Shown: piece after piece, positions 1 to 64,000 of the stretch
How the letters are laid out: each line of letters starts with the position of its first letter
Position numbering within the stretch: position 1 is the first letter of the stretch
Source of the DNA: Acidobacteria bacterium 13_2_20CM_2_57_6
Lineage (GTDB): Bacteria; Acidobacteriota; Terriglobia; Acidiferrales; UBA7541
Direction: 5' to 3'
Assembly (NCBI GenBank): GCA_001917435.1
Contig: MNEA01000153.1
Coordinates: 1-64,000, forward strand
DNA: 64,000 bases
Position numbers and translations under genes: made by a program
Notes under the pieces: model-generated
Databases searched by the model: none
The model's input: the letters and a program-made list of their open reading frames with translations, nothing else
What the model was told of the DNA's origin: nothing

Positions 1-1045
1 CTTCGCCAACACCTAATGCTTTGAGTACGTAGCTAGGCTCCAGGGTTGCCGAAGTGCAGGCAGAACCGCTAGAAACCGCGATGTCGTTAATGCCCATGAG
101 AAGCGATTCGCCTTCCACGTAAGCAAAGCTCATGTTCAGGTTGTTCGGCAAGCGGTGCTCCATCGAACCGTTGATGAACACCTCGTCCAGCTTGGCTTCC
201 AGACCCTTCCGGAGACGTTCACGCAAACCAAGCAAACGCGCCGCTTCTTCCGGCATTTCTTTCTGCGCGATTTCGCAGGCCTTGCCGAGGCCAACAATCC
301 CAGGCACGTTCAATGTGCCGGAGCGCATGCCGCGCTCATGGCCGCCGCCGTCAATGATGGCGGAAAGCTGGACACGGGGACTGCGGCGGCGAACGTACAA
401 AGCGCCGACGCCCTTCGGCCCATAAATCTTGTGGCCGCTGATGGCCAGCAGGTCGATGTTGTCCTTTTGCACGTCGACCGGAACCTTGCCTACCGCCTGA
501 ACACCGTCCACGGCGAAGAAGATGCCGTGCTCCTTGGCAATCTTGCCGATTTCAGCGATGGGGTTAATTACGCCAATTTCATTGTTGGCGTACATGATGG
601 TGATCAAAATCGTCGAGGGCTTAATCGCGGCCTTCAAATCGTCCAAGCTCACGCGGCCGTCGCGCTGGACCGGCAGATACGTAACTTCAAAACCGTGCTT
701 TTCCAGGTTCTTGCAGGTATCAAGCACAGCCTTGTGCTCGATGGCTTGGGTGATGATGTGGTTGCCCTTTTCGCGGAACATTTCCGCGATGCCCTTGATC
801 ATCAGATTGTCGGACTCAGTCGCGCCGCTCGTGAAGATGATTTCCTTTGGCGTGGCATTGATCAGCGAAGCGATCTGCTGGCGAGCGGTCTCCACGGCCT
901 CCTCGCCCGCCCAGCCAAACGAATGGTTGCGGCTGGCAGCATTGCCGAATTTCTCGGTGAAATACGGCAGCATGGCATCGACGACACGGGGATCAACCGG
1001 CGTGGTCGCGTGATTGTCCATGTAAATCGGCAGCTTGACTGGCAT
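1..1045 (-). CDS. iscS: Cysteine desulfurase IscS/NifS, 3' end cut by window edge
   Basis: PLP enzyme that takes sulfur from L-cysteine as a persulfide for Fe-S cluster (and possibly tRNA thiolation) assembly in the cytoplasm. The product opens [20 protein letters not shown], typical of the IscS/NifS class V aminotransferase fold. The PLP lysine lies in [10 protein letters not shown] (about residue 206) and the catalytic cysteine in SSGSACTS (about residue 328). The gene runs off the left edge near residue 348, so the C-terminal 40-60 residues are not seen. An AGGAG lies 8 bases before the ATG. It starts 13 bases after the Rrf2 regulator on the same strand, so the two are probably co-transcribed. 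No scaffold (iscU) is visible inside the window. Confidence 0.95.
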
Positions 1046-1058
1046 ATTCCCTCTTCTC

Positions 1059-1529
1059 CTAAGTCGAACTCATGTGCGACCCCGACCGGGCCGGGGCCGA
1101 CAACGCCACGAGCGCAGGCTCATGGGGCTCTTCGCTCATCTGTGAAATCGTGACGGTGCTCAATACATTCAAAATACTTTCATTCACCCTGCGCAGCGGC
1201 TCTTTGACGGAGCAGCGCTCTGTGGCGTCACAGTTCCCATGGTTCGTGACGCAGGAAGTAATCAGCACGGGGCCATCGATGGCAGAAATTACGTCGAGAG
1301 CGCTAATCTGCCCTGGCTCCTTGGCCAATTGGTAGCCCCCGCTGGAACCATGCTTTGCAACTACGAGTGAATGATGCGCCAGCTTTTGGAGCACCTTGGC
1401 CATCAGCGTCGCGGAGATGCCATATTCCTCAGCAATCTCATTGGCGCTGCAAGCATGTTGCTGGCGATGCATCGCCAAGTGCTTGACGGCAATCAGACCG
1501 TAATCGGCCTTTTTGGAAAGCTTGAACAT
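1059..1529 (-). CDS. Rrf2-family transcriptional regulator, IscR-like
   Basis: Winged-helix regulator of the Rrf2 family, 156 residues from the ATG at 1529. The start gives the canonical N-terminus [19 protein letters not shown]; the frame stays open upstream to 1643 but that extension has no family similarity. Recognition-helix region is [21 protein letters not shown]. Three cysteines at about residues 93, 100 and 106 (C-X6-C-X5-C) fit the [2Fe-2S]-ligand region of IscR/RsrR-type members, whose E. coli form has C-X5-C-X5-C. Position directly upstream of iscS supports sensing of Fe-S status and control of cysteine desulfurase. A strong sigma70-type promoter with an overlapping palindrome precedes it, suggesting autoregulation. 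The exact cofactor and target set are inferred. Confidence 0.9.
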
Positions 1530-1566
1530 CGTTCGATAGACCTTCTCGCTAAAAGGCTCCGGTATA

Positions 1567-1585
1567 TGCGACCGAATCAGTCGCA
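1567..1585. promoter_or_regulatory. Candidate operator palindrome at the regulator's start site
   Basis: Perfect inverted repeat TGCGAC-N7-GTCGCA lying just downstream of the -10 box and covering the expected transcription start. The position is right for repression by a dimeric regulator, most simply the adjacent Rrf2 protein. Assignment to that protein is inference. Confidence 0.55.
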
Positions 1586-1590
1586 AATGA

Positions 1591-1619
1591 AGTATATCCC
1601 TACATTCCCCGAAAGTCAA
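1591..1619 (-). promoter_or_regulatory. Sigma70-type promoter for the Rrf2 regulator-iscS unit
   Basis: On the minus strand TTGACT (1619-1614), a 17-base spacer and TATACT (1596-1591). Both hexamers differ from consensus by one base and the spacing is ideal. The transcript would begin near 1584, about 55 bases before the regulator's ATG. Confidence 0.8.
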
Positions 1620-1674
1620 CCAAGAGCAGTTCCTGATTCCCATACAAGCCCTGTATTTTTAACAACTTATACTA

Positions 1675-1689
1675 AGACTAGAATAGTCT
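1675..1689. repeat. Short perfect palindrome upstream of the phosphoesterase gene
   Basis: AGACTA-GAA-TAGTCT, a 15-base dyad in the AT-rich stretch between the divergent Rrf2 regulator and phosphoesterase genes. It could be a regulator site; nothing else identifies it. Confidence 0.35.
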
Positions 1690-1813
1690 CATATCCAGAG
1701 AATTTCAGCGAACGGTCTCCAGCTGCCTTGAATGGCCTGAAATCCAAGCTGAGCGGCGATTGCACAGTTTACAAGTCTGGCATGGTAGCCTACCCGTTCG
1801 ATGGAGGGGCTGG

Positions 1814-2818
1814 ATGGCCGGATACATTCGGATACGAGAAAAACTGGCAGGCCGGTGGGCTTGGGGTCCAATCCTGATAATTCTGCTCGTTCCGGCACAG
1901 ACCCTGGCGCAAGCGCAAACGGCTCCGCCAGGCAATCATCTGAAGAGCGCCAAAATCGGGTCGACAAAGAAGCACGCGGAGAAGACGTTTGTACTTTTGG
2001 GAGCGGGCGATATCGCCAGTTGCAAGAATCCGGAAGGCGCCCGGGCGACAGCCAAGCTGATCGAGCAAATTCCTGGCACGGTTTTTGCGGCAGGCGACCT
2101 GGCCTACGAAAGAGGCAGCGCCGAAGATTTCAAGAATTGTTATGAGCCGACCTGGGGACGCTTCAAAGACCGGACAAAACCAGCCCTGGGAAATCATGAG
2201 TATGGGAATCATACAGCGTCAGCCTATTTCCAATATTGGGGGGCGCGGGCGGGGCCAGTGGGCAAGGGCTACTATAGCTACGACCTGGGAAACTGGCACA
2301 TTGTGGTGCTGAATACGAATTGCGATGCGAAGGCCTTGGGAGGCTGCGCAGCCGGTTCACCGCAGGAGACGTGGCTGAAAGAGGATCTTGCAAAACACCC
2401 TGCAGCGTGCATTCTGGCATACGGCCATCATGCACTGTTCAGCAGCGGCGTGTTCAAGAGCCATGCCGTGCATCCTGAATTGAGGGAGCTATGGGAAGAC
2501 TTGTACGCTGCGCACGCCGACCTGGTTCTTGCGGGACACGAACACTCCTACGAACGATTCGCGCCGCAGGACCCCCAGGGCAAAGCCGATCCCGTAAATG
2601 GGATCCGGGAGATTGTCGTAGGAACTGGCGGCCGCAGCCACGATCTTCTCGGCTTCGCCACTCCGAACAGCGAAGCGCGTGACTGGGACACATTCGGCGT
2701 GCTGAAACTCACGCTGGCGCCTGGGAAGTACGCGTGGGAGTTTATCCCGGAAGAGGGGAAGACCTTTCATGACTCCGGCAGCGGCGTCTGCCACAACCAT
2801 TCCGCGGAATCAAATTGA
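1814..2818 (+). CDS. Secreted metallophosphoesterase (purple acid phosphatase-like)
   Basis: Calcineurin-like phosphoesterase, 334 residues from the ATG at 1814, which has GGAGGGG four bases upstream and directly begins a signal peptide (hydrophobic WGPILIILLVPAQTLAQA). The frame is open back to 1760. All metal-ligand blocks are present in order: GAGDIASC, AAGDLAYE, GNHEYGNH, AYGHHALF and LAGHEHSYER, which together make a dinuclear metal site. The substrate cannot be read from sequence; secreted members usually hydrolyse phosphomonoesters. The domain spans most of the mature protein and no C-terminal extra module is seen. It stands alone between the iscR-iscS unit and a convergent hexosaminidase gene. 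Confidence 0.88.
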   Translation: MAGYIRIREKLAGRWAWGPILIILLVPAQTLAQAQTAPPGNHLKSAKIGSTKKHAEKTFVLLGAGDIASCKNPEGARATAKLIEQIPGTVFAAGDLAYERGSAEDFKNCYEPTWGRFKDRTKPALGNHEYGNHTASAYFQYWGARAGPVGKGYYSYDLGNWHIVVLNTNCDAKALGGCAAGSPQETWLKEDLAKHPAACILAYGHHALFSSGVFKSHAVHPELRELWEDLYAAHADLVLAGHEHSYERFAPQDPQGKADPVNGIREIVVGTGGRSHDLLGFATPNSEARDWDTFGVLKLTLAPGKYAWEFIPEEGKTFHDSGSGVCHNHSAESN

Positions 2819-2846
2819 GCAGCTTCTGAGTCAGCGCAATTCACAC

Positions 2847-4937
2847 TTAAGACTTCGGGCTTGAGCAAGCACCGCCTGCGGAAGCGGCCTCGATGAGTTT
2901 CTGCACGGCCGGCGCGGGAATCATCAGCAACTGCGCTTTGGGCTTTTTCACCTGTTCCAGAAGCGCAAGCTGTTGCGCTTTCCACGCTTCGGGAGCTGGC
3001 TGCCCTTTTGCGATGGCGTCGAGCGCGGCGAGCCCCGCGGCGCCCAAGGCAGAGAGATCCTGGGAGTTGGCTGCAACTTCTTTGACCAGGAAAGAGCGCT
3101 GCGCGAGGGGCTGGAGGATGGCGCCATTGTCACGCCAAACGGTGAGTTGGGCACGCAGCCGGGCTTCAGCCGCTGCGTCATGGCAAGAGGATGCGACGAA
3201 TTGATCGACCAGCTCACCAAAACGCCGGCCCGCATCACTTTCGAGCGGAACTGCGTCCACGACGCGATTCATCGGTGTGGCGCTCGTCGGCTCAGCAGGT
3301 GCGGTTCGTTCGCGAGTGTAGTCCTTCACCGGTTCGACGACATCGGTGAGAGTACGGAGCGCGGCAAATTCCGCCGATGATGCGGATCCCGCAAGGCGCT
3401 GCAGCATGTGTCGCGAAACGGTCCGGTGGGTCAGCCCCAGCCACTCCAGCCGGGTGCTGACAAAATCCAGCCGCGCATACATGGAAGCGGGGTCGCGAAC
3501 TTCCTGTGGAGACCAAAGCCGCTCGGCAATCGCAGCGTTCCTGGGCCAGATGCGTGAGTCTACATTTTCTGGATTGACGTATTCGGCCCACATGCAAGAT
3601 TCACCGCCCAGAATTCGTTGCTGTTCCTCAGCGGAGAGATTTGCCGCATCGCCGCTCATCGGATCGACAGCATAATGCCGCGCCGCAGACCATCCCAAAT
3701 CCAGGTAGTATCCGTTCGACAAAATGCCGCGATAGCCTTGTTTCGCCGCTTGCGCGAGCGAAGCTTGCCCCCGCCACGACTGAATCACAATGTCTTTCGG
3801 CACGCCGGGCACGAGCACTTCGTCCCAGCCAATCACGACCTTTCCATGCTTCACCACCAACTTCTGGACCCGTCCGCTGAAATACGCCTGCAGTTCTTGG
3901 TTGTTCTTAATCCCCTGCGACTTCATGAAGGCCTGAATCTTCGGGTTAGCGTCCCACTCCTTGCCGTTCACCTCGTCGCCGCCAATGTGAAAATAGTGGT
4001 CGGGAAAAATTTTGCCCATCTCGCCGATGAATTCATCGAGAAATTTGTAGACCCTTTCGCTCGTCGGATCCATCGCCGGATCGAAGACTCCCCATCTCCG
4101 CTCGATTTCGTACGGCCCTTTTCCGCTGGCCAGCTCAGGGTGTCCAACGAACCACGCGGTGCTATGCCCCGGCATATCGAATTCTGGCACCACGCGAATT
4201 CCGCGGTCCCTGGCGTAGGCAATCAGGTCGCGGATTTCCTCCTGGGTGTAGTAAAGAGCGTCCGAGCCCAATTCCTGTAGCTTGGGAAATTTCCTGCTCT
4301 CAACGCGAAAGCCCTGGTTCTCCGAGAGATGCCAGTGGAAAACGTTCATCTTCACGGCTTCCATGCCGTCGAGATTCCGGCGGATGACATCGAGCGGAAT
4401 GAAGTGGCGAGCGGAATCTATCATCAAACCACGCCAAGGAAAGCGGGGCTTGTCCTGGATGGTGACTACCGGTGCGGCAAATCCATCAGGCGATACATCC
4501 ACGAGCTGCAGAAACGCCTGCAGCCCGTGCATCGTTCCCAGAGGCGTCGTGGCGCGGAGCCTGCCGCTCGCCGTGCTCACGTCAAGAATGTAGGATTCAT
4601 CTTCGCCGACCTCCTGAATTTCTTTGCTAGCGTGATCGGTCTGAATTACGAGTGTTGCTTTTGCCGTCTTGGAGGGCTTGAGTGCGAGCGGGAGACCGGT
4701 TTGACGCGCGAGTTGCCGCAAGAATCGCTCGCCAGCGCGCTCCAGCCGCGGCTCAGCGTATCCGGTGAACGCCACGGAGAACGTGGAATCCACCCGCAAG
4801 CTTCCTGCCCCGGACTGCACGTTCGCCGGAAGCGGCATGAGATTCAATGCAGGCTGTTGAGCTGTAGTCATCGCCGGGTGCAGCAAACTGCAAAGAACGA
4901 GTATGCCAAGTCCTTGCAACCGCGCATTCTGAGCCAT
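2847..4937 (-). CDS. Beta-N-acetylhexosaminidase, glycoside hydrolase family 20
   Basis: Exported enzyme that removes terminal GlcNAc or GalNAc residues, for example from chitin oligomers or glycoproteins. I start it at 4937 because MAQNARLQGLGILVLCSLLH begins a signal peptide and GGGAGG lies about 12 bases upstream; the frame is open to 5129 without plausible protein character. The N-terminal GH20b-like domain starts at NLMPLPANVQSG. The catalytic barrel carries the Asp-Glu pair in HIGGDEVNGKEW, with upstream WHLSENQGFR and PEFDMPGHSTAW as in GH20 enzymes. About 696 residues, a usual length with a helical C-terminal extension. Divergent from coaD, convergent with the phosphoesterase gene. 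Confidence 0.92.
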   Translation of the reverse strand: MAQNARLQGLGILVLCSLLHPAMTTAQQPALNLMPLPANVQSGAGSLRVDSTFSVAFTGYAEPRLERAGERFLRQLARQTGLPLALKPSKTAKATLVIQTDHASKEIQEVGEDESYILDVSTASGRLRATTPLGTMHGLQAFLQLVDVSPDGFAAPVVTIQDKPRFPWRGLMIDSARHFIPLDVIRRNLDGMEAVKMNVFHWHLSENQGFRVESRKFPKLQELGSDALYYTQEEIRDLIAYARDRGIRVVPEFDMPGHSTAWFVGHPELASGKGPYEIERRWGVFDPAMDPTSERVYKFLDEFIGEMGKIFPDHYFHIGGDEVNGKEWDANPKIQAFMKSQGIKNNQELQAYFSGRVQKLVVKHGKVVIGWDEVLVPGVPKDIVIQSWRGQASLAQAAKQGYRGILSNGYYLDLGWSAARHYAVDPMSGDAANLSAEEQQRILGGESCMWAEYVNPENVDSRIWPRNAAIAERLWSPQEVRDPASMYARLDFVSTRLEWLGLTHRTVSRHMLQRLAGSASSAEFAALRTLTDVVEPVKDYTRERTAPAEPTSATPMNRVVDAVPLESDAGRRFGELVDQFVASSCHDAAAEARLRAQLTVWRDNGAILQPLAQRSFLVKEVAANSQDLSALGAAGLAALDAIAKGQPAPEAWKAQQLALLEQVKKPKAQLLMIPAPAVQKLIEAASAGGACSSPKS

Positions 4938-5149
4938 GGTCTGGAAAATCCTCCCTCGCAGGTTAGCAAATCTCTGCAGAGTGCTATGTAGCACGAGCTT
5001 TGGCATACTGTCATATCTTCGGCGTCCCGCGAAGAAGATTCCTTCCATCGGCAAAAGAATCCACATTGGCCTCACGCGAAGTTTGCAAGCCGCGGTTGTC
5101 GCTGCCTGGGTTAGAATAAACTGAGACACGCGGCGCCGATGACTCCACG

Positions 5150-5632
5150 ATGAAAACTTCGATTGCCATCTACCCGGGTTCGTTCGACCCGGTCACCAAC
5201 GGACACCTCGACCTCATCGAGCGCGGCGAGAAGATGTTCGATTTGCTGATCGTGGCGGTGCTGCGGAACGCTGAAAAAGAGCCGCTATTCTCCGTCAAGG
5301 AGCGCGTTGAAATGCTGCGCGAAGTGACCAAGCAGTGGACGAGCGTGGAGATCGACGTTTTCGATGGGCTCCTGGTGGACTACGCGCGAAAGCGCGGCGC
5401 CGGTGTCATCTTGCGGGGGATTCGCGCCGTTTCCGACTACGAATATGAATTGCAGATGGCGCTGATGAACCGGAAACTTGAGCCACGGCTTGAGACGGTT
5501 TTCATGCTACCGGGCTTGTCGTACAGCTACTTGAGCTCGAAGCTGGTGCGCGAGATTGCGCAGCTCGGCGCGTCGCTGAAGGGCCTGGTGCCGGAAGTGG
5601 TGGAGCAACGCTTACGCGCCAAGGTTTCGTAA
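5150..5632 (+). CDS. coaD: Phosphopantetheine adenylyltransferase
   Basis: Catalyses 4'-phosphopantetheine + ATP to dephospho-CoA, the penultimate step of coenzyme A synthesis. The 160-residue protein is the usual length and starts MKTSIAIYPGSFDPVTNGHL, containing the nucleotidyltransferase HxGH-related motif in the bacterial CoaD form (TNGHLD). GVILRGIRAVSDYEYELQMA and the C-terminal SYSYLSSKLVREIAQLG (ISSTxVR-like) are characteristic of CoaD. Followed after 48 bases by an aminotransferase on the same strand; the two may be co-transcribed. Confidence 0.95.
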   Translation: MKTSIAIYPGSFDPVTNGHLDLIERGEKMFDLLIVAVLRNAEKEPLFSVKERVEMLREVTKQWTSVEIDVFDGLLVDYARKRGAGVILRGIRAVSDYEYELQMALMNRKLEPRLETVFMLPGLSYSYLSSKLVREIAQLGASLKGLVPEVVEQRLRAKVS

Positions 5633-5680
5633 AGGAATTGCCGTGTATCATGAACCAGAAACTTTCTTCGAGGAGCGAAG

Positions 5681-6883
5681 GTGCAACTAACGGACCGCAT
5701 TAATCGTATACAAATCTCGCCAACCGCGGCGGTGATCTCCGAAGCGGAAAAACTGAAAGCGCGTGGAGTGGATATCGCGGACTTCGGCCCCGGCGAACCG
5801 GACTTCCCCACGCCGGACCACATCAAGAAAGCCGCGATCAAGGCGATCGAGGAAAACAAATCAAAATACACCCCCGCGGGCGGCATCATGCCGCTGCGCG
5901 AAGCGATTTGCGCCTGGCACAAGCGCGAACTGGGATCCTCCTTCGAAGCAAAAGAATGCGTCGTCAGCGTCGGCGGCAAGCATTCCATCTTTAACGTGAT
6001 GAGCGTGCTGGTCCAGCAAGGCGACGAAGTCATTATCCCCGCGCCGTACTGGGTGAGCTTCCCGGACATCGTGAAGTATGCGGGCGGAAAACCGGTCTTT
6101 GTCGAGACGAAGCCCGAAGAGGGCTTCAGCGTGAAGGCTTCGGCCATCGAGAAGGCCATCACTCCGCGAACAAAATTGCTGATTCTCAATTCGCCCAGCA
6201 ATCCGACGGGAGGCGTTGTGCCCCCCGACGAGTACGAACGCATTCTCGCGGTTTGCAAGAAGCACAAAGTTTGGCTGATGGGCGACGAGTGCTATTCGCA
6301 CTTCACCTACAAGCCGCACAAGCCGTATTCGATCGCCAGTGCTGCAGGCTCCAAGGAAAACGTCATTATCATCGGGTCGGTTTCGAAAACTTTCGCGATG
6401 ACCGGCTGGCGCATCGGCTACACTCTGGGGCCGGAAGCGCTGATCCAGGCGCTCATCAAGCTGCAAAGCCAGTCCACGTCCAACGCCACCTCCATCGCGC
6501 AATACGCGGCACTCGAAGCGATGCGCGGCACGATGGAAACTGTTCCTGTCATGCTGGCCGAATACGAAAAACGCCGCAAACGCATCGTTGAGGGATTGCG
6601 CGCGATTCCCGGCATTACGTGCGAATGGCCGGGCGGCGCGTTCTATGCCTTCCCGGACATTTCGGCGCATCTTTCGAACGGCGGGGGAAGACAGGCGCTC
6701 GCAAAGTCCTGCACGGAAATCTCGAAAATGTTGCTGGAGAGGGCCCATGTAGCTGTCGTACCCGGGGAGGCCTTTGGTGCGCCCGGTTATCTGCGCCTTT
6801 CTTATGCCACTTCCATCGAACGGATCGAGGAAGGCTTGCGCCGCCTCGAACGTTTTTTCTCTCGCGCTGAAGCCGCCGCGTAA
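5681..6883 (+). CDS. Class I/II pyridoxal-phosphate aminotransferase (aspartate aminotransferase type)
   Basis: 400-residue fold-type I aminotransferase beginning at a GTG with GAGGAG six bases upstream. Visible family features are FGPGEPDFPTPDHIK, the K-Y-T-P-A-G-G segment, NSPSNPTGGVVP (Asn and Pro contacting PLP), and the Schiff-base lysine in SVSKTFAMTGWRIGY. The C-terminal GYLRLSYATSIERIEEGLRR provides the substrate-carboxylate arginine. Such proteins are usually aspartate (AspB/AatA type I-gamma) or, in some bacteria, prephenate aminotransferases; sequence inspection alone does not separate the two. The following manA starts four bases after its stop, so the cluster is likely one transcript. 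Confidence 0.9.
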   Translation: MQLTDRINRIQISPTAAVISEAEKLKARGVDIADFGPGEPDFPTPDHIKKAAIKAIEENKSKYTPAGGIMPLREAICAWHKRELGSSFEAKECVVSVGGKHSIFNVMSVLVQQGDEVIIPAPYWVSFPDIVKYAGGKPVFVETKPEEGFSVKASAIEKAITPRTKLLILNSPSNPTGGVVPPDEYERILAVCKKHKVWLMGDECYSHFTYKPHKPYSIASAAGSKENVIIIGSVSKTFAMTGWRIGYTLGPEALIQALIKLQSQSTSNATSIAQYAALEAMRGTMETVPVMLAEYEKRRKRIVEGLRAIPGITCEWPGGAFYAFPDISAHLSNGGGRQALAKSCTEISKMLLERAHVAVVPGEAFGAPGYLRLSYATSIERIEEGLRRLERFFSRAEAAA

Positions 6884-6886
6884 ACC

Positions 6887-7936
6887 GTGAGGCCGGAACC
6901 GTTTCGCATCGAGCCCATTTTCAGCCCGCGCCTCTGGGGAGCGCGCTCGTTAGCGCCGCTCTTCCCGGAAAAAACCAACTTGACGGAGCCGCTCGGCGAA
7001 GCCTGGCTTACCGGAGTGAACTGCCGCATCGCTTCCGGGCCATTTGCGGGAAAATCGCTTGGCGCTGCCTGGGCGGAAATGCCCGTGGAATGGCGCGGCA
7101 GGGGATTCGCCTCCCAAGTCAGTTTTCCTCTCCTTGTCAAATTTATCTTTCCAACCGAAAAACTCTCACTACAGGTCCATCCGGACGACGCTTACGCAGC
7201 TGCTCACGAGCAAACTGCGGGCGGCCGTGGAAAAACGGAGATGTGGCACGCAGTGTCCGCGCTGCCCGGCGCGCAATTGCTACTCGGACTAAAACCGGGC
7301 GTGGACGAAGAGAGATTCCGTGCTGGACTCGTGTCGCACACATTGGAAGATCTCTTCGAAACGCATACGGTGCGAACCGGAGACACTTTTTTCGTGCCTC
7401 CGGGTACGGCTCATTCTATCGGCCCAAATCTAATTGTCTGCGAAGTCCAGGAGTATTCCGATCTAACCTACCGCGTTTATGATTACGGACGCGTCGACGC
7501 GCGCGGAAAACTGCGCGAATTGCATATTGACAAAGCGCTTCAGGTGATGAAGTTCGGCAAACCCGGCAGCGGGAAAGTTCCGTCGTTGCTTCTTTCTACT
7601 GAAGGCGCAACGAGGTCGCTGCTTGCCGCTTGCCGGTATTTTGCGACAGAGCGATGGGAGTGTTCCGCAAAATGCCAAATCGCAGTCAACCCCGAGAGAT
7701 TCGAACTCATCGTGATTCTGGAAGGCGCGGGTAGCTTTGTCTGGCCGGACAACGCCGCGCGTTATCGTCGGGGCGAATGCTGGCTGGCGCCTGCATCACA
7801 AGGACACGTGGAGGTCTTGCCAGAAACGGCGACTTCGCTGATCCGTACCTTTGTGCCGGATATCCCCGTACTGCGGACGGAATTACATCGCAATGGAGTT
7901 TCGGCGGCGGCACTGGCACAAGTTATTTTCGACTAA
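6887..7936 (+). CDS. manA: Mannose-6-phosphate isomerase, class I
   Basis: Zn-dependent interconversion of fructose-6-phosphate and mannose-6-phosphate, feeding GDP-mannose synthesis. 349 residues from a GTG start three bases after the preceding stop. Zinc-site blocks are recognisable: LQVHPDDAYA, GKTEMWHAV and PPGTAHSIGPNLIVCEVQE, with the catalytic arginine region DLTYRVYDYGR. The C-terminal half is a second cupin-like domain. It lies directly before manC and, after that, a phosphohexomutase, giving the three-step route fructose-6-P to GDP-mannose in one block. Confidence 0.93.
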   Translation: MRPEPFRIEPIFSPRLWGARSLAPLFPEKTNLTEPLGEAWLTGVNCRIASGPFAGKSLGAAWAEMPVEWRGRGFASQVSFPLLVKFIFPTEKLSLQVHPDDAYAAAHEQTAGGRGKTEMWHAVSALPGAQLLLGLKPGVDEERFRAGLVSHTLEDLFETHTVRTGDTFFVPPGTAHSIGPNLIVCEVQEYSDLTYRVYDYGRVDARGKLRELHIDKALQVMKFGKPGSGKVPSLLLSTEGATRSLLAACRYFATERWECSAKCQIAVNPERFELIVILEGAGSFVWPDNAARYRRGECWLAPASQGHVEVLPETATSLIRTFVPDIPVLRTELHRNGVSAAALAQVIFD

Positions 7937-7945
7937 GGCTGCTTA

Positions 7946-9061
7946 ATGATGGCGACCGAAAAACTGATGGTGCACGCAGTGATTCTTGCCGGAGGGCGGG
8001 GGACGCGCTTCTGGCCACGCAGCCGGACGCGCACCCCAAAACAGCTTTTGAACATTGTCGGCAGGGACACCATGCTGCAGCAGACCATCGCGCGCTTGAA
8101 GCCACTGATTCCGGCCGAGCGCACTTGGACGGTCACGAACGCAGAACAGGCTGGCGCGGTTCGCAAGCAGGTTCCCACGGCCACGCGCAAGCGCGTATTG
8201 ATTGAGCCGCTCGGGAGGAACACTGCGGCGGCGATTGGGCTGGCGGCCATTCACGTGCGCAATATCGCGCGCGGCGACGCGTTGATGGCAGTGCTCCCCG
8301 CCGATCATTACATCGAGCAACCGCGGAAGTTCCGCGAGATTATGAACTCCGCGCTCAACGTCGCCAGCGAACCGGAGCGAATGGTGGTGCTAGGCATCCC
8401 TCCAACGCGGCCGGAAACGGGTTTTGGCTACATTGAAAGATGCGGGGAGCCGATCGAAGCCAAAGGCTTCGCGGTTTTTGCCGTCCGCCGCTTCACGGAG
8501 AAGCCCGAACTGAAGCTCGCGCAAGAGTACACTGCTTCCAGAAATTATCACTGGAACGCCGGAATGTTTTTCTGGCGGGCCTCCACGTTCCTGGAGAATC
8601 TGAAGAGTTTTCTGCCGAAGACGCACGCCGCTCTGGAAAGGCTCGCAGAATTTATTGGAACGCGTGGCTACGAACGTGAGCTGCGCGCCATCTATCCGAA
8701 GCTCCAAAACATCTCCGTGGACTATGCTGTTCTCGAGCCCGCTACGTGTATCGAAGGGCCGCCGCGTGTGTTCGTGATTCCCGCGGAGGTAGGCTGGAGC
8801 GATATCGGCTCCTGGGCCGCCGTTTATCAATTGCTCGCAAAGAAAAGCGGCGAGAACGTCCTCGCGGGGCAGGGCCACACGCTCGATGCGGAAGGCAACT
8901 TTCTGTGCAGCCCGTCAAAATTCGTGGCCGCGATCGGCGTCCGTGATCTTGTCGTGGTTGAGACTCCCGATGCGCTGCTGGTTTGTCCACGCGACCGTGC
9001 CCAAGATGTGGGAAAAATCGTGAAATGGCTCGAAGCGCAGCGCCGGAAAGACCTCCTCTAG
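7946..9061 (+). CDS. manC: Mannose-1-phosphate guanylyltransferase
   Basis: Makes GDP-mannose from mannose-1-phosphate and GTP. 371 residues. The nucleotidyltransferase signature VILAGGRGTRFWPRSRTRTP with KQLL follows at once, and later blocks PLGRNTAAAIGLAA, VLPADHYI, FGYIERC, FTEKPELKLAQEY, WNAGMFFWR and VGWSDIGSWAAVY are all typical. It lacks the fused C-terminal isomerase domain of long ManC/AlgA proteins, which agrees with a separate manA next door. Several ATGs cluster at the start (7946, 7949, 7967); the first is used here. Spacing from manA is nine bases. Confidence 0.94.
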   Translation: MMATEKLMVHAVILAGGRGTRFWPRSRTRTPKQLLNIVGRDTMLQQTIARLKPLIPAERTWTVTNAEQAGAVRKQVPTATRKRVLIEPLGRNTAAAIGLAAIHVRNIARGDALMAVLPADHYIEQPRKFREIMNSALNVASEPERMVVLGIPPTRPETGFGYIERCGEPIEAKGFAVFAVRRFTEKPELKLAQEYTASRNYHWNAGMFFWRASTFLENLKSFLPKTHAALERLAEFIGTRGYERELRAIYPKLQNISVDYAVLEPATCIEGPPRVFVIPAEVGWSDIGSWAAVYQLLAKKSGENVLAGQGHTLDAEGNFLCSPSKFVAAIGVRDLVVVETPDALLVCPRDRAQDVGKIVKWLEAQRRKDLL

Positions 9062-9119
9062 CAGGCCAATCCGGCTGTTTTGGGAATGTTTTGCATCGCG
9101 TATACTTTTCCCGGCACTC

Positions 9120-10529
9120 ATGTCCTCGATCAAGTTTGGAACCGACGGCTGGCGGGGCGTCATCGCCGATGATTTCACCTTTGCGAACGCCCGCACTGTC
9201 GCGCATGCCATCGCCCGCTACGTGGTGCGCAATGAAGACGCGCGCAAAGGCGTGCTGATCGGCTACGACCACCGTTACGCTGCGGATCGCGTGGCCGCTG
9301 CAGCCGCCGAAGTGATCAGCGCCAGCGGCACTCCCGTCTGGCTGGCGGACAGGCCCTGTCCCACGCCAGCAATTTCCTATCTGGTACGAAATCGCGGGGC
9401 CGCCGGCGGTATCGTGGTCACCGCCAGCCACAATCCTTATCGCTGGAACGGAATTAAGTACAAAGCCAGCTATGGCAGCAGTGCTCTTCCCTCAATCGTC
9501 GCACAAATCGAAAAAGAGCTCGAAGTCGTGTTGGAGAAGGGTGTGCCGCCCATGCCGCCACGCCGGAATTTGATACAGCCTCTCGAGCCACGCGCGCCGT
9601 ACCTCGATGCGCTCGAAAAACTGGTGGACTGGAAGCGGCTGCGCGATGCGAAGTTTCGTTTTGTATTTGATCCCATGCACGGATCGGCAGCAGGCTTGCT
9701 TCCCGAACTTTTGCGGCGCAACGGCATGACTTGCGACGAAATTCGCGGCACGCGCGATCCGCGCTTCGGCGGCGTGCATCCGGAGCCCATCGAACCGCAC
9801 ATCGAAGCGCTGCGTCAGGCCGTGCGCGCAGGAAAATATGATGCCGGCTTCTGCGCCGACGGCGACGGCGATCGCATCGGGGCCATCGACCGCGACGGCT
9901 CGTTCGTCAACCCTCACCAGATCTTTGCCATGCTCGTCTGGCACCTGGCGGGAACCCGCAACCTCCCCGGCGACATCGCAAAAACATTTTCTGTCACGAA
10001 GCTCATCGACAAGCTGGCCACAAGATTCGGACGCAAACTGCATGAAGTGCCCATCGGGTTCAAATACATTTGCGAGCTGATGCTCGAACAGAACATTTTG
10101 ATCGGCGGCGAAGAAAGCGGCGGCATTGGCACCAGCCTCTACCTGCCGGAGCGTGATGCCACGGTCTCCGCGCTCTTCCTCGCGGAATTGATGGCCTGGC
10201 ACGGCAAATCCTTGGGAGAACTGCTGACTACGCTCCATGCGGAATTCGGCGAGTATCACTACGGCCGCGTCGACCTCGATTTGAAGCCGGGGCAAAAGGA
10301 AAAAGCCATCGCTCACTTTTCGAATGGAAAACTGAATCGTATCCTTGATTTGCCGGTAGTCGGCCGCGAGGACATGGATGGAATCAAGGTTTACCTCGGT
10401 GAGGCTGGATGGGTGATGGTCCGCGCTTCTGGAACAGAAAATCTTTTGCGTGTGTATTCAGAAACGTCAAAGCCCGAAACCACGCGCCGAGTTCTCACTG
10501 CTGTAACCCAAATCGTTCACGATCTATAG
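9120..10529 (+). CDS. Phosphoglucomutase/phosphomannomutase
   Basis: Alpha-D-phosphohexomutase superfamily enzyme, 469 residues. Domain 1 has the phosphoserine loop VVTASHNPYRWNGIKYK, domain 2 the metal loop DGDGDRIGAID, domain 3 the sugar-binding GGEESGGIG, and domain 4 the phosphate-binding RASGTENLLRVYSE. The GEESG motif means glucose and mannose phosphates are both possible substrates. Location after manA and manC argues that its job here is mannose-6-P to mannose-1-P for GDP-mannose. About 58 bases separate it from manC. Confidence 0.92.
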   Translation: MSSIKFGTDGWRGVIADDFTFANARTVAHAIARYVVRNEDARKGVLIGYDHRYAADRVAAAAAEVISASGTPVWLADRPCPTPAISYLVRNRGAAGGIVVTASHNPYRWNGIKYKASYGSSALPSIVAQIEKELEVVLEKGVPPMPPRRNLIQPLEPRAPYLDALEKLVDWKRLRDAKFRFVFDPMHGSAAGLLPELLRRNGMTCDEIRGTRDPRFGGVHPEPIEPHIEALRQAVRAGKYDAGFCADGDGDRIGAIDRDGSFVNPHQIFAMLVWHLAGTRNLPGDIAKTFSVTKLIDKLATRFGRKLHEVPIGFKYICELMLEQNILIGGEESGGIGTSLYLPERDATVSALFLAELMAWHGKSLGELLTTLHAEFGEYHYGRVDLDLKPGQKEKAIAHFSNGKLNRILDLPVVGREDMDGIKVYLGEAGWVMVRASGTENLLRVYSETSKPETTRRVLTAVTQIVHDL

Positions 10530-10536
10530 GTGCCGC

Positions 10537-10896
10537 ATGAACACGATAAACTTGAAAGAAAAATTCAACCTCATTTCCGAGCACTACAAGCCCTGCATCA
10601 TCGGCGAAGTCAACAATTGCCTGGTAAAAGCAGTCAAGTTCAAAGGAGAATTTCTCTGGCACCATCACGACAGGGAAGACGAACTCTTTCTCGTCGTGAA
10701 AGGCTCTTTCCGCATGAAGTTTCGCGATCGTGAACGTCTAGTGCGTGAAGGGGAATTCATTGTCGTCCCGCATGGCGTCGAGCACTGTCCCGTGGCGGAC
10801 GAAGAGGTCCAGGTTATCCTGATCGAACCAAATTCGACCCTGAACACCGGGAACATCACCAACGAAAGGACTATCGCCCAGCTCGAGCGCATCTGA
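10537..10896 (+). CDS. Small single-domain cupin protein
   Basis: 119-residue beta-barrel (cupin_2) protein with the metal-binding motif WHHHDREDELFLVVKG (two or three His plus Glu) and a second motif in FIVVPHGVEHCPVADE. Function is not predictable beyond a metal-dependent small-molecule or sugar-binding role. It follows the phosphohexomutase by seven bases and precedes a PhzF protein by about 30 bases, so it is probably the next gene of the same operon. Related stand-alone proteins are widespread and mostly uncharacterised. Confidence 0.85.
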   Translation: MNTINLKEKFNLISEHYKPCIIGEVNNCLVKAVKFKGEFLWHHHDREDELFLVVKGSFRMKFRDRERLVREGEFIVVPHGVEHCPVADEEVQVILIEPNSTLNTGNITNERTIAQLERI

Positions 10897-10927
10897 AATC
10901 TGCTCCTGCGGCGATCTGCAACCAGCC

Positions 10928-11809
10928 ATGGAACACCGTTTTTACACGCTCGATGTTTTCACCAACAACCGCTTCGAAGGCAACCCGCTTGCCGTATTTA
11001 CCGACGGCGACGGACTTTCAGACGATCAGATGCTCGCCATTGCGCGCGAAATGAATCTTTCGGAAACGGTCTTTGTGCAAAGGCCCACGGACGAAGAAGC
11101 GCTCGCGCGGTTGCGAATCTTCACCACCAAGGAAGAACTCAAGCTCGCCGGCCATCCCGTGATTGGAACTTGGTTCCTGCTCGCGGAATTGGGCGTGGTT
11201 CCCGCGCAGGACGGCGGCGTACATATTCTTCAAGAAACCGGAGCAGGAATCTTGCCAGTGGAAATTCGCTTTAAGGATGGCCGGCCGCAGCGGGTCACCA
11301 TGACGCAAAAAGAAGCTATCTTCAAACCCGCGAAAATCAAGAAGAAAAAGCTCGCCTCCGCACTGGGACTCTCGCCCAAAGACTTCGATCCGAAGCTGCA
11401 ACCTGAATTTGTGTCCACGGGCATCTTCAACCTGATGGTGCCGCTGCGCAATCGCGCGGCACTGGGCAAGATTGTCATGAACATGGCCGAACTTCGGCGG
11501 CTTCAGGGCAAGAACGCAACAATGGCCTACTGCTTCGCTCTCAGTGGAAATGGCAAAGCATTCTCCCGCGGCATGCTGCCCTGGGAACATTATGAAGACG
11601 CCGCGACGGGGTCGGCCGCTGGTTCGCTGGGCGCATATCTGGTGCGAAACGGAAAACTGACGCCCGGCCACACACTGACCATTCTGCAGGGCGCGGAAAT
11701 GGGCCGACCGAGCCACCTCGAAGTGGAAGTCACGCAAAGCGGAAAGAAACTCGTTCCTCGAGTCAGCGGTGCGGCCGTGAAGGTATTTGAAGGAACGATT
11801 CGCGTCTGA
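10928..11809 (+). CDS. PhzF-family isomerase/epimerase
   Basis: 293-residue protein of the PhzF/YddE diaminopimelate-epimerase-like fold. Start segment YTLDVFTNNRFEGNPLAVFT is diagnostic; the general acid/base glutamate lies in EMNLSETVFVQ, and later GHPVIGTWFLL, YEDAATGSAAGSLGAYL and GRPSHLEVEV are conserved blocks. Most non-phenazine members have no assigned substrate. There are no other phenazine genes here, so a phenazine role is not supported. It is the last gene of the plus-strand run and faces the repeat-protein gene; a hairpin terminator lies between the two. Confidence 0.9.
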   Translation: MEHRFYTLDVFTNNRFEGNPLAVFTDGDGLSDDQMLAIAREMNLSETVFVQRPTDEEALARLRIFTTKEELKLAGHPVIGTWFLLAELGVVPAQDGGVHILQETGAGILPVEIRFKDGRPQRVTMTQKEAIFKPAKIKKKKLASALGLSPKDFDPKLQPEFVSTGIFNLMVPLRNRAALGKIVMNMAELRRLQGKNATMAYCFALSGNGKAFSRGMLPWEHYEDAATGSAAGSLGAYLVRNGKLTPGHTLTILQGAEMGRPSHLEVEVTQSGKKLVPRVSGAAVKVFEGTIRV

Positions 11810-11832
11810 CGCAAATTCACGCTGAGAAGAAA

Positions 11833-11864
11833 AAGGGCCGCACGATTTTTTACGCGCGGCCCTT
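11833..11864 (-). terminator. Intrinsic terminator of the charged-repeat gene
   Basis: Nine-base-pair perfect stem AAGGGCCGC/GCGGCCCTT with a 14-base loop. Read on the minus strand it is followed by a pyrimidine run TTTTTCTTCT, placing it about 20 bases after the repeat-protein stop. It also sits 23 bases after the plus-strand PhzF gene and may slow transcription from that side. Confidence 0.75.
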
Positions 11865-11884
11865 CACCTTTGCAAGGCGAATAC

Positions 11885-12529
11885 TTACTTGTGTCCCTTG
11901 CGGTCCTGCCGCAGATCCTTGCGATCCTTGTGCAGGTCTTTCTTGTCTTTGTTGATGTCCTTCTGGTCCTTGTTGCGGTCTTTGCGATCCTTGGCCAGAT
12001 CCTTCTTATCGTGGTTGATATCGCGCTGATCGGCATTGCGGTCTGCGCGGTCCTTACTCAAGTCGCGGCGATCTTTGTTGATGTCCCGCTGGTCCTTGTT
12101 ACGGTCAACGCGGTCGGCACGAAGATCCTTGCGGTCAGCCTGCGCCTGGGCGCTGTTAACACCCAACTTCTGGTCGTCACGGGCAAGCCTCGCCTTATCG
12201 TGATTGATGTCGCGCTGATCCGCATTGCGCTCCGCGCGGTCCTTGTTCAAATCGCGCCTATCGTGATTGATGTCCCGCTGGTCCGCGTTGCGGTCGGAGC
12301 GATCCTTCGCCAGGTCCCCCTTATCATGATTGATATCGCGTTGATCGGCATTGCGATCCGCGCGGTCCTTCGCGAGATCTTTCTTATCGCTTCGAATGTC
12401 TTTCTTGTCGTTTTGAATATCCTGCTGCTGCGGAGTCGGATCCGGGCTCTGGGCATAGGCGCCCCCGGCGAGCAAACCGGCAAAAGCAACCGCGAGCACC
12501 CCTCGACGGACCACAAGTTCTGCGTTCAT
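11885..12529 (-). CDS. Secreted highly charged repeat protein of unknown function
   Basis: 214 residues. A signal peptide (residues 1 to about 26, cleavage probably after AYA) is followed by a mature part built almost only from Asp, Arg, Lys, Asn, Gln, Ala, His and spaced Ile/Leu. The unit is 21 residues, three heptads of the form DLAKDRA-DRNADQR-DINHDKG; the block [D/E]RN[A/K]DQ[R/K]DIN[H/K]D occurs six times, interrupted once near the middle by a stretch containing GVNSAQAQA. It has no Cys, Trp, Phe or Tyr after the signal peptide. Alternating charge and heptad spacing suggest a long solvent-exposed helix or a disordered hydrophilin-like protein in the periplasm. AGGAG lies eight bases before the ATG. 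I do not recognise a characterised family. Confidence 0.8.
   Translation of the reverse strand: MNAELVVRRGVLAVAFAGLLAGGAYAQSPDPTPQQQDIQNDKKDIRSDKKDLAKDRADRNADQRDINHDKGDLAKDRSDRNADQRDINHDRRDLNKDRAERNADQRDINHDKARLARDDQKLGVNSAQAQADRKDLRADRVDRNKDQRDINKDRRDLSKDRADRNADQRDINHDKKDLAKDRKDRNKDQKDINKDKKDLHKDRKDLRQDRKGHK
11891..12430 (-). repeat. About 63-bp degenerate tandem repeats within the charged-repeat gene
   Basis: The DNA repeats with a period of about 63 bases (21 codons), visible as recurring GCGGTCCTT and TTGATGTCGCGCTGATC-like segments on the plus strand. Such repeats can change copy number by recombination. Confidence 0.75.
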
Positions 12530-12670
12530 GGTTCTCTCCTAATTGAATTGAATGCTTTCCTGGCGTCACCACCACACTTAGGGAATCAAACACCGGCGGC
12601 GATACAAAGTTTCGCGACCGGACGCACAGGCGTGTTGCGGAAAGATTGAGAGAGGGAAAGTTGCTCGCAA

Positions 12671-13108
12671 CTAATTTAGTTTCAACGACTTATGGACGGC
12701 GTCAAGGATACCGTTCACAAACGACCCGGACTCTTCGGAGGAAAATTTTTTTGCCAATTCGACCGCTTCATTCAGGATAACCTTGGGCGGGGTGTCCGTG
12801 CCGTTCATTTCATGAATCGCCAGACGCAAGATCGCACGATCGATGGCAGCGAGCCGTTCGAACCGCCAGTTGTCTGCGTACTTTACGATGATCGCGTCGA
12901 GCGCGGTGATGTCCTTCGCCGCGCCTTCAAATAGTTTATTCGCAAACGCGCGCGTCTTGTCCGCCGCTTTCGCGCTCTTCCAGAATTTTACTTCCAGCTT
13001 GTTGAAATCCTGCTGGCTCATGTCCCACTGGAACAGCATCTGCATCGCAAACTCGCGGGATTTTGTGCGCAGAGACACGTTACTTCCGCCGTGGCTTTCC
13101 CGAGGCAT
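12671..13108 (-). CDS. nusB: Transcription antitermination factor NusB
   Basis: Small all-helical RNA-binding protein that acts with NusE (S10) at boxA sequences in rRNA antitermination. 145 residues; SLRTKSREFAMQMLFQWDMS is the typical N-terminus, and ERLAAIDRAILRLAIHEM and PPKVILNEAVELAKKFS the conserved C-terminal helices. The first ten residues from the 13108 start overlap the end of ribH and may not be translated; a start closer to VSLRTKS is possible. The ribH-nusB pair is a common bacterial arrangement. Confidence 0.93.
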   Translation of the reverse strand: MPRESHGGSNVSLRTKSREFAMQMLFQWDMSQQDFNKLEVKFWKSAKAADKTRAFANKLFEGAAKDITALDAIIVKYADNWRFERLAAIDRAILRLAIHEMNGTDTPPKVILNEAVELAKKFSSEESGSFVNGILDAVHKSLKLN

Positions 13109-13613
13109 GCGGCATCGAACCAGAAGCGCGAAGCTTGCGTGATAGTTGAGCCATTTCGATGGCGGCGAGCCCCGCTTCGAATCCTTTGTTCCCGCCCTTG
13201 AGCCCGGCGCGGTCGATGGCTTGCTCCAGCGTTTCGCAGGTCAGCACGCAAAACATAATAGGCAAGCCGCTGTCCATCTGCGCGAGCTGCAATCCTCGCG
13301 CCGTCTCCGAACAAACATAGTCATAGTGTGTTGTTTCGCCCCGAAGCACACACCCGATGGCAATCAGCGCGTCGTACTTACCGGTCGCGGCCAGTTTCTT
13401 CGCTGCCAATGGCAATTCGAACGCGCCCGGAACATGCACCACATCGACATCCTTGCTGGCCGCCCCCGCCCGCTCCAGCGCGTCCACTGCTGCCGCCAGT
13501 AGCCGCTCTGTGATGAAGCTATTGAATCGGCTCACGACAATTCCAAAGCGAAAACCCGCGGCACTCAATGCGCCATCAATCTTTCCGGGCTGTATTTTCT
13601 CCGCCATCGCCAA
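13080..13613 (-). CDS. ribH: 6,7-dimethyl-8-ribityllumazine synthase
   Basis: Condenses 5-amino-6-ribitylaminouracil with 3,4-dihydroxy-2-butanone 4-phosphate in riboflavin synthesis; forms pentamers or icosahedral shells. 177 residues. FGIVVSRFNSFITERLL, VVHVPGAFELPLAAKKLA and IAIGCVLRGETTHYDYV are the substrate-binding segments, the last ending with the catalytic-histidine region. KGGNKGFEAGLAAIEMAQL is the conserved C-terminal helix, here followed by a basic tail. The 3' end overlaps nusB by 29 bases. It follows the enoyl-CoA hydratase gene after 63 bases that include short repeats. Confidence 0.94.
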   Translation of the reverse strand: MAMAEKIQPGKIDGALSAAGFRFGIVVSRFNSFITERLLAAAVDALERAGAASKDVDVVHVPGAFELPLAAKKLAATGKYDALIAIGCVLRGETTHYDYVCSETARGLQLAQMDSGLPIMFCVLTCETLEQAIDRAGLKGGNKGFEAGLAAIEMAQLSRKLRASGSMPHASGKPRRK

Positions 13614-13645
13614 TCTATGCTGTTCCTTGCGCTATCCCTAATTCC

Positions 13646-13679
13646 TTTACCTCTCTTACTTCCTTTCTTACTTCCTTCA
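13646..13679. repeat. Short simple repeats between crotonase and ribH genes
   Basis: Pyrimidine-rich plus strand with CTTACTTC appearing twice at a spacing of about 12 bases (reverse complement GGAAGTAAG). Similar to the GAAGTAA repeats upstream of xseA at 31680-31703. Confidence 0.5.
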
Positions 13680-14459
13680 TTTCCCTTTGAATTGTGGTGC
13701 CCTTTTCTCCAAGAACGCCTTCGTCCCTTCCCGCATGTCTTCTGTTGCGCAAGCCACGCCAAACAGCGTCGCCTCCAGGAACAATCCTTCTTCCTGTGGC
13801 ATTTCTACGCCGCGCTCGATCGCTTCCATGGTAAATTTCACCGCCAGCGGACCGTTCGCTATGATTTTCTTCGCCATCGCTTCTGCCGTGGGAATCAACT
13901 CTGCCGGTTCATGGACGTGATTGACCAGTCCGATGCGCTGCGCTTCTTCCGCCGTAATCATTTCGCCGGTCAGGCAAAGTTCGTGCGCCACGCCCTTGCC
14001 GCACAGTCGCGCCAGCCGCTGCGATCCGCCATACCCTGGCAAAATTCCCAGCTTCACTTCCGGCTGTCCCAGCTTCGCCGTCTTGCTCGCGATTCGAATC
14101 GTGCACGAGAGTGCCAGCTCGCAGCCGCCGCCCAGCGCGAATCCATTAATCGCGCAGATCGACGGCTTCCCCATCGTCTCCAGTAAATGAAAAACGCCCT
14201 GCCCGAAAAGTGAGAATTCCTTGCCTTTGACCGGGGTTTGCAGTGCCAGCTCGCTGATGTCCGCGCCCGCCACAAACGCTTTTTCTCCGGCGCCCGTCAG
14301 AATTAGCACTCGAACGGCAGCGTCATCGCGCGCGTCGAACAGCGCGTGTTGCAACTCTTCGACCGTCTTGCGATTCAGCGCGTTCAGCACCTTCGGCCGG
14401 TTGAAGGTGATGTACGCAATCCCGTCTTTCTTCTCGTAAAGCAAATTCTCGTAAGCCAT
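13677..14459 (-). CDS. Enoyl-CoA hydratase/isomerase (crotonase family)
   Basis: 260-residue crotonase-fold enzyme that hydrates a trans-2-enoyl-CoA to the 3-hydroxyacyl-CoA. The N-terminus is typical, with YITFNRPKVLNALN. The oxyanion-hole segments are AFVAGADISEL and INGFALGGGCELALSC, and the catalytic Glu is in GQPEVKLGILPGYGGSQRL; both catalytic glutamates of true hydratases appear to be present. Downstream of a 3-hydroxyacyl-CoA dehydrogenase and a thiolase on the same strand, it completes a short-chain beta-oxidation or acetyl-CoA-to-crotonyl-CoA module (crt-like). Direction of flux cannot be read from sequence. Confidence 0.92.
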   Translation of the reverse strand: MAYENLLYEKKDGIAYITFNRPKVLNALNRKTVEELQHALFDARDDAAVRVLILTGAGEKAFVAGADISELALQTPVKGKEFSLFGQGVFHLLETMGKPSICAINGFALGGGCELALSCTIRIASKTAKLGQPEVKLGILPGYGGSQRLARLCGKGVAHELCLTGEMITAEEAQRIGLVNHVHEPAELIPTAEAMAKKIIANGPLAVKFTMEAIERGVEMPQEEGLFLEATLFGVACATEDMREGTKAFLEKRAPQFKGK

Positions 14460-14527
14460 CTTTTGTTTTCCTTCTTCGCTCTGCGTACTCTACGGCTCCG
14501 CATTATCTTTTTCTTTTTTGCTTGCAA

Positions 14528-15409
14528 CTAAAACTTCAGCGCCTTCGGATTCCCCGGATCGGAATAATCATAAAACCCTCGTCCCGACTTTCTTCCGTTC
14601 CATCCCGCTAGCACCATGCGCTTCAGCAACGGCGGCGCCGCAAACCGCCGCTCCTTAAACTCCTCAAACATAATTTGCGAAATGTAATACGTTGTATCGA
14701 GCCCTACAAAATCCAGCAGCGTCAACGGCCCCATGGGGTGGCCACAGCCCAGCTTCATGGAATTATCGATGTCCTCGATGGAGCCGACGCCTTCCTCCAG
14801 CGCGCGAATCGCATCCAGCAGATACGGCACCAGCAGCCGGTTCACAATAAACCCGGTGCTGTCATTTGCGCGCACCGCCGTTTTGCCCAGTTTCACACCA
14901 AACGCGACCATCTCTTCATACACGGCCGGGTCCGTCGCAATCGTTCGCACGACCTCGACCAGCTTCATCACCGGCACGGGATTGAAGAAGTGCAGTCCCA
15001 CGAAACGTTGCGGCCGCTTCGTTGCGGTAGCAATTTCCGTAATTGTCAGCGAAGACGTATTGCTCGCAAAAATTGTCGCTGCCGGGCAGATCTTGTCCAG
15101 CGCGCTAAAAAGTTCCCGCTTCGCCGGCAGTTGCTCGATAATTGCTTCCACGATGACGTCGCAATTCTTCAGGTCGTCGATGGAGGTCGTTCCCTTCAAC
15201 CGCCCGCGGATTTCGCGCTTCACGGTTTCAGTGATCGTGCCCTTCTCCACCAATCGATTGAGGTTTTTCTCGATGCCCTTAAGCCCCTTATCCACTAACT
15301 CCACGCTGACTTCGCGCACCACGGTTTCGAAACCCGCCGCAGCCGCCACCTGCGCGATCCCCGAGCCCATCAGCCCACACCCCACGACTCCCACTCTCTG
15401 AATCGCCAT
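14528..15409 (-). CDS. 3-hydroxybutyryl-CoA dehydrogenase (3-hydroxyacyl-CoA dehydrogenase)
   Basis: NAD(P)-dependent interconversion of acetoacetyl-CoA and 3-hydroxybutyryl-CoA. Start chosen at 15409 (MAIQRVGVVGCGLMGSG) because GAGGAAAAA lies just before it; the frame is open ten codons further. Rossmann motif GxGxMGxGIA is at the N-terminus, followed by ASNTSSLTITEIA and the catalytic-histidine region GLHFFNPVPVMKLVEVV, then GFIVNRLLVPYLLDA and GPLTLLDFVGLDTTYYI. 293 residues, the normal single-module length, not the fused FadB type. Lies between the thiolase and crotonase genes. Confidence 0.93.
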   Translation of the reverse strand: MAIQRVGVVGCGLMGSGIAQVAAAAGFETVVREVSVELVDKGLKGIEKNLNRLVEKGTITETVKREIRGRLKGTTSIDDLKNCDVIVEAIIEQLPAKRELFSALDKICPAATIFASNTSSLTITEIATATKRPQRFVGLHFFNPVPVMKLVEVVRTIATDPAVYEEMVAFGVKLGKTAVRANDSTGFIVNRLLVPYLLDAIRALEEGVGSIEDIDNSMKLGCGHPMGPLTLLDFVGLDTTYYISQIMFEEFKERRFAAPPLLKRMVLAGWNGRKSGRGFYDYSDPGNPKALKF

Positions 15410-15594
15410 TTTTTCCTCGTAGATGATTTCGCCGCCCAATTGGCAATATGGCCGGCGGGGAACCGCGTATCCCGAATGCGGAAGTGTAGCAGAAATGCCT
15501 TATTCTTGATTCTCCCCGCGCTTCCTCGGCGTTCTCAACGTCTCTGCGTTATCTTTTCCTTTTCGTCTTCGGCGTGCCTGACTGGCCCGCGCAA

Positions 15595-16761
15595 TCAATC
15601 CTTCAGGGCCTCGACGATCATCGCGATTCCCTGCCCTCCACCGATGCACGCCGTCGCCAAGCCGTAGCGCAATCCATTCCGCCGCAACTCATTCAAGATC
15701 GTTATCACCAGCCGCGTCCCCGAGGCACCCAGCGGATGCCCCAGCGCGATCGCCCCGCCATTTACATTCGTCTTATCGCGCTTCAGCCCCAGCACTTTCT
15801 CCACCGCCAGATACTGCGCCGCGAATGCCTCATTCACTTCCACGCGATCCATCTGCTCCAGCATGAGACCCGCGAGCTTCAGCGCCTTTTGCGACGACGG
15901 CACCGGCCCAATTCCCATGATGCTCGGATCGACTCCCGCCACAGCCCAGGACACAATTCGCCCCACGGGCCTCAATCCGCGCTCTTTCGCGGTTTTTTTT
16001 GTCGTCACCACAACTGCCGCTCCGCCATCCACAATCCCACTGGCATTCCCCGCCGTCACTATCCCATCCTTCTTGAACGACGGCGGCAATTTTTCCAGCG
16101 TCTCCATCGTTGTTTCCGGTCGCCGGTGATCGTCTTCGGTAACCACAATCGTCTTCTTCCCCTGCTTCACTTCCACAGGCACAAGTTCTTCCTTGATACG
16201 GCACGCTTTGTAAGCCGCGTCCGTCGCCTGCTGGCTGCGCAGCGCGTATGCATCGGCATCCTTTCGCGTGATACCCTGCTGTTCCGCGAGTTTTTCCGCC
16301 GTCAGCGCCATCGGCAATCCGCAATACGTATCCGTCAGCCCCGCCATCAATGAATCTTCCAGCGCTCCGCCGCCGAGTTTCAATCCCGTTCGTGCCCCGC
16401 GAATCACAAACGGCGCCTGCGTCATGTTTTCCATCCCGCCCGCCAGCACCATGTTGGCCTCGCCAAGGAGCAACCGCTGCGCCGACTGCGCAATCGCTTC
16501 AATCCCCGACCCGCACAAACGGTTCACCGTCACCGCGGGTGTTTCGATTTTCAGCCCGGCCTTCAGTCCCACGTGCCGCGCTCCATATAGCGCGTCCGCG
16601 CTCGTCTGCATCACGTTGCCAAAAATCGCATGATCAAACTCGCCCGGATCAACGCCGGAGCGTCGGATCGCTTCCTTCGAAGCGTGCGCCGCCAAATCAA
16701 TCGCGCTCACGTCCGAAAACGCTCCGGTGTAGCGCGCCATCGGCGTCCGCGCCCCCGCCAC
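15595..16761 (-). CDS. Acetyl-CoA acetyltransferase (thiolase)
   Basis: Condenses two acetyl-CoA to acetoacetyl-CoA or does the reverse. Visible catalytic residues: the nucleophilic Cys in VNRLCGSGIEAIAQSA, the His in NGGAIALGHPLGASG and the second Cys in ATACIGGGQGIA. The best start is a GTG at 16761, giving VAGARTPMARYTG; family members normally have about seven residues before this point (of the MxxVVIV type). The in-frame codons upstream do not encode that strand and no ribosome site is seen, so the N-terminus may be slightly truncated. The upstream DNA holds an antitoxin relic. First gene of a thiolase-dehydrogenase-crotonase-ribH-nusB run. Confidence 0.9.
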   Translation of the reverse strand: MAGARTPMARYTGAFSDVSAIDLAAHASKEAIRRSGVDPGEFDHAIFGNVMQTSADALYGARHVGLKAGLKIETPAVTVNRLCGSGIEAIAQSAQRLLLGEANMVLAGGMENMTQAPFVIRGARTGLKLGGGALEDSLMAGLTDTYCGLPMALTAEKLAEQQGITRKDADAYALRSQQATDAAYKACRIKEELVPVEVKQGKKTIVVTEDDHRRPETTMETLEKLPPSFKKDGIVTAGNASGIVDGGAAVVVTTKKTAKERGLRPVGRIVSWAVAGVDPSIMGIGPVPSSQKALKLAGLMLEQMDRVEVNEAFAAQYLAVEKVLGLKRDKTNVNGGAIALGHPLGASGTRLVITILNELRRNGLRYGLATACIGGGQGIAMIVEALKD

Positions 16762-16816
16762 GCACGGCCGTCTATTGCTACGCGCTAGATCTCGCTCGCG
16801 CTTTGGTCCTAACCGT

Positions 16817-17001
16817 TCACTTGGACAAAACTTCCCGGGCCTTCAGCGGCCAAATCGGTGACTCCATGTCACCCGTAATTTTCATTTCCCGAGCCATAAA
16901 CCCGAACAAGTGGTCCTTCACACAGGCTCACCCGTCGCTTGAATGTCCCTGATTACACTTTGACATTTCGCCTTGAATACGCTCGCACGCATCTGCTTCA
17001 T
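16817..17001 (-). pseudogene. Decayed VapB/Phd-type antitoxin gene
   Basis: From an ATG at 17001 with AGGAAGGA upstream, the minus strand encodes MKQMRASVFKAKCQSVIRDI then QATGEPV and stops at 16918. This is a good N-terminus for a Phd/VapB antitoxin. In another frame immediately after, the DNA encodes HLFGFMAREMKITGDMESPI followed by WPLKAREVLSK and a stop at 16817, which matches the C-terminal tail of the same kind of antitoxin. The central part (usually ITKxGKPVAxLVP) is missing. The gene is therefore split by an internal deletion or frameshift. No toxin gene follows; the thiolase lies next. Confidence 0.7.
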
Positions 17002-17082
17002 CGCATCCTTCCTCTCCATGATGTGTGCTTATTTGATTGTCCGCGCTTCCGAAACTGGCTGCGGATTGTCAGTCGACGGAAT

Positions 17083-19674
17083 TTAGAGCTTCGGCGTTTC
17101 CAGCGCCACCACGGTATCCCCGCCGCGCTTCCTCGCCTCTTCAATCGAAAACTCTGCGCGATTGATCAAATCCGTAACAATGTCTTCGCTGTCGAACTCA
17201 TGCTTGGGCACGGCCTCGACAATTCCCGCGCTCAGTGTAATTTGCGTCGAGTCCCACGGCGGCCGCAACCCGGAAGCGGCCCGCCGCAATTTATCAGCCA
17301 GATTTTGCGCGCCGGCCAGTGTCGTGTCTGGCAGAATAAACGCCAGCGACCACGACGTATACTTCACCGCCACATCGTTCTGTCGCACGATCGGCTGCAG
17401 CGACCGCGCCAATTGCTCCAAGAATCGCTCCAGCGGCGATTCTCCCTGTTGCCGCAAAATTTCCGTCCCATGGTCGATCTGCAAAATCGTCAGCGCGAGC
17501 GGCGTTCCCTGTGTACGCGCGCGGTCCGCTTCCGTCAGCAAACAACTCTGGTAGGAACTTCTGCTCAGCAACCCAGAGCGCTCATCGGAAACCCCCATGC
17601 GCCGCACCAGCGACCGCAGCCGCGTATGACTCACACTCATCAGCATCTGGTCGCCAATCGCTTGTAAAAAATACGCCTCATTCGGCTTCCACTTGTGCTC
17701 ATCGGCATGCCCGACGATCAACATGCCCGCCGGCATCTGTGTTTCTTTGTCCATGATCATCACGCCCAGCGCCGTCGCCAGCCCCAAGTCACTCAAAATC
17801 GATCCTTCCGTCGCCTGAACGACCAGCCCCCCCAGTTCGTCCGGCTCGGCCTTCTCGATGTGCGCGAGAAGCAGCACCACCTGCGCGCCGGGTGCGGGCT
17901 TCACCCCAGGGGCGCAAAACTCCGCGGCCATTTCCGGTGGCCTCCCCGGTACGCCGACAACCGCCAGCGCGCGAGTTCCGCGCAGATAGGTGCCGACCTC
18001 GCTGACGGTTGTGTTCAGCATCGCCCGCGGCGTCTGCTGTCGGAATATTTTTTGGTTGACCTCGGAAATCTTGGAAAGGTCGCGCAACGTTTCCGCCGAA
18101 TATACTCCGGTTTTCGTGGTGATGGGCGAAGGCGCTTCTTCAACCGGCGTGGCCGGCACCGCCACCACGGCGGCAGGAGTGGTCTTCGGCTTCGGCGCTC
18201 CCTGGGGCCACCAGTTCGCCATTTGATAGAGATTAGAAAGCCGCGCGTTCCGCTCTTCCTCTCCCGGGAACATTGCCGCGATTTTTTGCAGGCGCTCCAG
18301 TGCCTTGTTGTGCAGCGAGTACTGCAAAAAAATCTCCGTCTGCACGATCAGATCTTCCAGCGCCTGGAGCTGCCGCCCTTCTTCGCTGCTGGGAGATGGA
18401 GCCGGGGGAGCCTGAGCGTGAGGAGCGTGCGACGCGTGGCCTGGCGTCGGCGTGCTCGATTTCAAGAGCCGGCTGGCGATCCGCTTCAGTTGCGCGTCTT
18501 CCACTTTGCCTCGCAGCAGTTCCATCCGCTCTTGATTGCGAAAGTCGTACGCGTCGATGTCCACCAGCCTCTCGAGGGACTCCGCCGCCTTCTTGACGTT
18601 TCCTGAAGTCAGGTACACGTCGAACAACTTGATCAGCACCTCGAAATACTGTGATTCTCGGTTCAATTCATTGTGAACGGACGCCCAGAATTCAAGAATC
18701 GCCTGCGAATGCGGATATTTGGCGCCCACGCCGTCCATCAATGCCACGAATTCATTTTGCTTTTTGTCGGCAAACATCCGCCGTTTCAGTACCAGCAGGA
18801 TTTCCACGGCCTTCTGATCCTGACTCGCGGCGACGTAGCGTTCCGCCAGTTCGAACATGTGCGTCGCGCCTTCATTTTTTTCCCGGAGAAGACGCTCGAG
18901 CAGCTGGCGCGCGCGCTCCAGGCTTCCCGATCGCATCAGCGCATCGCTAAATGTTACGAGAAAAGTCGTGTCGCCTTCGGACGCGGCAAACGGTTCCAGC
19001 AAGGCAGCGGCGCGCACCGCATTTCCCGTCTGGATGTTTGCCTGGGCGTACAGCAGCGCCACGCTGCGTTCTTGCGGCGCCAGTTTGTACGCGCGCCCTA
19101 GAATTTGCAGCGCATCGGCGGAAGCTCCGTTCGCCGAAGCCAGCTGCCCGGCCCGCAAAAACGCCCGGGCGGCAAGGGCATTCCTCCCGATGCGCTCGGC
19201 TCCTTCCGCCAGCCGGAGCTGTCGCGATAGATTTTCCGGGTCGAGCTGCGAGAGCCGCTCCCAGCAAAAGAGCGCGTCCTCGTCGCGGTTCGCGGCTACG
19301 AACAGCTCCGCAGCCTTCGTGTACTGCTCAATGGCTTCATCAGGATGATTCTGCTTTTGCTGCAGGAAGGCGTAGCGAGCGATGCGCTCGGGCGGCTGCT
19401 GGCCCCGGCCCGCTCGCAGAAACCGGTTGTAGATAGCCAGGGCTTTGGTCTCGTCCTTAGGATCGACCAGCAAATCAAATAGCAGGCCATAATAAATCGC
19501 CGCGCGGTCTGGTTGATCCATCCGCGCGTAGAGATCGCCGAGCGCCTGCGTGGCTTCCTGGTGTTGCGGAGACTCATCGAGCACGGCGAGATACGCCTCG
19601 ATCGCATCCTCGACGCGGTTCTTCTCGAGGAAGCGCTTGGCGCGATCCAGATGTTTGCTTACGTCTGCGGCCAT
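17083..19674 (-). CDS. TPR protein with GAF and degenerate GGDEF domains
   Basis: About 863 residues from the ATG at 19674 (MAADVSKHLDRAKRFLEKNR). Residues 1 to about 450 are helical tetratricopeptide-like repeats (EDAIEAYLAVLDESPQHQEA, PDEAIEQYTKAAELFVAANR and others). A Pro/Ala/His-rich linker follows, then more TPR-like helices, a GAF-like region around SEVNQKIFRQQTPRAMLNTT to ALGVMIMDKETQMPAGMLIV, and a C-terminal GGDEF-fold segment. The GGDEF motif itself is replaced: where (R)YGGDEF is expected the protein has KYTSWSLAFILPDT, so diguanylate cyclase activity is unlikely. Probably a scaffold or sensor. Neighbouring genes give no partner. Confidence 0.8.
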   Translation of the reverse strand: MAADVSKHLDRAKRFLEKNRVEDAIEAYLAVLDESPQHQEATQALGDLYARMDQPDRAAIYYGLLFDLLVDPKDETKALAIYNRFLRAGRGQQPPERIARYAFLQQKQNHPDEAIEQYTKAAELFVAANRDEDALFCWERLSQLDPENLSRQLRLAEGAERIGRNALAARAFLRAGQLASANGASADALQILGRAYKLAPQERSVALLYAQANIQTGNAVRAAALLEPFAASEGDTTFLVTFSDALMRSGSLERARQLLERLLREKNEGATHMFELAERYVAASQDQKAVEILLVLKRRMFADKKQNEFVALMDGVGAKYPHSQAILEFWASVHNELNRESQYFEVLIKLFDVYLTSGNVKKAAESLERLVDIDAYDFRNQERMELLRGKVEDAQLKRIASRLLKSSTPTPGHASHAPHAQAPPAPSPSSEEGRQLQALEDLIVQTEIFLQYSLHNKALERLQKIAAMFPGEEERNARLSNLYQMANWWPQGAPKPKTTPAAVVAVPATPVEEAPSPITTKTGVYSAETLRDLSKISEVNQKIFRQQTPRAMLNTTVSEVGTYLRGTRALAVVGVPGRPPEMAAEFCAPGVKPAPGAQVVLLLAHIEKAEPDELGGLVVQATEGSILSDLGLATALGVMIMDKETQMPAGMLIVGHADEHKWKPNEAYFLQAIGDQMLMSVSHTRLRSLVRRMGVSDERSGLLSRSSYQSCLLTEADRARTQGTPLALTILQIDHGTEILRQQGESPLERFLEQLARSLQPIVRQNDVAVKYTSWSLAFILPDTTLAGAQNLADKLRRAASGLRPPWDSTQITLSAGIVEAVPKHEFDSEDIVTDLINRAEFSIEEARKRGGDTVVALETPKL

Positions 19675-19913
19675 CCGTTCCGGTTGCCTTTGCGGTGACT
19701 GAAAGCTGTCAATCCGGTGCCAAACTAGTGCCAAACAATCTTCAAATGATGACGGGGCCGGGCCGCACGTGGCGTCCGGCGCGAACTTCCCTAATTAACT
19801 ATATACCCCCATCGGAAAGGGGCAAAACGAGCGCAATCCACTGATGCGGTATGCGTCACCCGAGCCAGGGCGATGAATCTCAGTCTGCAACTCTGCGAAG
19901 GGTCAAGCCCCCA

Positions 19914-21230
19914 CTATTCACTCACGTTCCCGGGCAGCCTTCTCGGAAGCAGCAACATCAGCGTCGCCGACGCAAACAGCGAAATGCCCGCAACCGCCAG
20001 GCCGCCGTACAAGCTGCCCGTTTTCTGGCTGATCCAGCCTGTCGCGTACGGTCCCGCAAATCCCCCAAGATTCGCAAGCGAACTCACGAGAGCAATCCCG
20101 GAGGCCGCCGCAAACCCTGTCAAGAAGTCGCCCGGCAGCGAGTAGAAAGGACCATAGACGCTATAGATGCCCAGAGCAGCAAACGATAGAAGCACGACCG
20201 TCCCGAAGATAGAATGTGTCGCCCCCAGTGACGCCAGAGCAATTCCAGCAGTGATGGCCGGAATCGCCGCATGAAATCTTCGCTCCCGCCTGCGATCGGA
20301 ACTTCGCGACACCAGTACCATCACCGGCAAGCCTACAAGATGCGGAATCATGACCAGAACGCCGATCAAACTATTGGAGTATCCGCTGGATAATGATTTC
20401 ACCAGCTTTGGCATCCAGAAGTTCATCGTGTACATGCCGGTATTCAGCGTGAAGCCGATAAGTCCCAGATGCCAGATCCTTCGGTTCATCAATGCCTGCA
20501 CCGCTGAGATCTTGTGGCTCGCCAGTTTCTCGCGTTCTTCGGTCGCCAGCCCCGCTTCAATCCAGTCTTTTTCTTCCTTGTTAAGAAACTTAGCTTCTGC
20601 CGGGCGGCTGGGCAGCAGAAAGTACGTAAGCACTCCGCCAACTACGGCTGGAATTCCCTCCAGAATCAGGAGCCACCGCCAGCTGCTGACGCTCAGCCAA
20701 TGGACATGGTCCAAGATGAAGCCGGAAACCGGGCCACCGAGTATGCTGGTGACAGGTATGCCGGCCAGGAACAGCGCAATCGCCTGCGCCTGATCTCGTT
20801 GGCGAAACCAGTACGTCAAATACAGTGCGATTCCCGGAAAATATCCCGCTTCCGCCAGCCCCAGCAAAAAACGCACTGCGTACAACTGGCTCACGGATTG
20901 CACCAGGCCGGTCAGCATCGCCAGAATTCCCCAGGTAATCAGGATCCGCGCGATCCAGATTCGCGCTCCCAATTTGTGCAGCAGCAAGTTGCTCGGAATT
21001 TCGAACAGGAAGTACCCAAAAAAGAATATTCCCGCGACCAGTCCAAATTGCTTGCTGGTGATGGCCAGCTCCTTATTCATCGTCAGCGCGGCAAATCCGA
21101 TGTTGATCCGGTCGAGAAAGGAAATGATGTAGAGAAGAAACACGAAAGGAATAATCCGCATCTGGAGTTTGCGAACGATTCGGCGTTCGTCGGGCATAAC
21201 GGCGGTATCGGTTTCGTTTGCCACGATCAC
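19914..21230 (-). CDS. Major facilitator transporter, anion:cation symporter (ACS) type
   Basis: 438-residue inner-membrane protein with about 12 predicted helices. The first helix ends in ISFLDRINIGFAALTMNKEL, a strong ACS-family feature, and EIPSNLLLHKLGARIWIARI and RFLLGLAEAGYFPGIALYLT follow as expected. Members import organic anions such as hexuronates, tartrate, phthalate or glycerate by proton or sodium symport; the substrate here cannot be assigned. It has no catabolic neighbours and sits between two unrelated minus-strand genes. Confidence 0.88.
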   Translation of the reverse strand: MIVANETDTAVMPDERRIVRKLQMRIIPFVFLLYIISFLDRINIGFAALTMNKELAITSKQFGLVAGIFFFGYFLFEIPSNLLLHKLGARIWIARILITWGILAMLTGLVQSVSQLYAVRFLLGLAEAGYFPGIALYLTYWFRQRDQAQAIALFLAGIPVTSILGGPVSGFILDHVHWLSVSSWRWLLILEGIPAVVGGVLTYFLLPSRPAEAKFLNKEEKDWIEAGLATEEREKLASHKISAVQALMNRRIWHLGLIGFTLNTGMYTMNFWMPKLVKSLSSGYSNSLIGVLVMIPHLVGLPVMVLVSRSSDRRRERRFHAAIPAITAGIALASLGATHSIFGTVVLLSFAALGIYSVYGPFYSLPGDFLTGFAAASGIALVSSLANLGGFAGPYATGWISQKTGSLYGGLAVAGISLFASATLMLLLPRRLPGNVSE

Positions 21231-21391
21231 CTCAGTGTCGTCCGCCCAGATCGAAGTGTCACATCGGCCGGCGCCGGCCGAAGGCTTGTAAGGATTGCCG
21301 AGACTCTATGGCGGGGAATTGCCGGCGTCAAGGTACGGGGCCGTTGGTGGGCGTCATCATGCGGTTGGTGACGAGCGTCTCTGCCGCAGAA

Positions 21392-23440
21392 TTATGGCCG
21401 GGGAAGATCCAGTAGCACCACATCCGAGCGCTCCTGCACTCGTTCAAGGACAACTTCATGGCCATCCGCAGAGATGTCAAAGTCGCGAATGTCGAAGTCG
21501 GGAGGGAGGTTGGTCAATTGCCGCTCGGCGCCTGTCTCCAGGTCGATGAGCCAGAGATTCTTATGTTGAATCTCTCCTCGCAGGAACACCAGTGTCCGTC
21601 CTCCAGGCTGGAAGACTAGGTGTCGGGCTCCCCGAGTCAAGGTCAAGGCCAGCAGGGGATGCGCCGCGGCATCCGCCGTCACGGCTTTCACCGAAAACGT
21701 GGTGCCGATATCTGGTCCTGAGTAAATCAGGAGACGGCCGTCGGGCGCCCACGCGGGATCAACCGAATACTCCTGCACAAAGAGAGCTGGCGTACCGCCG
21801 TCGACCGGCACCCGGAAAAGGTGCGGGACACCGTGATCGTCCGCTGCCGACGTGATCGATTTGCCGTCAGGCGCCCATGCTGGAGCACCCTGCAATTCGA
21901 GTGAATCGCTTACGATCCGCGCGTTTGTGCCGTCGGCCTGCATCACGTACAAGAGCATCTGCGCGCGTTGCCGGACCGAGAATGCAATACGCCGTCCATC
22001 GGGGGAGATTGCCGGGCCGCCGAAGACTCTCGCTCCCTGACCACTCCACAACTCTGTTCCAGCTCCGTTGCCGAGCTTCCAGATGCTCTCGCCGTTGCCG
22101 GTCGAAGAAACATAAAGAAGATAATTTGGACCTAGTCGTGGGGAGAACCCCGTGCCGGTCGTCAGCGAGATTGGAGAGGCCGCTGATGCGCCGGCGAGTG
22201 CATCAGCAATGTGCAAGCGCCAGAGTGTTCGCTTCGGACTTGTGGCCGTGACAACCAGCCGTCGGCCGTCAGCGCTTGCGGCCAACGATGTGTACCTTTC
22301 AGGGCCAGACGTCAGGCGGTGGGGAATACGGCGCTCGACGTTCATGCTATAAAGGCACGGCCCGGAACCATCGGAATCGCTGGCCAGGTACATCAGCGTC
22401 CGCTGATCCAATAGGACTGGATAAGTCACGTTCCCATTGTGAGACGTGATCCGTTCTGGAGTTCCGCCGGTTGGACGGATGCGCCAGATATCCAATTTAT
22501 CGGGAAGGGAACCCTGGACGAAGTAGATGAATGTTTTGTCGGGGGCCCACGACGGAAAGTGACTGTGGAGCCCGGCAGGAGCAGTGAAGATGGAAACATC
22601 GCCCGATCGCCTACTGCCGTCTGAAACGAACAGCGGGTCTCCGGGTCCGGGTGTGTGGTACGTAAGTCGCGAACCATCACGCGACCAGTCGAACTCGGCA
22701 ACGCCCTCGAGGAAGGTTTTTGGCTGTCCGCCCAGCGTGGGCACCGACCAAATGTTGATGTCGCCACCCTTCGAGCCGTCTTGCTTGCGAACCCAAAACG
22801 TGACGAAAGTGCCATCGGGCGAGAACCCCAGCGTGCGAACTGATGGATTGACGAGTTCCGGCGCGCTCCCACGCGTCAAGTTGTGGAATTGTCCCGAACC
22901 GACCTGCGTAACCCAGACGTCCATCTGCCCGTCGCGGTCCGACAGAAACGCCACGAAATGACCGTCGCGTGACATCGCGGCGGCCTGCTCCACTCCCTCA
23001 AAGTCCGTGATCGTCTGATATCGCGCGTCAGCGATGGGGCTGCGCCAGAAGTACTCTGTCCCCTGAAACCACAGGCCCGCGCCAATCGCCAGCGCGACTC
23101 CCGCCGCTGCCATTGGCACGACGAATCTCCAACTGGTTCGAGTGGCCGATATCGCCGGGCGCGGCGGCGGTACAGGGGGATTGAGCGAAGGGGCGTCGTT
23201 TCCGTTCTCTTGCGCTGCTCGAAGATTCCGGCTGCGCGCCCACGCATCCAAGTCCGCTCGAAACGCGTAGACTGAGCCCATTTTGTCATGTAGGTGCCGG
23301 TGAACGGGCATCCCCTCGCGCTTCTCCCATCGCTGAACGGTCGTCACGTCGCGTTCGAGGTATGCCGCGATTTCCTTCCACGAGTCCAGGCGGTCTTCGG
23401 GCGGCCTCTCGGATGGTGCACCAGGGGATGGTTCGCCCAT
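21392..23440 (-). CDS. HTH/transmembrane/PD40 beta-propeller regulator-like protein
   Basis: 682 residues from the ATG at 23440, preceded by CAGGAG eight bases away; the frame is open to 23527. Residues about 15-75 form an excisionase/MerR-like helix-turn-helix (DSWKEIAAYLERDVTTVQRW, then VYAFRADLDAWARSR). One membrane helix near residue 110 (FVVPMAAAGVALAIGAGLWF) separates it from a long TolB/PD40 propeller with repeated DGxxxxF and WxPDGK units such as PAWAPDGKSITSAADD. Proteins with this order are numerous in Acidobacteriota; a membrane-bound one-component regulator sensing an extracytoplasmic ligand is the usual inference, with no known target. Divergent from the cupredoxin gene. Confidence 0.85.
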   Translation of the reverse strand: MGEPSPGAPSERPPEDRLDSWKEIAAYLERDVTTVQRWEKREGMPVHRHLHDKMGSVYAFRADLDAWARSRNLRAAQENGNDAPSLNPPVPPPRPAISATRTSWRFVVPMAAAGVALAIGAGLWFQGTEYFWRSPIADARYQTITDFEGVEQAAAMSRDGHFVAFLSDRDGQMDVWVTQVGSGQFHNLTRGSAPELVNPSVRTLGFSPDGTFVTFWVRKQDGSKGGDINIWSVPTLGGQPKTFLEGVAEFDWSRDGSRLTYHTPGPGDPLFVSDGSRRSGDVSIFTAPAGLHSHFPSWAPDKTFIYFVQGSLPDKLDIWRIRPTGGTPERITSHNGNVTYPVLLDQRTLMYLASDSDGSGPCLYSMNVERRIPHRLTSGPERYTSLAASADGRRLVVTATSPKRTLWRLHIADALAGASAASPISLTTGTGFSPRLGPNYLLYVSSTGNGESIWKLGNGAGTELWSGQGARVFGGPAISPDGRRIAFSVRQRAQMLLYVMQADGTNARIVSDSLELQGAPAWAPDGKSITSAADDHGVPHLFRVPVDGGTPALFVQEYSVDPAWAPDGRLLIYSGPDIGTTFSVKAVTADAAAHPLLALTLTRGARHLVFQPGGRTLVFLRGEIQHKNLWLIDLETGAERQLTNLPPDFDIRDFDISADGHEVVLERVQERSDVVLLDLPRP

Positions 23441-23529
23441 CGCGCTCTCCTGTTTGGTCCGCAGCTGTTGCGAGCCCCGGGGACCCGAATTGTAACGTCC
23501 ACGGCCAGGGACGGCAAGGGACGGCATTC

Positions 23530-23572
23530 AACGGCAAATAGCGGGACGGCCGCAATTCTGCGCATTGCCGTT
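23530..23572. repeat. Imperfect inverted repeat in the cupredoxin/HTH-PD40 intergenic region
   Basis: AACGGCAA at 23530-23537 and TTGCCGTT at 23565-23572 form an inverted repeat within a stretch that also has several direct GGGACGGC copies (23500-23560). It lies upstream of the HTH-PD40 gene and could be a regulator-binding region. Confidence 0.35.
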
Positions 23573-23720
23573 TGACGGCGCCTGCCAGAGTATCTGATCG
23601 TGTTCGCGCGTCTCCATCTGGCAACACCCGCGAGAAAAACGGCAACAAAGCGCCGAGGAGAACGCGTCTTGACTTTTTCAGCTTGAATAACCCGCGAAGA
23701 AAATGTCTTTCGGAGGACAA

Positions 23721-24767
23721 ATGACTGCTTTCAGTTTCTTCAGGATTTCAGCGATATTCCGTTGCACGCTGGCGCTGTCGGCCTTTATCATCCCGCAGTT
23801 GGTGCAAGCCCAATGGCAGGTGAGCGTGGGCGCGGAGAGCCCCAATCGGGGAAGCCAGGCACTGGCCTTCTTGCCGAATGAACTTTGGGTCCATGCAGGC
23901 GACAGCATACTTTGGACCTTTCCCACGCATGAGCGTCATACGCTAACGTTCCTAAAGCCAGGCCAGACGCGACCGCCTGGTTTTGGTCCCACCTTCGGCG
24001 TGCCGGTTGGGTGCCCAGGACTCACACCTGATGGGTCCAGCTTTGATGGTTCCGCGTGCGTCACCACGGGCGTTTTGCTATTGCCTGAAGATCCGGAGCC
24101 TACCGCCACCGCGCCAACCTATTCCGTAACTTTCCCGGCTGCCGGCAACTTCAAGTTTGTTTGCCTCATTCACGCGGACATGACCGGCGTGGTCCATGTT
24201 GTCGATGCCTCTGAGACCCTTCCCCAATACCAAGATTTCTATGATCGTGAGGCGCAGGGCGAGCAAGTGCTGCTGCTTGCGGACGCCTCTCGCTTGGAAG
24301 GCCGCAGAACTCCTAGGAACCAGGATCGCGGGCAGAGCAACGACGTAGCCGTTGGTATCGGCGAAATCGTGACAACCACTGGAGGAGGTTCACAGACCGC
24401 ATCTCTGATGCGCTTCCTCGGGGACACCATAGTTGTGCAGGTCGGAGACACGGTGGAGTGGACGAGCCTCGACCCGTCGATAAATCATACTGTGACCTTT
24501 GGGGCGGAACCTGCGGATCCGCGGCCGCGTTCGGCAAATGTGCAGCTGACCTCGGACGGGGCCAGGCAGGCAGTCATAAGCTCACCGACGGACAGCGTGA
24601 ACTCGGGATTCTTGTCTCCGGCACCGCAAGACAGGGCGATGCTCGCGCAGTCGTCTCCGGGTGTAACGCGTTTTCGGGTGACCTTCCCGTCTCCCGGCAC
24701 TTTCAATTACATCTGTGCCGTTCACGACCAGCTCGGCATGAAAGGGAAGGTCATCGTTCACCCATAG
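23721..24767 (+). CDS. Secreted protein with two cupredoxin (type 1 copper) domains
   Basis: 348 residues from the ATG at 23721, which has GGAGG five bases upstream; the frame opens at 23703. A signal peptide ends near IIPQLVQAQ. Domain 1 (about 30-155) carries the plastocyanin-type ligands: His in THERHTLTF and the Cys-His-Met cluster in FVCLIHADMTG. Domain 2 (about 230-348) repeats the pattern with NHTVTFG and YICAVHDQLGMKG. Both therefore look able to bind a type 1 copper and move electrons in the periplasm. The connecting region has no recognised domain. The next gene, ten bases on, encodes an SCO-type copper chaperone, supporting copper handling or electron transfer. Confidence 0.87.
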   Translation: MTAFSFFRISAIFRCTLALSAFIIPQLVQAQWQVSVGAESPNRGSQALAFLPNELWVHAGDSILWTFPTHERHTLTFLKPGQTRPPGFGPTFGVPVGCPGLTPDGSSFDGSACVTTGVLLLPEDPEPTATAPTYSVTFPAAGNFKFVCLIHADMTGVVHVVDASETLPQYQDFYDREAQGEQVLLLADASRLEGRRTPRNQDRGQSNDVAVGIGEIVTTTGGGSQTASLMRFLGDTIVVQVGDTVEWTSLDPSINHTVTFGAEPADPRPRSANVQLTSDGARQAVISSPTDSVNSGFLSPAPQDRAMLAQSSPGVTRFRVTFPSPGTFNYICAVHDQLGMKGKVIVHP

Positions 24768-24777
24768 GTGCCGTAAG

Positions 24778-25431
24778 ATGAATCTGCGCTTTCTCTGTTC
24801 GTGTGTCCTCACCCTTTCCTTGGGTGCCAATTCCTCTGCCGCGTCGGGGCAAGAAGTGAAACGCGACCCGGCCGATGCGCAGCATCGTGAAGAAACATAC
24901 CGGGGCGGCTTGGTCGCGCCGCCCCTGCCGAAACCGAGATTTGTTCTCACTGACACGTCCGGTGCTCCGTTTGATTTCTGGAACAGGACCCAGGGATCGG
25001 TCACGCTCCTCTTTTTCGGCTATACCTATTGCCCCGATCAGTGCCCCATGCACATGGCAAATATTGGGGCGGCTCTGAAGAGATTGCCCTCCGGTATGGC
25101 CGATCAGGTCAAACTCGTTTTTGTAACTACCGACCCCGCACACGACACTCCGGTGCAACTGCGCCGGTGGCTCGACAATTTCGGTAAACACTTTGTCGGC
25201 CTCACGGGAACCGAGGCTGCTCTCGCGGCGGTCCAGAAGGCTGCGGGCGTCCCTCTGGCCTACGCAGAGCCCGGTAACCATTCCATTGCGCACGCCAATT
25301 TTGTTGTCGTGTACACCAAAGACAATCTGGCCCATGTTATCTATCCCGGCGGGGTAAGTAAGGGCGACTGGATACACGACCTGCCCCTTTTGATTAAAGA
25401 GTCTTGGCCACGCCCAAAGGCCGCCGATTAG
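24778..25431 (+). CDS. SCO1/SenC-family copper chaperone/thioredoxin-like protein
   Basis: 217 residues with an N-terminal signal sequence and a thioredoxin fold. The copper ligands of SCO proteins are all visible: CPDQC (CxxxC) after LLFFGYTY, and the distal His in NHSIAHANFVVVYT. LVFVTTDPAHDTPVQLRRWL is another conserved block. SCO proteins deliver copper to the CuA site of cytochrome oxidase or reduce its cysteines; some serve other copper enzymes. No oxidase subunit genes are in the window, so the client may be the double cupredoxin encoded just upstream. Start at ATG 24778, ten bases after the previous stop. Confidence 0.92.
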   Translation: MNLRFLCSCVLTLSLGANSSAASGQEVKRDPADAQHREETYRGGLVAPPLPKPRFVLTDTSGAPFDFWNRTQGSVTLLFFGYTYCPDQCPMHMANIGAALKRLPSGMADQVKLVFVTTDPAHDTPVQLRRWLDNFGKHFVGLTGTEAALAAVQKAAGVPLAYAEPGNHSIAHANFVVVYTKDNLAHVIYPGGVSKGDWIHDLPLLIKESWPRPKAAD

Positions 25432-25753
25432 AGCGGTGTACGAGAAACAAGACAAGTCGCGCCGGGTTTGAAATTCTCATGCCTTTCCCGCGCGCTATAT
25501 GCTTCCTCAAAGCGGTGCCGCACTGTGTGGCTTCAGGGGACGAAATGGAAAACCGGCCGGTCAGCCGCCCTCACGCCCGGCATCATGTTTGGGGTGTACC
25601 AAATTCCGCTCGAAGGCAATCCTCGCCAATCTCCCGGTGTCTCCTGGCTGCCGCACACTTGCTAAGTCCACGGAAACATCCGAGGCTTCTCCTTCGTCTG
25701 TAATTTATGTCGCCGCTGTTGTCGTTGCTTATCGTAGCCAAGGAGGTTCTGCG
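25432..25753. other. Intergenic stretch upstream of the ADOP gene
   Basis: About 320 bases. The permease frame stays open through it but the translation lacks family character. The only clear element is AGGAGG at 25741-25746, an ideal ribosome site for the ATG at 25754. No promoter, repeat or RNA was recognised. Confidence 0.5.
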
Positions 25754-28198
25754 ATGCGTAACCTAATTGATGACTTTCGCTTCGGCCTGCGCATCTTGCT
25801 GCGGAATCCGGGGTTCACCCTCGCCGCATGCCTGGTCCTGGCGCTCGGCATCGGGGCCAACACGGCAATCTTCTCCGTTGTCAATGCTGTGCTCCTCCGC
25901 CCGCTCCCCTACCAGGATGCCCCCCGCATCATGCAGGTCTGGCACATTCCTCCCGCCAAGAGCTTCCCCGGCATGACCTTGTTTTCCGTCTCCCCCGCCA
26001 ACTACCTTGATTGGCAAGCACAGAACCATTCGTTTGAGCAAATGGCTGCGTATGGATTTGCCAGCTTTAACGTGGGCGGCGAGCGTCCCGAAGCCATCCG
26101 CGGATCGAGCGTCGCGCCAGGGTTCTTTTCGATCCTGCGCGTGCAGCCGGTTCTTGGCCGCATCTTCTCTCTAGACGAAGATCGTCCGGGCCAGGGAAAC
26201 GTCGTGATTCTGGGAAACAAGCTCTGGCGTGACCATTTCGCTTCGGATCCCACCATCGTTGGCCGGAACGTCCTTCTCAACAGCCAGCCTTACACGGTCA
26301 TCGGTGTCATGCCTCCCAAGTTCAAGTTTCCCGATTGGGCGGATTTATGGGTTCCTATGGCCTGGAGCGACGAGCGGCGCGCCGTGCGCGGCAATCACAA
26401 TTACATGGTCATCGGGCGCCTTAAGCCCGAAGTAAGCGTCGAGCAAGCCAAAGAGGACCTCAGCGCGATTTCCGCGCGTCTCGAGCAACAATACCCTGAA
26501 GACGACAAGGGTTGGGGTGCTACGCTGCTTCCCTTACGCGAACAGCTGGTCGGTGATGTGCGGCCAGCGCTGCTCGTCTTGCTAGGTGCGGTAGCTTTCG
26601 TGCTCCTCATTGCGTGCGCCAATGTCGCCAATTTGGTGCTCGCCAAAACTCTCGCGCGAAAGAAAGAAATCGCCATCCGCACGTCGCTGGGCGCCAGCCG
26701 CGCCGCGGTGCTGCGTCAGATCCTTGCGGAGACACTAATTCTCTCGATTTCTGGTGCCGCTTTCGGACTCTTCCTGGCACGTTTTGGCATTACGCTGATG
26801 GAAAAATTCCTTGCCGACCAGCTCCCGAGTTCGGTGGAAATCACGCTGGACGCTCAGGTTCTGACCTTCACTCTGTTTCTGGCGCTCTTCGCGGGTATCC
26901 TCGCTGGGCTCTTGCCGGCTGTGCGGTTCACCAAAACGGACATCTATGAAGCCCTAAGACAGGGCCAGAGTCGCGGCAGCTCTGATTCCAGCGGAAACAA
27001 GACGCGCGGCCTGCTGGTAGTTTCCGAGGTTGCCTTGTCGCTCGTACTATTGATCGGCGCCGGTTTGATGTTGCGCACTTTGTTGCAGCTCAGCAGCGTT
27101 CGGCCCGGCTTTAATCCCAATAACGTTTTGACGGCGGCGCTTCCCGTGCCTGGGACGAAGTTTTCGACTCCCGCCGCGGAGTCCCGCTTTTGTGTCCAAT
27201 TGCTGGAACAGCTTCGCGCCACGCCAGGCGTCTTATCCGCCGCATTGATTGACAGCCTGCCGCTGGACGGCGGCGGCTCTCACCAGCCCATCGCCGTGGA
27301 AGGACAGCCCATTGTGCCGATGGCGGATCAACCTGAAATTGACGTTCGCGTTATCTCCCCAGGCTACTTGAGTACTATGCGCATTCCACTGCTGCGCGGT
27401 CGCGACTTGAATGATGCCGACATCGTGGGTCGGCCGCCCGTAGTGCTCATCAGTGAATCCGTGGCCAAGCGTTTTTGGCCCAACGACAATCCGATCGGAA
27501 AGCACGTCACTCTTACCTTCTCAGGAAAAGCGGCGCGGGAGGTTGTCGGAGTGGTTGGGGACGTAAAGGAGGATTCTCTGGGCCAAACCCGGCCAACTGA
27601 AGCTCTGTACTGGCCGCTCAGCCAGATGACTGCTCAACCGGGGGAAACTTGGCGTGCGTTTGGAATGAGCCTCGCCGTACGTACCAGCGCCGATCCGGCG
27701 AGTGCTACTTCCGCTGTCAGCGCCGCCGTTCACCGTGTGGATCCCGAATTGCCCGTAGTGCACGTGGTTACCATGGAAGGCCTTATCTCCGCATCGTTGT
27801 CTTCCCAACGGTTCAACGTGCTCTTGCTCGGCGCATTTGCCGGGCTTGCTCTTGTCCTTGCCGCTGTCGGAATCTACGGGGTTCTCTCCTACACTGTGCG
27901 GCGCCGCGTTCGGGAAATCGGCATTCGCATGGCGCTCGGCGCATCGCATTCCGACGTGCTGCGATTGGTCGTCGCCGACGGAATGAAACCGATTCTCCTC
28001 GGCGTCGCTCTCGGCCTTGCCGCCGCGCTCGCGCTCAGTCGCGTCGTCGCCTCCCTCATCTTCGGCGTCCGCGCCACCGACCCGCTCACCTTCGCGGCCG
28101 TGGCCCTTCTTCTCGTCGCGGTAGGTCTCCTTGCCACTGTTCTTCCCGCCTACCGCGCCACTCGCGTCGAGCCCGTCAGCATCCTCCGCGAGGAATAG
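25754..28198 (+). CDS. Duplicated orphan MacB/FtsX-type ABC permease (ADOP)
   Basis: 815 residues starting [20 protein letters not shown], with AGGAGG seven bases before the ATG. The protein has two tandem units, each a MacB-type periplasmic core plus an FtsX membrane domain: first [20 protein letters not shown], a periplasmic region, then [20 protein letters not shown]; the second unit ends [20 protein letters not shown] and [15 protein letters not shown]. This is the acidobacterial duplicated orphan permease layout. No ATPase gene is adjacent, so any ATPase would have to be encoded elsewhere. Export of a peptide, lipid or antibiotic, or a role in signalling, are possibilities only. Confidence 0.88.
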
Positions 28199-28452
28199 GC
28201 GCAGCCTCTCACGCGCAACGCGAAGCTCCAGCGGCTTCGCCTCGTCCGCTAGTGATGCGCGTTTAATCAGTCCGCTTTACTGACGTCCAGCCGGACTTGT
28301 GGCAAACTGGTTGTTTATTACGGCACGGTTTTTGCGCTGCGTGTGTCGCTCGTTCGAGTGCAGCAGGCCCGCCGCGGCAACCGGCCGGGCCGTTTGAATC
28401 CTGCCTGCAATTGAGAAAATTGGTAAGCGATAACATTTTGTAAGCGAGAACA

Positions 28453-30264
28453 ATGGACCCGAAGTTCATCCGAAATTTCTGCATCATCGCGCATATCGAC
28501 CACGGCAAATCCACGCTCGCCGACCGCCTGCTCGAAATGACCGGGGCGCTCTCGCAGCGCGAAATGCACGAGCAAGTCCTCGACTCCATGGACCTCGAGC
28601 GCGAGCGCGGCATCACCATCAAGGCAAAAAGTATCAGGCTGCACTACAAAGCGAAAGATGGAAACACATACCGCTTGAATTTAATTGATACACCCGGCCA
28701 TGTGGATTTTTCCTACGAAGTTTCGCGCGCCCTCTCCGCCTGCGAAGGCGCCCTCCTGGTTGTGGACGCTTCACAGGGCGTGGAAGCGCAAACCGTCGCC
28801 AATACTTTTCTTGCCGCGGGACACAACCTCACGATTATTCCGGTGATCAATAAAATTGATTTGCCCGCCGCGCAGCCGGATTTCGCCAAAGAACAAATCG
28901 AAAGCGTGCTGGCGATTCCCGCGGAAGACGCTCTGCTCATCAGCGCGAAAAGCGGCCTCGGCGTCGACGAAGTTCTCGAAGCCATCGTTGCCCGCATTCC
29001 GCCGCCCAAAGGCAGCGCGGAAAATCCGTTGCAGGCGCTGATTTTCGATTCGTGGTTCGACATTTACCGCGGCGCCGTCGTGCTTGTGCGCGTGATGGAA
29101 GGCCGCGTTTCGAATCACCTGAAAATCAAGCTGGTCGCTGGAAACGAAACGTACGAGGTCGAGCAACTCGGAACGCTCACGCCCAAACCTGTCGCGCTCG
29201 AGGAACTTGAAGCCGGCGACGTCGGCTTCATCGTCGCAAACATCAAACGCGTTGCCGATGCGCGCATGGGCGACACGGTGATTGAAGTGGCGCGCCCTGC
29301 TCCCGCGCTCCCTGGATTCGAAGCCATCAAGCCGATGGTTTTCGCCGGACTGTTTCCGGTGCTCGCTGACGACTACGAACCATTGCGCGACGCGCTCGGA
29401 AAACTGCAATTGAACGACGCGGCATTTTTTTACGAGCCGGAAAATTCCGTCGCGCTCGGCTTCGGTTTCCGCTGCGGCTTCCTGGGTCTGCTACACATGG
29501 AAATCGTGCAGGAGCGGCTGGAGCGCGAATTCGGCCTCAATCTAATTACGACCGCGCCGAGCGTGCGCTATCGCATCACGCGCGTGACCGGCGAAGTGAT
29601 TGAAGTTGATAGCCCTTCGAAATTCCCGAATCCCAGCGACATTGAAAAAATCGAAGAGCCCCTCATCACTGCGATGATCATCACCAACGAAGATTCCATC
29701 GGTGGAATCCTGCAGCTCTGCCAGGAAAAACGCGGCGCGCAGAAAAAGTTCGAGTATTTGTCACCGACGCGCGTCATGCTCACCTACGAACTGCCGCTGA
29801 ATGAAATCGTGCTCGATTTCTACGACCGGCTAAAATCCACGTCACGCGGCTACGCCTCGCTGGACTACCATCTTGCGGGCTACAGCGAATCCGACTTGAT
29901 CAAACTGGACGTGCTCGTCGCCGGCGAGCCGGTGGACGCCCTGGCGCTGATCATCCATCGCGACTTTGCAGCGGAGCGCGGGCGCGACCTGGTGACGCGC
30001 CTGCGAAAACTGATTCCGCGGCAAATGTTCGAAGTGCCGATTCAGGCGGCCATTGGCAGCCGCGTGATCGCGCGCGAAACCGTCGCGGCGATTCGCAAAA
30101 ACGTTCTTGCCAAGTGCTACGGTGGCGACATTTCCCGCAAACGCAAACTCCTCGAAAAACAAAAAGAAGGCAAGCGCCGCATGAAGCGCGTCGGCCAGGT
30201 GGACATCCCGCAAGAAGCCTTCCTCGCCGTTCTCAAAGTAGCTTCCTCCGACGACGACGAATAA
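28453..30264 (+). CDS. lepA: Elongation factor 4 (LepA) GTPase
   Basis: Translation GTPase that acts on paused or mis-translocated ribosomes and in 30S biogenesis. 603 residues, the usual length. G1 [20 protein letters not shown], switch region [15 protein letters not shown]3 [16 protein letters not shown] and G4 [12 protein letters not shown] are intact. The LepA-specific C-terminal domain is present ([20 protein letters not shown] near the end). Convergent with xseA, 29 bases apart. The 254 bases upstream contain no other gene; no clear promoter could be named. Confidence 0.96.
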
Positions 30265-30293
30265 TTCCTCTCCATTCGGATGTAAAATCTGCT

Positions 30294-31658
30294 TCACTGT
30301 TCGTCCTTCCTCTTTACTTCCGTACTCAAGCGGCCGCGGTGGAGCTGGATGGCGACGGTGTCGCCGAGTGCGACTTGGGCGGCGTCGCGGAGGAGGTTGC
30401 CGGTAGCGTCAGTGGCGATGGCGTAGCCGCGTTCCAAAACTTTCAAGGGACCGCGTTCCTGGAGTTGCAGCGCGAGGCGCTGCCAGCGCTCGCGCTTGGC
30501 GCGGTGGAGGCGTTCGATGCGGACGCCGAGATCGGCGGTGCGCTTTTCTAGACGCAAACGGAAGGTGGCGATCTTCACACGAAAATCAAACGAAGCGATG
30601 CGCAGGTATGCCGCAGTGTAGCGCTTGCGGGATTGCTCGAGGCGCGTGCGAAGGCCGAGCGCGAGGCGCGAAGTCATCTCATCGGCGCGCTGCCGCTGCT
30701 GGCGAAGCAGATCGAGCGGCCGGCGGAATCCGGGGCGCGCGGAAAGTTCGTGAATGCGGCGGCTGAGCACGAGAACGCGGTAGCGCATTTGCTCGGCAAG
30801 GGCGCCGCGCAGCTCGGCGATATGCTTGTCAAATTCGCGGCGCGTCTGAACCACAAGCTCGGCGGCGGCGGACGGAGTAGAAGCGCGGACATCGACAACA
30901 AAATCGGCGATGGTGAAATCCGTTTCGTGGCCGACGCCGGAGATGACGGGAATTTCCGAGGCGAAGATAGCGCGCGCCACGATTTCCTCGTTGAAGGACC
31001 ACAAATCTTCCATAGAGCCGCCGCCTCGCGCGAGGATGAGCACGTCGACGAGTTTCCCTTTATTGAAGAATTTCAGCGCCTTGACGATTTCTTCGGCAGC
31101 GCCCTCGCCCTGAACGCGCACGGGATACAGCATGAGGTGAACATTGGGAAAGCGCCGTGTGAGGATGCGCACGACGTCACGGACGGCAGCGCCTTTTGGC
31201 GAACTGACGATGCCGATGCGGCTGGGAAGAAGCGGCAACGGTTTTTTGCGTGAGGCATCGAAGAGGCCTTCGGCTTCGAGGCGTTTTTTCAATTGCTCGA
31301 AGGCGAGTTGCAGAGCACCCTGCCCTACGAGGTCGATTTTCTCGACGTAAATCTGATATTCGCCGCGCTGTTCGTAAACACTGATGCTGCCGCGCACGGT
31401 GATTTGCAAGCCGTCTTCGGGACGGAACTTGATGCCGCGCTGCTGCTGCTTGAAATAAACGCATTTCACTTGAGCGCGATCGTCTTTGAGCGTGAAGTAG
31501 ATGTGGCCGGACTGGGCTGCGCGGCAGTTGGAGATTTCGCCCTGCACACTGATGTCGGTAAAGTTTTTGGCGAGGAGGTCGCGGATCTTTCCGGTCAGCT
31601 CGCTGACGGTAAAGGTGTGGCGCGTGGGCATCAGGTTGAAAGTGAGTTGCTGGGTCAT
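30294..31658 (-). CDS. xseA: Exodeoxyribonuclease VII large subunit
   Basis: Catalytic subunit of the single-strand-specific exonuclease that works with XseB in repair and plasmid/phage DNA metabolism. 454 residues. OB-fold N-terminus FTVSELTGKIRDLLAKNFTD with VQGEISNC; the catalytic domain has GIVSSPKGAAVRDVVRIL, ILARGGGSMEDLWSFNEEIV and SGVGHETDFTIADFVVDVRA; a long coiled region and GPLKVLERGYAIATD close it. No xseB is seen adjacent. A very strong promoter sits about 440 bases upstream, leaving a long leader with hairpins. Confidence 0.95.
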   Translation of the reverse strand: MTQQLTFNLMPTRHTFTVSELTGKIRDLLAKNFTDISVQGEISNCRAAQSGHIYFTLKDDRAQVKCVYFKQQQRGIKFRPEDGLQITVRGSISVYEQRGEYQIYVEKIDLVGQGALQLAFEQLKKRLEAEGLFDASRKKPLPLLPSRIGIVSSPKGAAVRDVVRILTRRFPNVHLMLYPVRVQGEGAAEEIVKALKFFNKGKLVDVLILARGGGSMEDLWSFNEEIVARAIFASEIPVISGVGHETDFTIADFVVDVRASTPSAAAELVVQTRREFDKHIAELRGALAEQMRYRVLVLSRRIHELSARPGFRRPLDLLRQQRQRADEMTSRLALGLRTRLEQSRKRYTAAYLRIASFDFRVKIATFRLRLEKRTADLGVRIERLHRAKRERWQRLALQLQERGPLKVLERGYAIATDATGNLLRDAAQVALGDTVAIQLHRGRLSTEVKRKDEQ

Positions 31659-31679
31659 GAGGAGAGACCCCGAAAGGAC

Positions 31680-31703
31680 GAAGTAATGAAGTAAGGAAGT
31701 AAA
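31680..31703. repeat. Three copies of an 8-base repeat (GAAGTAAN)
   Basis: GAAGTAAT-GAAGTAAG-GAAGTAAA in tandem just upstream of xseA. Similar to the repeats at 13646-13679. Confidence 0.7.
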
Positions 31704-31740
31704 GATGCAAACACGCGGTCGACAAGCGATCGAAAGTCAA

Positions 31741-31768
31741 AAGTTGAAAGTTGAAAGTTGAAAGTTGA
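31741..31768. repeat. Four perfect copies of a 7-base repeat (AAGTTGA)
   Basis: AAGTTGA repeated four times without mismatch, preceded by the near copy AAGTCAA. Heptameric short tandem repeats of this type are known as intergenic simple repeats in several phyla. Copy number may vary by slippage. Confidence 0.85.
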
Positions 31769-31789
31769 GAGAGGGGAAAGGATGCCGTT

Positions 31790-32097
31790 GGTAGACAGGC
31801 GAAGGTACCCTCCTCCGCCCCCATCAATTTGCATGGGTATCAAAACAAAGGGATTACGAAAATTGCAATTCGTAAGTGCATGAAAGGAAAGGGGACGCAT
31901 TGATGTTGATGCGAGGGGAGCAGTGAGTTTCGCCCGCCTCGCATCATTCTTGAAACGATATGATTCGATGGGGGTTAGCGGGCAAGGGTCTGCAAACGAT
32001 GTGATTCCAAAAGAGTTAATGAAGCGTGGGAGTTTTCTGAGCGGACGAACTTCAGAAAACGGTTGGAAGGCGAGGCGAGTATGCGGCGTGAAATTCA
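31790..32097 (-). ncRNA. Candidate structured RNA or long xseA leader
   Basis: Region transcribed from the strong minus-strand promoter at 32104-32131, with no convincing coding sequence. It contains three separate perfect stems: 32032-32040 with 32052-32060 (9 bp, GTTTTCTGA/TCAGAAAAC), 31908-31916 with 31937-31945 (9 bp, GATGCGAGG/CCTCGCATC) and 31854-31860 with 31869-31875 (7 bp, TTACGAA/TTCGTAA). It does not show the conserved cores of RNase P RNA, tmRNA, 4.5S RNA or 6S RNA that I know. A minus-strand TTG-started frame (32098-31655) and a plus-strand frame (31923-32117) are open but have no ribosome site and no family character. Ends are estimates; it may simply be an untranslated leader of xseA. 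Confidence 0.4.
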
Positions 32098-32103
32098 AAA
32101 ACT

Positions 32104-32131
32104 ATTATAGCATATAGTCATTATTTGTCAA
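32104..32131 (-). promoter_or_regulatory. Near-consensus sigma70 promoter
   Basis: On the minus strand TTGACA (32131-32126), a 16-base spacer and TATAAT (32109-32104), both hexamers perfect. This is the best promoter match noticed in the window. It points toward the candidate RNA and xseA, with a start near 32097. Confidence 0.85.
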
Positions 32132-32243
32132 TAAATTACTGGTAAGTACTTTGAGCTGTATCAGATAGCGAGTCGCGCCGTCTGGTCATGTACCGAAGAA
32201 ACGGAACGGCGCGCGCGGCCCAAGCGCAGTAAGAGGCACTCAT

Positions 32244-32420
32244 CTAACCAGGCTTGGACCAATCGACGAGACGAAGGCGGGGACGGAGGGAGCGGAAGGA
32301 ACGATCACTGGTGACGAGAGTGAGGCCGGTAGCGAGCGCATGGGCAGCGACGAGCATGTCCATGGCCGCAAGGGGACGACCGTGCTTCCTAGAGGTAGCC
32401 CACCTGTGCCATCCATGCAT
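32244..32420 (-). pseudogene. C-terminal remnant of a VapC PIN-domain toxin
   Basis: The minus strand encodes MDMLVAAHALATGLTLVTSD then RSFRSLRPRLRLVDWSKPG and a stop at 32244. This matches the last third of VapC toxins, whose usual form is (D/M)DLLIAAHALxxGxTLVTxD with a final VEDW-like strand. The preceding residues KHGRPLAA also fit (usual G-x-P-I/L-G/A). Upstream of about 32400 the similarity ends and fpg begins at 32439. The catalytic N-terminal two-thirds (LDTxxLxxL and central Glu) are absent, so no toxin activity is expected. Too short to be an intact gene. Confidence 0.75.
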
Positions 32421-32438
32421 ACGGAAAAGGCACGCGGA

Positions 32439-33338
32439 TTAGCGGCGCTTGAGGGCTTCGAGTTCCTCGAGGGTGCGCGGCCAGTCCGATCCCAATAGAC
32501 GGGACAAAGCGCGATCCGCAAGAACTTTTCCGCCAGTTTGGCACCGTGCACAGTAATTCGTTTCGTTGTCCGCGTAACGAATCCGTTGAATCTTCTCTCC
32601 GCACCTTGGGCAAGGCTGTCCATAGCGTCCGTGAACCGCCATTTCCTTGCGGAACGCGGTCACCTTTTCGGGAAAGCCAGCTTCGGCCTCGGCGCGCAGC
32701 CGTTCTATCCAGACCTCGAGGGTATGGCGCGTGGCCGCGATTAGCCTTTCCCACTCGTGCGACTCCAGTTTGCGGGTGAGTGTGATGGGCGACAGTTGCG
32801 CCGCATGAAGGATTTCATCCGAATACGCGTTGCCGATCCCGCTAACCACGCGCGGATCAGTAAGAGCTCTCTTGAGCGTGCGGTTTTCGAACGTAAGTGC
32901 TTCGCGAAACGAGCTGAGATCGCTCGCGAAGATATCGATTCCTCCCGGGTCAATGGAACGCAAACCTTCTTCGCCAGCGAGCACATGCAGCGATGCGCGG
33001 TGCTTTGTGCCGGCTTCGGTCAGAACGAGAGAGCCGTTGGAAAACTCGAAGGCTGCCAGACTCTGGCGGCCTGCCAGCTTTGCCCCTGGCAACCGCCAGT
33101 GCAACCGGCCTGCAATCATCAAGTGCAGCACCAGCCAAAGATCGCCTTCTACTCCAATCGCGATACGCTTGCCGATTCGCCGCAGTTCGCGGACGACGCG
33201 GCCCTCGATACTTCTAACTGGTGGTTGTGCGGTTCGAAGCAAAAAAGGACTCGCAAGCTGCACTCGAATGAGCGGCTGCGCGACGATACGCGACTCAAGC
33301 GCACTTATGTAGGCGGCGATATCCGGCAGTTCCGGCAT
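32439..33338 (-). CDS. Formamidopyrimidine-DNA glycosylase family (Fpg/Nei)
   Basis: Base-excision repair glycosylase/AP lyase removing oxidised bases. 299 residues beginning MPELPDIAAYI: Pro2 is the nucleophile and Glu3 the acid. GKRIAIGVEGDLWLVLHLMI and the H2TH region LTDPRVVSGIGNAYSDEILH are present, and a C-terminal zinc finger CPRCGEKIQRIRYADNETNY with CARC. PDI in place of the usual PEV, and divergence in the middle, leave open whether it is Fpg (8-oxoG) or Nei-like. A toxin relic follows downstream on the same strand and a MerR gene lies upstream, also on the minus strand. Confidence 0.92.
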   Translation of the reverse strand: MPELPDIAAYISALESRIVAQPLIRVQLASPFLLRTAQPPVRSIEGRVVRELRRIGKRIAIGVEGDLWLVLHLMIAGRLHWRLPGAKLAGRQSLAAFEFSNGSLVLTEAGTKHRASLHVLAGEEGLRSIDPGGIDIFASDLSSFREALTFENRTLKRALTDPRVVSGIGNAYSDEILHAAQLSPITLTRKLESHEWERLIAATRHTLEVWIERLRAEAEAGFPEKVTAFRKEMAVHGRYGQPCPRCGEKIQRIRYADNETNYCARCQTGGKVLADRALSRLLGSDWPRTLEELEALKRR

Positions 33339-33399
33339 GCCTATCAGCTTGCAGGTTGTGCGTTCGCTTTTGCAACTTCGCCCCTTTTGCCGAGGGAAA

Positions 33400-33855
33400 T
33401 TAACGGCGCTTCATCCGCATGTTCTCAAGGCGACGCAGTTTGGGACTGAGGCGGAGGCAATTGACGCAGAACTGGAGTGAAGGGCAGTGGCAGTGGAGGA
33501 GGCCCTGGAGAAGGGATTTGAGCTTGCGGGAGCGTGCGATGTTTTGCTCGACTTCGATGAGCTTGCGAGTGGCGAGTTTTTTCCAACGCGGGCCGACAGG
33601 AGTATTGTCGCGGAGACCGTTCAGGAAGAGCTTGATTTCGGCGAGGGTGAAGCCCATGCCGGTTGCGAAACGAATCAAGAGTACGCGTGACAGGGCATCG
33701 CTGGCGTAACGGCGTTGGCCGCCAGTGCGCTGGGGCGGTGCGAGCAGGCCGCGTTTCTCATAGTAGCGGATGGCGGAGGCGTTGAGGCCGGCGGTGCGGG
33801 CGAGTTGGCCGATTTTCACTTTTGGCTCTTCCTGACTGTTGCTCTTCGAAGCCAC
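33400..33855 (-). CDS. MerR-family regulator with C-terminal cysteine cluster
   Basis: 151 residues. The MerR winged helix is complete: KIGQLARTAGLNASAIRYYE-KRGLL then GGQRRYASDALSRVLLI. A dimerisation helix follows and the C-terminus carries HCHCPSLQFCVNC, four cysteines and two histidines in a row that could bind a metal or respond to thiol stress. Divergent from the CCPF-motif gene. The intergenic region holds a promoter with a 19-base spacer and an 8+8 palindrome, the hallmark of a MerR-controlled target. The inducer is unknown; a soft metal is the leading guess. Confidence 0.9.
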   Translation of the reverse strand: MASKSNSQEEPKVKIGQLARTAGLNASAIRYYEKRGLLAPPQRTGGQRRYASDALSRVLLIRFATGMGFTLAEIKLFLNGLRDNTPVGPRWKKLATRKLIEVEQNIARSRKLKSLLQGLLHCHCPSLQFCVNCLRLSPKLRRLENMRMKRR

Positions 33856-33867
33856 TAAAGATGTCGC

Positions 33868-33898
33868 TTGACTTAAAGCTAACTTTAAGTTCTAGCAT
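33868..33898 (+). promoter_or_regulatory. MerR-type promoter with 19-bp spacer and operator
   Basis: TTGACT at 33868-33873 and TAGCAT at 33893-33898 separated by 19 bases, the overlong spacing that MerR proteins untwist. A perfect dyad ACTTAAAG-CTAA-CTTTAAGT occupies 33871-33890 inside it. It reads toward the CCPF gene at 33938. Confidence 0.82.
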
Positions 33899-33937
33899 CC
33901 GAGGATGGGACGTGGCAAATCCTAATTGGAGGAAGCC

Positions 33938-34399
33938 ATGAAGAACGGGAAAGAGCGGTTTGTGACAATGAGCAAGAAGAGCGCGGCGGGCGTGACGCTG
34001 GCGCTTTGGATGGGAAGCGGCGCGGCAATGGGGCTCGCGGTGCAAGGCCCGACGTTCGTCGTAAAGCCAGAGAAGCAGGGGGCAACAGTGCAAAGCAAGT
34101 TCTATTGCAACATCAAGGCGCTGACGCCGGAAGAGCGGGCGCGGCACAAACAATTGAGCGAGAAATTGTTGGCGGCACGGAAGGAGACCGTGGAGACGGA
34201 GAAAGGGTACGAGTTTCAGTACGGTCCGGATGACGTGACGCTGGCGGAGTTGGCGCAGTGGGTGGTGGCGGAAAGCAAGTGCTGCCCGTTTTTTGATTTT
34301 CACATTGACTTGGAGAACGGGGGAAAATTGGTCTGTTTGCGATTGACGGGAGAAGAAGGGATCAAGGCGTTTATTCGCGCGGAGTTCAGCATTCATTGA
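33938..34399 (+). CDS. Small CCPF-motif protein under MerR-type promoter
   Basis: 153 residues from the ATG at 33938 (GGAGG five bases before it). The N-terminus has a hydrophobic stretch (SAAGVTLALWMGSGAAMGLA) that may be a signal or anchor. The conserved part runs CNIKALTPEERARHKQLSEK to the end, with VAESKCCPFFDFHIDLENGG and LVCLRLTGEEGIKAFI. Similar small proteins with a Cys-Cys-Pro-Phe motif, usually without an export signal, occur next to MerR or mercury/arsenic genes; I know of no biochemical role. The paired cysteines and MerR control suggest binding or sensing a thiophilic metal. Confidence 0.78.
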   Translation: MKNGKERFVTMSKKSAAGVTLALWMGSGAAMGLAVQGPTFVVKPEKQGATVQSKFYCNIKALTPEERARHKQLSEKLLAARKETVETEKGYEFQYGPDDVTLAELAQWVVAESKCCPFFDFHIDLENGGKLVCLRLTGEEGIKAFIRAEFSIH

Positions 34400-34431
34400 C
34401 GCACCGGCGGCGAGCATCGCCGATGAAGAGT

Positions 34432-34821
34432 TCAGCTCCAGAGGCGCCGTAGTTTATAGGTGTCAAAAACAGTGTCGTTCGAGAGAATCGGAAGATTCTC
34501 GGCCTGGCATTGCGCGATCAGCATGCGGTCGAAAGGGTCCTTATGCGGGCCGGGGAGGAGGCCCGCGCGGGCGGCCTGCGCGGACGTGATCGGAAGGGAT
34601 TCAAACGATTCCTGGAGAAGGATGGCGTCAGAGCGGAAAGCCAGGTCGGCGGCCTGACGAAGTTTGCCGATGAGGGATTTGGTGGCGATCTCCCATGCCG
34701 AGGCGGCGCTCACAAAGACAGCATTGGAACGCGCGCGAATGAATCTGCGTGCGGTGGGCGGGAGCGCGGGATCGTCAGCGAGCCACCAAAGAAGCGCGTG
34801 GGTGTGCAGGAGCAGGCGTAG
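34432..34821 (-). pseudogene. Inactivated VapC PIN-domain toxin
   Basis: Nearly full-length PIN domain: LRLLLHTHALLWWLADDPAL at the N-terminus, SAASAWEIATKSLIGKL, then PHKDPFDRMLIAQCQAENLP and ILSNDTVFDTY. Two defects are visible. The first catalytic aspartate of LLLDTHALLWWL is histidine (CAC). There is also no ATG, GTG or TTG where translation should begin: the frame reads TGA TTT CTA CGC CTG right after the antitoxin stop. Internal ATG-less translation from about 34713 would miss the active site. The gene directly follows a frameshifted antitoxin, so the whole module looks dead. Confidence 0.78.
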
Positions 34822-34824
34822 AAA

Positions 34825-35052
34825 TCACTCCCAGGCTTTGAGTTCCGACTGGGGGAGAGGCTCGAAGAATTCAGGGTCGACCTTGAGTTTTCCTTTCATG
34901 CTTCCGGGTTTGCGCTGCCCCGTTTTCTCGCGAAGAGGCTGAAGGCGAACGAGCGGCTGACCGCCGCGGGCGATGATGACCTCTTCGCCTTCGTGGGCTT
35001 TTTCGATAAGTCGCGAGAGGTGGGCTGAGCGTGGTGAATCTTGACCGTAGGG
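34825..35052 (-). pseudogene. Frameshifted VapB/Phd antitoxin
   Basis: The minus strand encodes PTVKIHHAQ in one frame and HLSRLIEKAHEGEEVIIARG-GQPLVRLQPL in the next, ending ELKAWE at a TGA (34827-34825). Together they make a normal Phd/VapB antitoxin (usual form TVNIHxAKTHLSRLIExAxxGEEVIIARxGxPVARL). One base is missing between GCTCAG and CCCACC near 35015, and no start codon precedes the first part. A TTAGCTAGCTAA palindrome upstream probably was the operator. It abuts the dead VapC gene. Confidence 0.72.
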
Positions 35053-35069
35053 ATATCAGCTAACTCAGC

Positions 35070-35081
35070 TTAGCTAGCTAA
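35070..35081. promoter_or_regulatory. Palindrome upstream of the dead vapBC, probable old operator
   Basis: TTAGCTAGCTAA, a perfect 12-base palindrome, flanked at some distance by GATATC on each side (35052-35057 and 35088-35093). Toxin-antitoxin operators normally sit here. Confidence 0.45.
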
Positions 35082-35102
35082 AGGACGGATATCAACCGGG
35101 GG

Positions 35103-35345
35103 TCAACGGCGAAAGTGCGAAATGAGCCAAAAAAGAAGACTGAGACCGGCGCTAAGGACGAGGCAGGTGACGATCGGAAAGTAGAAGGTGGTGTGTTCGC
35201 CGCGGTGGACGATGTCGCCAGGGAGGCGGCCGAGGCGCAAGGGGAGCTTGCCGCCGAAGTAAAAGAGCGCGCCGAGGAAGACCAAGAGGACGCCAAGAAC
35301 GAGGAGCATACGGCCGAGTTCGCGGAGGGGATCCATGAAAAACAT
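35103..35345 (-). CDS. DUF2905-type small membrane protein
   Basis: 80 residues with two membrane helices: LGRMLLVLGVLLVFLGALFY and FYFPIVTCLVLSAGLSLLFW, joined by GGKLPLRLGRLPGDIVHRGE, the signature of this widespread domain of unknown function. Start may be 35345 or 35336 (MDPLRELGRML), the latter fitting the family better. Located after ndk on the same strand; function unknown. Confidence 0.85.
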   Translation of the reverse strand: MFFMDPLRELGRMLLVLGVLLVFLGALFYFGGKLPLRLGRLPGDIVHRGEHTTFYFPIVTCLVLSAGLSLLFWLISHFRR

Positions 35346-35477
35346 TCTAGCGGAACTGCGGATCCGGGACAGGGAACAATCGAAGAGAGATTCCTCCGCT
35401 CCGCAGGGCGGCGTACGCTTGGCGCGGACGCGCGAACGGCCCGCTCCGGTCGGACGACAACGTAACTTTAGCGACTG

Positions 35478-35897
35478 CTAAATCAGTTCGAGGCCGGAGA
35501 AGAAGTAGCCGATTTCGAAGGCAGCGGTTTCCGGGGCATCGGAGCCGTGAGTGCAATTGTTGCCGATGCTCGTGCCGAGGTCGTGGCGAATGGTGCCTGG
35601 GGCGGCTTTCTTCGGATCGGTGGCGCCCATGGTGTCGCGCCACTTGAGGATGGCGCCTTCGGCTTCGAGGACCATCGCGAAGATTTTTCCAGAACTCATG
35701 AAGTCGGTGAGCTCGCCGAAAAAGGGGCGTTCGCGGTGCACGGCGTAAAAGCCTCCGGCTTCTTCTTTGGTCAGGCGCATGGATTTAATGGCGATGATTT
35801 TAAAACCGGCCTTGTGAATCCTGGCGAGAATTTCGCCTTGCTGGCCTCGGCTGACGGCGTCTGGCTTGATGATCGCGAAAGTACGTTCGAGAGACAC
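35478..35897 (-). CDS. ndk: Nucleoside diphosphate kinase
   Basis: Transfers the gamma phosphate of ATP to NDPs through a phosphohistidine. 139 residues; [18 protein letters not shown] is typical, and the active-site His is in [32 protein letters not shown] and GTIRHDLG are conserved substrate-binding parts. It follows sucC-sucD, a frequent arrangement that channels the nucleoside triphosphate from succinyl-CoA synthetase. A terminator-like hairpin lies between sucD and ndk, so it may also have its own transcript. Confidence 0.96.
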
Positions 35898-35928
35898 GAA
35901 AGATTCCTCCGAAATATCAAATCAAAGA

Positions 35929-35948
35929 CGCCGAGCTGAAGCCCGGCG
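35929..35948 (-). terminator. Hairpin after sucD
   Basis: On the minus strand CGCCGGGC-TTCA-GCTCGGCG: eight pairs including one G-U, a four-base loop, followed by GTCTTTGATTTGATATTT. The T-run is imperfect, so termination may be partial. Confidence 0.5.
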
Positions 35949-36003
35949 CCGCAAAATCAAAATCAGGAAAGAGCCTCGCTAAAAGGCGCCAGCGACAGAT
36001 TCC

Positions 36004-36765
36004 TCATTTTAAGGCCGCGGCGAGAGTCGAGCCGAGATCCGCGGGAGTTTCGACGGTGCGGATACCGGCGGCAGCCATCGCGGCGTATTTGTCCTTGGCC
36101 GTGCCCTGACCGCCGCTGATGATGGCGCCGGCATGGCCCATGCGGCGTCCCGGCGGAGCCGTTTGCCCCGCGATGAAGCCGACGACCGGCTTCTTCACGT
36201 TGGCTTTGATCCATTCGGCGGCGCGCTCTTCGGCGTTGCCACCGATTTCGCCAATCATGATGATGGCGTGGGTGTGCGGATCATCGTTGAAAAACTGGAT
36301 GGCGTCAAGAAACGTCGTGCCGATGATGGGATCGCCCCCGATGCCGATGCAGGTGGATTGGCCGATGCCGAGCTGCGTCAATTGATGGACGGCTTCGTAG
36401 GTGAGCGTGCCACTGCGGCTGACGACGCCGACGTGGCCTTGCTTGTGGATGCGCCCGGGCATGATGCCGATTTTGCATTTGCCGGGAGAGATGATGCCGG
36501 GGCAGTTTGGGCCAATGAGGCGCGTTTTCTTGAAATCGACGACGGAGGAGACGCGCACCATGTCAAGGGCGGGGATGCCTTCGGTGATGCAGACGACGAG
36601 CGAAAGCTGAGCGTCAGCGGCTTCGAGGATGGCATCGGCGGCGTAGGGAGGGGGAACAAAAATCACAGAGGCGTTTGCGCTAGTGGCCTTGGCAGCGTCG
36701 GCGACGGTGTTGAAGACAGGGCGCTCAAGATGTTTGGTGCCGCCCTTGCCTGGCGTGACCCCGCC
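36004..36765 (-). pseudogene. sucD: Succinyl-CoA ligase alpha subunit lacking its N-terminus
   Basis: The frame from 36765 to 36004 encodes SucD from [20 protein letters not shown] (residue about 37 of E. coli SucD) to the normal C-terminus. The phosphorylated histidine is retained in [14 protein letters not shown], as are [17 protein letters not shown] and [15 protein letters not shown]. Missing are the start codon and the first 36 or so residues, including the glycine-rich GFTGxxG CoA-binding turn. Upstream, the DNA is the 3' end of sucC in a different frame, joined with no spacer. The first ATG-type start in frame is near 36666, which would remove even more. Either a real deletion or an assembly join; downstream DNA is intact. 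Confidence 0.8.
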
Positions 36766-37918
36766 CGACGACCTTCTGGGCGCCGTCCTTCATGCCGTCG
36801 GCGATGGTAAAGTTCAAACCGCTTTCGCGAAGAATTTGCTGACCGGCTTCGACGTTGGTGCCTTCCATTCGAATGACGACGGGGACCTGCAAATGCAATT
36901 CCTTGGCGGCAGAAACGACGCCAGTGGCGAGAACGTCGCAGCGCAAGATTCCGCCAAAAATATTGATGAAGACGGCTTTGACTTCCGAATCGCTCATCAG
37001 AATGCGGAAAGCGTTCTTGACTTGTTCGGCGGAAGCGCCGCCGCCAACATCGAGGAAATTCGCGGGAGAGCCGCCAGCATACTTGATGATGTCCATGGTG
37101 GCCATGGCAAGACCAGCGCCGTTGACCATGCAAGCGACGCTGCCATCGAGCTTGATGTAGTTGAGGCCGTACTTGGAGGCTTCGACTTCGAGAGGATCCT
37201 CTTCATCGAGGTCGCGAAGTTCGCGGAGATCCTTGTGACGGAAAAGCGCGTTGTCGTCAAAGGCCATCTTGGCATCGAGCGCGACGAGTTTGCCCTCGCC
37301 GGTGAGCACGCACGGATTGATTTCCAGCATGGAGGCGTCGGTGTCAATGAAAGCGCGATGCAGCGACTGGAGGAACGGGATTGCGGAATTCACGACTTCG
37401 CCCGGCAATCCGAGGCCGAAGGCGATTTTGCGAGCCTGGTAAGGCTGCAAACCGACGGCGGGATGAATGGTTTCACGCAAAATGGCGCCGGGATTTTCCT
37501 TGGCGACTTCCTCGATTTCCATGCCGCCAGCGGCGCTGGCCATGAAGACGACACGGCCGGTCTCACGATCGACGAGAAGGCCGAGATAAAGTTCGCGCTT
37601 GATGTCCAGACCTTCTTCGATGAGCAGGCGCTTGACGATGCGGCCAGCGGGACCAGTTTGCGGAGTTACGAGCTTCATGCCGAGCATGTGGCTGGCGATG
37701 TCGGCGGCTTCGTCGGAGGAGTGCGCCAGCTTGACGCCGCCGGCTTTGCCGCGCCCACCGGCGTGAATCTGCGCCTTTACGACGACGACGTTGGCGTGCG
37801 ATCGCAGGCGGTGCGCGGCCTCGCGCGCTTCTTCCTTGCTGAAAGCGACTTCACCGCGTGGAGTCGTGACGCCGTAACGAGACAGAATTGTCTTCGCTTG
37901 ATACTCGTGAATCTTCAT
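36725..37918 (-). CDS. sucC: Succinyl-CoA ligase (ADP/GDP-forming) beta subunit, altered C-terminus
   Basis: ATP-grasp subunit of the TCA-cycle enzyme making succinate and NTP. Start at 37918 ([20 protein letters not shown]); the frame is open to 38059 without family character. ATP-grasp and CoA-ligase parts are complete: [60 protein letters not shown] and [19 protein letters not shown]. After [16 protein letters not shown] the protein continues with an abnormal tail of 13 residues ([13 protein letters not shown]) that is sucD sequence read out of frame. Only a few genuine C-terminal residues are lost, so activity may persist if an alpha subunit exists. Confidence 0.9.
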
Positions 37919-38077
37919 CGCGGTTCCGTTTTCCGTTCGAGTTTGAAGCAGTCTGCTAGTATTAGAATTTTGACGGCAATGGAAACATAGAAGTTTACCC
38001 GGAAGGCGGAAACGGAGCAAGGCGCGGGAAATGGCACGAAAATTGGCGACAGCCGACATGGAGCGTCGAGAGTCGAA

Positions 38078-39136
38078 ATGCTATCTCGCGGCGACATGGC
38101 GATGAAATTGTCGAAACTATCGCTGGTTGAGCGAGTCGAAGCCGGAAGCGTCCTGAACCGAGCGGAAGCGGAAGCTATGATGGAAGAGCTGCTTTCAGGA
38201 CGCGTCAAGACAGCGGAAATTGTGCGATTGCTGGAGGCGCTCAACCGGCGGCCAATTGAGACACAGGAGCTCACGGGATTTGCGCACGTCATGCGAAAGC
38301 ACGCGACCCGCGTGTTTGCGGACGGCGAAGCGCGTCCTGCAAACATGGTGGACACGTGCGGAACGGGCGGAGACGGCGCGAACACGTTTAATATTTCCAC
38401 GGCGGCGGCGATTGTTGCTGCGGCGGCGGGCGCGCGCGTGGCGAAGCATGGGAATCGCGCGGCGAGTTCGCGGAGCGGTTCGGCAGACGTATTGGAAGAA
38501 CTGGGGGTGCGAATCGACCTGCCGTTCGAACGGTATGGGCGGGCGATCCGTGAGATTGGTATTGGGTTTCTGTTCGCGCAAGCCGCACACACGGCAACGC
38601 GGCATGCGGCTCCGGCGCGAAAACAGATTGGCGCGCGAACCGTGTTCAATTTGCTCGGGCCGCTGACGAATCCAGCGGGGGCTCAAGCGCAGGTGCTGGG
38701 CGTTTTTTCAGAGGAGGTGATCGCCCTAGTGGCAGCAACGCTGGCTGAGCTGGGCGTCGAGCGGGCGTTTGTGGTGCATGGCGCTGGTGGCCTTGATGAG
38801 ATTTCTCTTGCGGGGGAAACGATGGTCGCCGAGGTGCGAGGCGGTGCCGTCCGGCGGTTCACGGTGACGCCGGAAGAGTTCGGCGTGGCACGCGCGCCGT
38901 TGGAATCCATTCGCGGCGGTACAGCGACTGAAAATGCGGCCCTTATCGTGCGCCTCCTGCAAGGCGAAGACGGGCCGGCGCGCGATATCGTTGTGGTGAA
39001 TGCCGCGGCTGCGCTAGTCGCGGCAGGCGCGGCTGCCGATTTTCGCGAAGGGGCGGGACTGGCGAGTTTCGTGATTTCATCAGGGGCGGCAGGCAAGAAA
39101 CTGGCGGCTTTGGCCGCGTTCACCGGCAAGAATTAG
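38078..39136 (+). CDS. trpD: Anthranilate phosphoribosyltransferase
   Basis: Second step of tryptophan synthesis: anthranilate + PRPP to phosphoribosylanthranilate. About 345-352 residues depending on the start (38078, or [10 protein letters not shown] at 38096). Glycine-rich PRPP loop [20 protein letters not shown], the [20 protein letters not shown] motif and [15 protein letters not shown] are all present. It is divergent from sucC and separated by a peptidase gene from trpG and trpE, which lie on the opposite strand. Confidence 0.94.
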
Positions 39137-39216
39137 ATTCGCATTCGGGGCTGCGCTTCGGGAAAGAACTCGGAATTAAGAGCTGCCGGGGACGAGGCAC
39201 GTCAGAGGAGAGAACT

Positions 39217-41367
39217 TTGAGAAACATCGTGGTCACTCTGTTGATTGCGATTCTTCCCGCCCAGACGCTCGCGCAGAAGCAAACTACTCCTGCGCCTGCG
39301 CAGGTCGCGCAGGAAATTCGCGAATATCGGATGGACAATGAGGAGCGCATCGTACGAGAGCTGAGTGAATTCCTTGCGATCCCCAACATTGCGAGTGACA
39401 TGCCGAACATCCAGAAAAATGCCGCTCACCTGGCGGAGATGCTGGAGGCGCGGGGGATCGAAACGCACTTGCTGCCGATCAGCGGACGCGGGCCAGTAGT
39501 CTACGGCAAATTGATTTCGCCGGAAGCGAAGCACACAGTAATTTTTTACGCGCACTATGACGGGCAGCCGGTCGACGCGAGCGCATGGAAATGCGCCAAA
39601 CCATTTGAGCCGAAGATTTGGACGAACGGCAAGGACACCTGCGATGGGCAGGCTGAGCCGGGTAAGGGGCTCGAAGAGAAACCAGTGACATCACCAGATA
39701 ATTGGCGGATCTATGCACGGTCCGCGTCTGACGACAAAGGGCCAATTGTGGCGCTACTAGCGGCAATCGATGCGCTTCGGGCGAAGAAGATCCCGCTGGC
39801 GGTGAATTTGAAGGTCATTTTTGAGGGAGAAGAAGAGGCAGGTTCGACAAATCTGCAGCGAACGCTGGAACTTCACAAGAATTTGCTGGGGGCGGACTTG
39901 CTGATCACGGCCGATGGGCCTGTGCACCAGAGCGGGCGCCAGCTGGTTTTCTTTGGAAACCGTGGGGACATCGGGATCGGCATCACGGTATTCGGTCCGG
40001 TACGGGCGTTGCACAGCGGGCACTATGGGAACTGGGCGCCGAATCCAGCGATGGAGTTGTCGCAACTGCTGGCATCCATGAAGGACGCAGACGGACGCGT
40101 GCTGATTGATGGCTACTACGACGATGTCTCGCCACTCGGCGATGCGGAAAAAAAAGCGCTTGCGGAAATGCCGGCGAACGACGCTGATCTGGAACGCGAG
40201 CTTGGCATCGCCAAACCGGAAGGCGGCGGGAAAAAGCTGGTGGAATTGATCATGCAGCCGTCGCTAAATATACGCGGATTGCGCAGCGCGTACGTGGGCG
40301 AGCAGGCGCAGAACGTGGTGCCGGACCGGGCGGAGGCTTCGCTCGATGCGCGTCTTGTAAGAGGAGAGAACCCGCAACAGAAATTCGATCAGATCGCGCT
40401 GTTTATACGAAAGCAAGGCTTCTACGTCATTGATCGCGAGCCCACGATGGAAGAAAGGTGCACCTACCCGCGGATCGCAAAAGTTGTCAATGAAGGAGGA
40501 TATCGCGCTTCGCGGACGCCGATGGATTTGCCGGTTTCGAAAGCGCTGGTACAAGTGGTGCAGGAAGCGACAGGAAACACCACGGTCGTTGCGCCCACGC
40601 TAGGGGGCAGCGTGCCGATGTACATTTTTGAAGACCTCGGGCTACCCTGGATCGGCGTGCCCATCGTGAACTACGACAATCACCAGCACAGCTCGGATGA
40701 AAATTTGCGGCTGGGGCAGTTTTGGAGAGGGATAGAGATTTACGAGGAGCTGTTTGCCGGAATCGGTGAGGACGGACTCCGGATGGAACTGCACGCCTTC
40801 GATTTTGTGGCGGCGGTGACGGAAGCCCATGATGATGCCGTCGTCGGTCTCGGCAGTGATTGCCAATTCGCGCGGCAGGGATTTTTTTTCGACGATCAGA
40901 GAGTGGTAGCGCGTCGCGGTGAAGGGATCCGCCAGCTTGCGGAAAATACTCTTGCCATCGTGATGGATCTGGCTGGTTTTGCCGTGAAAGAGTTTTGGAG
41001 CGCGGACGATTTTCCCTCCAAACGCAGCGCCAATGGCTTGATGACCGAGGCACACGCCAAGGATCGGAAATTTCCCGGCGAGGCGCTCGACGAGCTCCAC
41101 GGAAACGCCTGCCTCCTGCGGCGTGCAAGGCCCAGGAGAAATTACGATTCGTTCGGGCTTGCGGCGGATAATTCCTTCCACGGTAATCTTGTCGTTGCGG
41201 TGGACTTCGACCTGGCAACCCAATTCGCCGAGATACTGCGCGAGGTTGTAGGTAAAGGAATCGTAGTTGTCGAGCAACAAAATCATTTTGGCTTCCTTGA
41301 ACGGCCTCCGCAGTGCGCTTTTTCCAACGCCGTGAGCAATGCTTTCGACTTATTCACACTCTCCTGA
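39217..41367 (+). CDS. Secreted M20-family peptidase with a read-through C-terminus
   Basis: TTG start with AGAGGAG upstream; signal peptide RNIVVTLLIAILPAQTLAQ. Residues to about 518 are a dipeptidase-like M20 enzyme with both zinc-site blocks: VIFYAHYDGQPVDAS, SASDDKGPIVALLAA, FEGEEEAGSTNLQ and LITADGPV; the end of the family is GQFWRGIEIYEELFAGIGE. From there the frame stays open for almost 200 more residues that are simply the antisense of trpG, so the natural stop codon has been lost. Family proteins end at about 500-520 residues. The long tail is unlikely to fold. Function otherwise: hydrolysis of short peptides in the periplasm or outside. Confidence 0.85.
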   Translation: MRNIVVTLLIAILPAQTLAQKQTTPAPAQVAQEIREYRMDNEERIVRELSEFLAIPNIASDMPNIQKNAAHLAEMLEARGIETHLLPISGRGPVVYGKLISPEAKHTVIFYAHYDGQPVDASAWKCAKPFEPKIWTNGKDTCDGQAEPGKGLEEKPVTSPDNWRIYARSASDDKGPIVALLAAIDALRAKKIPLAVNLKVIFEGEEEAGSTNLQRTLELHKNLLGADLLITADGPVHQSGRQLVFFGNRGDIGIGITVFGPVRALHSGHYGNWAPNPAMELSQLLASMKDADGRVLIDGYYDDVSPLGDAEKKALAEMPANDADLERELGIAKPEGGGKKLVELIMQPSLNIRGLRSAYVGEQAQNVVPDRAEASLDARLVRGENPQQKFDQIALFIRKQGFYVIDREPTMEERCTYPRIAKVVNEGGYRASRTPMDLPVSKALVQVVQEATGNTTVVAPTLGGSVPMYIFEDLGLPWIGVPIVNYDNHQHSSDENLRLGQFWRGIEIYEELFAGIGEDGLRMELHAFDFVAAVTEAHDDAVVGLGSDCQFARQGFFFDDQRVVARRGEGIRQLAENTLAIVMDLAGFAVKEFWSADDFPSKRSANGLMTEAHAKDRKFPGEALDELHGNACLLRRARPRRNYDSFGLAADNSFHGNLVVAVDFDLATQFAEILREVVGKGIVVVEQQNHFGFLERPPQCAFSNAVSNAFDLFTLS
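40642..41286 (-). CDS. trpG: Anthranilate synthase glutamine amidotransferase subunit, extended C-terminus
   Basis: Class I glutamine amidotransferase giving ammonia to TrpE. MILLLDNYDSFTYNLAQYLG is diagnostic; oxyanion motif ISPGPCTPQEAG; nucleophile elbow GVCLGHQAIGAAFGG (Cys about 79); His-Glu of the triad in GVQFHPESVLTDSGKQLLVN. The family ends a few residues after this point, but here the frame goes on 30 residues into the antisense of the M20 gene before a stop. PCTP replaces the common PGTP. The ATG overlaps the trpE stop (ATGA), so translation is coupled. Confidence 0.9.
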   Translation of the reverse strand: MILLLDNYDSFTYNLAQYLGELGCQVEVHRNDKITVEGIIRRKPERIVISPGPCTPQEAGVSVELVERLAGKFPILGVCLGHQAIGAAFGGKIVRAPKLFHGKTSQIHHDGKSIFRKLADPFTATRYHSLIVEKKSLPRELAITAETDDGIIMGFRHRRHKIEGVQFHPESVLTDSGKQLLVNLYPSPKLPQPQIFIRAVLVIVVVHDGHADPG

Positions 41368-42788
41368 TATTCCCCTTCCGGCGTCGAATCCGCAACTATG
41401 CCGCCGCCGGCTTGCACATAGGCGACCCCGTTTTTCACGACCATGGTACGAAGCGCGATACAGGAATCGAGGTTGCCCGCGAAATCGAGGTAGAGGATTC
41501 CGCCGGCGTAGATGCCGCGGCGAGTGCGCTCCAGTTCCTCGATGATTTCCATGGCGCGGACCTTCGGTGCACCAGAAACGGTGCCGGCCGGAAAACAGGC
41601 CATCAGCGCGTCAAAACAATCCACGTCCTCGCGCAAGCGTCCGCGGAGACTGGAAACCAGATGCATGACGTGCGAGTAGCGCTCCACGGTGAGCAACTTT
41701 TCGGGCTTCACCGTGCCGTAATCGCAGACACGGCCCAGATCGTTGCGCCCGAGATCGACGAGCATGATGTGCTCGGCGCGCTCTTTTTCACTGGCAAGCA
41801 TTTCTTGTTCCAAGCGCTGGTCCTCGGCTTCGTCCTTGCCGCGCCAACGCGTGCCGGCGATGGGGCGGTAAGAGACATCTCGTCCCTGAACTTTGACGAG
41901 CATTTCCGGCGAGCTGCCCACAACGGACACGTCGTTCAGTTTTAGGTAAAAGAGATAGGGCGAAGGATTCAACGCGCGCAGCTCACGATAAACCTGAAAA
42001 GGCTCGGCCTGCGTCTTCGCCGAAAACCGCTGGCTCAGCACGACCTGAAAAATATCTCCCGCACGAATGTAATGCTTCGCTTTTTGGACGGCGGCAAGAT
42101 ATTCGGGCCGACGGAAATTGGAAGCCACTTTCAGCGGCACGCGGTTCCTTGGCTTTGACAGCTTCTTCGGGCGCTCGGCGGCCACAGGCTCATCAAGCAG
42201 TCGGCGGGTCTGCTTGATTTCGTGCACGGCGGCATCGTATTTCGAGCGAAGGCTGCCGCCGCCCTCCATGAAAACATTGCGAACGACCCACAAACGATGT
42301 TGCACGTGGTCGAACGCGATGAGGCCGTGGTAGAACATCAGCATGGCGTCATACAGGCCGATTTCATCGCGAAGGCGCTTGGGGATGCGCTCGATCAGCC
42401 GCACCATGTCATAGCTGAAATAGCCGATGGCGCCGGCAACCAGCGGCGGCAATCCGGGAAGACGCACGGGGCGAAAACGTTCGATGCGCTCGCGCAGGAA
42501 GGAGATGGGATCGCGCTCTTCCCAGACGACGCGGTCGCGGCTTTCCAGAACGCAGGCGCCGTTAGCATAGCGGAAGATTTCCTCCGGATGCGCTCCCGCA
42601 AAGGTGTAGCGGGCGATTTTCTCGCCGCCTTCCACGCTTTCGAGGAGGAACGAGTGCCGCGCACCCTGCGCGATACGCAGATAAGCGCTGACGGGGGTCA
42701 GCAAATCCGCGGAGAAAACATCGTAGACCGGAATGAGATTGCCCTGTTTGGCGAGGCGCTGAAATTCGCGGAAGTCCGGCTGGATCAT
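41283..42788 (-). CDS. trpE: Anthranilate synthase component I
   Basis: Chorismate to anthranilate with ammonia from TrpG. 501 residues. N-terminal region has the Trp-feedback LLES element (HSFLLESVEGGEKIARYTFA). Catalytic part: RAGDIFQVVLSQRFSA, NPSPYLFYLKLNDVSVVGSS, PIAGTRWRGKDEAEDQRLEQ, LVDLGRNDLGRVCDYG, FPAGTVSGAPKVRAMEIIEE and QAGGGIVADSTPEGEY. It heads the trpE-trpG pair; upstream are 66 bases with short heptad-like repeats and then aroDE. Confidence 0.95.
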   Translation of the reverse strand: MIQPDFREFQRLAKQGNLIPVYDVFSADLLTPVSAYLRIAQGARHSFLLESVEGGEKIARYTFAGAHPEEIFRYANGACVLESRDRVVWEERDPISFLRERIERFRPVRLPGLPPLVAGAIGYFSYDMVRLIERIPKRLRDEIGLYDAMLMFYHGLIAFDHVQHRLWVVRNVFMEGGGSLRSKYDAAVHEIKQTRRLLDEPVAAERPKKLSKPRNRVPLKVASNFRRPEYLAAVQKAKHYIRAGDIFQVVLSQRFSAKTQAEPFQVYRELRALNPSPYLFYLKLNDVSVVGSSPEMLVKVQGRDVSYRPIAGTRWRGKDEAEDQRLEQEMLASEKERAEHIMLVDLGRNDLGRVCDYGTVKPEKLLTVERYSHVMHLVSSLRGRLREDVDCFDALMACFPAGTVSGAPKVRAMEIIEELERTRRGIYAGGILYLDFAGNLDSCIALRTMVVKNGVAYVQAGGGIVADSTPEGEYQESVNKSKALLTALEKAHCGGRSRKPK

Positions 42789-42796
42789 GGGAATCA

Positions 42797-42817
42797 GTTC
42801 ACAGTCGATAGTTCACA
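42797..42817. repeat. Heptad-phased direct repeat upstream of trpE
   Basis: GTTCACA at 42797-42803 and again at 42811-42817, exactly 14 bases apart, in AT-rich DNA just before trpE. It resembles the heptamer repeats upstream of xseA in style, not in sequence. Confidence 0.4.
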
Positions 42818-42854
42818 ATCAAAAGTTAAGAGCGATTATTATTGCATTTCTGGA

Positions 42855-44375
42855 TTAGCGGCGCTGGCGAGAGTGCTCCTCGACGCGTAGGGCGGCAAGA
42901 ACAGCGCGGCGAATTGTAGCCTCAGGAGCGCGCTTTCCCGTCCAGATTTCCCATTGAGCGATACCCTGCGCTAGAAGCATCTCGACTCCCGGGATGATGG
43001 CGATGCCTCTCTGGGCGGCGATCTTCAAGAGCTGTGTCCTCTGAGGGCGGTTGATCAGGTCCATGACGAGCCGGCAGCGTAGCTCGCCCGGCGCGAGTGG
43101 AGAAACACCATCGTGGGGATGCATCCCGACGGGGGTGGCGTTCAAAATGGCGTCGAAGGACTCGGCGCGCAAAGCAGCGCGGGGCACAACCTCTCCGCCG
43201 AAGGCGTGAGCGAGCTGCCTTGCCGCTTTTTCGCGGCGAGCGCAGATGGCGACGGTTGCGCCGGAACGTATCAGCGCGAGAGCGGCTGCCCGAGCCGCGC
43301 CACCGGCCCCGAAGATCAAGACGCGGCTGCCTTTGATGTGGAGTTTTTTTTCGAGCGCGCGCAGCACGCCGAGATAATCGGTGTTGCAGCCGTAGAGGGA
43401 GCCGTTGCGGCGGACGACCACGGTGTTAACAGCGCCAATTTCCGCCGCGAGAGGATCGCAGTCCTTCAGATACTTGAGAATGGCCTGCTTGTGTGGATGA
43501 GTGACACTGAATCCGCGGACACCAAATTCGGGTACGGCAGACAGAAAATCGGGAAGGTCATGCACGAGGAATGGGAGATAGACGGCATCGATGCGACGCG
43601 CTACGAACCCCGTGTTGTGCAAAAGCGGAGAAAGAGAATGTCCGACGGGATCGCCAATCACTCCGTAGACTTGCGTGCGACGCGTGAGAGCGTGCGCCCG
43701 ATACAGATGCTTCATCTCGTCCAGGGAAACCTGGCCCGGGGCGGTAGCGGCGGCGACGGGCGCGTAAGCCAGCGCACTTCCCTGGCGCAAGGCGAGGATC
43801 CGCGCGGGCAGGCCGATCTCTCCCATGGGGACGGCGACAAAGCTTTTCGAATTACGCGCCAGGCGCAGCAGCCTGACGCTGTCTTGGATGGTTCGTGCTT
43901 CGGCCGCGATTTTGACGGCGTCGACGCCGCCATGTGCCGGGGTGTTGATACTTCGCGGGAAGTCCGGCGTGTGCTCAAAGTCGTGAACGGAGAGCAGGAC
44001 GCGCGGCGGCACGGGATTTTCCCGCACGGACTGACCAGGAAGCTTGCGCAAAGTTTCCACTTCAAGATCACACCATTGGCAACCAGCTTCGCGTGCCTGG
44101 ATCAGCCAGTAGAGTTCGCGGTCAACGCCGCCGGCAAACTTGCCCCCGCCTTCGCGGCGGCGGCAGGTGGCGAGAAATGTAGCGTTCCGAGGATGGGACT
44201 TACCGAGCCAGCGGAGGAATTGAGCGCGCTCCGCGTCACTGCTGAGCCAGTCGAGACGCAATTCGACGGTGCTGGTTTGCGTTAAAGCGGAGCGCACCAG
44301 CTTGGCCATTTCGGCCGCCGTGGAGGCCGCAACGACCGCACAAATCCGCCGTAAGCCTGTGCCGAAGAGGCCCAT
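42855..44375 (-). CDS. Bifunctional 3-dehydroquinate dehydratase/shikimate dehydrogenase
   Basis: 506-residue fusion of two shikimate-pathway enzymes. Residues about 1-225 are a type I dehydroquinase: VELRLDWLSS, His in LLSVHDFEHTP and the Schiff-base Lys in GGVDAVKIAAEARTI, closing PGQVSLDEMKHLYRAHALTR. Residues about 230-500 are shikimate dehydrogenase: VIGDPVGHSLSPLLHNTGFV, VTHPHKQAILKYLKDCDPLA (catalytic Lys), IGAVNTVVVR, YGCNTDYLG and the NADP loop FGAGGAARAAALAL. THPHK replaces the usual TxPxK with one change that keeps the Lys. AroDE fusions are known in plants and some bacteria. It precedes trpE-trpG, all on the same strand and serving aromatic amino acids. Confidence 0.93.
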   Translation of the reverse strand: MGLFGTGLRRICAVVAASTAAEMAKLVRSALTQTSTVELRLDWLSSDAERAQFLRWLGKSHPRNATFLATCRRREGGGKFAGGVDRELYWLIQAREAGCQWCDLEVETLRKLPGQSVRENPVPPRVLLSVHDFEHTPDFPRSINTPAHGGVDAVKIAAEARTIQDSVRLLRLARNSKSFVAVPMGEIGLPARILALRQGSALAYAPVAAATAPGQVSLDEMKHLYRAHALTRRTQVYGVIGDPVGHSLSPLLHNTGFVARRIDAVYLPFLVHDLPDFLSAVPEFGVRGFSVTHPHKQAILKYLKDCDPLAAEIGAVNTVVVRRNGSLYGCNTDYLGVLRALEKKLHIKGSRVLIFGAGGAARAAALALIRSGATVAICARREKAARQLAHAFGGEVVPRAALRAESFDAILNATPVGMHPHDGVSPLAPGELRCRLVMDLINRPQRTQLLKIAAQRGIAIIPGVEMLLAQGIAQWEIWTGKRAPEATIRRAVLAALRVEEHSRQRR

Positions 44376-44435
44376 ACCTCGCCTTGTGCCGCCAAACTGT
44401 TGAAAACGCAGCTAGTAGTATGCCGTATCCACTGC

Positions 44436-44489
44436 CCGACCCGTGTCAAAAGTGTAAAGCAACCTCGGTCATTTGGTTGACGGGTCGGG
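44436..44489. repeat. Long-spaced perfect inverted repeat overlapping a promoter
   Basis: CCCGACCCGT (44436-44445) and ACGGGTCGGG (44480-44489), ten pairs separated by 34 bases. The right arm overlaps the -35 box of the downstream gene's promoter, so it may be a pair of operator half-sites or a looped structure. Confidence 0.6.
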
Positions 44490-44505
44490 CCAGCCCTGAT
44501 ATTTT
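44477..44505 (+). promoter_or_regulatory. Sigma70-type promoter for the 44561 gene
   Basis: TTGACG at 44477-44482, 17-base spacer, TATTTT at 44500-44505. Start of transcription near 44512, about 50 bases before the ATG. Confidence 0.6.
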
Positions 44506-44560
44506 CGCTAGGAAAAGCCCATGCACGGCCCGTCGGGCGTGTTTTCGAAGGAGTTCTGGA

Positions 44561-45436
44561 ATGCGCGCTAAAATCGTGGTCTTGTCTCTATCGGTGTTTC
44601 TGAGTGCTGCGGTAGGTTCGGCACAAAGCGCACCTCAGGCTGCTCCGCAAAGTCGTCCCATCGACTATAGTGCGGCGAATTGCTCAGGATTCGTTACCGA
44701 CCAGAGAGTCCCGGATGAGATTCGACTCGTCTCCGGGGAGCAATCGAACTACAAAATCACCTTCGCTCGCGGCGACTATATTCATATCAATCGAGGCCAA
44801 GATAAGGGTGTTCGCGTCGGCGACAGGTTCTCCGTAGTGCGACCTGACAAAGATCCTACGGATGTGCCTTGGTTCAAGTGGCAGGTGAAGCTCATGAGAG
44901 CTATGGGCACCCCTTACGTGGACGCGGGGCAGGTGAGGGTTGTCAACGTCCAGCCCAAGGTTTCCGTCGCACAGGTCATCTTCTCGTGCGATTACATGCA
45001 GCGCGGGGATATCCTCGTACCTTATCAGGATCGTCCGGAGCCGCCCTATAAAGATGCTGCCGACTTCGACCACTTTGCGCCGGTGAGCGGCAAGCCGGTG
45101 GCCATGGTAGTGGCAGGAAAAGACTACGGACAGGTCTTCGGTAAACTCAACGCGGTCTATGTAAACCTCGGAACCAATCAAGGAGTCAAGGTCGGCGATT
45201 ACTTCCGAATCTTCCGTTATCAAGGTTCGATGGCAGAAACGGTGCCACAAGAAAGAGGTTATCAGTACACGATGTATGGATTCGGGAGTGCGCCCGCGCG
45301 GTACGAATGGAACGACCTGCCGCGGGAAGTTCTGGGCGAGGGAATCGTAATCAACGACAGCCACAATTCGTCGACGATGATCATCACTTTCAATTCAGTG
45401 GAAGTGTACGCCGGCGACTACGTCGAAATCGAGTAG
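44561..45436 (+). CDS. Secreted protein with two GV(R/K)VGD(R/Y)F repeats
   Basis: 291 residues from the ATG at 44561 (AAGGAG eight bases upstream); signal peptide RAKIVVLSLSVFLSAAVGSA. Two halves each contain the same motif: YIHINRGQDKGVRVGDRFSV and VYVNLGTNQGVKVGDYFRIF. This N-x-G-x3-G-V-x-V-G-D pattern is seen in FlgT C-terminal-like and other cell-surface beta-barrel-like domains. No enzyme motif, no lipobox. Probably a periplasmic or envelope-associated structural protein; I do not recognise a characterised relative. A long inverted repeat overlaps its promoter and a strong terminator follows, so it is a single-gene transcript. Confidence 0.75.
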   Translation: MRAKIVVLSLSVFLSAAVGSAQSAPQAAPQSRPIDYSAANCSGFVTDQRVPDEIRLVSGEQSNYKITFARGDYIHINRGQDKGVRVGDRFSVVRPDKDPTDVPWFKWQVKLMRAMGTPYVDAGQVRVVNVQPKVSVAQVIFSCDYMQRGDILVPYQDRPEPPYKDAADFDHFAPVSGKPVAMVVAGKDYGQVFGKLNAVYVNLGTNQGVKVGDYFRIFRYQGSMAETVPQERGYQYTMYGFGSAPARYEWNDLPREVLGEGIVINDSHNSSTMIITFNSVEVYAGDYVEIE

Positions 45437-45464
45437 AAACCCGCGACACACCATTGAATCGTTC

Positions 45465-45505
45465 AGGCCCGTTGCGGTTTCTCTGCGGCGGGCCTTTTCC
45501 TTTTT
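45465..45505 (+). terminator. Rho-independent terminator after the GVxVGD-repeat gene
   Basis: AGGCCCG (45465-45471) pairs with CGGGCCT (45489-45495) and is followed by TTTCCTTTTT. Confidence 0.85.
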
Positions 45506-45548
45506 GCCTCGCTATTCGAGTTCGACCCTCCGTGGTCAGTTGTATTCT

Positions 45549-46112
45549 TCAGGCTTCCCTGGAATTTAGACGCTCCGAAAAAACCTCGCAAGTAAATCCA
45601 AGAAGGCGAGCTTCGGGATCGCGCCAGGCTTCGCGCTGCAGCCCGGCTTTCCGGCAGGTCTCTGCGAGGAACTGCTCGCGCGTCAAGCGATGTTCGATGG
45701 CCACTTGAGGGAGCAAAAGCCCGCGCTGTGCGTGGAGATGCACGAATAGACCATGATGCCCGATTTCGATGGCTTCGGGGTCGATGGGCTCCATGGGTGA
45801 AAGCAATGAGATCTCGATGCTAAGTTCATCAAGCTGTTCCTGCTTCATGGGGGCAAAGCGCGGATCTTCCAGCGCGGCACTGGCTGCGCAACGAACGATG
45901 GCCTCTCCCAGCGGCTCTTTCGCCTCAATGACCCCGATGCAACCCTGCAAGCGATCGCGCACGTGAAGAGTCACAAAGACGGCGTGGCGCTCCGCGAAGA
46001 CTCCCTCGCGAGGGAACACCTCCGGAAGCTTGCGATGGGAGACAGCTTCGACAACAGCCATCCGGGCCAGTTGCAGGGCGGCACGGCGGTCCGCTTCAGA
46101 GAGGGACGGCAT
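45549..46112 (-). CDS. AMMECR1-domain protein (AmmeMemoRadiSam system protein A)
   Basis: 187 residues from the ATG at 46112. The AMMECR1 fold is recognised by VFVTLHVRDRLQGCIGVIEA (the LRGCIG-type motif), RCAASAALEDPRFAPMKQEQ and LSIEISLLSPMEPID. Biochemical role is not established; in many bacteria and archaea it is encoded with MEMO and radical SAM partners, none of which is present here. It overlaps the pgsA gene by 17 bases on the same strand, so it is translated from the pgsA message. Confidence 0.88.
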   Translation of the reverse strand: MPSLSEADRRAALQLARMAVVEAVSHRKLPEVFPREGVFAERHAVFVTLHVRDRLQGCIGVIEAKEPLGEAIVRCAASAALEDPRFAPMKQEQLDELSIEISLLSPMEPIDPEAIEIGHHGLFVHLHAQRGLLLPQVAIEHRLTREQFLAETCRKAGLQREAWRDPEARLLGFTCEVFSERLNSREA

Positions 46113-46722
46113 CCTCGGACTTCTTGCGGGCTTCGAGCATGCGGAGCCGGCGCCGCTGCTTGATGCTGTCGTCGACGTGGCTCCAGAAGCGCCGGAAGTA
46201 CTGGGCGGCAGAGACCAGCGCGCTGACGACAACAAGCCAGAGCAAAATTCGCGCCAGAGGTTTGAGGGACGGGTGGCGCGCTCCTACGATTAAGACAGCC
46301 ACAGCGCACACTTGCAAGACCATCTTCGTCTTGCCAAGCGTGGAGGCTTCGATCGTGAATCCCTCGGCAGAGGCGATATTGCGCAAGCCGAGAACGGTGA
46401 ATTCCCTTCCGATGATAATTACCACCATCCACGCCGGAACAAGGTGCATGTCCACGAGCGAAACGAACGCGGCTGAGATCAACAGCTTGTCGGCGATGGG
46501 ATCGAGAAGAATTCCGAGCGTCGTCACCTGGAGGCGCCGTCGGGCCAGATATCCGTCGGCCCAATCGGTCGCGGCCGCCAAAAGCAAGATCAGGACGCCC
46601 CAGACCTCGAAATGCATAGAGAAGCCCCAGAATTCGAAGTTGGGACTGCGTGTGAGGAGGATCACGATGAGGACGGGAACGAAAAAGATCCGCAATAACG
46701 TCAGTGAGTTAGGAAGATTCAT
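46096..46722 (-). CDS. pgsA: CDP-diacylglycerol-glycerol-3-phosphate 3-phosphatidyltransferase
   Basis: Integral membrane enzyme for the committed step of phosphatidylglycerol and cardiolipin synthesis. 208 residues; MNLPNSLTLLRIFFVPVLIV opens as usual. The CDP-alcohol phosphotransferase motif D-x2-DG-x2-AR-x8-G-x3-D-x3-D is complete in DWADGYLARRRLQVTTLGIL followed by LDPIADKLL. Hydrophobic segments fit five or six membrane helices. A good promoter lies at 46773-46801. Confidence 0.94.
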   Translation of the reverse strand: MNLPNSLTLLRIFFVPVLIVILLTRSPNFEFWGFSMHFEVWGVLILLLAAATDWADGYLARRRLQVTTLGILLDPIADKLLISAAFVSLVDMHLVPAWMVVIIIGREFTVLGLRNIASAEGFTIEASTLGKTKMVLQVCAVAVLIVGARHPSLKPLARILLWLVVVSALVSAAQYFRRFWSHVDDSIKQRRRLRMLEARKKSEDAVPL

Positions 46723-46772
46723 GGCGCATGACGGCGCGGGTGCCGCCCCGTGGCTTCAGCCACCGCAGTTTC

Positions 46773-46801
46773 ACTATAGACTTGGAGTGAGTAGGCGTCA
46801 A
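46773..46801 (-). promoter_or_regulatory. Sigma70-type promoter for pgsA
   Basis: Minus strand TTGACG (46801-46796), 17-base spacer, TATAGT (46778-46773), about 50 bases before the pgsA ATG. Confidence 0.75.
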
Positions 46802-47244
46802 CACGCCAGAGGTGGTCCCGCGATCACCATTAAGGCGTGAATGCGCCGGAATTTTGGCACCTTCTAGTAACTTCTGGAGCAACACGACTTCAACGGGCCA
46901 GGCGAGGAAAGCTGTACTCATTCGTAATGCGCGTGCTGCAAATCTGTGCAAATGTGAAAAGTGCCCCTTCGCGAGAAGGCGGGGAAAGAGATTGCTTTTT
47001 GTACTCCAGGAAGCTATATAACCATTTTACTTTGAGTTATATACATGGATATGGTGATTGAATCCGCTTCCGATTGCGGTAATTGGTATACGCGAGTCTC
47101 CGCGAGGGGAACTACGGTTTCCACAACGTTTTCCACAGAGGATAGACTCTCCCTCTGGCCATGAAAAATGCCTCACAAATGGCTGCAAGTGAATAAAAAC
47201 AGAGGTTTTGCGCGATATTACTCTACAGTTAGCGGTCGGGCCGC
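46802..47244. other. Intergenic region between pgsA and a small membrane-protein gene
   Basis: About 440 bases with no supported gene. It holds an AT-rich perfect hairpin, TATATAAC (47015-47022) with GTTATATA (47036-47043), and otherwise nothing recognised. Confidence 0.5.
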
Positions 47245-47445
47245 TCAAATGGCCCGAGGACCGCGGAGAAGTCTTATCGGAAGCATGAACATGGCGCTGA
47301 ATAGTCCCAGAACTCCGTGAACCGCAATTCCTACGATGCGGAAGGGCAACGTCAGCAGCCAAACGACTGGATACAGCGCGAGAGCAAGCAACGCAATGGG
47401 CCAGCACAGAATGAACAAAATGATCCACAAGAAGAAAGCAGCCAT
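47245..47445 (-). CDS. Small hydrophobic membrane protein
   Basis: 66 residues, almost entirely hydrophobic: FFLWIILFILCWPIALLALA, a short turn with YPVVWLLTLPFR and a second helix IVGIAVHGVLGLFSAMFMLP, ending in basic RLLRGPRAI. Two helices with both termini probably cytoplasmic. A GAGG lies five bases before the ATG. Small proteins of this type occur in acidobacterial genomes; no function can be given. Confidence 0.65.
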   Translation of the reverse strand: MAAFFLWIILFILCWPIALLALALYPVVWLLTLPFRIVGIAVHGVLGLFSAMFMLPIRLLRGPRAI

Positions 47446-47520
47446 GGCAACCTCGTTTGTGGCGGAAGCTAATCGGTCAGTCCAGAGTTATGACCAAAAA
47501 CCGCCAGCCTCAATTCTATA

Positions 47521-48912
47521 TTACGAAACAGCGCGCGGAAATGTTTCTTCAACGGAATAGTCTTTGAGCCGAAGGCGCTTGGCTATAGACGCGGGCACTT
47601 CGGCGTCGAGCCGCATGTGTGAATCGTCAATTTCCGAGTGGAGAACCCGTCCAAGCGCGTGAATCATGGCCAGAGTGCGACCCTCGGCGAGCGGCATCCG
47701 GATCGAAAGCGTTACAAGAGGATCGGTAGGCATTTCAGCGTCCATTCGCCGAAGCAATTCTTCGATTCCGTCGCCAGTAAGAGCGGAGACCAGCACAGGG
47801 GCGTTGCCGGTATCAGCGCATTTTCCAGCGCCGTTCGTGACCGCTTTGCGCTCTTCGGCAGTAAGCCGGTCCATTTTATTCAATACACTCAGCTTGGGGC
47901 GTCCATCGACACCCAATTCGCGCAAGATCTTGTCGACTTCCTCGTCGAGCTCTTCGTGGTGTGGATTAGAAACATCACTCACGTGCAGAATCAAAGCGGC
48001 CTCCTGCACTTCTTCCAGAGTGGCGCGAAAGGCCGTCAGCAACCCCTTGGGCAGATCGCGGATAAATCCAACTGTATCGGAAACCAGAACGCGGCGGTTT
48101 GACGGAAGACGCAGAGCACGGATCGTGGGGTCAAGCGTGGCGAACATCCTCGAGGAAACCAACACTTCGGCGCGGCTCAACGCGTTGAACAACGTGGACT
48201 TGCCGGCATTTGTGTAGCCCACGAGCGCGATGGTGCCGAGAGGGACGGCGTTGCGAGCCTCACGCCGCAGCGCTCGCTGCTTGCGGACGTCATCAATGCT
48301 GATCTCGATCTTGCGGACGCGGTCGCGAATCCGGCGACGGTCGGTCTCAAGTTTCTTTTCACCAGGGCCGCGCACACCGATGCGCCCTGCTCCTCCGCCC
48401 GCCCCGCCGGCGCCACCTCCGCCGCTCTTGCCGCCAAGGCGCGACATCGCGGTTCCCTTTCCGGTCAGGCGAGGCAGCAGATAATTCAGTTGCGCCAGTT
48501 CCACCTGTAGTTGACCTTCGCGGCTCCGGGCATGCCGCGCGAAAATATCGAGAATCAGTTGCGTGCGGTCGATGACCCGACGTTCCGTCGCCTCTTCAAT
48601 GTTGCGCTGCTGCACCGGAGAGAGGTTACTATCGAAGATGATCAGTGGCGCCCGGTGCGCGGTGGCTTCAGCGCGAATTTCATCCAGCTTGCCACGGCCG
48701 ACGAGCGTGGCGGGATCCGCAGCGTCACGCATCTGGAAGACGGTTCCAGCGATCTCCGCGCCCGCGCTGCGCGCCAGTTCAACCAGTTCCGCAAGCGACT
48801 CGCGGCCTTGCTCGCCAGCGGGCATGCCGGGAAATCGGGGCGCACGCTTCCATCCAACGCCTACCAGCAAGGCGCGCTCTGCCGTCGAGACCTGATGTTG
48901 CGCTTTCGTCAC
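47521..48912 (-). CDS. hflX: Ribosome-associated GTPase HflX
   Basis: Splits stalled or stressed ribosomes. 463 residues. N-terminal HflX domain (TLVGRGKLDEIRAEATAHRA, IIFDSNLSPVQQRNIEEATE), helical arm with REGQLQVELAQLNYLLPRLT, then G1 GYTNAGKSTLFNALS, G3 DTVGFIRDLP and G4 NKMD. A glycine-rich loop (GGKSGGGGAGGAGGGAGRIG) replaces the shorter RxGGGIGTRG-type loop of most members. Divergent from the FKBP gene. Confidence 0.94.
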   Translation of the reverse strand: MTKAQHQVSTAERALLVGVGWKRAPRFPGMPAGEQGRESLAELVELARSAGAEIAGTVFQMRDAADPATLVGRGKLDEIRAEATAHRAPLIIFDSNLSPVQQRNIEEATERRVIDRTQLILDIFARHARSREGQLQVELAQLNYLLPRLTGKGTAMSRLGGKSGGGGAGGAGGGAGRIGVRGPGEKKLETDRRRIRDRVRKIEISIDDVRKQRALRREARNAVPLGTIALVGYTNAGKSTLFNALSRAEVLVSSRMFATLDPTIRALRLPSNRRVLVSDTVGFIRDLPKGLLTAFRATLEEVQEAALILHVSDVSNPHHEELDEEVDKILRELGVDGRPKLSVLNKMDRLTAEERKAVTNGAGKCADTGNAPVLVSALTGDGIEELLRRMDAEMPTDPLVTLSIRMPLAEGRTLAMIHALGRVLHSEIDDSHMRLDAEVPASIAKRLRLKDYSVEETFPRAVS

Positions 48913-49084
48913 TGAGATCGGCCGGGAGTCATCATCGTGCGGACTTGCAGCATTCCTGGCGGGCTCATCCCGGAAAACAATTATACGCCTCTCTCTCCGG
49001 CCCTGCGACCCGTGTCTTAGCCCGCAAAACGCGCTCGGAAAAACCGCCGTTTGCGAAGCCTATGAACCCGTGGGAAGATGGGTC

Positions 49085-49897
49085 ATGCGAAAACCAATTC
49101 TCACTATTGTAATTTTTGCAGTGGCCGGAATAGTGCCGATCGAGAACACCCAGGCTCAACAGAAACCTGCGGCGAAAACTGCGCCAGCGCCCTCCTCCAG
49201 CGCTCAAAAGACGCCTGCGGCGAAGACTGGACAAGCCGCGAAGCCGAGAACGCAGCCTGTCCTTACTCTCAAGACGCAGAAAGACAAAGTCAGCTACGCG
49301 CTGGGGGCTAACCTGGGGATGAACTTGCACAGCCAGTCCGTGGAAGTAGATACCGCCATCGTGCTGCGGGGCTTGAAGGACGCACTCGCGGGAGGCAAGT
49401 TGCTGCTGACAGATGAGGAGGCCAGAGCTGCGCTCACCCAACTCCAGACTGATTTGCGCACCAAGCAGATGGATGTGAATAAGAAAGCGGGCGCAGATTT
49501 TCTGGAGGCGAATAAGGCCAAGGAAGGCGTCGTCGCGCTCCCAAGCGGCCTGCAATACAAGATCTTGACCGAGGGAACGGGGCCAAAGCCTTCACCGACC
49601 GACACCGTCTCTTGCAACTACCGGGGAACGCTTCTAAACGGTACCGAGTTCGACAGCTCCTACAAGCGCGGCCAGCCCGCATCATTTCCGGTAAATGGAG
49701 TCATCAAGGGCTGGACCGAAGCTCTCCAACTCATGCCCGTGGGATCAAAGTGGCAACTGTTCATTCCATCCGACCTGGCTTATGGTGATCGCGGAGCGGA
49801 CCCGCGCTCGGGCATCGGCCCCGGCGCAACCCTCATCTTTGACGTGGAGTTGCTTTCCATTCAGGACAAAGCCAAGTCACAAGTAGCGCCGAAATAA
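49085..49897 (+). CDS. Secreted FKBP-type peptidyl-prolyl isomerase (Mip/FkpA-like)
   Basis: 270 residues from ATG 49085 (GTG 49070 also possible). Signal peptide RKPILTIVIFAVAGIVPI, then an Ala/Pro/Lys/Gln-rich linker (about 25-65), an N-terminal dimerisation domain (KVSYALGANLGMNLHSQSVE onward) and a C-terminal FKBP domain: YKILTEGTGPKPSPTDTVSC, GTEFDSSYKRGQPASFPVNG, WTEALQLMPVGSKWQLFIPS and LAYGDRGADPRSGIGPGATL. The N-terminal module and linker match periplasmic chaperone-isomerases. Convergent with miaA, ten bases apart. Confidence 0.93.
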   Translation: MRKPILTIVIFAVAGIVPIENTQAQQKPAAKTAPAPSSSAQKTPAAKTGQAAKPRTQPVLTLKTQKDKVSYALGANLGMNLHSQSVEVDTAIVLRGLKDALAGGKLLLTDEEARAALTQLQTDLRTKQMDVNKKAGADFLEANKAKEGVVALPSGLQYKILTEGTGPKPSPTDTVSCNYRGTLLNGTEFDSSYKRGQPASFPVNGVIKGWTEALQLMPVGSKWQLFIPSDLAYGDRGADPRSGIGPGATLIFDVELLSIQDKAKSQVAPK

Positions 49898-49906
49898 TGT
49901 GGCTCG

Positions 49907-50872
49907 CTAGCTGAGAAGCTTCCGTTGCTTCAGTCCTTCTGCCTGAAGCCATTCGAGGATGCCGGTTTGCACGTCGACATTGTCGCCAAAGCCTGAAAAC
50001 CAGCACACGCCCGGCTGCTTGCGAAACCAGGTGAGCTGGCGCTTGGCATAACGTCGCGTGGCCTGCCGAATTGCGTCCCTCGCTTCTTCCAGTGTTTTTC
50101 TCCCACGGAGCACCGCGCGCAATTCCCGGTAGCCGATAAAGTCAAAGGGCTTCGAATCCTCGCTCAAACCATCCTTAAGCAGCGCTTGCACTTCGCCCAA
50201 CCATCCCTGCTCGAGCATGGCGTCCGTTCTGGCATGGATGCGCTCGTTGAGTTTTTCGCGCGGGGGCATCAATCCGGCTTTCAGAACGCGCCATCCTTCG
50301 AGGGGGACGCGGCCGGTACGGTGCACCTCGGATATCGGCTTGCGCGCGAGGATACATACTTCGACGGCGCGAATGAGTTTCTGTTCGTCGGCAGGTGCGA
50401 TTCTCCTGGCGGCTTCCGGATCAAGGCGTTTTAGGACGCGGTGAAGATGGCCGGGGGGATGCTCATGGACGCTCGCGCGAAGGCGCTCGCGCAATTTTTC
50501 CGAACGCTGCGGGACATCCGCAAGGCCTTCGAGCAGCGCGCGCAGGTACAATCCGGTGCCCACGGTGAAGATCGGCAGGCATTTTCTTTTCCGCAGGTCT
50601 TGCAGAATTTGTAAAGCCATCTGGCGGTAGCCACCTGCGGTTGCACTGTCCTTTGGCTCAAGAACGTCAATCAGATGGTGCGGAATCCCCCGACGTTCGG
50701 CGAGAGTGGGCTTGGCCGTGCCAATATCAAAGCTGCGATAAAGCTGCGTCGAATCGCAGGCCACCACTTCCCCGCCGAGCTGCTCCGCGAGCTTCACGCC
50801 AAGCGCCGACTTTCCCGAAGCCGTCGGACCGACGATGGCCACGAGAGGCGGGAGCGTCTTGTTTTCGCTCAT
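49907..50872 (-). CDS. miaA: tRNA dimethylallyltransferase
   Basis: Adds a dimethylallyl group to A37 of tRNAs reading UNN codons. 321 residues from the ATG at 50872 (MSENKTLPPLVAIVGPTASG); the frame is open to 51031. P-loop GPTASGKSALG, DSTQLYRSFDIGTAKPT, catalytic-region GTGLYLRALLEGL, and C-terminal DFIGYRELRAVLRGRKTLEE with KRQLTWFRKQP are conserved. It is downstream of the TonB-like gene on the same strand, 91 bases away. Confidence 0.94.
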   Translation of the reverse strand: MSENKTLPPLVAIVGPTASGKSALGVKLAEQLGGEVVACDSTQLYRSFDIGTAKPTLAERRGIPHHLIDVLEPKDSATAGGYRQMALQILQDLRKRKCLPIFTVGTGLYLRALLEGLADVPQRSEKLRERLRASVHEHPPGHLHRVLKRLDPEAARRIAPADEQKLIRAVEVCILARKPISEVHRTGRVPLEGWRVLKAGLMPPREKLNERIHARTDAMLEQGWLGEVQALLKDGLSEDSKPFDFIGYRELRAVLRGRKTLEEARDAIRQATRRYAKRQLTWFRKQPGVCWFSGFGDNVDVQTGILEWLQAEGLKQRKLLS

Positions 50873-50963
50873 CGAAAGAGGAGGTGCCGTGCGCGAACAA
50901 AAAGAAAAATGAGCAGGAAAAGTGCGAGGAGAAGACTGCCAAGAATCTGCTGGCGCTGAATTT

Positions 50964-52334
50964 TCACTGGTAAGCGGCTTCGATGGGCAAATTGTATAGG
51001 AAATAAAAACGCAGCTCGATGTACGGTCCACTGAAAGCCGGGGGGAGCGGTTCGAATGGATTCGAAGAGCGAATAGCCGACACCGCCGCGCGGTCGAGCG
51101 GCTCTTTTCCGGAGCCCATCAGCCGCACCGGCTCCCCGTCAGGCACGCTGCCATTCTTCATAATGCGGAATTGCAGGGCCACGCGGCCGCGGTCGCCGAG
51201 CATGGCGGACTCCGGCATCACCGCGTACCAATTCCGTCGCACCGCGGCGATGACGCGCGCCATGTAATCACTGAAATCGACACCTTCCGTAGGCGTGAGA
51301 ATTTCATAACCATTGCCGTAACTGCCGCCGCCACCTTGTGCACCGCCCCCGCCAGGCGCGCCGCCCGACCTCGGCATAGGGCCAATCACGGCGCCGGAAC
51401 GGCCACCCGCAGAGGGACTCCTCGCGGCATCGCGGATCGTATCCTGGAGCGATCGGCTGGTCGAATTCTTCGGCAAAATCAACCCTCGCTGCGGCTGCGG
51501 TGCATCCGGAGCTTCAAGTCTAAGTGCAGGCTTTGGTGCATCAGTCTTGGGCAAAGGGGCGCTGGGTTGCGGCTCCGGCTGAACATCGTTCAGCTTGGGC
51601 ACAGGTGCGTTGGGCAACTCCTTTACTGGACGTTCCGGCTGCGGCGCGGGCGTGGGAGCGATCGGCGGCGCAACTTCGCGCAGTACGCGCGGATCAACAT
51701 GCACTTTTGGCACGGGCTGAACCGGCCGAGTAGACGGAGTAGCCGGCTTCAACGATTCAAGCGCACCTAGAGGAAGGAGCACTGTCAGTTGCCTTTGCGC
51801 GAGCTCTATTTCGGCTTGCGTCGGCTCGTGCGGCGGAAAGAGTTTCGATTGGAATAGCAGAACAATGAACAGGAGAACGTGAAACGCGATGGAAGACAAT
51901 CGAGTAGTGAGCTGCCACTTGGCCTTCTCTTCTGCGTGCTCGGGGACAATCAGGTGAACTTCCCCAGTGCTAAAAATGTCGGGGCCGACAAGGTCTTCCG
52001 GAACATGCAGCGGATGCACGCTCATTTCCGGCGGCGCGGAACCAACAGGCACAGCGATTCGCTCGTCGAGGTCTGTCGGTTGTACCGGCGTTGAAAAATC
52101 CTCCCTGACGCCGTAAGCTTTGCGATTCACATCGCGGGGCACAACTACCCGCGCGGCAATGGATTCGAGCGGCAGATTCGTGGGGATCGTGGAGTTCCCG
52201 TTCAAGTGCACGATGGGCAGCATGGCCGGCACCAGCGTGCGTTCGTCCATGGTGGTGGGACGGCGGCGCTGCGTTGGCGCATCCACCGCCGCGGGCGGAC
52301 GAGCATCGATCGGTACCAGAATCCGTGAAATCAT
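50964..52334 (-). CDS. TonB/TolA-type energy transducer with long N-terminal region
   Basis: 456 residues. One membrane helix near residues 147-163 (SSIAFHVLLFIVLLF) is preceded by an unusual ~140-residue segment with recurring short Val-Pro units (ILVPID, TLVPAM, VVVPRDV, IAVPVG, HVPEDL, LIVPEH). After the helix comes a Pro-rich periplasmic spanner (PVPKVHVDPR, PTPAPQPERPVKELPNAPVP), a Gly-rich stretch (GGAPGGGGAQGGGGSYGNGY) and a C-terminal TonB/TolA-like domain, with NWYAVMPESAM and VALQFRIMKNGSVPDGEPVR. The start overlaps the preceding oxidoreductase stop (ATGA). Lipid A genes upstream suggest an envelope role; no ExbB/ExbD is nearby. Confidence 0.82.
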   Translation of the reverse strand: MISRILVPIDARPPAAVDAPTQRRRPTTMDERTLVPAMLPIVHLNGNSTIPTNLPLESIAARVVVPRDVNRKAYGVREDFSTPVQPTDLDERIAVPVGSAPPEMSVHPLHVPEDLVGPDIFSTGEVHLIVPEHAEEKAKWQLTTRLSSIAFHVLLFIVLLFQSKLFPPHEPTQAEIELAQRQLTVLLPLGALESLKPATPSTRPVQPVPKVHVDPRVLREVAPPIAPTPAPQPERPVKELPNAPVPKLNDVQPEPQPSAPLPKTDAPKPALRLEAPDAPQPQRGLILPKNSTSRSLQDTIRDAARSPSAGGRSGAVIGPMPRSGGAPGGGGAQGGGGSYGNGYEILTPTEGVDFSDYMARVIAAVRRNWYAVMPESAMLGDRGRVALQFRIMKNGSVPDGEPVRLMGSGKEPLDRAAVSAIRSSNPFEPLPPAFSGPYIELRFYFLYNLPIEAAYQ

Positions 52335-53329
52335 CTTGTTTTGTCTTGAGTAGCGAATGAGCCTATTTGGACGCGCGCAGCGTGCTCTTGGATGCTTGCC
52401 ATGACGCGGCTGGCCAATTCGAGCGCCGCTCTCCCCGCTGCCCCATTGGTGCGCGGCTCCCTGCGCGACCGCGAGGCAGCGACGAACGCTTCGAGCTCCG
52501 CATGCAGCGGCTCAACCGCAGGCGCGTTCAGCTTCTCAAATCCAAACTCGGGCTGCGGGCCGGGCTTCTTCACACCAATGCGCAGGGCGTCGCGACGGGC
52601 ATAATCCAGCGAAATGTACTCATGCTGCTGGAAAAAGCGCATCTTGCGCACGCGTTCCGTGGAAACCCGGCTGGCAGTGACATTGGCGACCGCTCCTCCG
52701 GCAAATTCCAGCCGCGCATGAGCGATGTCCACTTTTTCCGTGAGCACGGGGATCCCGACGGCCTTGACTTCGACCACCGGTTCATTGACCATCGCCAGCA
52801 AAATGTCCAGGTCGTGAATCATTAAGTCGTAGATCACGTCCACATCCAGGCTGCGCGGCGTAAAAACGCCCAACCGGTGCACCTCAAAAAACAAGGGGTG
52901 GTTCAGGATCGGCTCAACCGCAATCACGGCAGGATTGAATCGTTCGACGTGGCCCACCTGGAGAATCCGTCCGTTTTTTTTTGCAGCATGGAGCAAGGCA
53001 TCGGCCTCCGACAGATTCACAGCCATAGGCTTCTCAACGAGAACGTCGAGCCCCATTTGCAGAAGCCGGCAGCCTACTTCCGCGTGCGCGACTGTCGGAA
53101 CGGCCACGCTCGCAGCATCCGCGCGTCGGGGCAATTCCTCTAGTCTCGTCAAGACTAGAGTCTGGAATTCTGCGGCGACAGTAGCGGCACGCTCGGGATT
53201 CTCGTCGAAGACTCCCACGAGCTCCACGCCATCCAGTTCGCGGTACACACGCGCGTGGTTGCGCCCAAATTCGCCTGTGCCCACAACGGCGACACGGATC
53301 TTCTTCGATTCTCCCGCCGCCGGACTCAT
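52331..53329 (-). CDS. Gfo/Idh/MocA-family NAD(P)-dependent oxidoreductase
   Basis: 332 residues. Rossmann start IRVAVVGTGEFGRNHARVYR, then VEKPMAVNLSEADALLHAAK (Glu-Lys-Pro motif), GHVERFNPAVI and YDLMIHDLDILLAMV, the substrate-site His-Asp region. Its position inside the lipid A operon between lpxI and tonB, with ATG/TGA overlap on both sides, points to a sugar-nucleotide dehydrogenase acting on UDP-GlcNAc derivatives, as in GnnA, which makes the 3-keto intermediate for UDP-GlcNAc3N. No GnnB-type aminotransferase is in the window, so this is inference. Confidence 0.88.
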   Translation of the reverse strand: MSPAAGESKKIRVAVVGTGEFGRNHARVYRELDGVELVGVFDENPERAATVAAEFQTLVLTRLEELPRRADAASVAVPTVAHAEVGCRLLQMGLDVLVEKPMAVNLSEADALLHAAKKNGRILQVGHVERFNPAVIAVEPILNHPLFFEVHRLGVFTPRSLDVDVIYDLMIHDLDILLAMVNEPVVEVKAVGIPVLTEKVDIAHARLEFAGGAVANVTASRVSTERVRKMRFFQQHEYISLDYARRDALRIGVKKPGPQPEFGFEKLNAPAVEPLHAELEAFVAASRSRREPRTNGAAGRAALELASRVMASIQEHAARVQIGSFATQDKTR

Positions 53330-54219
53330 GCTTTGTAAATTCCCTTCAAAGCCTCTTTAGGTTCCGGCATAACGAGTGGCGGAAAAGCCTGAATCGCTAT
53401 TCCGGCTCCATCCGCCAGTTCGATCAGTTTTGCCCGGTCAAAAAGAAGTGTCCGCCCCGCATCCACCGCAAGAGCGGTCGCACCGGCGGCCCTCATTTGT
53501 TCGATGGTTGGCAACCCAACCACGGGTACGTCAAAACGCATATCCTGTTCTGGTTTGCTAACCTTAATTACGACCAGGGGCTTTCCTTCCGTAATGCGAG
53601 CCGCGCGAGCGATGGTTTTGTCTGTGCCTTCCATCGCTTCCACCGCCACGCAAGCGCGATCCGCAATCACAACTGTTTGTCCGATGTCCATGCTTGCAAT
53701 GCGCCTGGCCACTCCGAGTCCATACGCAATGTCTTCCGCTTCATGCTCGTTCGGAGCACGCCGCGTAAGCACGCCAGGGTCAGGCACCAAGGGCTTCAGG
53801 AACAGGGTCGAATCCACCAGGCGAATCCCTTCGTCCTCCAGAACGCGCGCGACTGCGCCGATTAGCGCATCCGTATTTTTCCGCGGCAGCGAAAACAGCA
53901 GTTTCGCCAGTTTCCAGTCAGGACGGATGGCACTGAAAATCTTGTTGTGTTTCACTTGCCCAGCCATGACCGCCTGCTTCACGCCTTCCTGGTGCATCAA
54001 GTCGATGGTTTTGCTTAATTCGCCGAGGCTTACCCAATGTAGTCGTTTGGCAATTTTTTCCAGCTCCACGGAGGCCTCTTCCTTCAGCGCGATTACCGCC
54101 ATTTCGATTCCCTGGCTGCGCGCACCTTCCAGCACAAGGAAGGGAAACCGGCCGTTTCCCGCGATGAGTCCCCAGCCGGTCGTGTTGGTGTTAGGCTCCA
54201 GCATGAAATCAGCGGCCAA
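53326..54219 (-). CDS. lpxI: UDP-2,3-diacylglucosamine pyrophosphatase LpxI
   Basis: Cleaves UDP-2,3-diacylglucosamine to lipid X and UMP; alternative to LpxH. 297 residues, the usual length, with WGLIAGNGRFPFLVLEGARS at the N-terminus (the LpxI/DUF1009 signature), GVKQAVMAGQVKHNKIFSAI, and the C-terminal domain DIGQTVVIADRACVAVEAME, GTDKTIARAA and GLPTIEQMRAAGATALAVDA. Starts four bases after lpxA and overlaps the oxidoreductase gene by four bases. Confidence 0.93.
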   Translation of the reverse strand: MAADFMLEPNTNTTGWGLIAGNGRFPFLVLEGARSQGIEMAVIALKEEASVELEKIAKRLHWVSLGELSKTIDLMHQEGVKQAVMAGQVKHNKIFSAIRPDWKLAKLLFSLPRKNTDALIGAVARVLEDEGIRLVDSTLFLKPLVPDPGVLTRRAPNEHEAEDIAYGLGVARRIASMDIGQTVVIADRACVAVEAMEGTDKTIARAARITEGKPLVVIKVSKPEQDMRFDVPVVGLPTIEQMRAAGATALAVDAGRTLLFDRAKLIELADGAGIAIQAFPPLVMPEPKEALKGIYKA

Positions 54220-54222
54220 GCT

Positions 54223-55008
54223 TTACTTCACGATGCCGCGCTCCGCGCTCTCGATAAACTTGATCAATTCCCGCACGTCCGCGGAATCGCCTAGCGATTC
54301 CCGCATCTCGGCAAGAGCCTGCGAGGTATTCAGCTTCGCGCGCAATAGCAAACGATAAGCACGCTTCAAAGCCTGTAACCGTTCGGGCGAAAATCCTTTG
54401 CGTTCCAGCCCGATCGCGTTGATGCCAAAGCTTTTCGTCTCGCGCTCGGTAACGATTTTGGAAAACGGCGGGACGTCCTGGGTAATCACCGTTGAGGCGC
54501 CGATATAGGCGTAACGTCCGATCCGGCAGAACTGGTGTACCGGGCAAAACGCGCCAATCGTCGCGAAATCTTCCACGGTGACGTGACCCGCGAGGGTTGC
54601 GCCGTTCACAAACAGTGTGCTGCTGCCTACCTGGCAATCATGGCCGATGTGCGCGTACGAAAGGAAAAAATTCTCGTTGCCAATGGAGGTTCGGCCTCCG
54701 CCTTTTTGCGTGCCGCGGCTTACCGTCACGTATTCGCGGAAAATATTGCCGTCACCGGCAACCAGTTCGGTGCGTTCACCGCGAAAGGTGTAATCCTGCG
54801 GGTCGCCCCCGACGACGCTGAAGGCGTGAAAAACGTTGGTCTTTCCGAATTTCGACGGCCCTTGCACCACCGCATGGGAGTGCAGCACGCAACCTTCGCC
54901 CAATTCCACATCTTCGCCAACCATCGCGTAGGGGCCAATCTTGACGCCTTTGCCAAGTTTCGCGCCCGGCGCCACGGCGGCTTGCGGGTGAATCTCGTGC
55001 ATCTTCAT
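54223..55008 (-). CDS. lpxA: UDP-N-acetylglucosamine acyltransferase
   Basis: First step of lipid A synthesis, adding a 3-hydroxyacyl chain to UDP-GlcNAc. 261 residues from the ATG at 55008, which overlaps the fabZ stop; the frame is open to 55134. The left-handed beta-helix is clear (IHPQAAVAPGAKLGKGVKIG and later hexapeptides). The catalytic His is in LSYAHIGHDCQVGSS, and GDPQDYTFRGERTELVAGDG and HQFCRIGRYAYIGASTVI are conserved. The C-terminal helical part starts GLERKGFSPERLQALKRAYR. Confidence 0.95.
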   Translation of the reverse strand: MKMHEIHPQAAVAPGAKLGKGVKIGPYAMVGEDVELGEGCVLHSHAVVQGPSKFGKTNVFHAFSVVGGDPQDYTFRGERTELVAGDGNIFREYVTVSRGTQKGGGRTSIGNENFFLSYAHIGHDCQVGSSTLFVNGATLAGHVTVEDFATIGAFCPVHQFCRIGRYAYIGASTVITQDVPPFSKIVTERETKSFGINAIGLERKGFSPERLQALKRAYRLLLRAKLNTSQALAEMRESLGDSADVRELIKFIESAERGIVK

Positions 55009-55472
55009 TTCGCGGATTTTTCCGCCTTCGCGACAGCTTCGCGGTCCACCATCTTGCACATCAGTGTTGCTTCTGCGGCCAATTGCCCGTTCACCGTTGC
55101 TTTGCCTTCCAGCTTGCAGAAATCGCCGCGCCACGAAAGCACATTCATCTCCACTTTCAATTGGTCACCGGGCACCACCGGCCGGCGGAATCGCGCTCCA
55201 TCCACGGCCACAAAGTAAAGCAGCTTCTTCTCCCGGTCGGGAACTTCCTGCAGCAACAGTAATCCGCCGGTTTGCGCCATGGATTCGATAATCAGCACGC
55301 CGGGCATGACCGGCGCTCCCGGGAAATGCCCTTGAAAATGCGATTCGTTAATCGACACGTTTTTCACGCCCACGATGCGCTTCAACCTATCGATTTCCAG
55401 GATGGCGTCCACCATCAGAAAGGGATAGCGGTGCGGCAGAATTTTCTGAATTCCCACAGCGTCCAATATCAT
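55005..55472 (-). CDS. fabZ: 3-hydroxyacyl-ACP dehydratase FabZ
   Basis: Dehydrates 3-hydroxyacyl-ACP in fatty acid elongation; in lpx operons it competes with LpxA for the same precursor. About 155 residues from ATG 55472 (MILDAVGIQKILPHRYPFLM); the frame opens at 55496. Catalytic His is in LPHRYPFLMVD and catalytic Glu in PGVLIIESMAQTGG; NESHFQGHFPGAPVMPG is the conserved loop. The C-terminus (REAVAKAEKSAK) overlaps lpxA. First gene of the operon fabZ-lpxA-lpxI-oxidoreductase-tonB. Confidence 0.95.
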   Translation of the reverse strand: MILDAVGIQKILPHRYPFLMVDAILEIDRLKRIVGVKNVSINESHFQGHFPGAPVMPGVLIIESMAQTGGLLLLQEVPDREKKLLYFVAVDGARFRRPVVPGDQLKVEMNVLSWRGDFCKLEGKATVNGQLAAEATLMCKMVDREAVAKAEKSAK

Positions 55473-55691
55473 TCGCGTTTCCCTGTCTCGCCGCACACCC
55501 GTTCGGCGGCGTTTAGCTCTTCCCCGGTAAACTTCTAATTATATGCGAAGCCCTGCCCTCCGCGATATGCGCTCTTCGAGGTCATCGCGCTCTGGCCGAG
55601 AATGCGCCATCAGACTCCGGCTCCTCCCCTTCGAGGCGCTGGATTTTGCGAGATTGCCCTGATGGCGGTGCGTTGTTAGCATGTCCGCACC

Positions 55692-56849
55692 ATGCCAGAT
55701 TCGAATTCGGCCAAAGAAATCCTGTGTTTCTTGAAACCGCGTCTGCCGCAAATGCTTGCGACACTGCGCCGGTTCGTGACTGCGGAATCCCCCAGCTTGG
55801 AAAAAGCCGCTGCCGATCGCTGCTGCGGCATCATCGGCAAAGAATGGAGTAAGCACGGCACATGCGTGGAACGAATCGCGCAAAAGCATCGAGGCGATCT
55901 TCTTCGCATTACTTACGCGTCAGGCAAGTCTCGCCCTTCGGGCCAACTACTCGTGTTAGGCCACTACGATACGGTCTATTCGAGTGGAACACTCGCCAAA
56001 ATGCCTTTTCGCGTAAGAGGCGGCAAGGCCTATGGACCGGGCATCTTCGATATGAAGACTGGAATTGTGCAAGCGCTTTTCGCGTTGCAAGCCCTTCAGC
56101 ATTTGCGGCGGCAACTTCCCAAACGCCTCGTTTTCCTTTGGACTTCTGATGAGGAGATCGGCAGCGAATCTTCGCGGAGGTATTTCGAAGCGGAAGCGCG
56201 TCGCAGTGACGCCGTTTTGGTCCTCGAACCCTCTTTTGGCCCGCGCGGGCTGCTGAAGACGGCGCGCAAGGGCGTCGGTGAAGCCGAGTTGATCGTGCAT
56301 GGCCGCGCTTCGCACGCGGGTCTTGCTCCAGAGGAAGGCATCAACGCCATTCACGAACTGGCGCGGCAACTCACGCGCATCGAGAAGTGGAACGATCCTT
56401 GCCGTGGCGTCACGATCAACGCCGGCATCCTTGAAGGCGGCACGCGCACCAATGTAATCCCTGAACGCGCTCGCGCGGTCCTCGATCTCCGCGCGCTTCG
56501 CGTTTCCGACATGCGCAGCCTCGAAGTACGCCTGCACGGCTTGCGCGCGATTCAAACCGGCGCCCGGCTTGAAATGACCGGCGGCTTCGACCGGCCACCG
56601 CTCGAACGTAGAATGAGCGCCGCTCTTTTCGCGCGCGCCCAATTGCTCGCCAAGGAAATGAATCTTCCTCTGGGCGAATGCGCCGCCGGTGGCGGTTCCG
56701 ACGGAAATTTTACTGCCGCGCTCGGCGTCCCCACGCTGGACGGCCTCGGAGCCGTCGGCGACGGAGCACATTCCTCGCGCGAGCACGTGCTCATCAACGC
56801 CATACCCGTCCGGGCCGCACTCCTTGCCGCGCTTCTTGCCACGCTCTAA
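55692..56849 (+). CDS. M20-family metallopeptidase (carboxypeptidase G2-like)
   Basis: 385 residues, no obvious signal peptide. Zinc ligands: His in LLVLGHYDTVYSSGT, the bridging Asp in GPGIFDMKTGIVQALFAL, and Glu-Glu in WTSDEEIGSESSR, later Glu in VLEPSF; the dimerisation domain has HGRASHAGLAPEEGINAIHE and ends GAVGDGAHSSREHVLI with the last His. Substrates in this group are N-acyl amino acids, folyl-glutamate or small peptides. Convergent with the following MA-peptidase gene. Confidence 0.9.
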   Translation: MPDSNSAKEILCFLKPRLPQMLATLRRFVTAESPSLEKAAADRCCGIIGKEWSKHGTCVERIAQKHRGDLLRITYASGKSRPSGQLLVLGHYDTVYSSGTLAKMPFRVRGGKAYGPGIFDMKTGIVQALFALQALQHLRRQLPKRLVFLWTSDEEIGSESSRRYFEAEARRSDAVLVLEPSFGPRGLLKTARKGVGEAELIVHGRASHAGLAPEEGINAIHELARQLTRIEKWNDPCRGVTINAGILEGGTRTNVIPERARAVLDLRALRVSDMRSLEVRLHGLRAIQTGARLEMTGGFDRPPLERRMSAALFARAQLLAKEMNLPLGECAAGGGSDGNFTAALGVPTLDGLGAVGDGAHSSREHVLINAIPVRAALLAALLATL

Positions 56850-56896
56850 CGCCACGGAATTTGGTGGTAACAGAGCAAACCACAGCACCAAATAGC

Positions 56897-58387
56897 TCAG
56901 CGCCCGTAGCTTTTCCTTAGATAATCAGCCGTGGATTGCATCAAATCGTTGTAATCACTGTGCAGCACTTCGCGCAGCGCGGTTTCAGTGGGCATTCCCG
57001 CTCCGATGCGGTCGAGGATTCTTTCAATATCCACCATCCCGCCGGTCGCCACGATGTATTCGATGTTCGCCAACGCCCAGCCATACGCATATCTCGCCGT
57101 ATCTCCGTTCATGTGCAGCCACGACCCTTCCAGCCGGCTGAGCGGGATGGCATGTCCTGCGTTGTAAATCTGCAGAAGGACCGCGCCATTTTCTCCACTG
57201 CGCTGGCCCTCCATCCATTGCGCCAGTCCTTCCTGAATCCAGGTTGGCGCCTGAATCGCGCAGCTGGCCGCCAGCCCGATGCAAGCGCTGCGCGTTTTCT
57301 GCGCGATGAAGCTGTGGGTCAGCTCATGTCTGAGGACGCGCGACAGTTCCGCGTCGACGGCCGCAAGACCCTGCACCGGCACGCGGATGCGTCCATCGTT
57401 CAGCGCGCCCGCCCACGCCGGCGCCTTGGTGATGTCGCTAAAGGCATCTTGCGTGTAGAGAATCACGCCGATCGATTCCGGCGGCGAGAAATTCAGCTCG
57501 GATTCAATCTCCGAATAGTGCCTTTCCAGTGTTCGCAGCACGTCGCGCGCCAGCGCGGGCGCAGCCGCCCCGCTGTAGCGCAGCTTGAAGTGGCTGCTCT
57601 CGTTTTCCTTGTAGCTCTCTTCTTCCGTCTTGTCAGCCAGCGCTTTGTCCAGCGCCACCTGGACTTCCTGGTCAGGACGCAGCGCCAGCGCGCGCTTCCA
57701 CTCTGCGACCGCCTGGTCTAATTTGTTCAAGCCGTAATAGGCCCAGCCTTCCAGCTTCGGCACATCGGCGTTGTCCGGCGCAAACCGGCGCACACGTTCC
57801 AGGTATTCCAGGGACGCTTTAAACTCGCTCCGCCGGAGCAGAAGGTAGCCAACGTTCAGGAGGAACACCGGTTCTTCCGGCGCATAGTTCAACGCCGTTC
57901 GAGCATCGTCGAGCGCATGTTCCATGTCGCCGTGGGCAAATTCGAAATTTGAAGCCAAATGATGTCCCAGCGCCGCGCTCCGGCTGGCCTGCCGTTCTCC
58001 CGAACGAGCCGCGCTTTCCAGTTTCGCGATGTATTCGCGGTCGATCGACCCATCGTGGACCGCACCGCGTTCCACCTCGGCGCTTGCCCCGGTAGTTTTC
58101 ATCGCCGGTGGAGCGATCGCTAGGTTCGCGGCATCGGCTCCCGGCGAACCGGTCATCAGCGCTCCGCTGCCCTTCTCAATATGATCGACAATAGACTTCG
58201 GCAAGCTCAATTCGCCGGCGGTGGTCAGATACTTTACCTTGTCTCCTTCTTCGACCGCGCTCAGAGCTAGAATGCGGCGGCCGTTCTTGAGCACAATCGT
58301 GTCCGCCACCGCGCGGCCGCCTAGGGAGAGGAGCGCGAGGCCGAGGAATAAAGCGCGAATTCGGCTAACTGGAATCACGTGGGGCAT
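56897..58387 (-). CDS. Secreted TPR protein with MA-type gluzincin peptidase domain
   Basis: 496 residues. Signal peptide RALFLGLALLSLGGRAVADT, a small SH3-like N-terminal part (TIVLKNGRRILALSAVEEGD), TPR repeats about residues 125-265 (HALDDARTALNYAPEEPVFL, DQAVAEWKRALALRPDQE) and a C-terminal peptidase domain with the zinc motif HELTH in LSRVLRHELTHSFIAQ and the third ligand Glu in WIQEGLAQWMEG. The target is unknown. It lies head to head with an M1-like peptidase gene, so two metallopeptidases may share a control region of under 100 bases. Confidence 0.86.
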   Translation of the reverse strand: MPHVIPVSRIRALFLGLALLSLGGRAVADTIVLKNGRRILALSAVEEGDKVKYLTTAGELSLPKSIVDHIEKGSGALMTGSPGADAANLAIAPPAMKTTGASAEVERGAVHDGSIDREYIAKLESAARSGERQASRSAALGHHLASNFEFAHGDMEHALDDARTALNYAPEEPVFLLNVGYLLLRRSEFKASLEYLERVRRFAPDNADVPKLEGWAYYGLNKLDQAVAEWKRALALRPDQEVQVALDKALADKTEEESYKENESSHFKLRYSGAAAPALARDVLRTLERHYSEIESELNFSPPESIGVILYTQDAFSDITKAPAWAGALNDGRIRVPVQGLAAVDAELSRVLRHELTHSFIAQKTRSACIGLAASCAIQAPTWIQEGLAQWMEGQRSGENGAVLLQIYNAGHAIPLSRLEGSWLHMNGDTARYAYGWALANIEYIVATGGMVDIERILDRIGAGMPTETALREVLHSDYNDLMQSTADYLRKSYGR

Positions 58388-58465
58388 CTTCCCATTTTAA
58401 TTCGAGGCTATAGATCTGCACCGCTTGCCTTGTTCCCTCATGCCGAATATGACTACACTTCCTTT

Positions 58466-60904
58466 ATGAAGGTGGGGGGAGTCTTTCTCGGGCTATGGTG
58501 TCTCCTGGCGCCGGCGGCATTTCCAGATACAGATAGATCAGCACATGAATTGTATGATGCGATCAAGGCGCTGCGCGTCGATTCTGCCAACGTTTATCGC
58601 ATCACTCCCGTCAATCATATCCAACTGCGTCGTGGCGAGGCTGTTCTCTCATTTGAGGAAGGGACGCTCGCTTTTTTCGCCCCGCTCGATGGACAAATCA
58701 CTGGCGCTGTTTTCTCCGGGCGTGGCCATGTGCTGGCGGCCCCGCGCGATCCAGTAGAAAAACAGCAGATGGGGCGTTTTCTAGGCGCTCCCATCCTTGA
58801 TCAAGAATTCATTAACGGTTATCTGCGATTCACGGACGATACTCCAACCGAACTTCTTCACCAACTTCGCGCCGCGAATCTTACGGCTCAAACGGATACA
58901 TCCATTGGTGCACAATGGGATCCCGCGGCGGCTCAGCTTAACCCCAGCTACACTCTGCGCATTCTCGCTGAACGGCTGTCGGCCAGCCCCAGGCCCTGCT
59001 TTTACGCCGGGCTGGAAGGCACGGTCACGGGCCCGTTCGATGTCGTGCTTGACGCGCAGCGCGACGAGCCATTCCTTCTCGGACAACTTCACAAAGCTGG
59101 CGGTGACACTTTTTATGACGTCTGGACCTCGCACCGAGTTCCAGATATTTCTGCGCCGCCAGCGGCCTTTCGGGCATTGCACTATTCCATTGAGACCACA
59201 ATTTCCTCCAATAACTCGATGGACGCCACGACGAGCGTGCGTTTGCGCGCGGAAACGGGAACGGAGCGCGTCCTCGCCTTCCAGCTCTCCCGGGCTCTGT
59301 CGATTGACACCGTTACGGGAGACCAAGGCGTCTCCCTCGCTTTCTTTCAAAATGAGGGCATGAATCTGCAAGAGCGCAGCACACGCGGCAACGACTACTT
59401 GGATGTTGTTCTTCCGCAAGCTCCTCCGCGGGATAAGGAATTCACTCTTCACTTTCACTACCGGGGCAATGTCATCCGGGACGCCGGAAACGGCGTGCTG
59501 TTCGTCGCTGCAAGAGAAAGCTGGTATCCCCATTTTGGAGATAGCGCGGAATTTTCTGGCTATGAATTCCTTCTGCGTTGGCCGCGCAAGCTTCGCCTAG
59601 TCGCCACCGGCTCCAAACTCGAACAGCATGAAGAGGGAGAATTCCGCGTGGGCCACTGGAAGGCGGAAAAGCCCATGTCCGTGGCCGGCTTTAATCTTGG
59701 CGAGTATGCTTCAGCCTCCGTTGTCTCCGGCCCTCGTTCCGTCGATGTCTATGCCAATCGTGAACTCGAAGAAGCTCTCCGCAAACGTCTTTCCGCGCAG
59801 AGCCTGGAAGCTATCGACGTCCCTTCACGGCGATTCGGTGCTGCCTCTTCGGGGCACCCGGTCGCGTCACCTCCCCCGCCCCCTCCCAGCCCGGCAGATG
59901 CGCTTAGACAACTAGGCAAGGAAATCGATTCCTCGATCCGTTTTTACGAAACGTTCAGCGGCCCTTTTCCTTTTCATAATCTCAGCGTTTCGCAGATTCC
60001 GGGAACTTTCGGGCAGGGCTGGCCCGGCCTCCTCTACGTCTCCACGTATTCCTTTCTGCCTTCGGAAGCCCAGCAGCGCGCCGGCCTGAGTACTGCCGGC
60101 CAGGAACATTACACCGAGCTGGTCCCTTATCACGAAGTAGCGCATCAATGGTGGGGCAACGTTGTCGCGTGGTCGAGCTACCGCGACCAGTGGATTAACG
60201 AGGCCATCGCGAATTATCTGGCCGTGCTATTCGCCGATACCAAGAAAAATCCGGACCACAAACTGCACCTCTGGCTGGCGCGCTACCGCCAGCAACTCGT
60301 TGAGAAATTGCCGGGCGCAAGTGAGCCGTCAGGAGACATCGGGGCCCTCACTCTCGGCGTCCGCCTCAGCTCTTCGAAGTCGCCCTCGGGCTACGAAGAG
60401 ATGGTCTACAGCAAGGGCACTTGGATCGTGCACATGTTGCGCGAAATGCTGCGGCAGCCTGGTGCCGGGAATCCTGACGCGCGCTTTATCGCTCTCCTGC
60501 AAACGCTGGTGACCAAGTACGCCTACCGCGCGCTTTCTACTGATGACTTGCGGCACGAAGTGGAAGCCATCATGACTTCGGCCATGGACCTCGAAGGCGG
60601 GCATTCCATGGAATGGTTTTTCGAAGAGTGGGTGCGCGGAACCGGGACTCCGCACTATCGCGTGGAATTCACGGCTCACCACACGGAGAAAGGCTATCTG
60701 ATTCGCGGAAGGCTCTTTCAGACCGGTGTGCCGCGCTCGTTTATCGCCAGCGTTCCCCTCTACGCGGCCGGCCCAGGACACGGCACGCTTCTCGGCACGG
60801 TGGTCGCGGCCGGGCCGGAGACAACGTTTCAGTTCGTCGCTACGGTCCCTCCGCACAAAATTGTCGTCGATCCCCGGATGACGCTACTCTGCACTTCGGA
60901 GTGA
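58466..60904 (+). CDS. M1-like (gluzincin) metallopeptidase with variant substrate motif
   Basis: 812 residues from the ATG at 58466 (signal peptide KVGGVFLGLWCLLAPAAFPD). The N-terminal half is a beta-rich region of about 250 residues with no recognised domain, followed by an M1 N-terminal domain. The catalytic domain has HEVAHQWWGNVVAWSSYRDQ followed by WINEAIANYLAV: HExxH with the downstream Glu. The exopeptidase motif GAMEN is not found; the corresponding stretch reads FGQGWPGLLYVSTYSFLP, so it may be an endo-type or inactive member. A Pro-rich insert SPPPPPPSP occurs near residue 500. Divergent from the MA peptidase. Confidence 0.85.
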   Translation: MKVGGVFLGLWCLLAPAAFPDTDRSAHELYDAIKALRVDSANVYRITPVNHIQLRRGEAVLSFEEGTLAFFAPLDGQITGAVFSGRGHVLAAPRDPVEKQQMGRFLGAPILDQEFINGYLRFTDDTPTELLHQLRAANLTAQTDTSIGAQWDPAAAQLNPSYTLRILAERLSASPRPCFYAGLEGTVTGPFDVVLDAQRDEPFLLGQLHKAGGDTFYDVWTSHRVPDISAPPAAFRALHYSIETTISSNNSMDATTSVRLRAETGTERVLAFQLSRALSIDTVTGDQGVSLAFFQNEGMNLQERSTRGNDYLDVVLPQAPPRDKEFTLHFHYRGNVIRDAGNGVLFVAARESWYPHFGDSAEFSGYEFLLRWPRKLRLVATGSKLEQHEEGEFRVGHWKAEKPMSVAGFNLGEYASASVVSGPRSVDVYANRELEEALRKRLSAQSLEAIDVPSRRFGAASSGHPVASPPPPPPSPADALRQLGKEIDSSIRFYETFSGPFPFHNLSVSQIPGTFGQGWPGLLYVSTYSFLPSEAQQRAGLSTAGQEHYTELVPYHEVAHQWWGNVVAWSSYRDQWINEAIANYLAVLFADTKKNPDHKLHLWLARYRQQLVEKLPGASEPSGDIGALTLGVRLSSSKSPSGYEEMVYSKGTWIVHMLREMLRQPGAGNPDARFIALLQTLVTKYAYRALSTDDLRHEVEAIMTSAMDLEGGHSMEWFFEEWVRGTGTPHYRVEFTAHHTEKGYLIRGRLFQTGVPRSFIASVPLYAAGPGHGTLLGTVVAAGPETTFQFVATVPPHKIVVDPRMTLLCTSE

Positions 60905-61011
60905 TCGACAAGTTTTCTTTTGGAATTTCGGAATCCCCGCCGTCGCTCTCAACGTTGGTCTTCCGCTTCCGTGTCCATGACTGGCGGGATTATGGTCAGG
61001 GGAAACGAATT

Positions 61012-61920
61012 TCAGGGCATGGCCTTCCTAAATCGCTCCTGCATTAGTTGTTGTTCGAGGAGCGGACTATCCAGATTGAGCTCCGCTTTTCCGTCCTTCC
61101 CGACAACATAAGCGTAACCCGAGGGATCACGAGGGATGCCGCGGATCAGCCCCGCCTGAGCAAGATCACTTATGCGCGCGGGTCGCCTGCCGAAACGCTT
61201 CTCAAATTCATCGGCCAGCGCATCGAGACGTTTGCAATCTTCTTTGACCTTGAGCAACTGCATATGCGTCAGCGCATTTTTTTTGACCATGGGATCGGCG
61301 GTGGAATCGTAAATGTCCTTCCACAGGAACATCGACGTTTCAAACGATTCCCCTTCCGCCGCCACCTTAGCAGCCATGATTTTCATCCACACCAGGGCTT
61401 TGGGGTTCTTGCTTCCTTCCAGAAAAGCCGCCGAAGCCTTCTGATAATCCTTCAAATCAAAGTAGTAGACGAATCCCAGATCCTCATAGAGCCGCCAATA
61501 GTCAGGATTCGCCTGGATCCCCCGCTGAATCAATTGCACGGCCAGATCCGGCCTTCCCGCGCCCCCTGGAGCCGGCGGGCTTAGGAACATCGCACCGAAC
61601 CTGTAAGCGATTACCAGATTCGGATCGAGCGTCGTAGTGATATCTAGAAGGGGCCAGAGCAATTCGAGATTCGCCTGGCCTCTCAAGTGTTTGTTTCCGT
61701 AGTATTGGACCACGCGAGTCCAGTAAATGTCCGCCAGCAGCGGCGCGTATTCCAGGCCCATCGCTTTCACGAGCCTTGGCGATCGCAGCAGGACCTCGTC
61801 GCGCTCCTCGCTGATCGATGCGCGCTGCGTGTCGATGCGGTGCTGCAGCAGCCAGATGCCTTCAAATCCAAGGGGAACAACCAGTAAGAGCAGCCACGCG
61901 ATGGTTTTTTCCGATTTCAT
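61012..61920 (-). CDS. Membrane-anchored TPR-like protein, partner of the ABC exporter
   Basis: 302 residues from the ATG at 61920, which overlaps the permease stop (ATGA). One N-terminal membrane helix (TIAWLLLLVVPLGFEGIWLL), then a periplasmic or cytoplasmic helical region with TPR-like units (GIQANPDYWRLYEDLGFVYY and YQKASAAFLEGSKNPKAL), and a short C-terminal domain DPSGYAYVVGKDGKAELNLD. No characterised family recognised. Close linkage and translational coupling with the ABC ATPase and permease indicate a common job. Confidence 0.75.
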   Translation of the reverse strand: MKSEKTIAWLLLLVVPLGFEGIWLLQHRIDTQRASISEERDEVLLRSPRLVKAMGLEYAPLLADIYWTRVVQYYGNKHLRGQANLELLWPLLDITTTLDPNLVIAYRFGAMFLSPPAPGGAGRPDLAVQLIQRGIQANPDYWRLYEDLGFVYYFDLKDYQKASAAFLEGSKNPKALVWMKIMAAKVAAEGESFETSMFLWKDIYDSTADPMVKKNALTHMQLLKVKEDCKRLDALADEFEKRFGRRPARISDLAQAGLIRGIPRDPSGYAYVVGKDGKAELNLDSPLLEQQLMQERFRKAMP

Positions 61921-62693
61921 TTCAAGTTCCGCCGCGAAAACACCGCGGCCGCCGCGGTCAGAACGATCGTGCAATAAACCAACGTATACAAGGTATTTTG
62001 CAGGACCAAAGCTCCGGGAACCGCCCGCCCGTGTGCAGCCATGGCCATCACATTGAAATTCTCAAAATTCGGAAGCAGATAGGAGAGCCATTTCGTGAAG
62101 GCGGACATTGCCGGGCTCATTACCTGGACCGGCAAGTTCCTCAGCTCCTGAACGTACAAACCCACAATGTACAAACCAACGGTAAACAAGATTGCCAGCA
62201 GCGGCGTGGTAAAGCAGGAAAACAGCAGCGCCAGTGCGACGACCAGTGCCAGCTTCAGCAGTATGAAATACACCCCCACCAGCACCACGGTGTCGCTTCC
62301 GCCCAGTCCGTGCTTCACGTAGAGCATCACGAGCAGCAAACCCAGGGCCATCGCCGCTGTGTTCACCGTCAGCGTCAGCACCAGCCCCCCGAATTTTCCG
62401 AGCAGGAATTCCCATCGTCGCACCGGTTTGGCCAGCAGCGCATAGAGCGTGCGCTTGTCCATTTCCTTGGAGACCAGCGCGACACCAAGAAAAACAGAAA
62501 TCAGCAGTCCGATCACCGAAATGGCGCTCAACCCAAGGCTCACGATGACGGTCTGCTCGATCCCAATCGAAATCTGTCCTACTGCCACAGACGCGGCTAT
62601 CATGAGCAGCGCAAAAAACACCAGGTTGTAAAGCACCCGGTCGCGCACCGCTTCACGAAACGTGTTCAATGCCACAACGCCGGCGCGCCTCAT
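61917..62693 (-). CDS. ABC-2 type transporter permease
   Basis: 258 residues from ATG 62693 (MRRAGVVALNTFREAVRDRV), which overlaps the ATPase stop. Six hydrophobic segments, among them YNLVFFALLMIAASVAVGQI, ISVIGLLISVFLGVALVSKE, LVLTLTVNTAAMALGLLLVM and LLAILFTVGLYIVGLYVQEL, with KRTLYALLAKPVRRWEFLLGK, a typical NatB/Gld-type cytoplasmic loop. The frame is open upstream to 63023 as antisense-like coding of the ATPase and is not protein-like. Substrate unknown. Confidence 0.88.
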   Translation of the reverse strand: MRRAGVVALNTFREAVRDRVLYNLVFFALLMIAASVAVGQISIGIEQTVIVSLGLSAISVIGLLISVFLGVALVSKEMDKRTLYALLAKPVRRWEFLLGKFGGLVLTLTVNTAAMALGLLLVMLYVKHGLGGSDTVVLVGVYFILLKLALVVALALLFSCFTTPLLAILFTVGLYIVGLYVQELRNLPVQVMSPAMSAFTKWLSYLLPNFENFNVMAMAAHGRAVPGALVLQNTLYTLVYCTIVLTAAAAVFSRRNLK

Positions 62694-63643
62694 TGCTCGC
62701 TCACCTCGACCGCCGCTCCCTGCGCGCGGTCCGCCTCCACCAGGTTCATGAAAAATTCTTCCAGCGTTGCTTTTACCTGTGACACGGATAGGATGCGCGC
62801 CCCCGCTCCTCGCAATTGTTCGATTGCCGCGTACAGCTCTTCTTCGGCCACCTGCAGACGGTATCGGTCGCCGGTACGTGTCGCCTTGGCGACCAGCGGC
62901 GCGTTGCTCGCTCCCGTCAACTCGAAAAGAATTTCCATTCCAAGCGTTTTCATGTCCACGAGCGTACCCGGCGCGCCGACCCCGCGCAGCTTGCCGCCCA
63001 CAATCACGCCCACGCGGTCGCACAACATTTCCGCGTCCGAGAGAATGTGCGTGGAAAACATCACCGTCTTCCCATCCTTTTTCAATTGCAGAATAATGTC
63101 GCGCACCTCGCGCCTGCCGACCGGATCCAGTCCCGACATCGGCTCGTCCAGAATTACTACTTTCGGGTCGTGCAGGATCGCCTGCGCCAACCCTACGCGC
63201 TGCAGCATGCCTTTCGAATATTTTCGAAGTTGTATCTTTCGCGCGGTTTCGAGGCCCACCTTCTTGAGCATGCGCTCTATACGGTCCTTCCGGTCCGCCG
63301 CCGCCAGGTCGTGAAACCGCGCAAAATAGTCGAGCACTTCCGTCGCCGTCAAATAATCGTAGAAATAGGGCTGCTCGGGCAGGTAACCGATGTCCCGGTG
63401 CATCTCCACGTCGCTGATCGGCTTGCCGAGGATTCGCGCGCTCCCAGCCGTCGGGAAGATAAGCCTCATTAGGAGTTTGATAGCGGTCGATTTACCGGCG
63501 CCGTTCGGCCCGATAAAACCAAATACTTCGCCGGTCTCGACCTGCATGTTAAGCCCTTCGAGAGACGTTCTTTTCATGAGGTGCAAGAAACCGAAGGGAT
63601 ATTCTTTGGTCAGATTTTCAGTTTCAATCGCTGGAGCTGGCAT
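62690..63643 (-). CDS. ABC transporter ATP-binding protein
   Basis: 317 residues. Walker A GPNGAGKSTAIKLLMR, Q-loop GYLPEQPYFYDYLTATEVLD, signature YSKGMLQRVGLAQAI, Walker B KVVILDEPMSGLDPVGRREV, H-loop FSTHILSDAEMLCDRV. A C-terminal extension of about 100 residues resembles that of exporter ATPases (CcmA/NatA type). Pairs with the downstream permease, overlapping by four bases. Confidence 0.94.
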   Translation of the reverse strand: MPAPAIETENLTKEYPFGFLHLMKRTSLEGLNMQVETGEVFGFIGPNGAGKSTAIKLLMRLIFPTAGSARILGKPISDVEMHRDIGYLPEQPYFYDYLTATEVLDYFARFHDLAAADRKDRIERMLKKVGLETARKIQLRKYSKGMLQRVGLAQAILHDPKVVILDEPMSGLDPVGRREVRDIILQLKKDGKTVMFSTHILSDAEMLCDRVGVIVGGKLRGVGAPGTLVDMKTLGMEILFELTGASNAPLVAKATRTGDRYRLQVAEEELYAAIEQLRGAGARILSVSQVKATLEEFFMNLVEADRAQGAAVEVSEQ

Positions 63644-63748
63644 GCCTTCATTGTTGGCAAGCCGCGCCTGACCGTCAATCCTTCAGCGCGAACCTGTGTA
63701 CGGAGAGAAAATACGAAGAAGGAAACATTTCAGTCCCGCTGCGCGAAA

Positions 63749-64000
63749 TCAGGAGTCGCTGCGGACATGCCCAATCTGGACCAACTCCGCCTGCGGCGTC
63801 GCCGGCGGCGGGACCATTGGCAAGGGTTTCAAGTTTTGCGGGTCGCGCCAGTTATCCAATATCCCCACCTGCTGCACGCAAGAAACGGTGCAACGCGGCG
63901 CACAAAACTTTTTGGTGGAGTACTCTCGGCGCCGCATCTCCGGCGTGTACTGCGCCAGGGAAATCCCTGGATACCCGCGCTGCTGCGAGCACCAATGGAC
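63749..64000 (-). CDS. C-terminal part of a probable radical SAM/SPASM protein
   Basis: Runs off the right edge. The visible 83 residues read [20 protein letters not shown] at the edge, then [25 protein letters not shown] and a tail ending [14 protein letters not shown] cysteine-rich C-terminal block of this kind (C-S-x-Q-R-G, then C-A-P-x-C-T-x-x-C) is typical of SPASM or twitch extensions that bind an extra Fe-S cluster. The core CxxxCxxC lies outside the window, so this is a probable, not certain, assignment. Confidence 0.55.

Follow-up and report, generated by a model that had tools for sequence, protein, structure and literature searches.

Dispersed repeats behind a predicted sigma-70 promoter in the xseA leader of a soil Acidobacteria genome

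The xseA locus

We examined the region upstream of xseA in a 64-kb stretch of DNA (hereafter, the window). This DNA-repair gene lies downstream of a promoter and a long leader; upstream of the promoter are a truncated VapC PIN domain and a gene for formamidopyrimidine-DNA glycosylase. The features of the locus, all on the minus strand, are:

32104..32131, minus: predicted sigma-70 promoter TTGACAAATAATGACTATATGCTATAAT, 12/12 with spacer 16; orthologous promoters at xseA in nine relatives
31659..32097, minus: inferred xseA 5' leader, 439 nt; putative start near 32097, judged by the -10 box
32032..32060, minus: stem 1, GTTTTCTGA / TCAGAAAAC; same in genomes G028 and G013, missing from the G024 and G027 leaders
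31933..32019, minus: RepB, two direct units and a degenerate G-run
31907..31946, minus: stem 2, 10 bp, TGATGCGAGG / CCTCGCATCA; unconserved in G028 and G013
31816..31892, minus: RepA, model hit; the G-rich end extends to about 31806
31854..31875, minus: stem 3, 7 bp, TTACGAA / TTCGTAA, within RepA; no compensatory changes in 33 copies
31732..31771, minus: (CAACTTT)n simple repeat, dispersed in same-genus genomes too
31680..31710, minus: (TTACTTC[CA])n simple repeat shortly ahead of xseA, likewise dispersed in same-genus genomes
30294..31658, minus: xseA, exonuclease VII large subunit (PF02601, E 1e-102)

The promoter comprises TTGACA (32131-32126), a 16-nt spacer and TATAAT (32109-32104) with an extended -10 TG, and is preceded by a conserved ACTTACCAGTAATTT (about 32132-32146). 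It is the single 12/12 TTGACA-16-TATAAT site in the 64-kb window, and 20 dinucleotide shuffles of the whole window yielded no 12/12 promoter and only 0.1 sites of 11/12 per shuffle, in agreement with the original prediction, which had singled out this near-consensus promoter as the best in the window. The promoter is retained upstream of xseA in ten genomes, with hexamers and spacing conserved among the orthologues, and on this comparison we take it to be a conserved sigma-70 promoter.

The truncated VapC (32244-32420, minus) retains only the C-terminal part of the PIN domain (profile 81-116 of 120, E 4e-6); the equivalent place in G013 (L122, about 294-1007) holds an apparently intact vapBC pair.

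A protein encoded in the leader was rejected. The leader is spanned by a 147-aa frame (31655-32098, minus) that would start at TTG 32098 and whose stop overlaps the xseA start, and in G028, where indels of 3 and 24 nt occur, it remains open throughout. Its substitutions, however, fall at codon positions 1/2/3 as 23/22/23, with no third-position excess, versus 5/3/33 in xseA. The frame has no Pfam match, and the pyrimidine-rich sense strand makes stop codons rare in the leader. Translation of this frame is extremely improbable, and the earlier statement that the leader has no convincing open frame was right in substance.

Two dispersed repeats and their superfamily

The region behind the promoter consists of two dispersed repeats, RepB then RepA, which are not specific to xseA. 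A nucleotide search with the region covered 61 genomes (36 of the same genus, 25 of other genera), and both of its inner segments matched many places in the same-genus genomes and in the window's own genome. Boundaries were set from aligned copies and counts were taken with sequence-only models. The own genome has 15 RepA and 14 RepB copies; of the 36 same-genus genomes, 28 contain RepA and 25 contain RepB, and neither was found in any of the 25 genomes of other genera. Among named genomes, the RepA pattern was matched exactly only in MAGs of soil Acidobacteria, the majority of them labelled gp2. By these counts the RepA/RepB family appears to be restricted to one group of soil subdivision-2 Acidobacteria.

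The copies appear old and diverged. The better own-genome matches to the window copy, whose RepB units are TAACTCTTTTGGAATCACATCGTTTGC (from 32018) and TAACCCCCATCGAATCATATCGTTTC (from 31977), share 74-89% identity over parts, short of the high identity that would imply recent propagation. Several copies are orthologously placed in G000, G013 and G028, indicating that the spread was not recent.

RepA and RepB are members of a larger modular superfamily, in which one to three units of the form TAA[C/G]YCCTTT-core-TTAC, about 41 nt apart, are followed by an A-tract and a G-run, and which reaches up to about 100 copies per genome. The superfamily model R3 matched 35/36 same-genus genomes, with 6 matches in one same-family genus and 0/24 in others; because about 100 candidates were scored per genome, the superfamily numbers are probably lower bounds. 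The pattern TCCTTTAGAAT..ACTTAC matched 53 times, always within the genus (15 genomes), and its reversed control gave no match; a stricter unit pattern was absent from 296 further genomes of the phylum. A second unit is present in 62/98 detected elements, mostly 38-43 nt or 68-71 nt upstream, the longer spacing being accounted for by an inverted unit between in the cases inspected. Cores match better within an element than between elements (mean 5.2 versus 3.9 of 11, permutation P 0.0002); for some pairs the unit frame was shifted by one, which lowers the within-element value.

The units of RepA and RepB are direct and unpalindromic; an inverted unit is found only in a three-unit branch, A6 (L113, L008, L218, L179, L004, L092, L208, L209, L217 and others). 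In this direct-inverted-direct arrangement pairing is strong, beating all 100 shuffles, with compensatory changes at 3 pairs, and the antisense strand is more stable than the sense strand.

In the xseA leaders of relatives the same promoter recurs, and in most species the element behind it is a different one built on the same grammar; the sequence of the element in this slot is not conserved between species. By profile, a superfamily member occupies the slot between promoter and gene in 9/10 xseA leaders with the promoter versus 4/20 without (P 0.0004, uncorrected for phylogeny), a tie that may reflect shared ancestry. In G013 an insertion of ~2.7 kb (L122 about 1298-4030, contig C94) splits RepB in the xseA leader. 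It has inverted ends GATTATTCACTT, the repeat GTTTCAAG on both sides, and one 309-aa frame resembling a transposase.

Promoters and pairing in the repeats

Sense-strand promoters of at least 10/12 lie 50-150 nt upstream of 31/85 RepA and 15/48 RepB copies, versus 0-1 at antisense positions; as the copies are themselves related, the counts establish an association but not a series of independent events. RepA promoters lie mostly about 101-106 nt upstream, and a second type, associated with RepB, lies 76-82 nt upstream in several unrelated loci (82 nt in the window copy). Similar promoters thus stand before several unrelated genes of a genome. In the own genome, a promoter scoring 10/12 or better lies within 300 nt of only 5/26 superfamily clusters.

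Among the RepA copies of G013 and G028, many are preceded by a TTGACT...TATACT-type promoter at about 101-106 nt and, closer to the repeat at about 50-60 nt, by a terminator-like hairpin. In this sister RepA class (about 30/92 copies; L098, L099, L104, L105, L114, L117-L120, L187-L202) the promoter is followed after about 30 nt by the intrinsic-terminator-like hairpin, whose stem varies with pairing kept (variants GCGGGAGC/GCTCCCGC, GCGGCAGC/GCTGCCGC and GCGGGGGC/GCCCCCGC). From its sequence, the class is possibly a family of short (about 50 nt) transcripts.

The window copy has no terminator-like site on the minus strand. The original prediction listed three perfect stems of 9, 9 and 7 bp; three with loops of at most 30 nt are present, but the second is of 10 bp (9 bp at 32032-32060, 10 bp at 31907-31946, 7 bp at 31854-31875). 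Three such stems arise in 1% of shuffles (P about 0.01) and two stems of at least 9 bp in 0.4%, and the fold of 31790-32097 beats shuffles (z -2.9). A stand-alone small or structured RNA driven by the promoter would be consistent with this fold, and with the pair-keeping hairpins of the sister class, but comparison of copies argues otherwise. Stems 2 and 3 are broken in the orthologues from G028 and G013; stem 1 is identical in all three genomes that have it, and is therefore silent on covariation. Among 33 copies of RepA, 0/7 pairs of stem 3 show changes on both sides, and the RepA consensus fold (RNAalifold) is no better than column shuffles (16/100). Pairing between the RepB C-run and G-run is weak by the same measure (2/100), with covariation at 0/8 pairs of the helix. 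Rfam covariance models gave no match in the window at gathering score and none in the region at E up to 5, nor did any family cover the repeats of related loci at gathering score, in line with the earlier remark that the region matches no familiar RNA family. Pair counts and column-shuffled RNAalifold thus leave a structured RNA unsupported for both repeats. The compensatory changes by which the original prediction proposed to judge its small RNA are missing, and we consider that reading very unlikely. The body of the repeat does not code for protein, nor does it form a covarying RNA fold.

Gene context, spread and the nature of the leader

The classified copies, placed against the predictions of a simple codon-usage gene finder, are all intergenic, with none inside a predicted gene. 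RepA shows no orientation preference (co-oriented with the downstream gene in 36/74, convergent downstream gene in 38/74). RepB is co-oriented in 22/29 (P 0.008) in a non-random sample, versus 15/26 (P 0.56) for the superfamily in the less biased sample from the own genome. At a locus read as ppa, one spacer holds RepB in the own genome and RepA in G013, ahead of a gene-proximal block that is conserved. The slot is likewise kept and the repeat type swapped (RepB versus RepA) beside orthologous genes at L065/L097, L067/L111/L211, L074/L104/L186 and L101/L164.

These observations bear on a cis-regulatory role for the xseA leader, in which the repeat would either be bound by a small RNA or a protein or act as a C-rich loading zone of the Rho type, conditioning read-through or translation. 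The filled slot in leaders with the promoter, the orientation bias of RepB and the base composition are consistent with such a role: the C/G ratio of the leader sense strand is 1.9, and xseA leaders are C-rich across relatives (1.3-2.0). The same repeats, however, lie beside unrelated genes in either orientation, often with a convergent downstream gene, and show no significant co-orientation in the own genome; at ppa the repeat sits away from the gene, and at xseA the element is unconserved in sequence. We judge a cis-regulatory leader unlikely. The earlier suggestion of a ~440-base regulatory leader of xseA is upheld in that a 440-nt leader is plausible, but compensatory changes that would mark a structured RNA regulator are missing.

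Mobility of the repeats is suggested by their copy number. No empty site, target duplication or transposase for the repeat was found: the spacers of the two locus pairs examined were unalignable across the element, orthologous spacers being too diverged to reveal an empty site, and no terminal inverted repeats or target duplication were recognised in aligned copies. Multi-copy intergenic repeats, with one branch that places an inverted unit between direct units and shows compensatory pairing, might suggest REP/REPIN-type elements mobilised by a RAYT (Y1) transposase. Yet RepA and RepB have direct, not palindromic, units, the own 82%-complete genome has no Y1_Tnp match despite 37 superfamily matches, and superfamily copy number is uncorrelated with Y1 count over 36 genomes (rho 0.09, P 0.59). 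We rejected mobilisation by RAYT on these Y1 counts, and it is scarcely credible here. Two further candidates were dropped by eye: anti-Shine-Dalgarno mimicry by CTCCTTT, the motif being CCCAT in many RepB copies, and integron attC sites, whose GTTRRRY partner was not seen.

We favour as the probable explanation a conserved xseA promoter followed by a non-autonomous, promoter-associated dispersed repeat (RepB, RepA) that fills most of the ~440-nt leader. Transcription from the sigma-70 promoter would begin at about 32097, cross the repeat within this leader and continue into xseA. The superfamily would have spread as a non-autonomous promoter-associated element, mobile-promoter or BIME/BOX-like, so the promoter may have come to the locus with an ancestral copy, after which the promoter would have been kept and the repeat part swapped. 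If the repeat affects xseA at all, the promoter and the long, C-rich leader would be the route, and not a specific RNA switch. The orientation bias of RepB counts against this explanation, as it is not required of a pure parasite. A bolder reading, possible but doubtful, is of an undescribed modular repeat system in which units with a shared scaffold and element-matched cores, coupled to an own promoter, serve as interchangeable leader regulatory cassettes, the one at xseA being exchanged between species behind a promoter that is kept; one branch of this proposed system has its own terminator-like hairpin.

Putative mobile promoters, for which PMC9208149 cites Matus-Garcia et al. 2012, form one such comparison. 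Mobile promoters are similar promoter-bearing sequences before unrelated genes of one genome. The repeats here have this in common with them, but the promoter is joined, at a set distance, to a distinct repeat of tandem units that ends in a G-run, and the copies are old and diverged, many without a facing downstream gene. MITEs are likewise short, non-coding and dispersed, but terminal inverted repeats and target duplication are unrecognised in our repeat. BOX elements of Streptococcus pneumoniae are modular dispersed intergenic repeats with a repeatable middle unit, found also between convergent genes and predicted to fold as a transcript (PMC3049150). They share with the present elements a dispersed, intergenic, modular build and variable unit number, and work alike with no homology implied; by inspection no sequence relation is evident, RepA and RepB have no covarying fold, and linked promoters and terminator-like hairpins are found on this side. 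REP, BIME and REPIN elements (PMC2817692, PMC3116915, PMC3733652) resemble the superfamily in their intergenic position, in a copy number of up to about 100 per genome and, in one branch here, in alternating unit orientation, but RepA and RepB are direct repeats without a palindrome, a GTAG/CGTC tag or any Y1 link found.

Dispersed intergenic modular repeats and mobile promoters are thus known kinds (PMC3049150, PMC2817692, PMC3116915, PMC9208149), and what seems new is the architecture of this repeat. A literature search of partial coverage found no such repeats described in Acidobacteriota, so the suspicion that the region held an undescribed element seems justified for the repeat family. 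Hairpin-rich leaders called from a single genome can, as here, be dispersed repeats, which calls for caution. The matched cores within each element are odd and directly testable, for a binding partner or a mobilising enzyme. Uncultured soil Acidobacteriota are abundant and their intergenic elements little known; a lineage-restricted superfamily numbering up to about 100 copies in a genome, many of which carry a promoter, would account for some of the turnover of their promoters and leaders.

Follow-up and report, generated by a model that had tools for sequence, protein, structure and literature searches.

Does the join between sucC and sucD described here reflect the loss of a TCA cycle enzyme, or a fault in the assembly? 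The locus lies in a stretch of 64,000 nucleotides, all of which was analysed and which we refer to as the window. The window belongs to a contig of 77,098 bases, in a draft genome of 4.46 Mb that has 169 contigs and is 81.56% complete. The original prediction was that sucC runs directly into a sucD gene deprived of its first ~36 residues. Either the organism would have a broken or fused TCA enzyme or the junction would be an assembly join.

The sucC gene runs into a truncated sucD gene

The features of the junction are as follows.

36767..37918, minus strand: sucC; 384 codons, from MKIHEYQ to KVV; the stop and the terminal residues before it, ALAGGAR in many relatives, are lost
36765..36766, minus strand: junction 1; 127 bases are gone between 36766 and 36765
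36004..36765, minus strand: sucD; 253 codons and the stop, beginning with residue 37; residues 1–36 are lost

The sucC gene starts with MKIHEYQ at position 37918 of the minus strand and is open through KVV at 36767. Positions 36796–36767 encode a SucC stretch, [10 protein letters not shown], that ends with this KVV. Base 36766 is a single extra base, after which GGVTPGKGG of sucD begins at 36765 in a shifted frame. From its residue 37, sucD then continues to a stop at 36004. Past the junction, the sucC frame is a meaningless tail that extends down to 36725. The window contains neither the end of SucC and the sucC stop nor the SucD start and residues 1–36, which include the GFTGREG loop. Translation, and the genus alignment described below, bear out the direct run of sucC into a sucD without its first 36 residues. 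The predicted change of frame after KVV was also correct, with the one extra base at 36766 preceding GGVTPGKGG.

In SucC, Pfam matches cover the ATP-grasp domain (PF08442) at positions 1–201 of 202 and the CoA-ligase domain (PF00549) at 1–126 of 128. Both domains are present and the loss is limited to the C-terminal tail. In SucD, the CoA-ligase domain (PF00549) is likewise covered at 1–126 of 128. The CoA_binding domain of SucD is covered at 35–97 of 97 only; the complete domain expected of a functional SucD is not there.

The glycine-rich loop of SucD binds CoA. The frames on both sides of the junction are open and one base apart, which speaks for a working fused or frameshifted enzyme made by the joined genes. 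We give this reading almost no credence; the first 36 SucD residues have gone, with the GFTGREG loop and the start of the CoA_binding domain. The same N-terminus is present in 29 of 29 complete loci of the genus and, among the loci read in other genera, in 6 of 6. Judging from the sequence, a SucD remnant without its start and glycine-rich loop would be very unlikely to give an active enzyme. Fusion has no positive support, and a broken enzyme is the second-ranked reading of the locus.

Relatives retain 127 bases at the gene boundary

We searched for the sucCD locus in 41 genomes, including the genome under study, and 39 of these matched. The genus set comprised 36 genomes, 35 besides our own. 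Using MAFFT, we aligned the junction with 22 loci of the same genus in which a single contig carries both genes; locus L017 of genome G022 was left out since its contig ends at the junction. The comparison with close relatives, which had been proposed as a check, gave a uniform answer: 127 extra bases are present in all 22 aligned loci, without length variation. The alignment has one gap of 127 columns in the window and no gap at this position in any of the relatives. The open frames of two relatives also yield 127 (the frame of G048 is antisense). For six relatives, the ends of the BLASTN matches at junction 1 gave 127, 128, 128, 131, 131 and 131 bases, with a range of 125–131 overall. This spread arises because letters common to both ends are assigned differently.

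The 127 bases of the relatives contain the end of SucC (ALAGGAR in many), the ATGA in which the sucC stop and the sucD start overlap, and 36 SucD residues, which in G011 are [36 protein letters not shown]. The original prediction listed the sucC stop, a spacer, the sucD start and the glycine-rich turn as missing. The stop, the start and the GFTGREG loop are indeed missing. The spacer is not, since the genes of the relatives overlap by ATGA.

The SucD N-terminus is complete in 29 of the 35 other genus genomes. In G041, G046 and G050, which were counted by spacing only, the sucC and sucD matches are separated by 128. The locus search found no sucCD match in G013 (77% complete) or G047 (74% complete). 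Contigs of G022 end inside the boundary stretch; two of them, L161:1–113 and L162:1–40, stop within this same sucC/sucD stretch, so the spot breaks another assembly as well. Among other genera, 15 of 16 genomes matched in the locus search. The loss is not common to the relatives, the stretch being kept in every aligned genus locus and in every complete locus read. The window agrees with an ordinary same-genus sucC-sucD pair in sequence, gene order and neighbours, and differs in lacking the 127 bases that span the gene boundary.

The named record closest to the window SucC is CAJCHZ010000083.1 (79%), labelled Betaproteobacteria, followed by an Acidobacteria genome (71%). Further Acidobacteria records, at 62–69%, are mixed with Bacillota and others. 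The bacterium that carries the window is probably an acidobacterium. The Betaproteobacteria label of CAJCHZ010000083.1 (our locus L062), the SucC of which is the nearest named relative, looks wrong.

A second cut lies 4 kb from the first

We compared the window with stretches from six relatives. Not all of these span the whole window; coverage by G011 is limited to ~29–46 kb. A place was scored as clean if the shorter side had no more than 12 bases between two matches and the longer side had 40–1000 more. By this rule, 36765/36766 and 40742/40743 are the only places where the window is cleanly shorter, in each case against 6 of 6 relatives. The reverse, a relative being shorter, was tagged once (G023, 14459/12194) and dropped as a product of overlapping repeat matches. 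The 12-base cut-off matters for this count, there being reverse near misses at G048 15496/15602 (14 bases), G014 49010/49944 (19 bases) and G010 42790/42874 (22 bases). A G011 gap at 39189/39200 fell outside the size limit. Sites where the relatives are longer but 20–60 window bases are left between the matches were not counted.

The second cut and the block between the cuts involve the following features.

36768..40742: block of ~4 kb with sucC, a Glycos_transf_3 gene fitting trpD and the M20 peptidase gene
39217..40742, plus strand: M20 peptidase gene; the end (GAILADLNW or similar in relatives) is lost
40742..40743: junction 2; 99–190 bases that all six relatives retain are gone
40743..41286, minus strand: trpG-like amidotransferase gene; the end, which reads KNFLSL in most of the six relatives, is lost and the frame continues to 40642

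The six relatives keep 99, 103, 112, 120, 125 and 190 bases at 40742/40743. Junction 2 removes the ends of the convergent M20 peptidase and trpG-like genes, together with the spacer that separates them. As a result, the M20 peptidase frame continues to 41367 and forms a false ORF of 716 residues. The block at 36768–40742 matches G048 as one piece that is collinear with its flanks, and the gene order across both cuts is that of the relatives.

Three other places in the window deserve mention. At 30257–30316, an intergenic spacer is 393–2202 bases shorter in the window than in all six relatives, with 27–52 bases unmatched; this may be a third loss. At 34388–35121, ~650–670 window bases are absent from G048, G017 and G011, and G014 matches much of the stretch. 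A frameshift suspected at ~54219 was discarded, as there is no gap against G048.

The remaining codons show no decay

For the window against the six relatives, dN/dS was 0.034–0.079 for sucC and 0.039–0.080 for sucD (6 pairs per gene). Among the intact relatives, the values were 0.032–0.072 and 0.041–0.118, respectively (15 pairs per gene). In what remains of sucC and sucD, neither dN/dS nor the open codons pointed to a relaxation of selection or to additional lesions. The locus resembles a pseudogenised sucCD in that the frame is broken and the SucD start is lost. It differs from one in that its codons show neither additional lesions nor relaxed selection. An old gene death is expected to decay codons, and so the low dN/dS excludes an old deletion alone. 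A very recent deletion would give equally low values.

A recent deletion, fixed or common in the population, would have removed succinyl-CoA ligase, and junction 2 would likewise have arisen by real deletion. A CoA-transferase would then take over succinyl-CoA, or the cycle would be incomplete. The contig runs through the junction without N, as such a deletion predicts. However, there would have to be two losses 4 kb apart, the second of which took the ends of two convergent genes. Two real deletions at this distance seem less likely than one short piece misjoined at both ends. We regard a recent deletion as unlikely.

Short repeats do not cleanly account for the junction

The original prediction proposed a deletion between short homologous stretches. 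In its favour, GTCGTC is present on both sides of the lost stretch in some relatives. Clean recombination through GTCGTC would delete 128 bases and unite the genes in one frame. The join in the window keeps one G too many, and this surplus base rules out clean recombination. A deletion between short direct repeats should leave one repeat copy and add nothing. This pattern was not found, and at junction 2 about one base, judged by eye, is common to both sides.

Exact direct repeats of at least 30 bases within 500 bases were found neither in the window nor in 20 stretches of the own genome. No N or repeat marks either join. An exact overlap shared by contig ends, which would be a clue to the assembler word length, was not found among 28 ends. 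The length of 127 is also a word length of a common assembler, to which we give little weight. We also considered an assembly tangle caused by unusually conserved sequence, and found no support for it. Identity between relatives is 0.80 in the lost stretch, compared with 0.81 before and 0.78 after. Identical runs of at least 21 bases were found for 43 of 231 relative pairs in the lost stretch, compared with 44 before and 9 after.

Comparison with the rest of the draft genome

A search of the remaining genome for an intact sucCD, also proposed as a check, found no second sucC or sucD in the own draft genome. This is what a real deletion predicts; it is weak evidence because the genome is only 81.6% complete. 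CoA-transferase genes, also expected if succinyl-CoA is handled in another way, are present in the genome; a third own match sits at the end of contig C150. All 36 genomes of the genus set, however, have CoA-transferase matches, whether or not their sucCD is intact, so that these matches are uninformative about any special compensation in this organism.

We examined 20 own-genome stretches, totalling 310,566 bases. One of the 20 contains 20 consecutive N, suggestive of scaffolding. Besides the window, six stretches of 117,098 bases in all (L166, L169, L176, L181, L182 and L183) were compared with 3–5 relatives each; 4,000 bases of L166 overlap the window, and L183 has no match in G023. The same clean-gap rule was scripted on the main matches of these six stretches. 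Among the matches listed, the own genome is cleanly shorter than one relative in at least three places (L182/G048, L176/G017 and L169/G023), at each of which another relative matches unbroken. It is cleanly longer than one relative in at least two places (L166/G048 and L169/G048). At L182 8202–8326, the own genome is longer than three of four relatives (G011, G017 and G048), by 125, 125 and 137 bases with a clean break, and no exact direct repeat was found to explain these extra bases. In a near miss, L176 12463–12483, the own genome is shorter than two relatives.

Among the matches listed, no place in the 117,098 bases is cleanly shorter than all relatives. An assembly error would therefore be limited to a single spot. 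Clean gaps as large as those at the two cuts also occur elsewhere, and those against single relatives are compatible with real deletion. Gaps that are found only in the own genome and break genes were seen only at the two cuts.

A local assembly error would explain both cuts

We conclude that the sucCD junction is very probably a local assembly error. An assembly join is favoured because the loss is unique to this draft, a second cut lies 4 kb away, gene order is kept and the codons are undecayed. On these four grounds, it is the better supported of the two readings originally offered. The piece of ~4 kb (36768–40742) would have been attached on either side to its true neighbours, with the intervening bases (127 on the sucCD side and ~100–130 on the other) dropped rather than filled in or replaced by N. 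In the living population, sucC and sucD would then most likely be an ordinary pair that overlaps by ATGA. What is observed is the absence of 127 bases, a second cut, gene order as in the relatives, undecayed codons and one N run elsewhere in the assembly; the software origin of the join, and this mechanism, are inferred. Against an assembly error, the joins are marked by neither N nor repeat, and clean gaps against single relatives occur elsewhere in both directions. Furthermore, we found no cause for a tangle, the lost stretch not being unusually conserved.

The other account is that two small, real and very recent deletions 4 kb apart have cost a bacterial population, which is probably acidobacterial, its succinyl-CoA ligase and two convergent gene ends. 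We consider this improbable, and slightly more so than a recent deletion stated in general terms. If true, the population would live with a TCA cycle left open or with a bypass through a CoA-transferase.

For metagenome-assembled genomes, local assembly errors have been described through which genes become incomplete or incorrect (Chen et al., 2020; PMC7111523). The junction here would be similar, with protein-coding genes left incomplete or incorrect by a local fault of the draft. In the part of that work drawn on here, such errors are defined by reads that fail to support the sequence; the present junction was judged by sequence comparison. Two cuts around a 4 kb block are a feature of the present locus and are not described in that part.

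If the preferred reading, an assembly error, is correct, annotation from this sequence would falsely show the TCA cycle as interrupted and SucD as truncated, and would include a false peptidase of 716 residues. When a core enzyme looks broken in a draft genome, the cause can be an error in joining. Two clean losses that flank a short block in normal order, and that relatives do not share, could flag bad joins without reads.

One further observation concerns another contig of the draft. The start of own contig C60 (L176:1–1439) is 100% identical to an end of contig C5 in G017, which is otherwise ~83% identical around the match. This identity probably indicates a misbinned contig or a shared sample.
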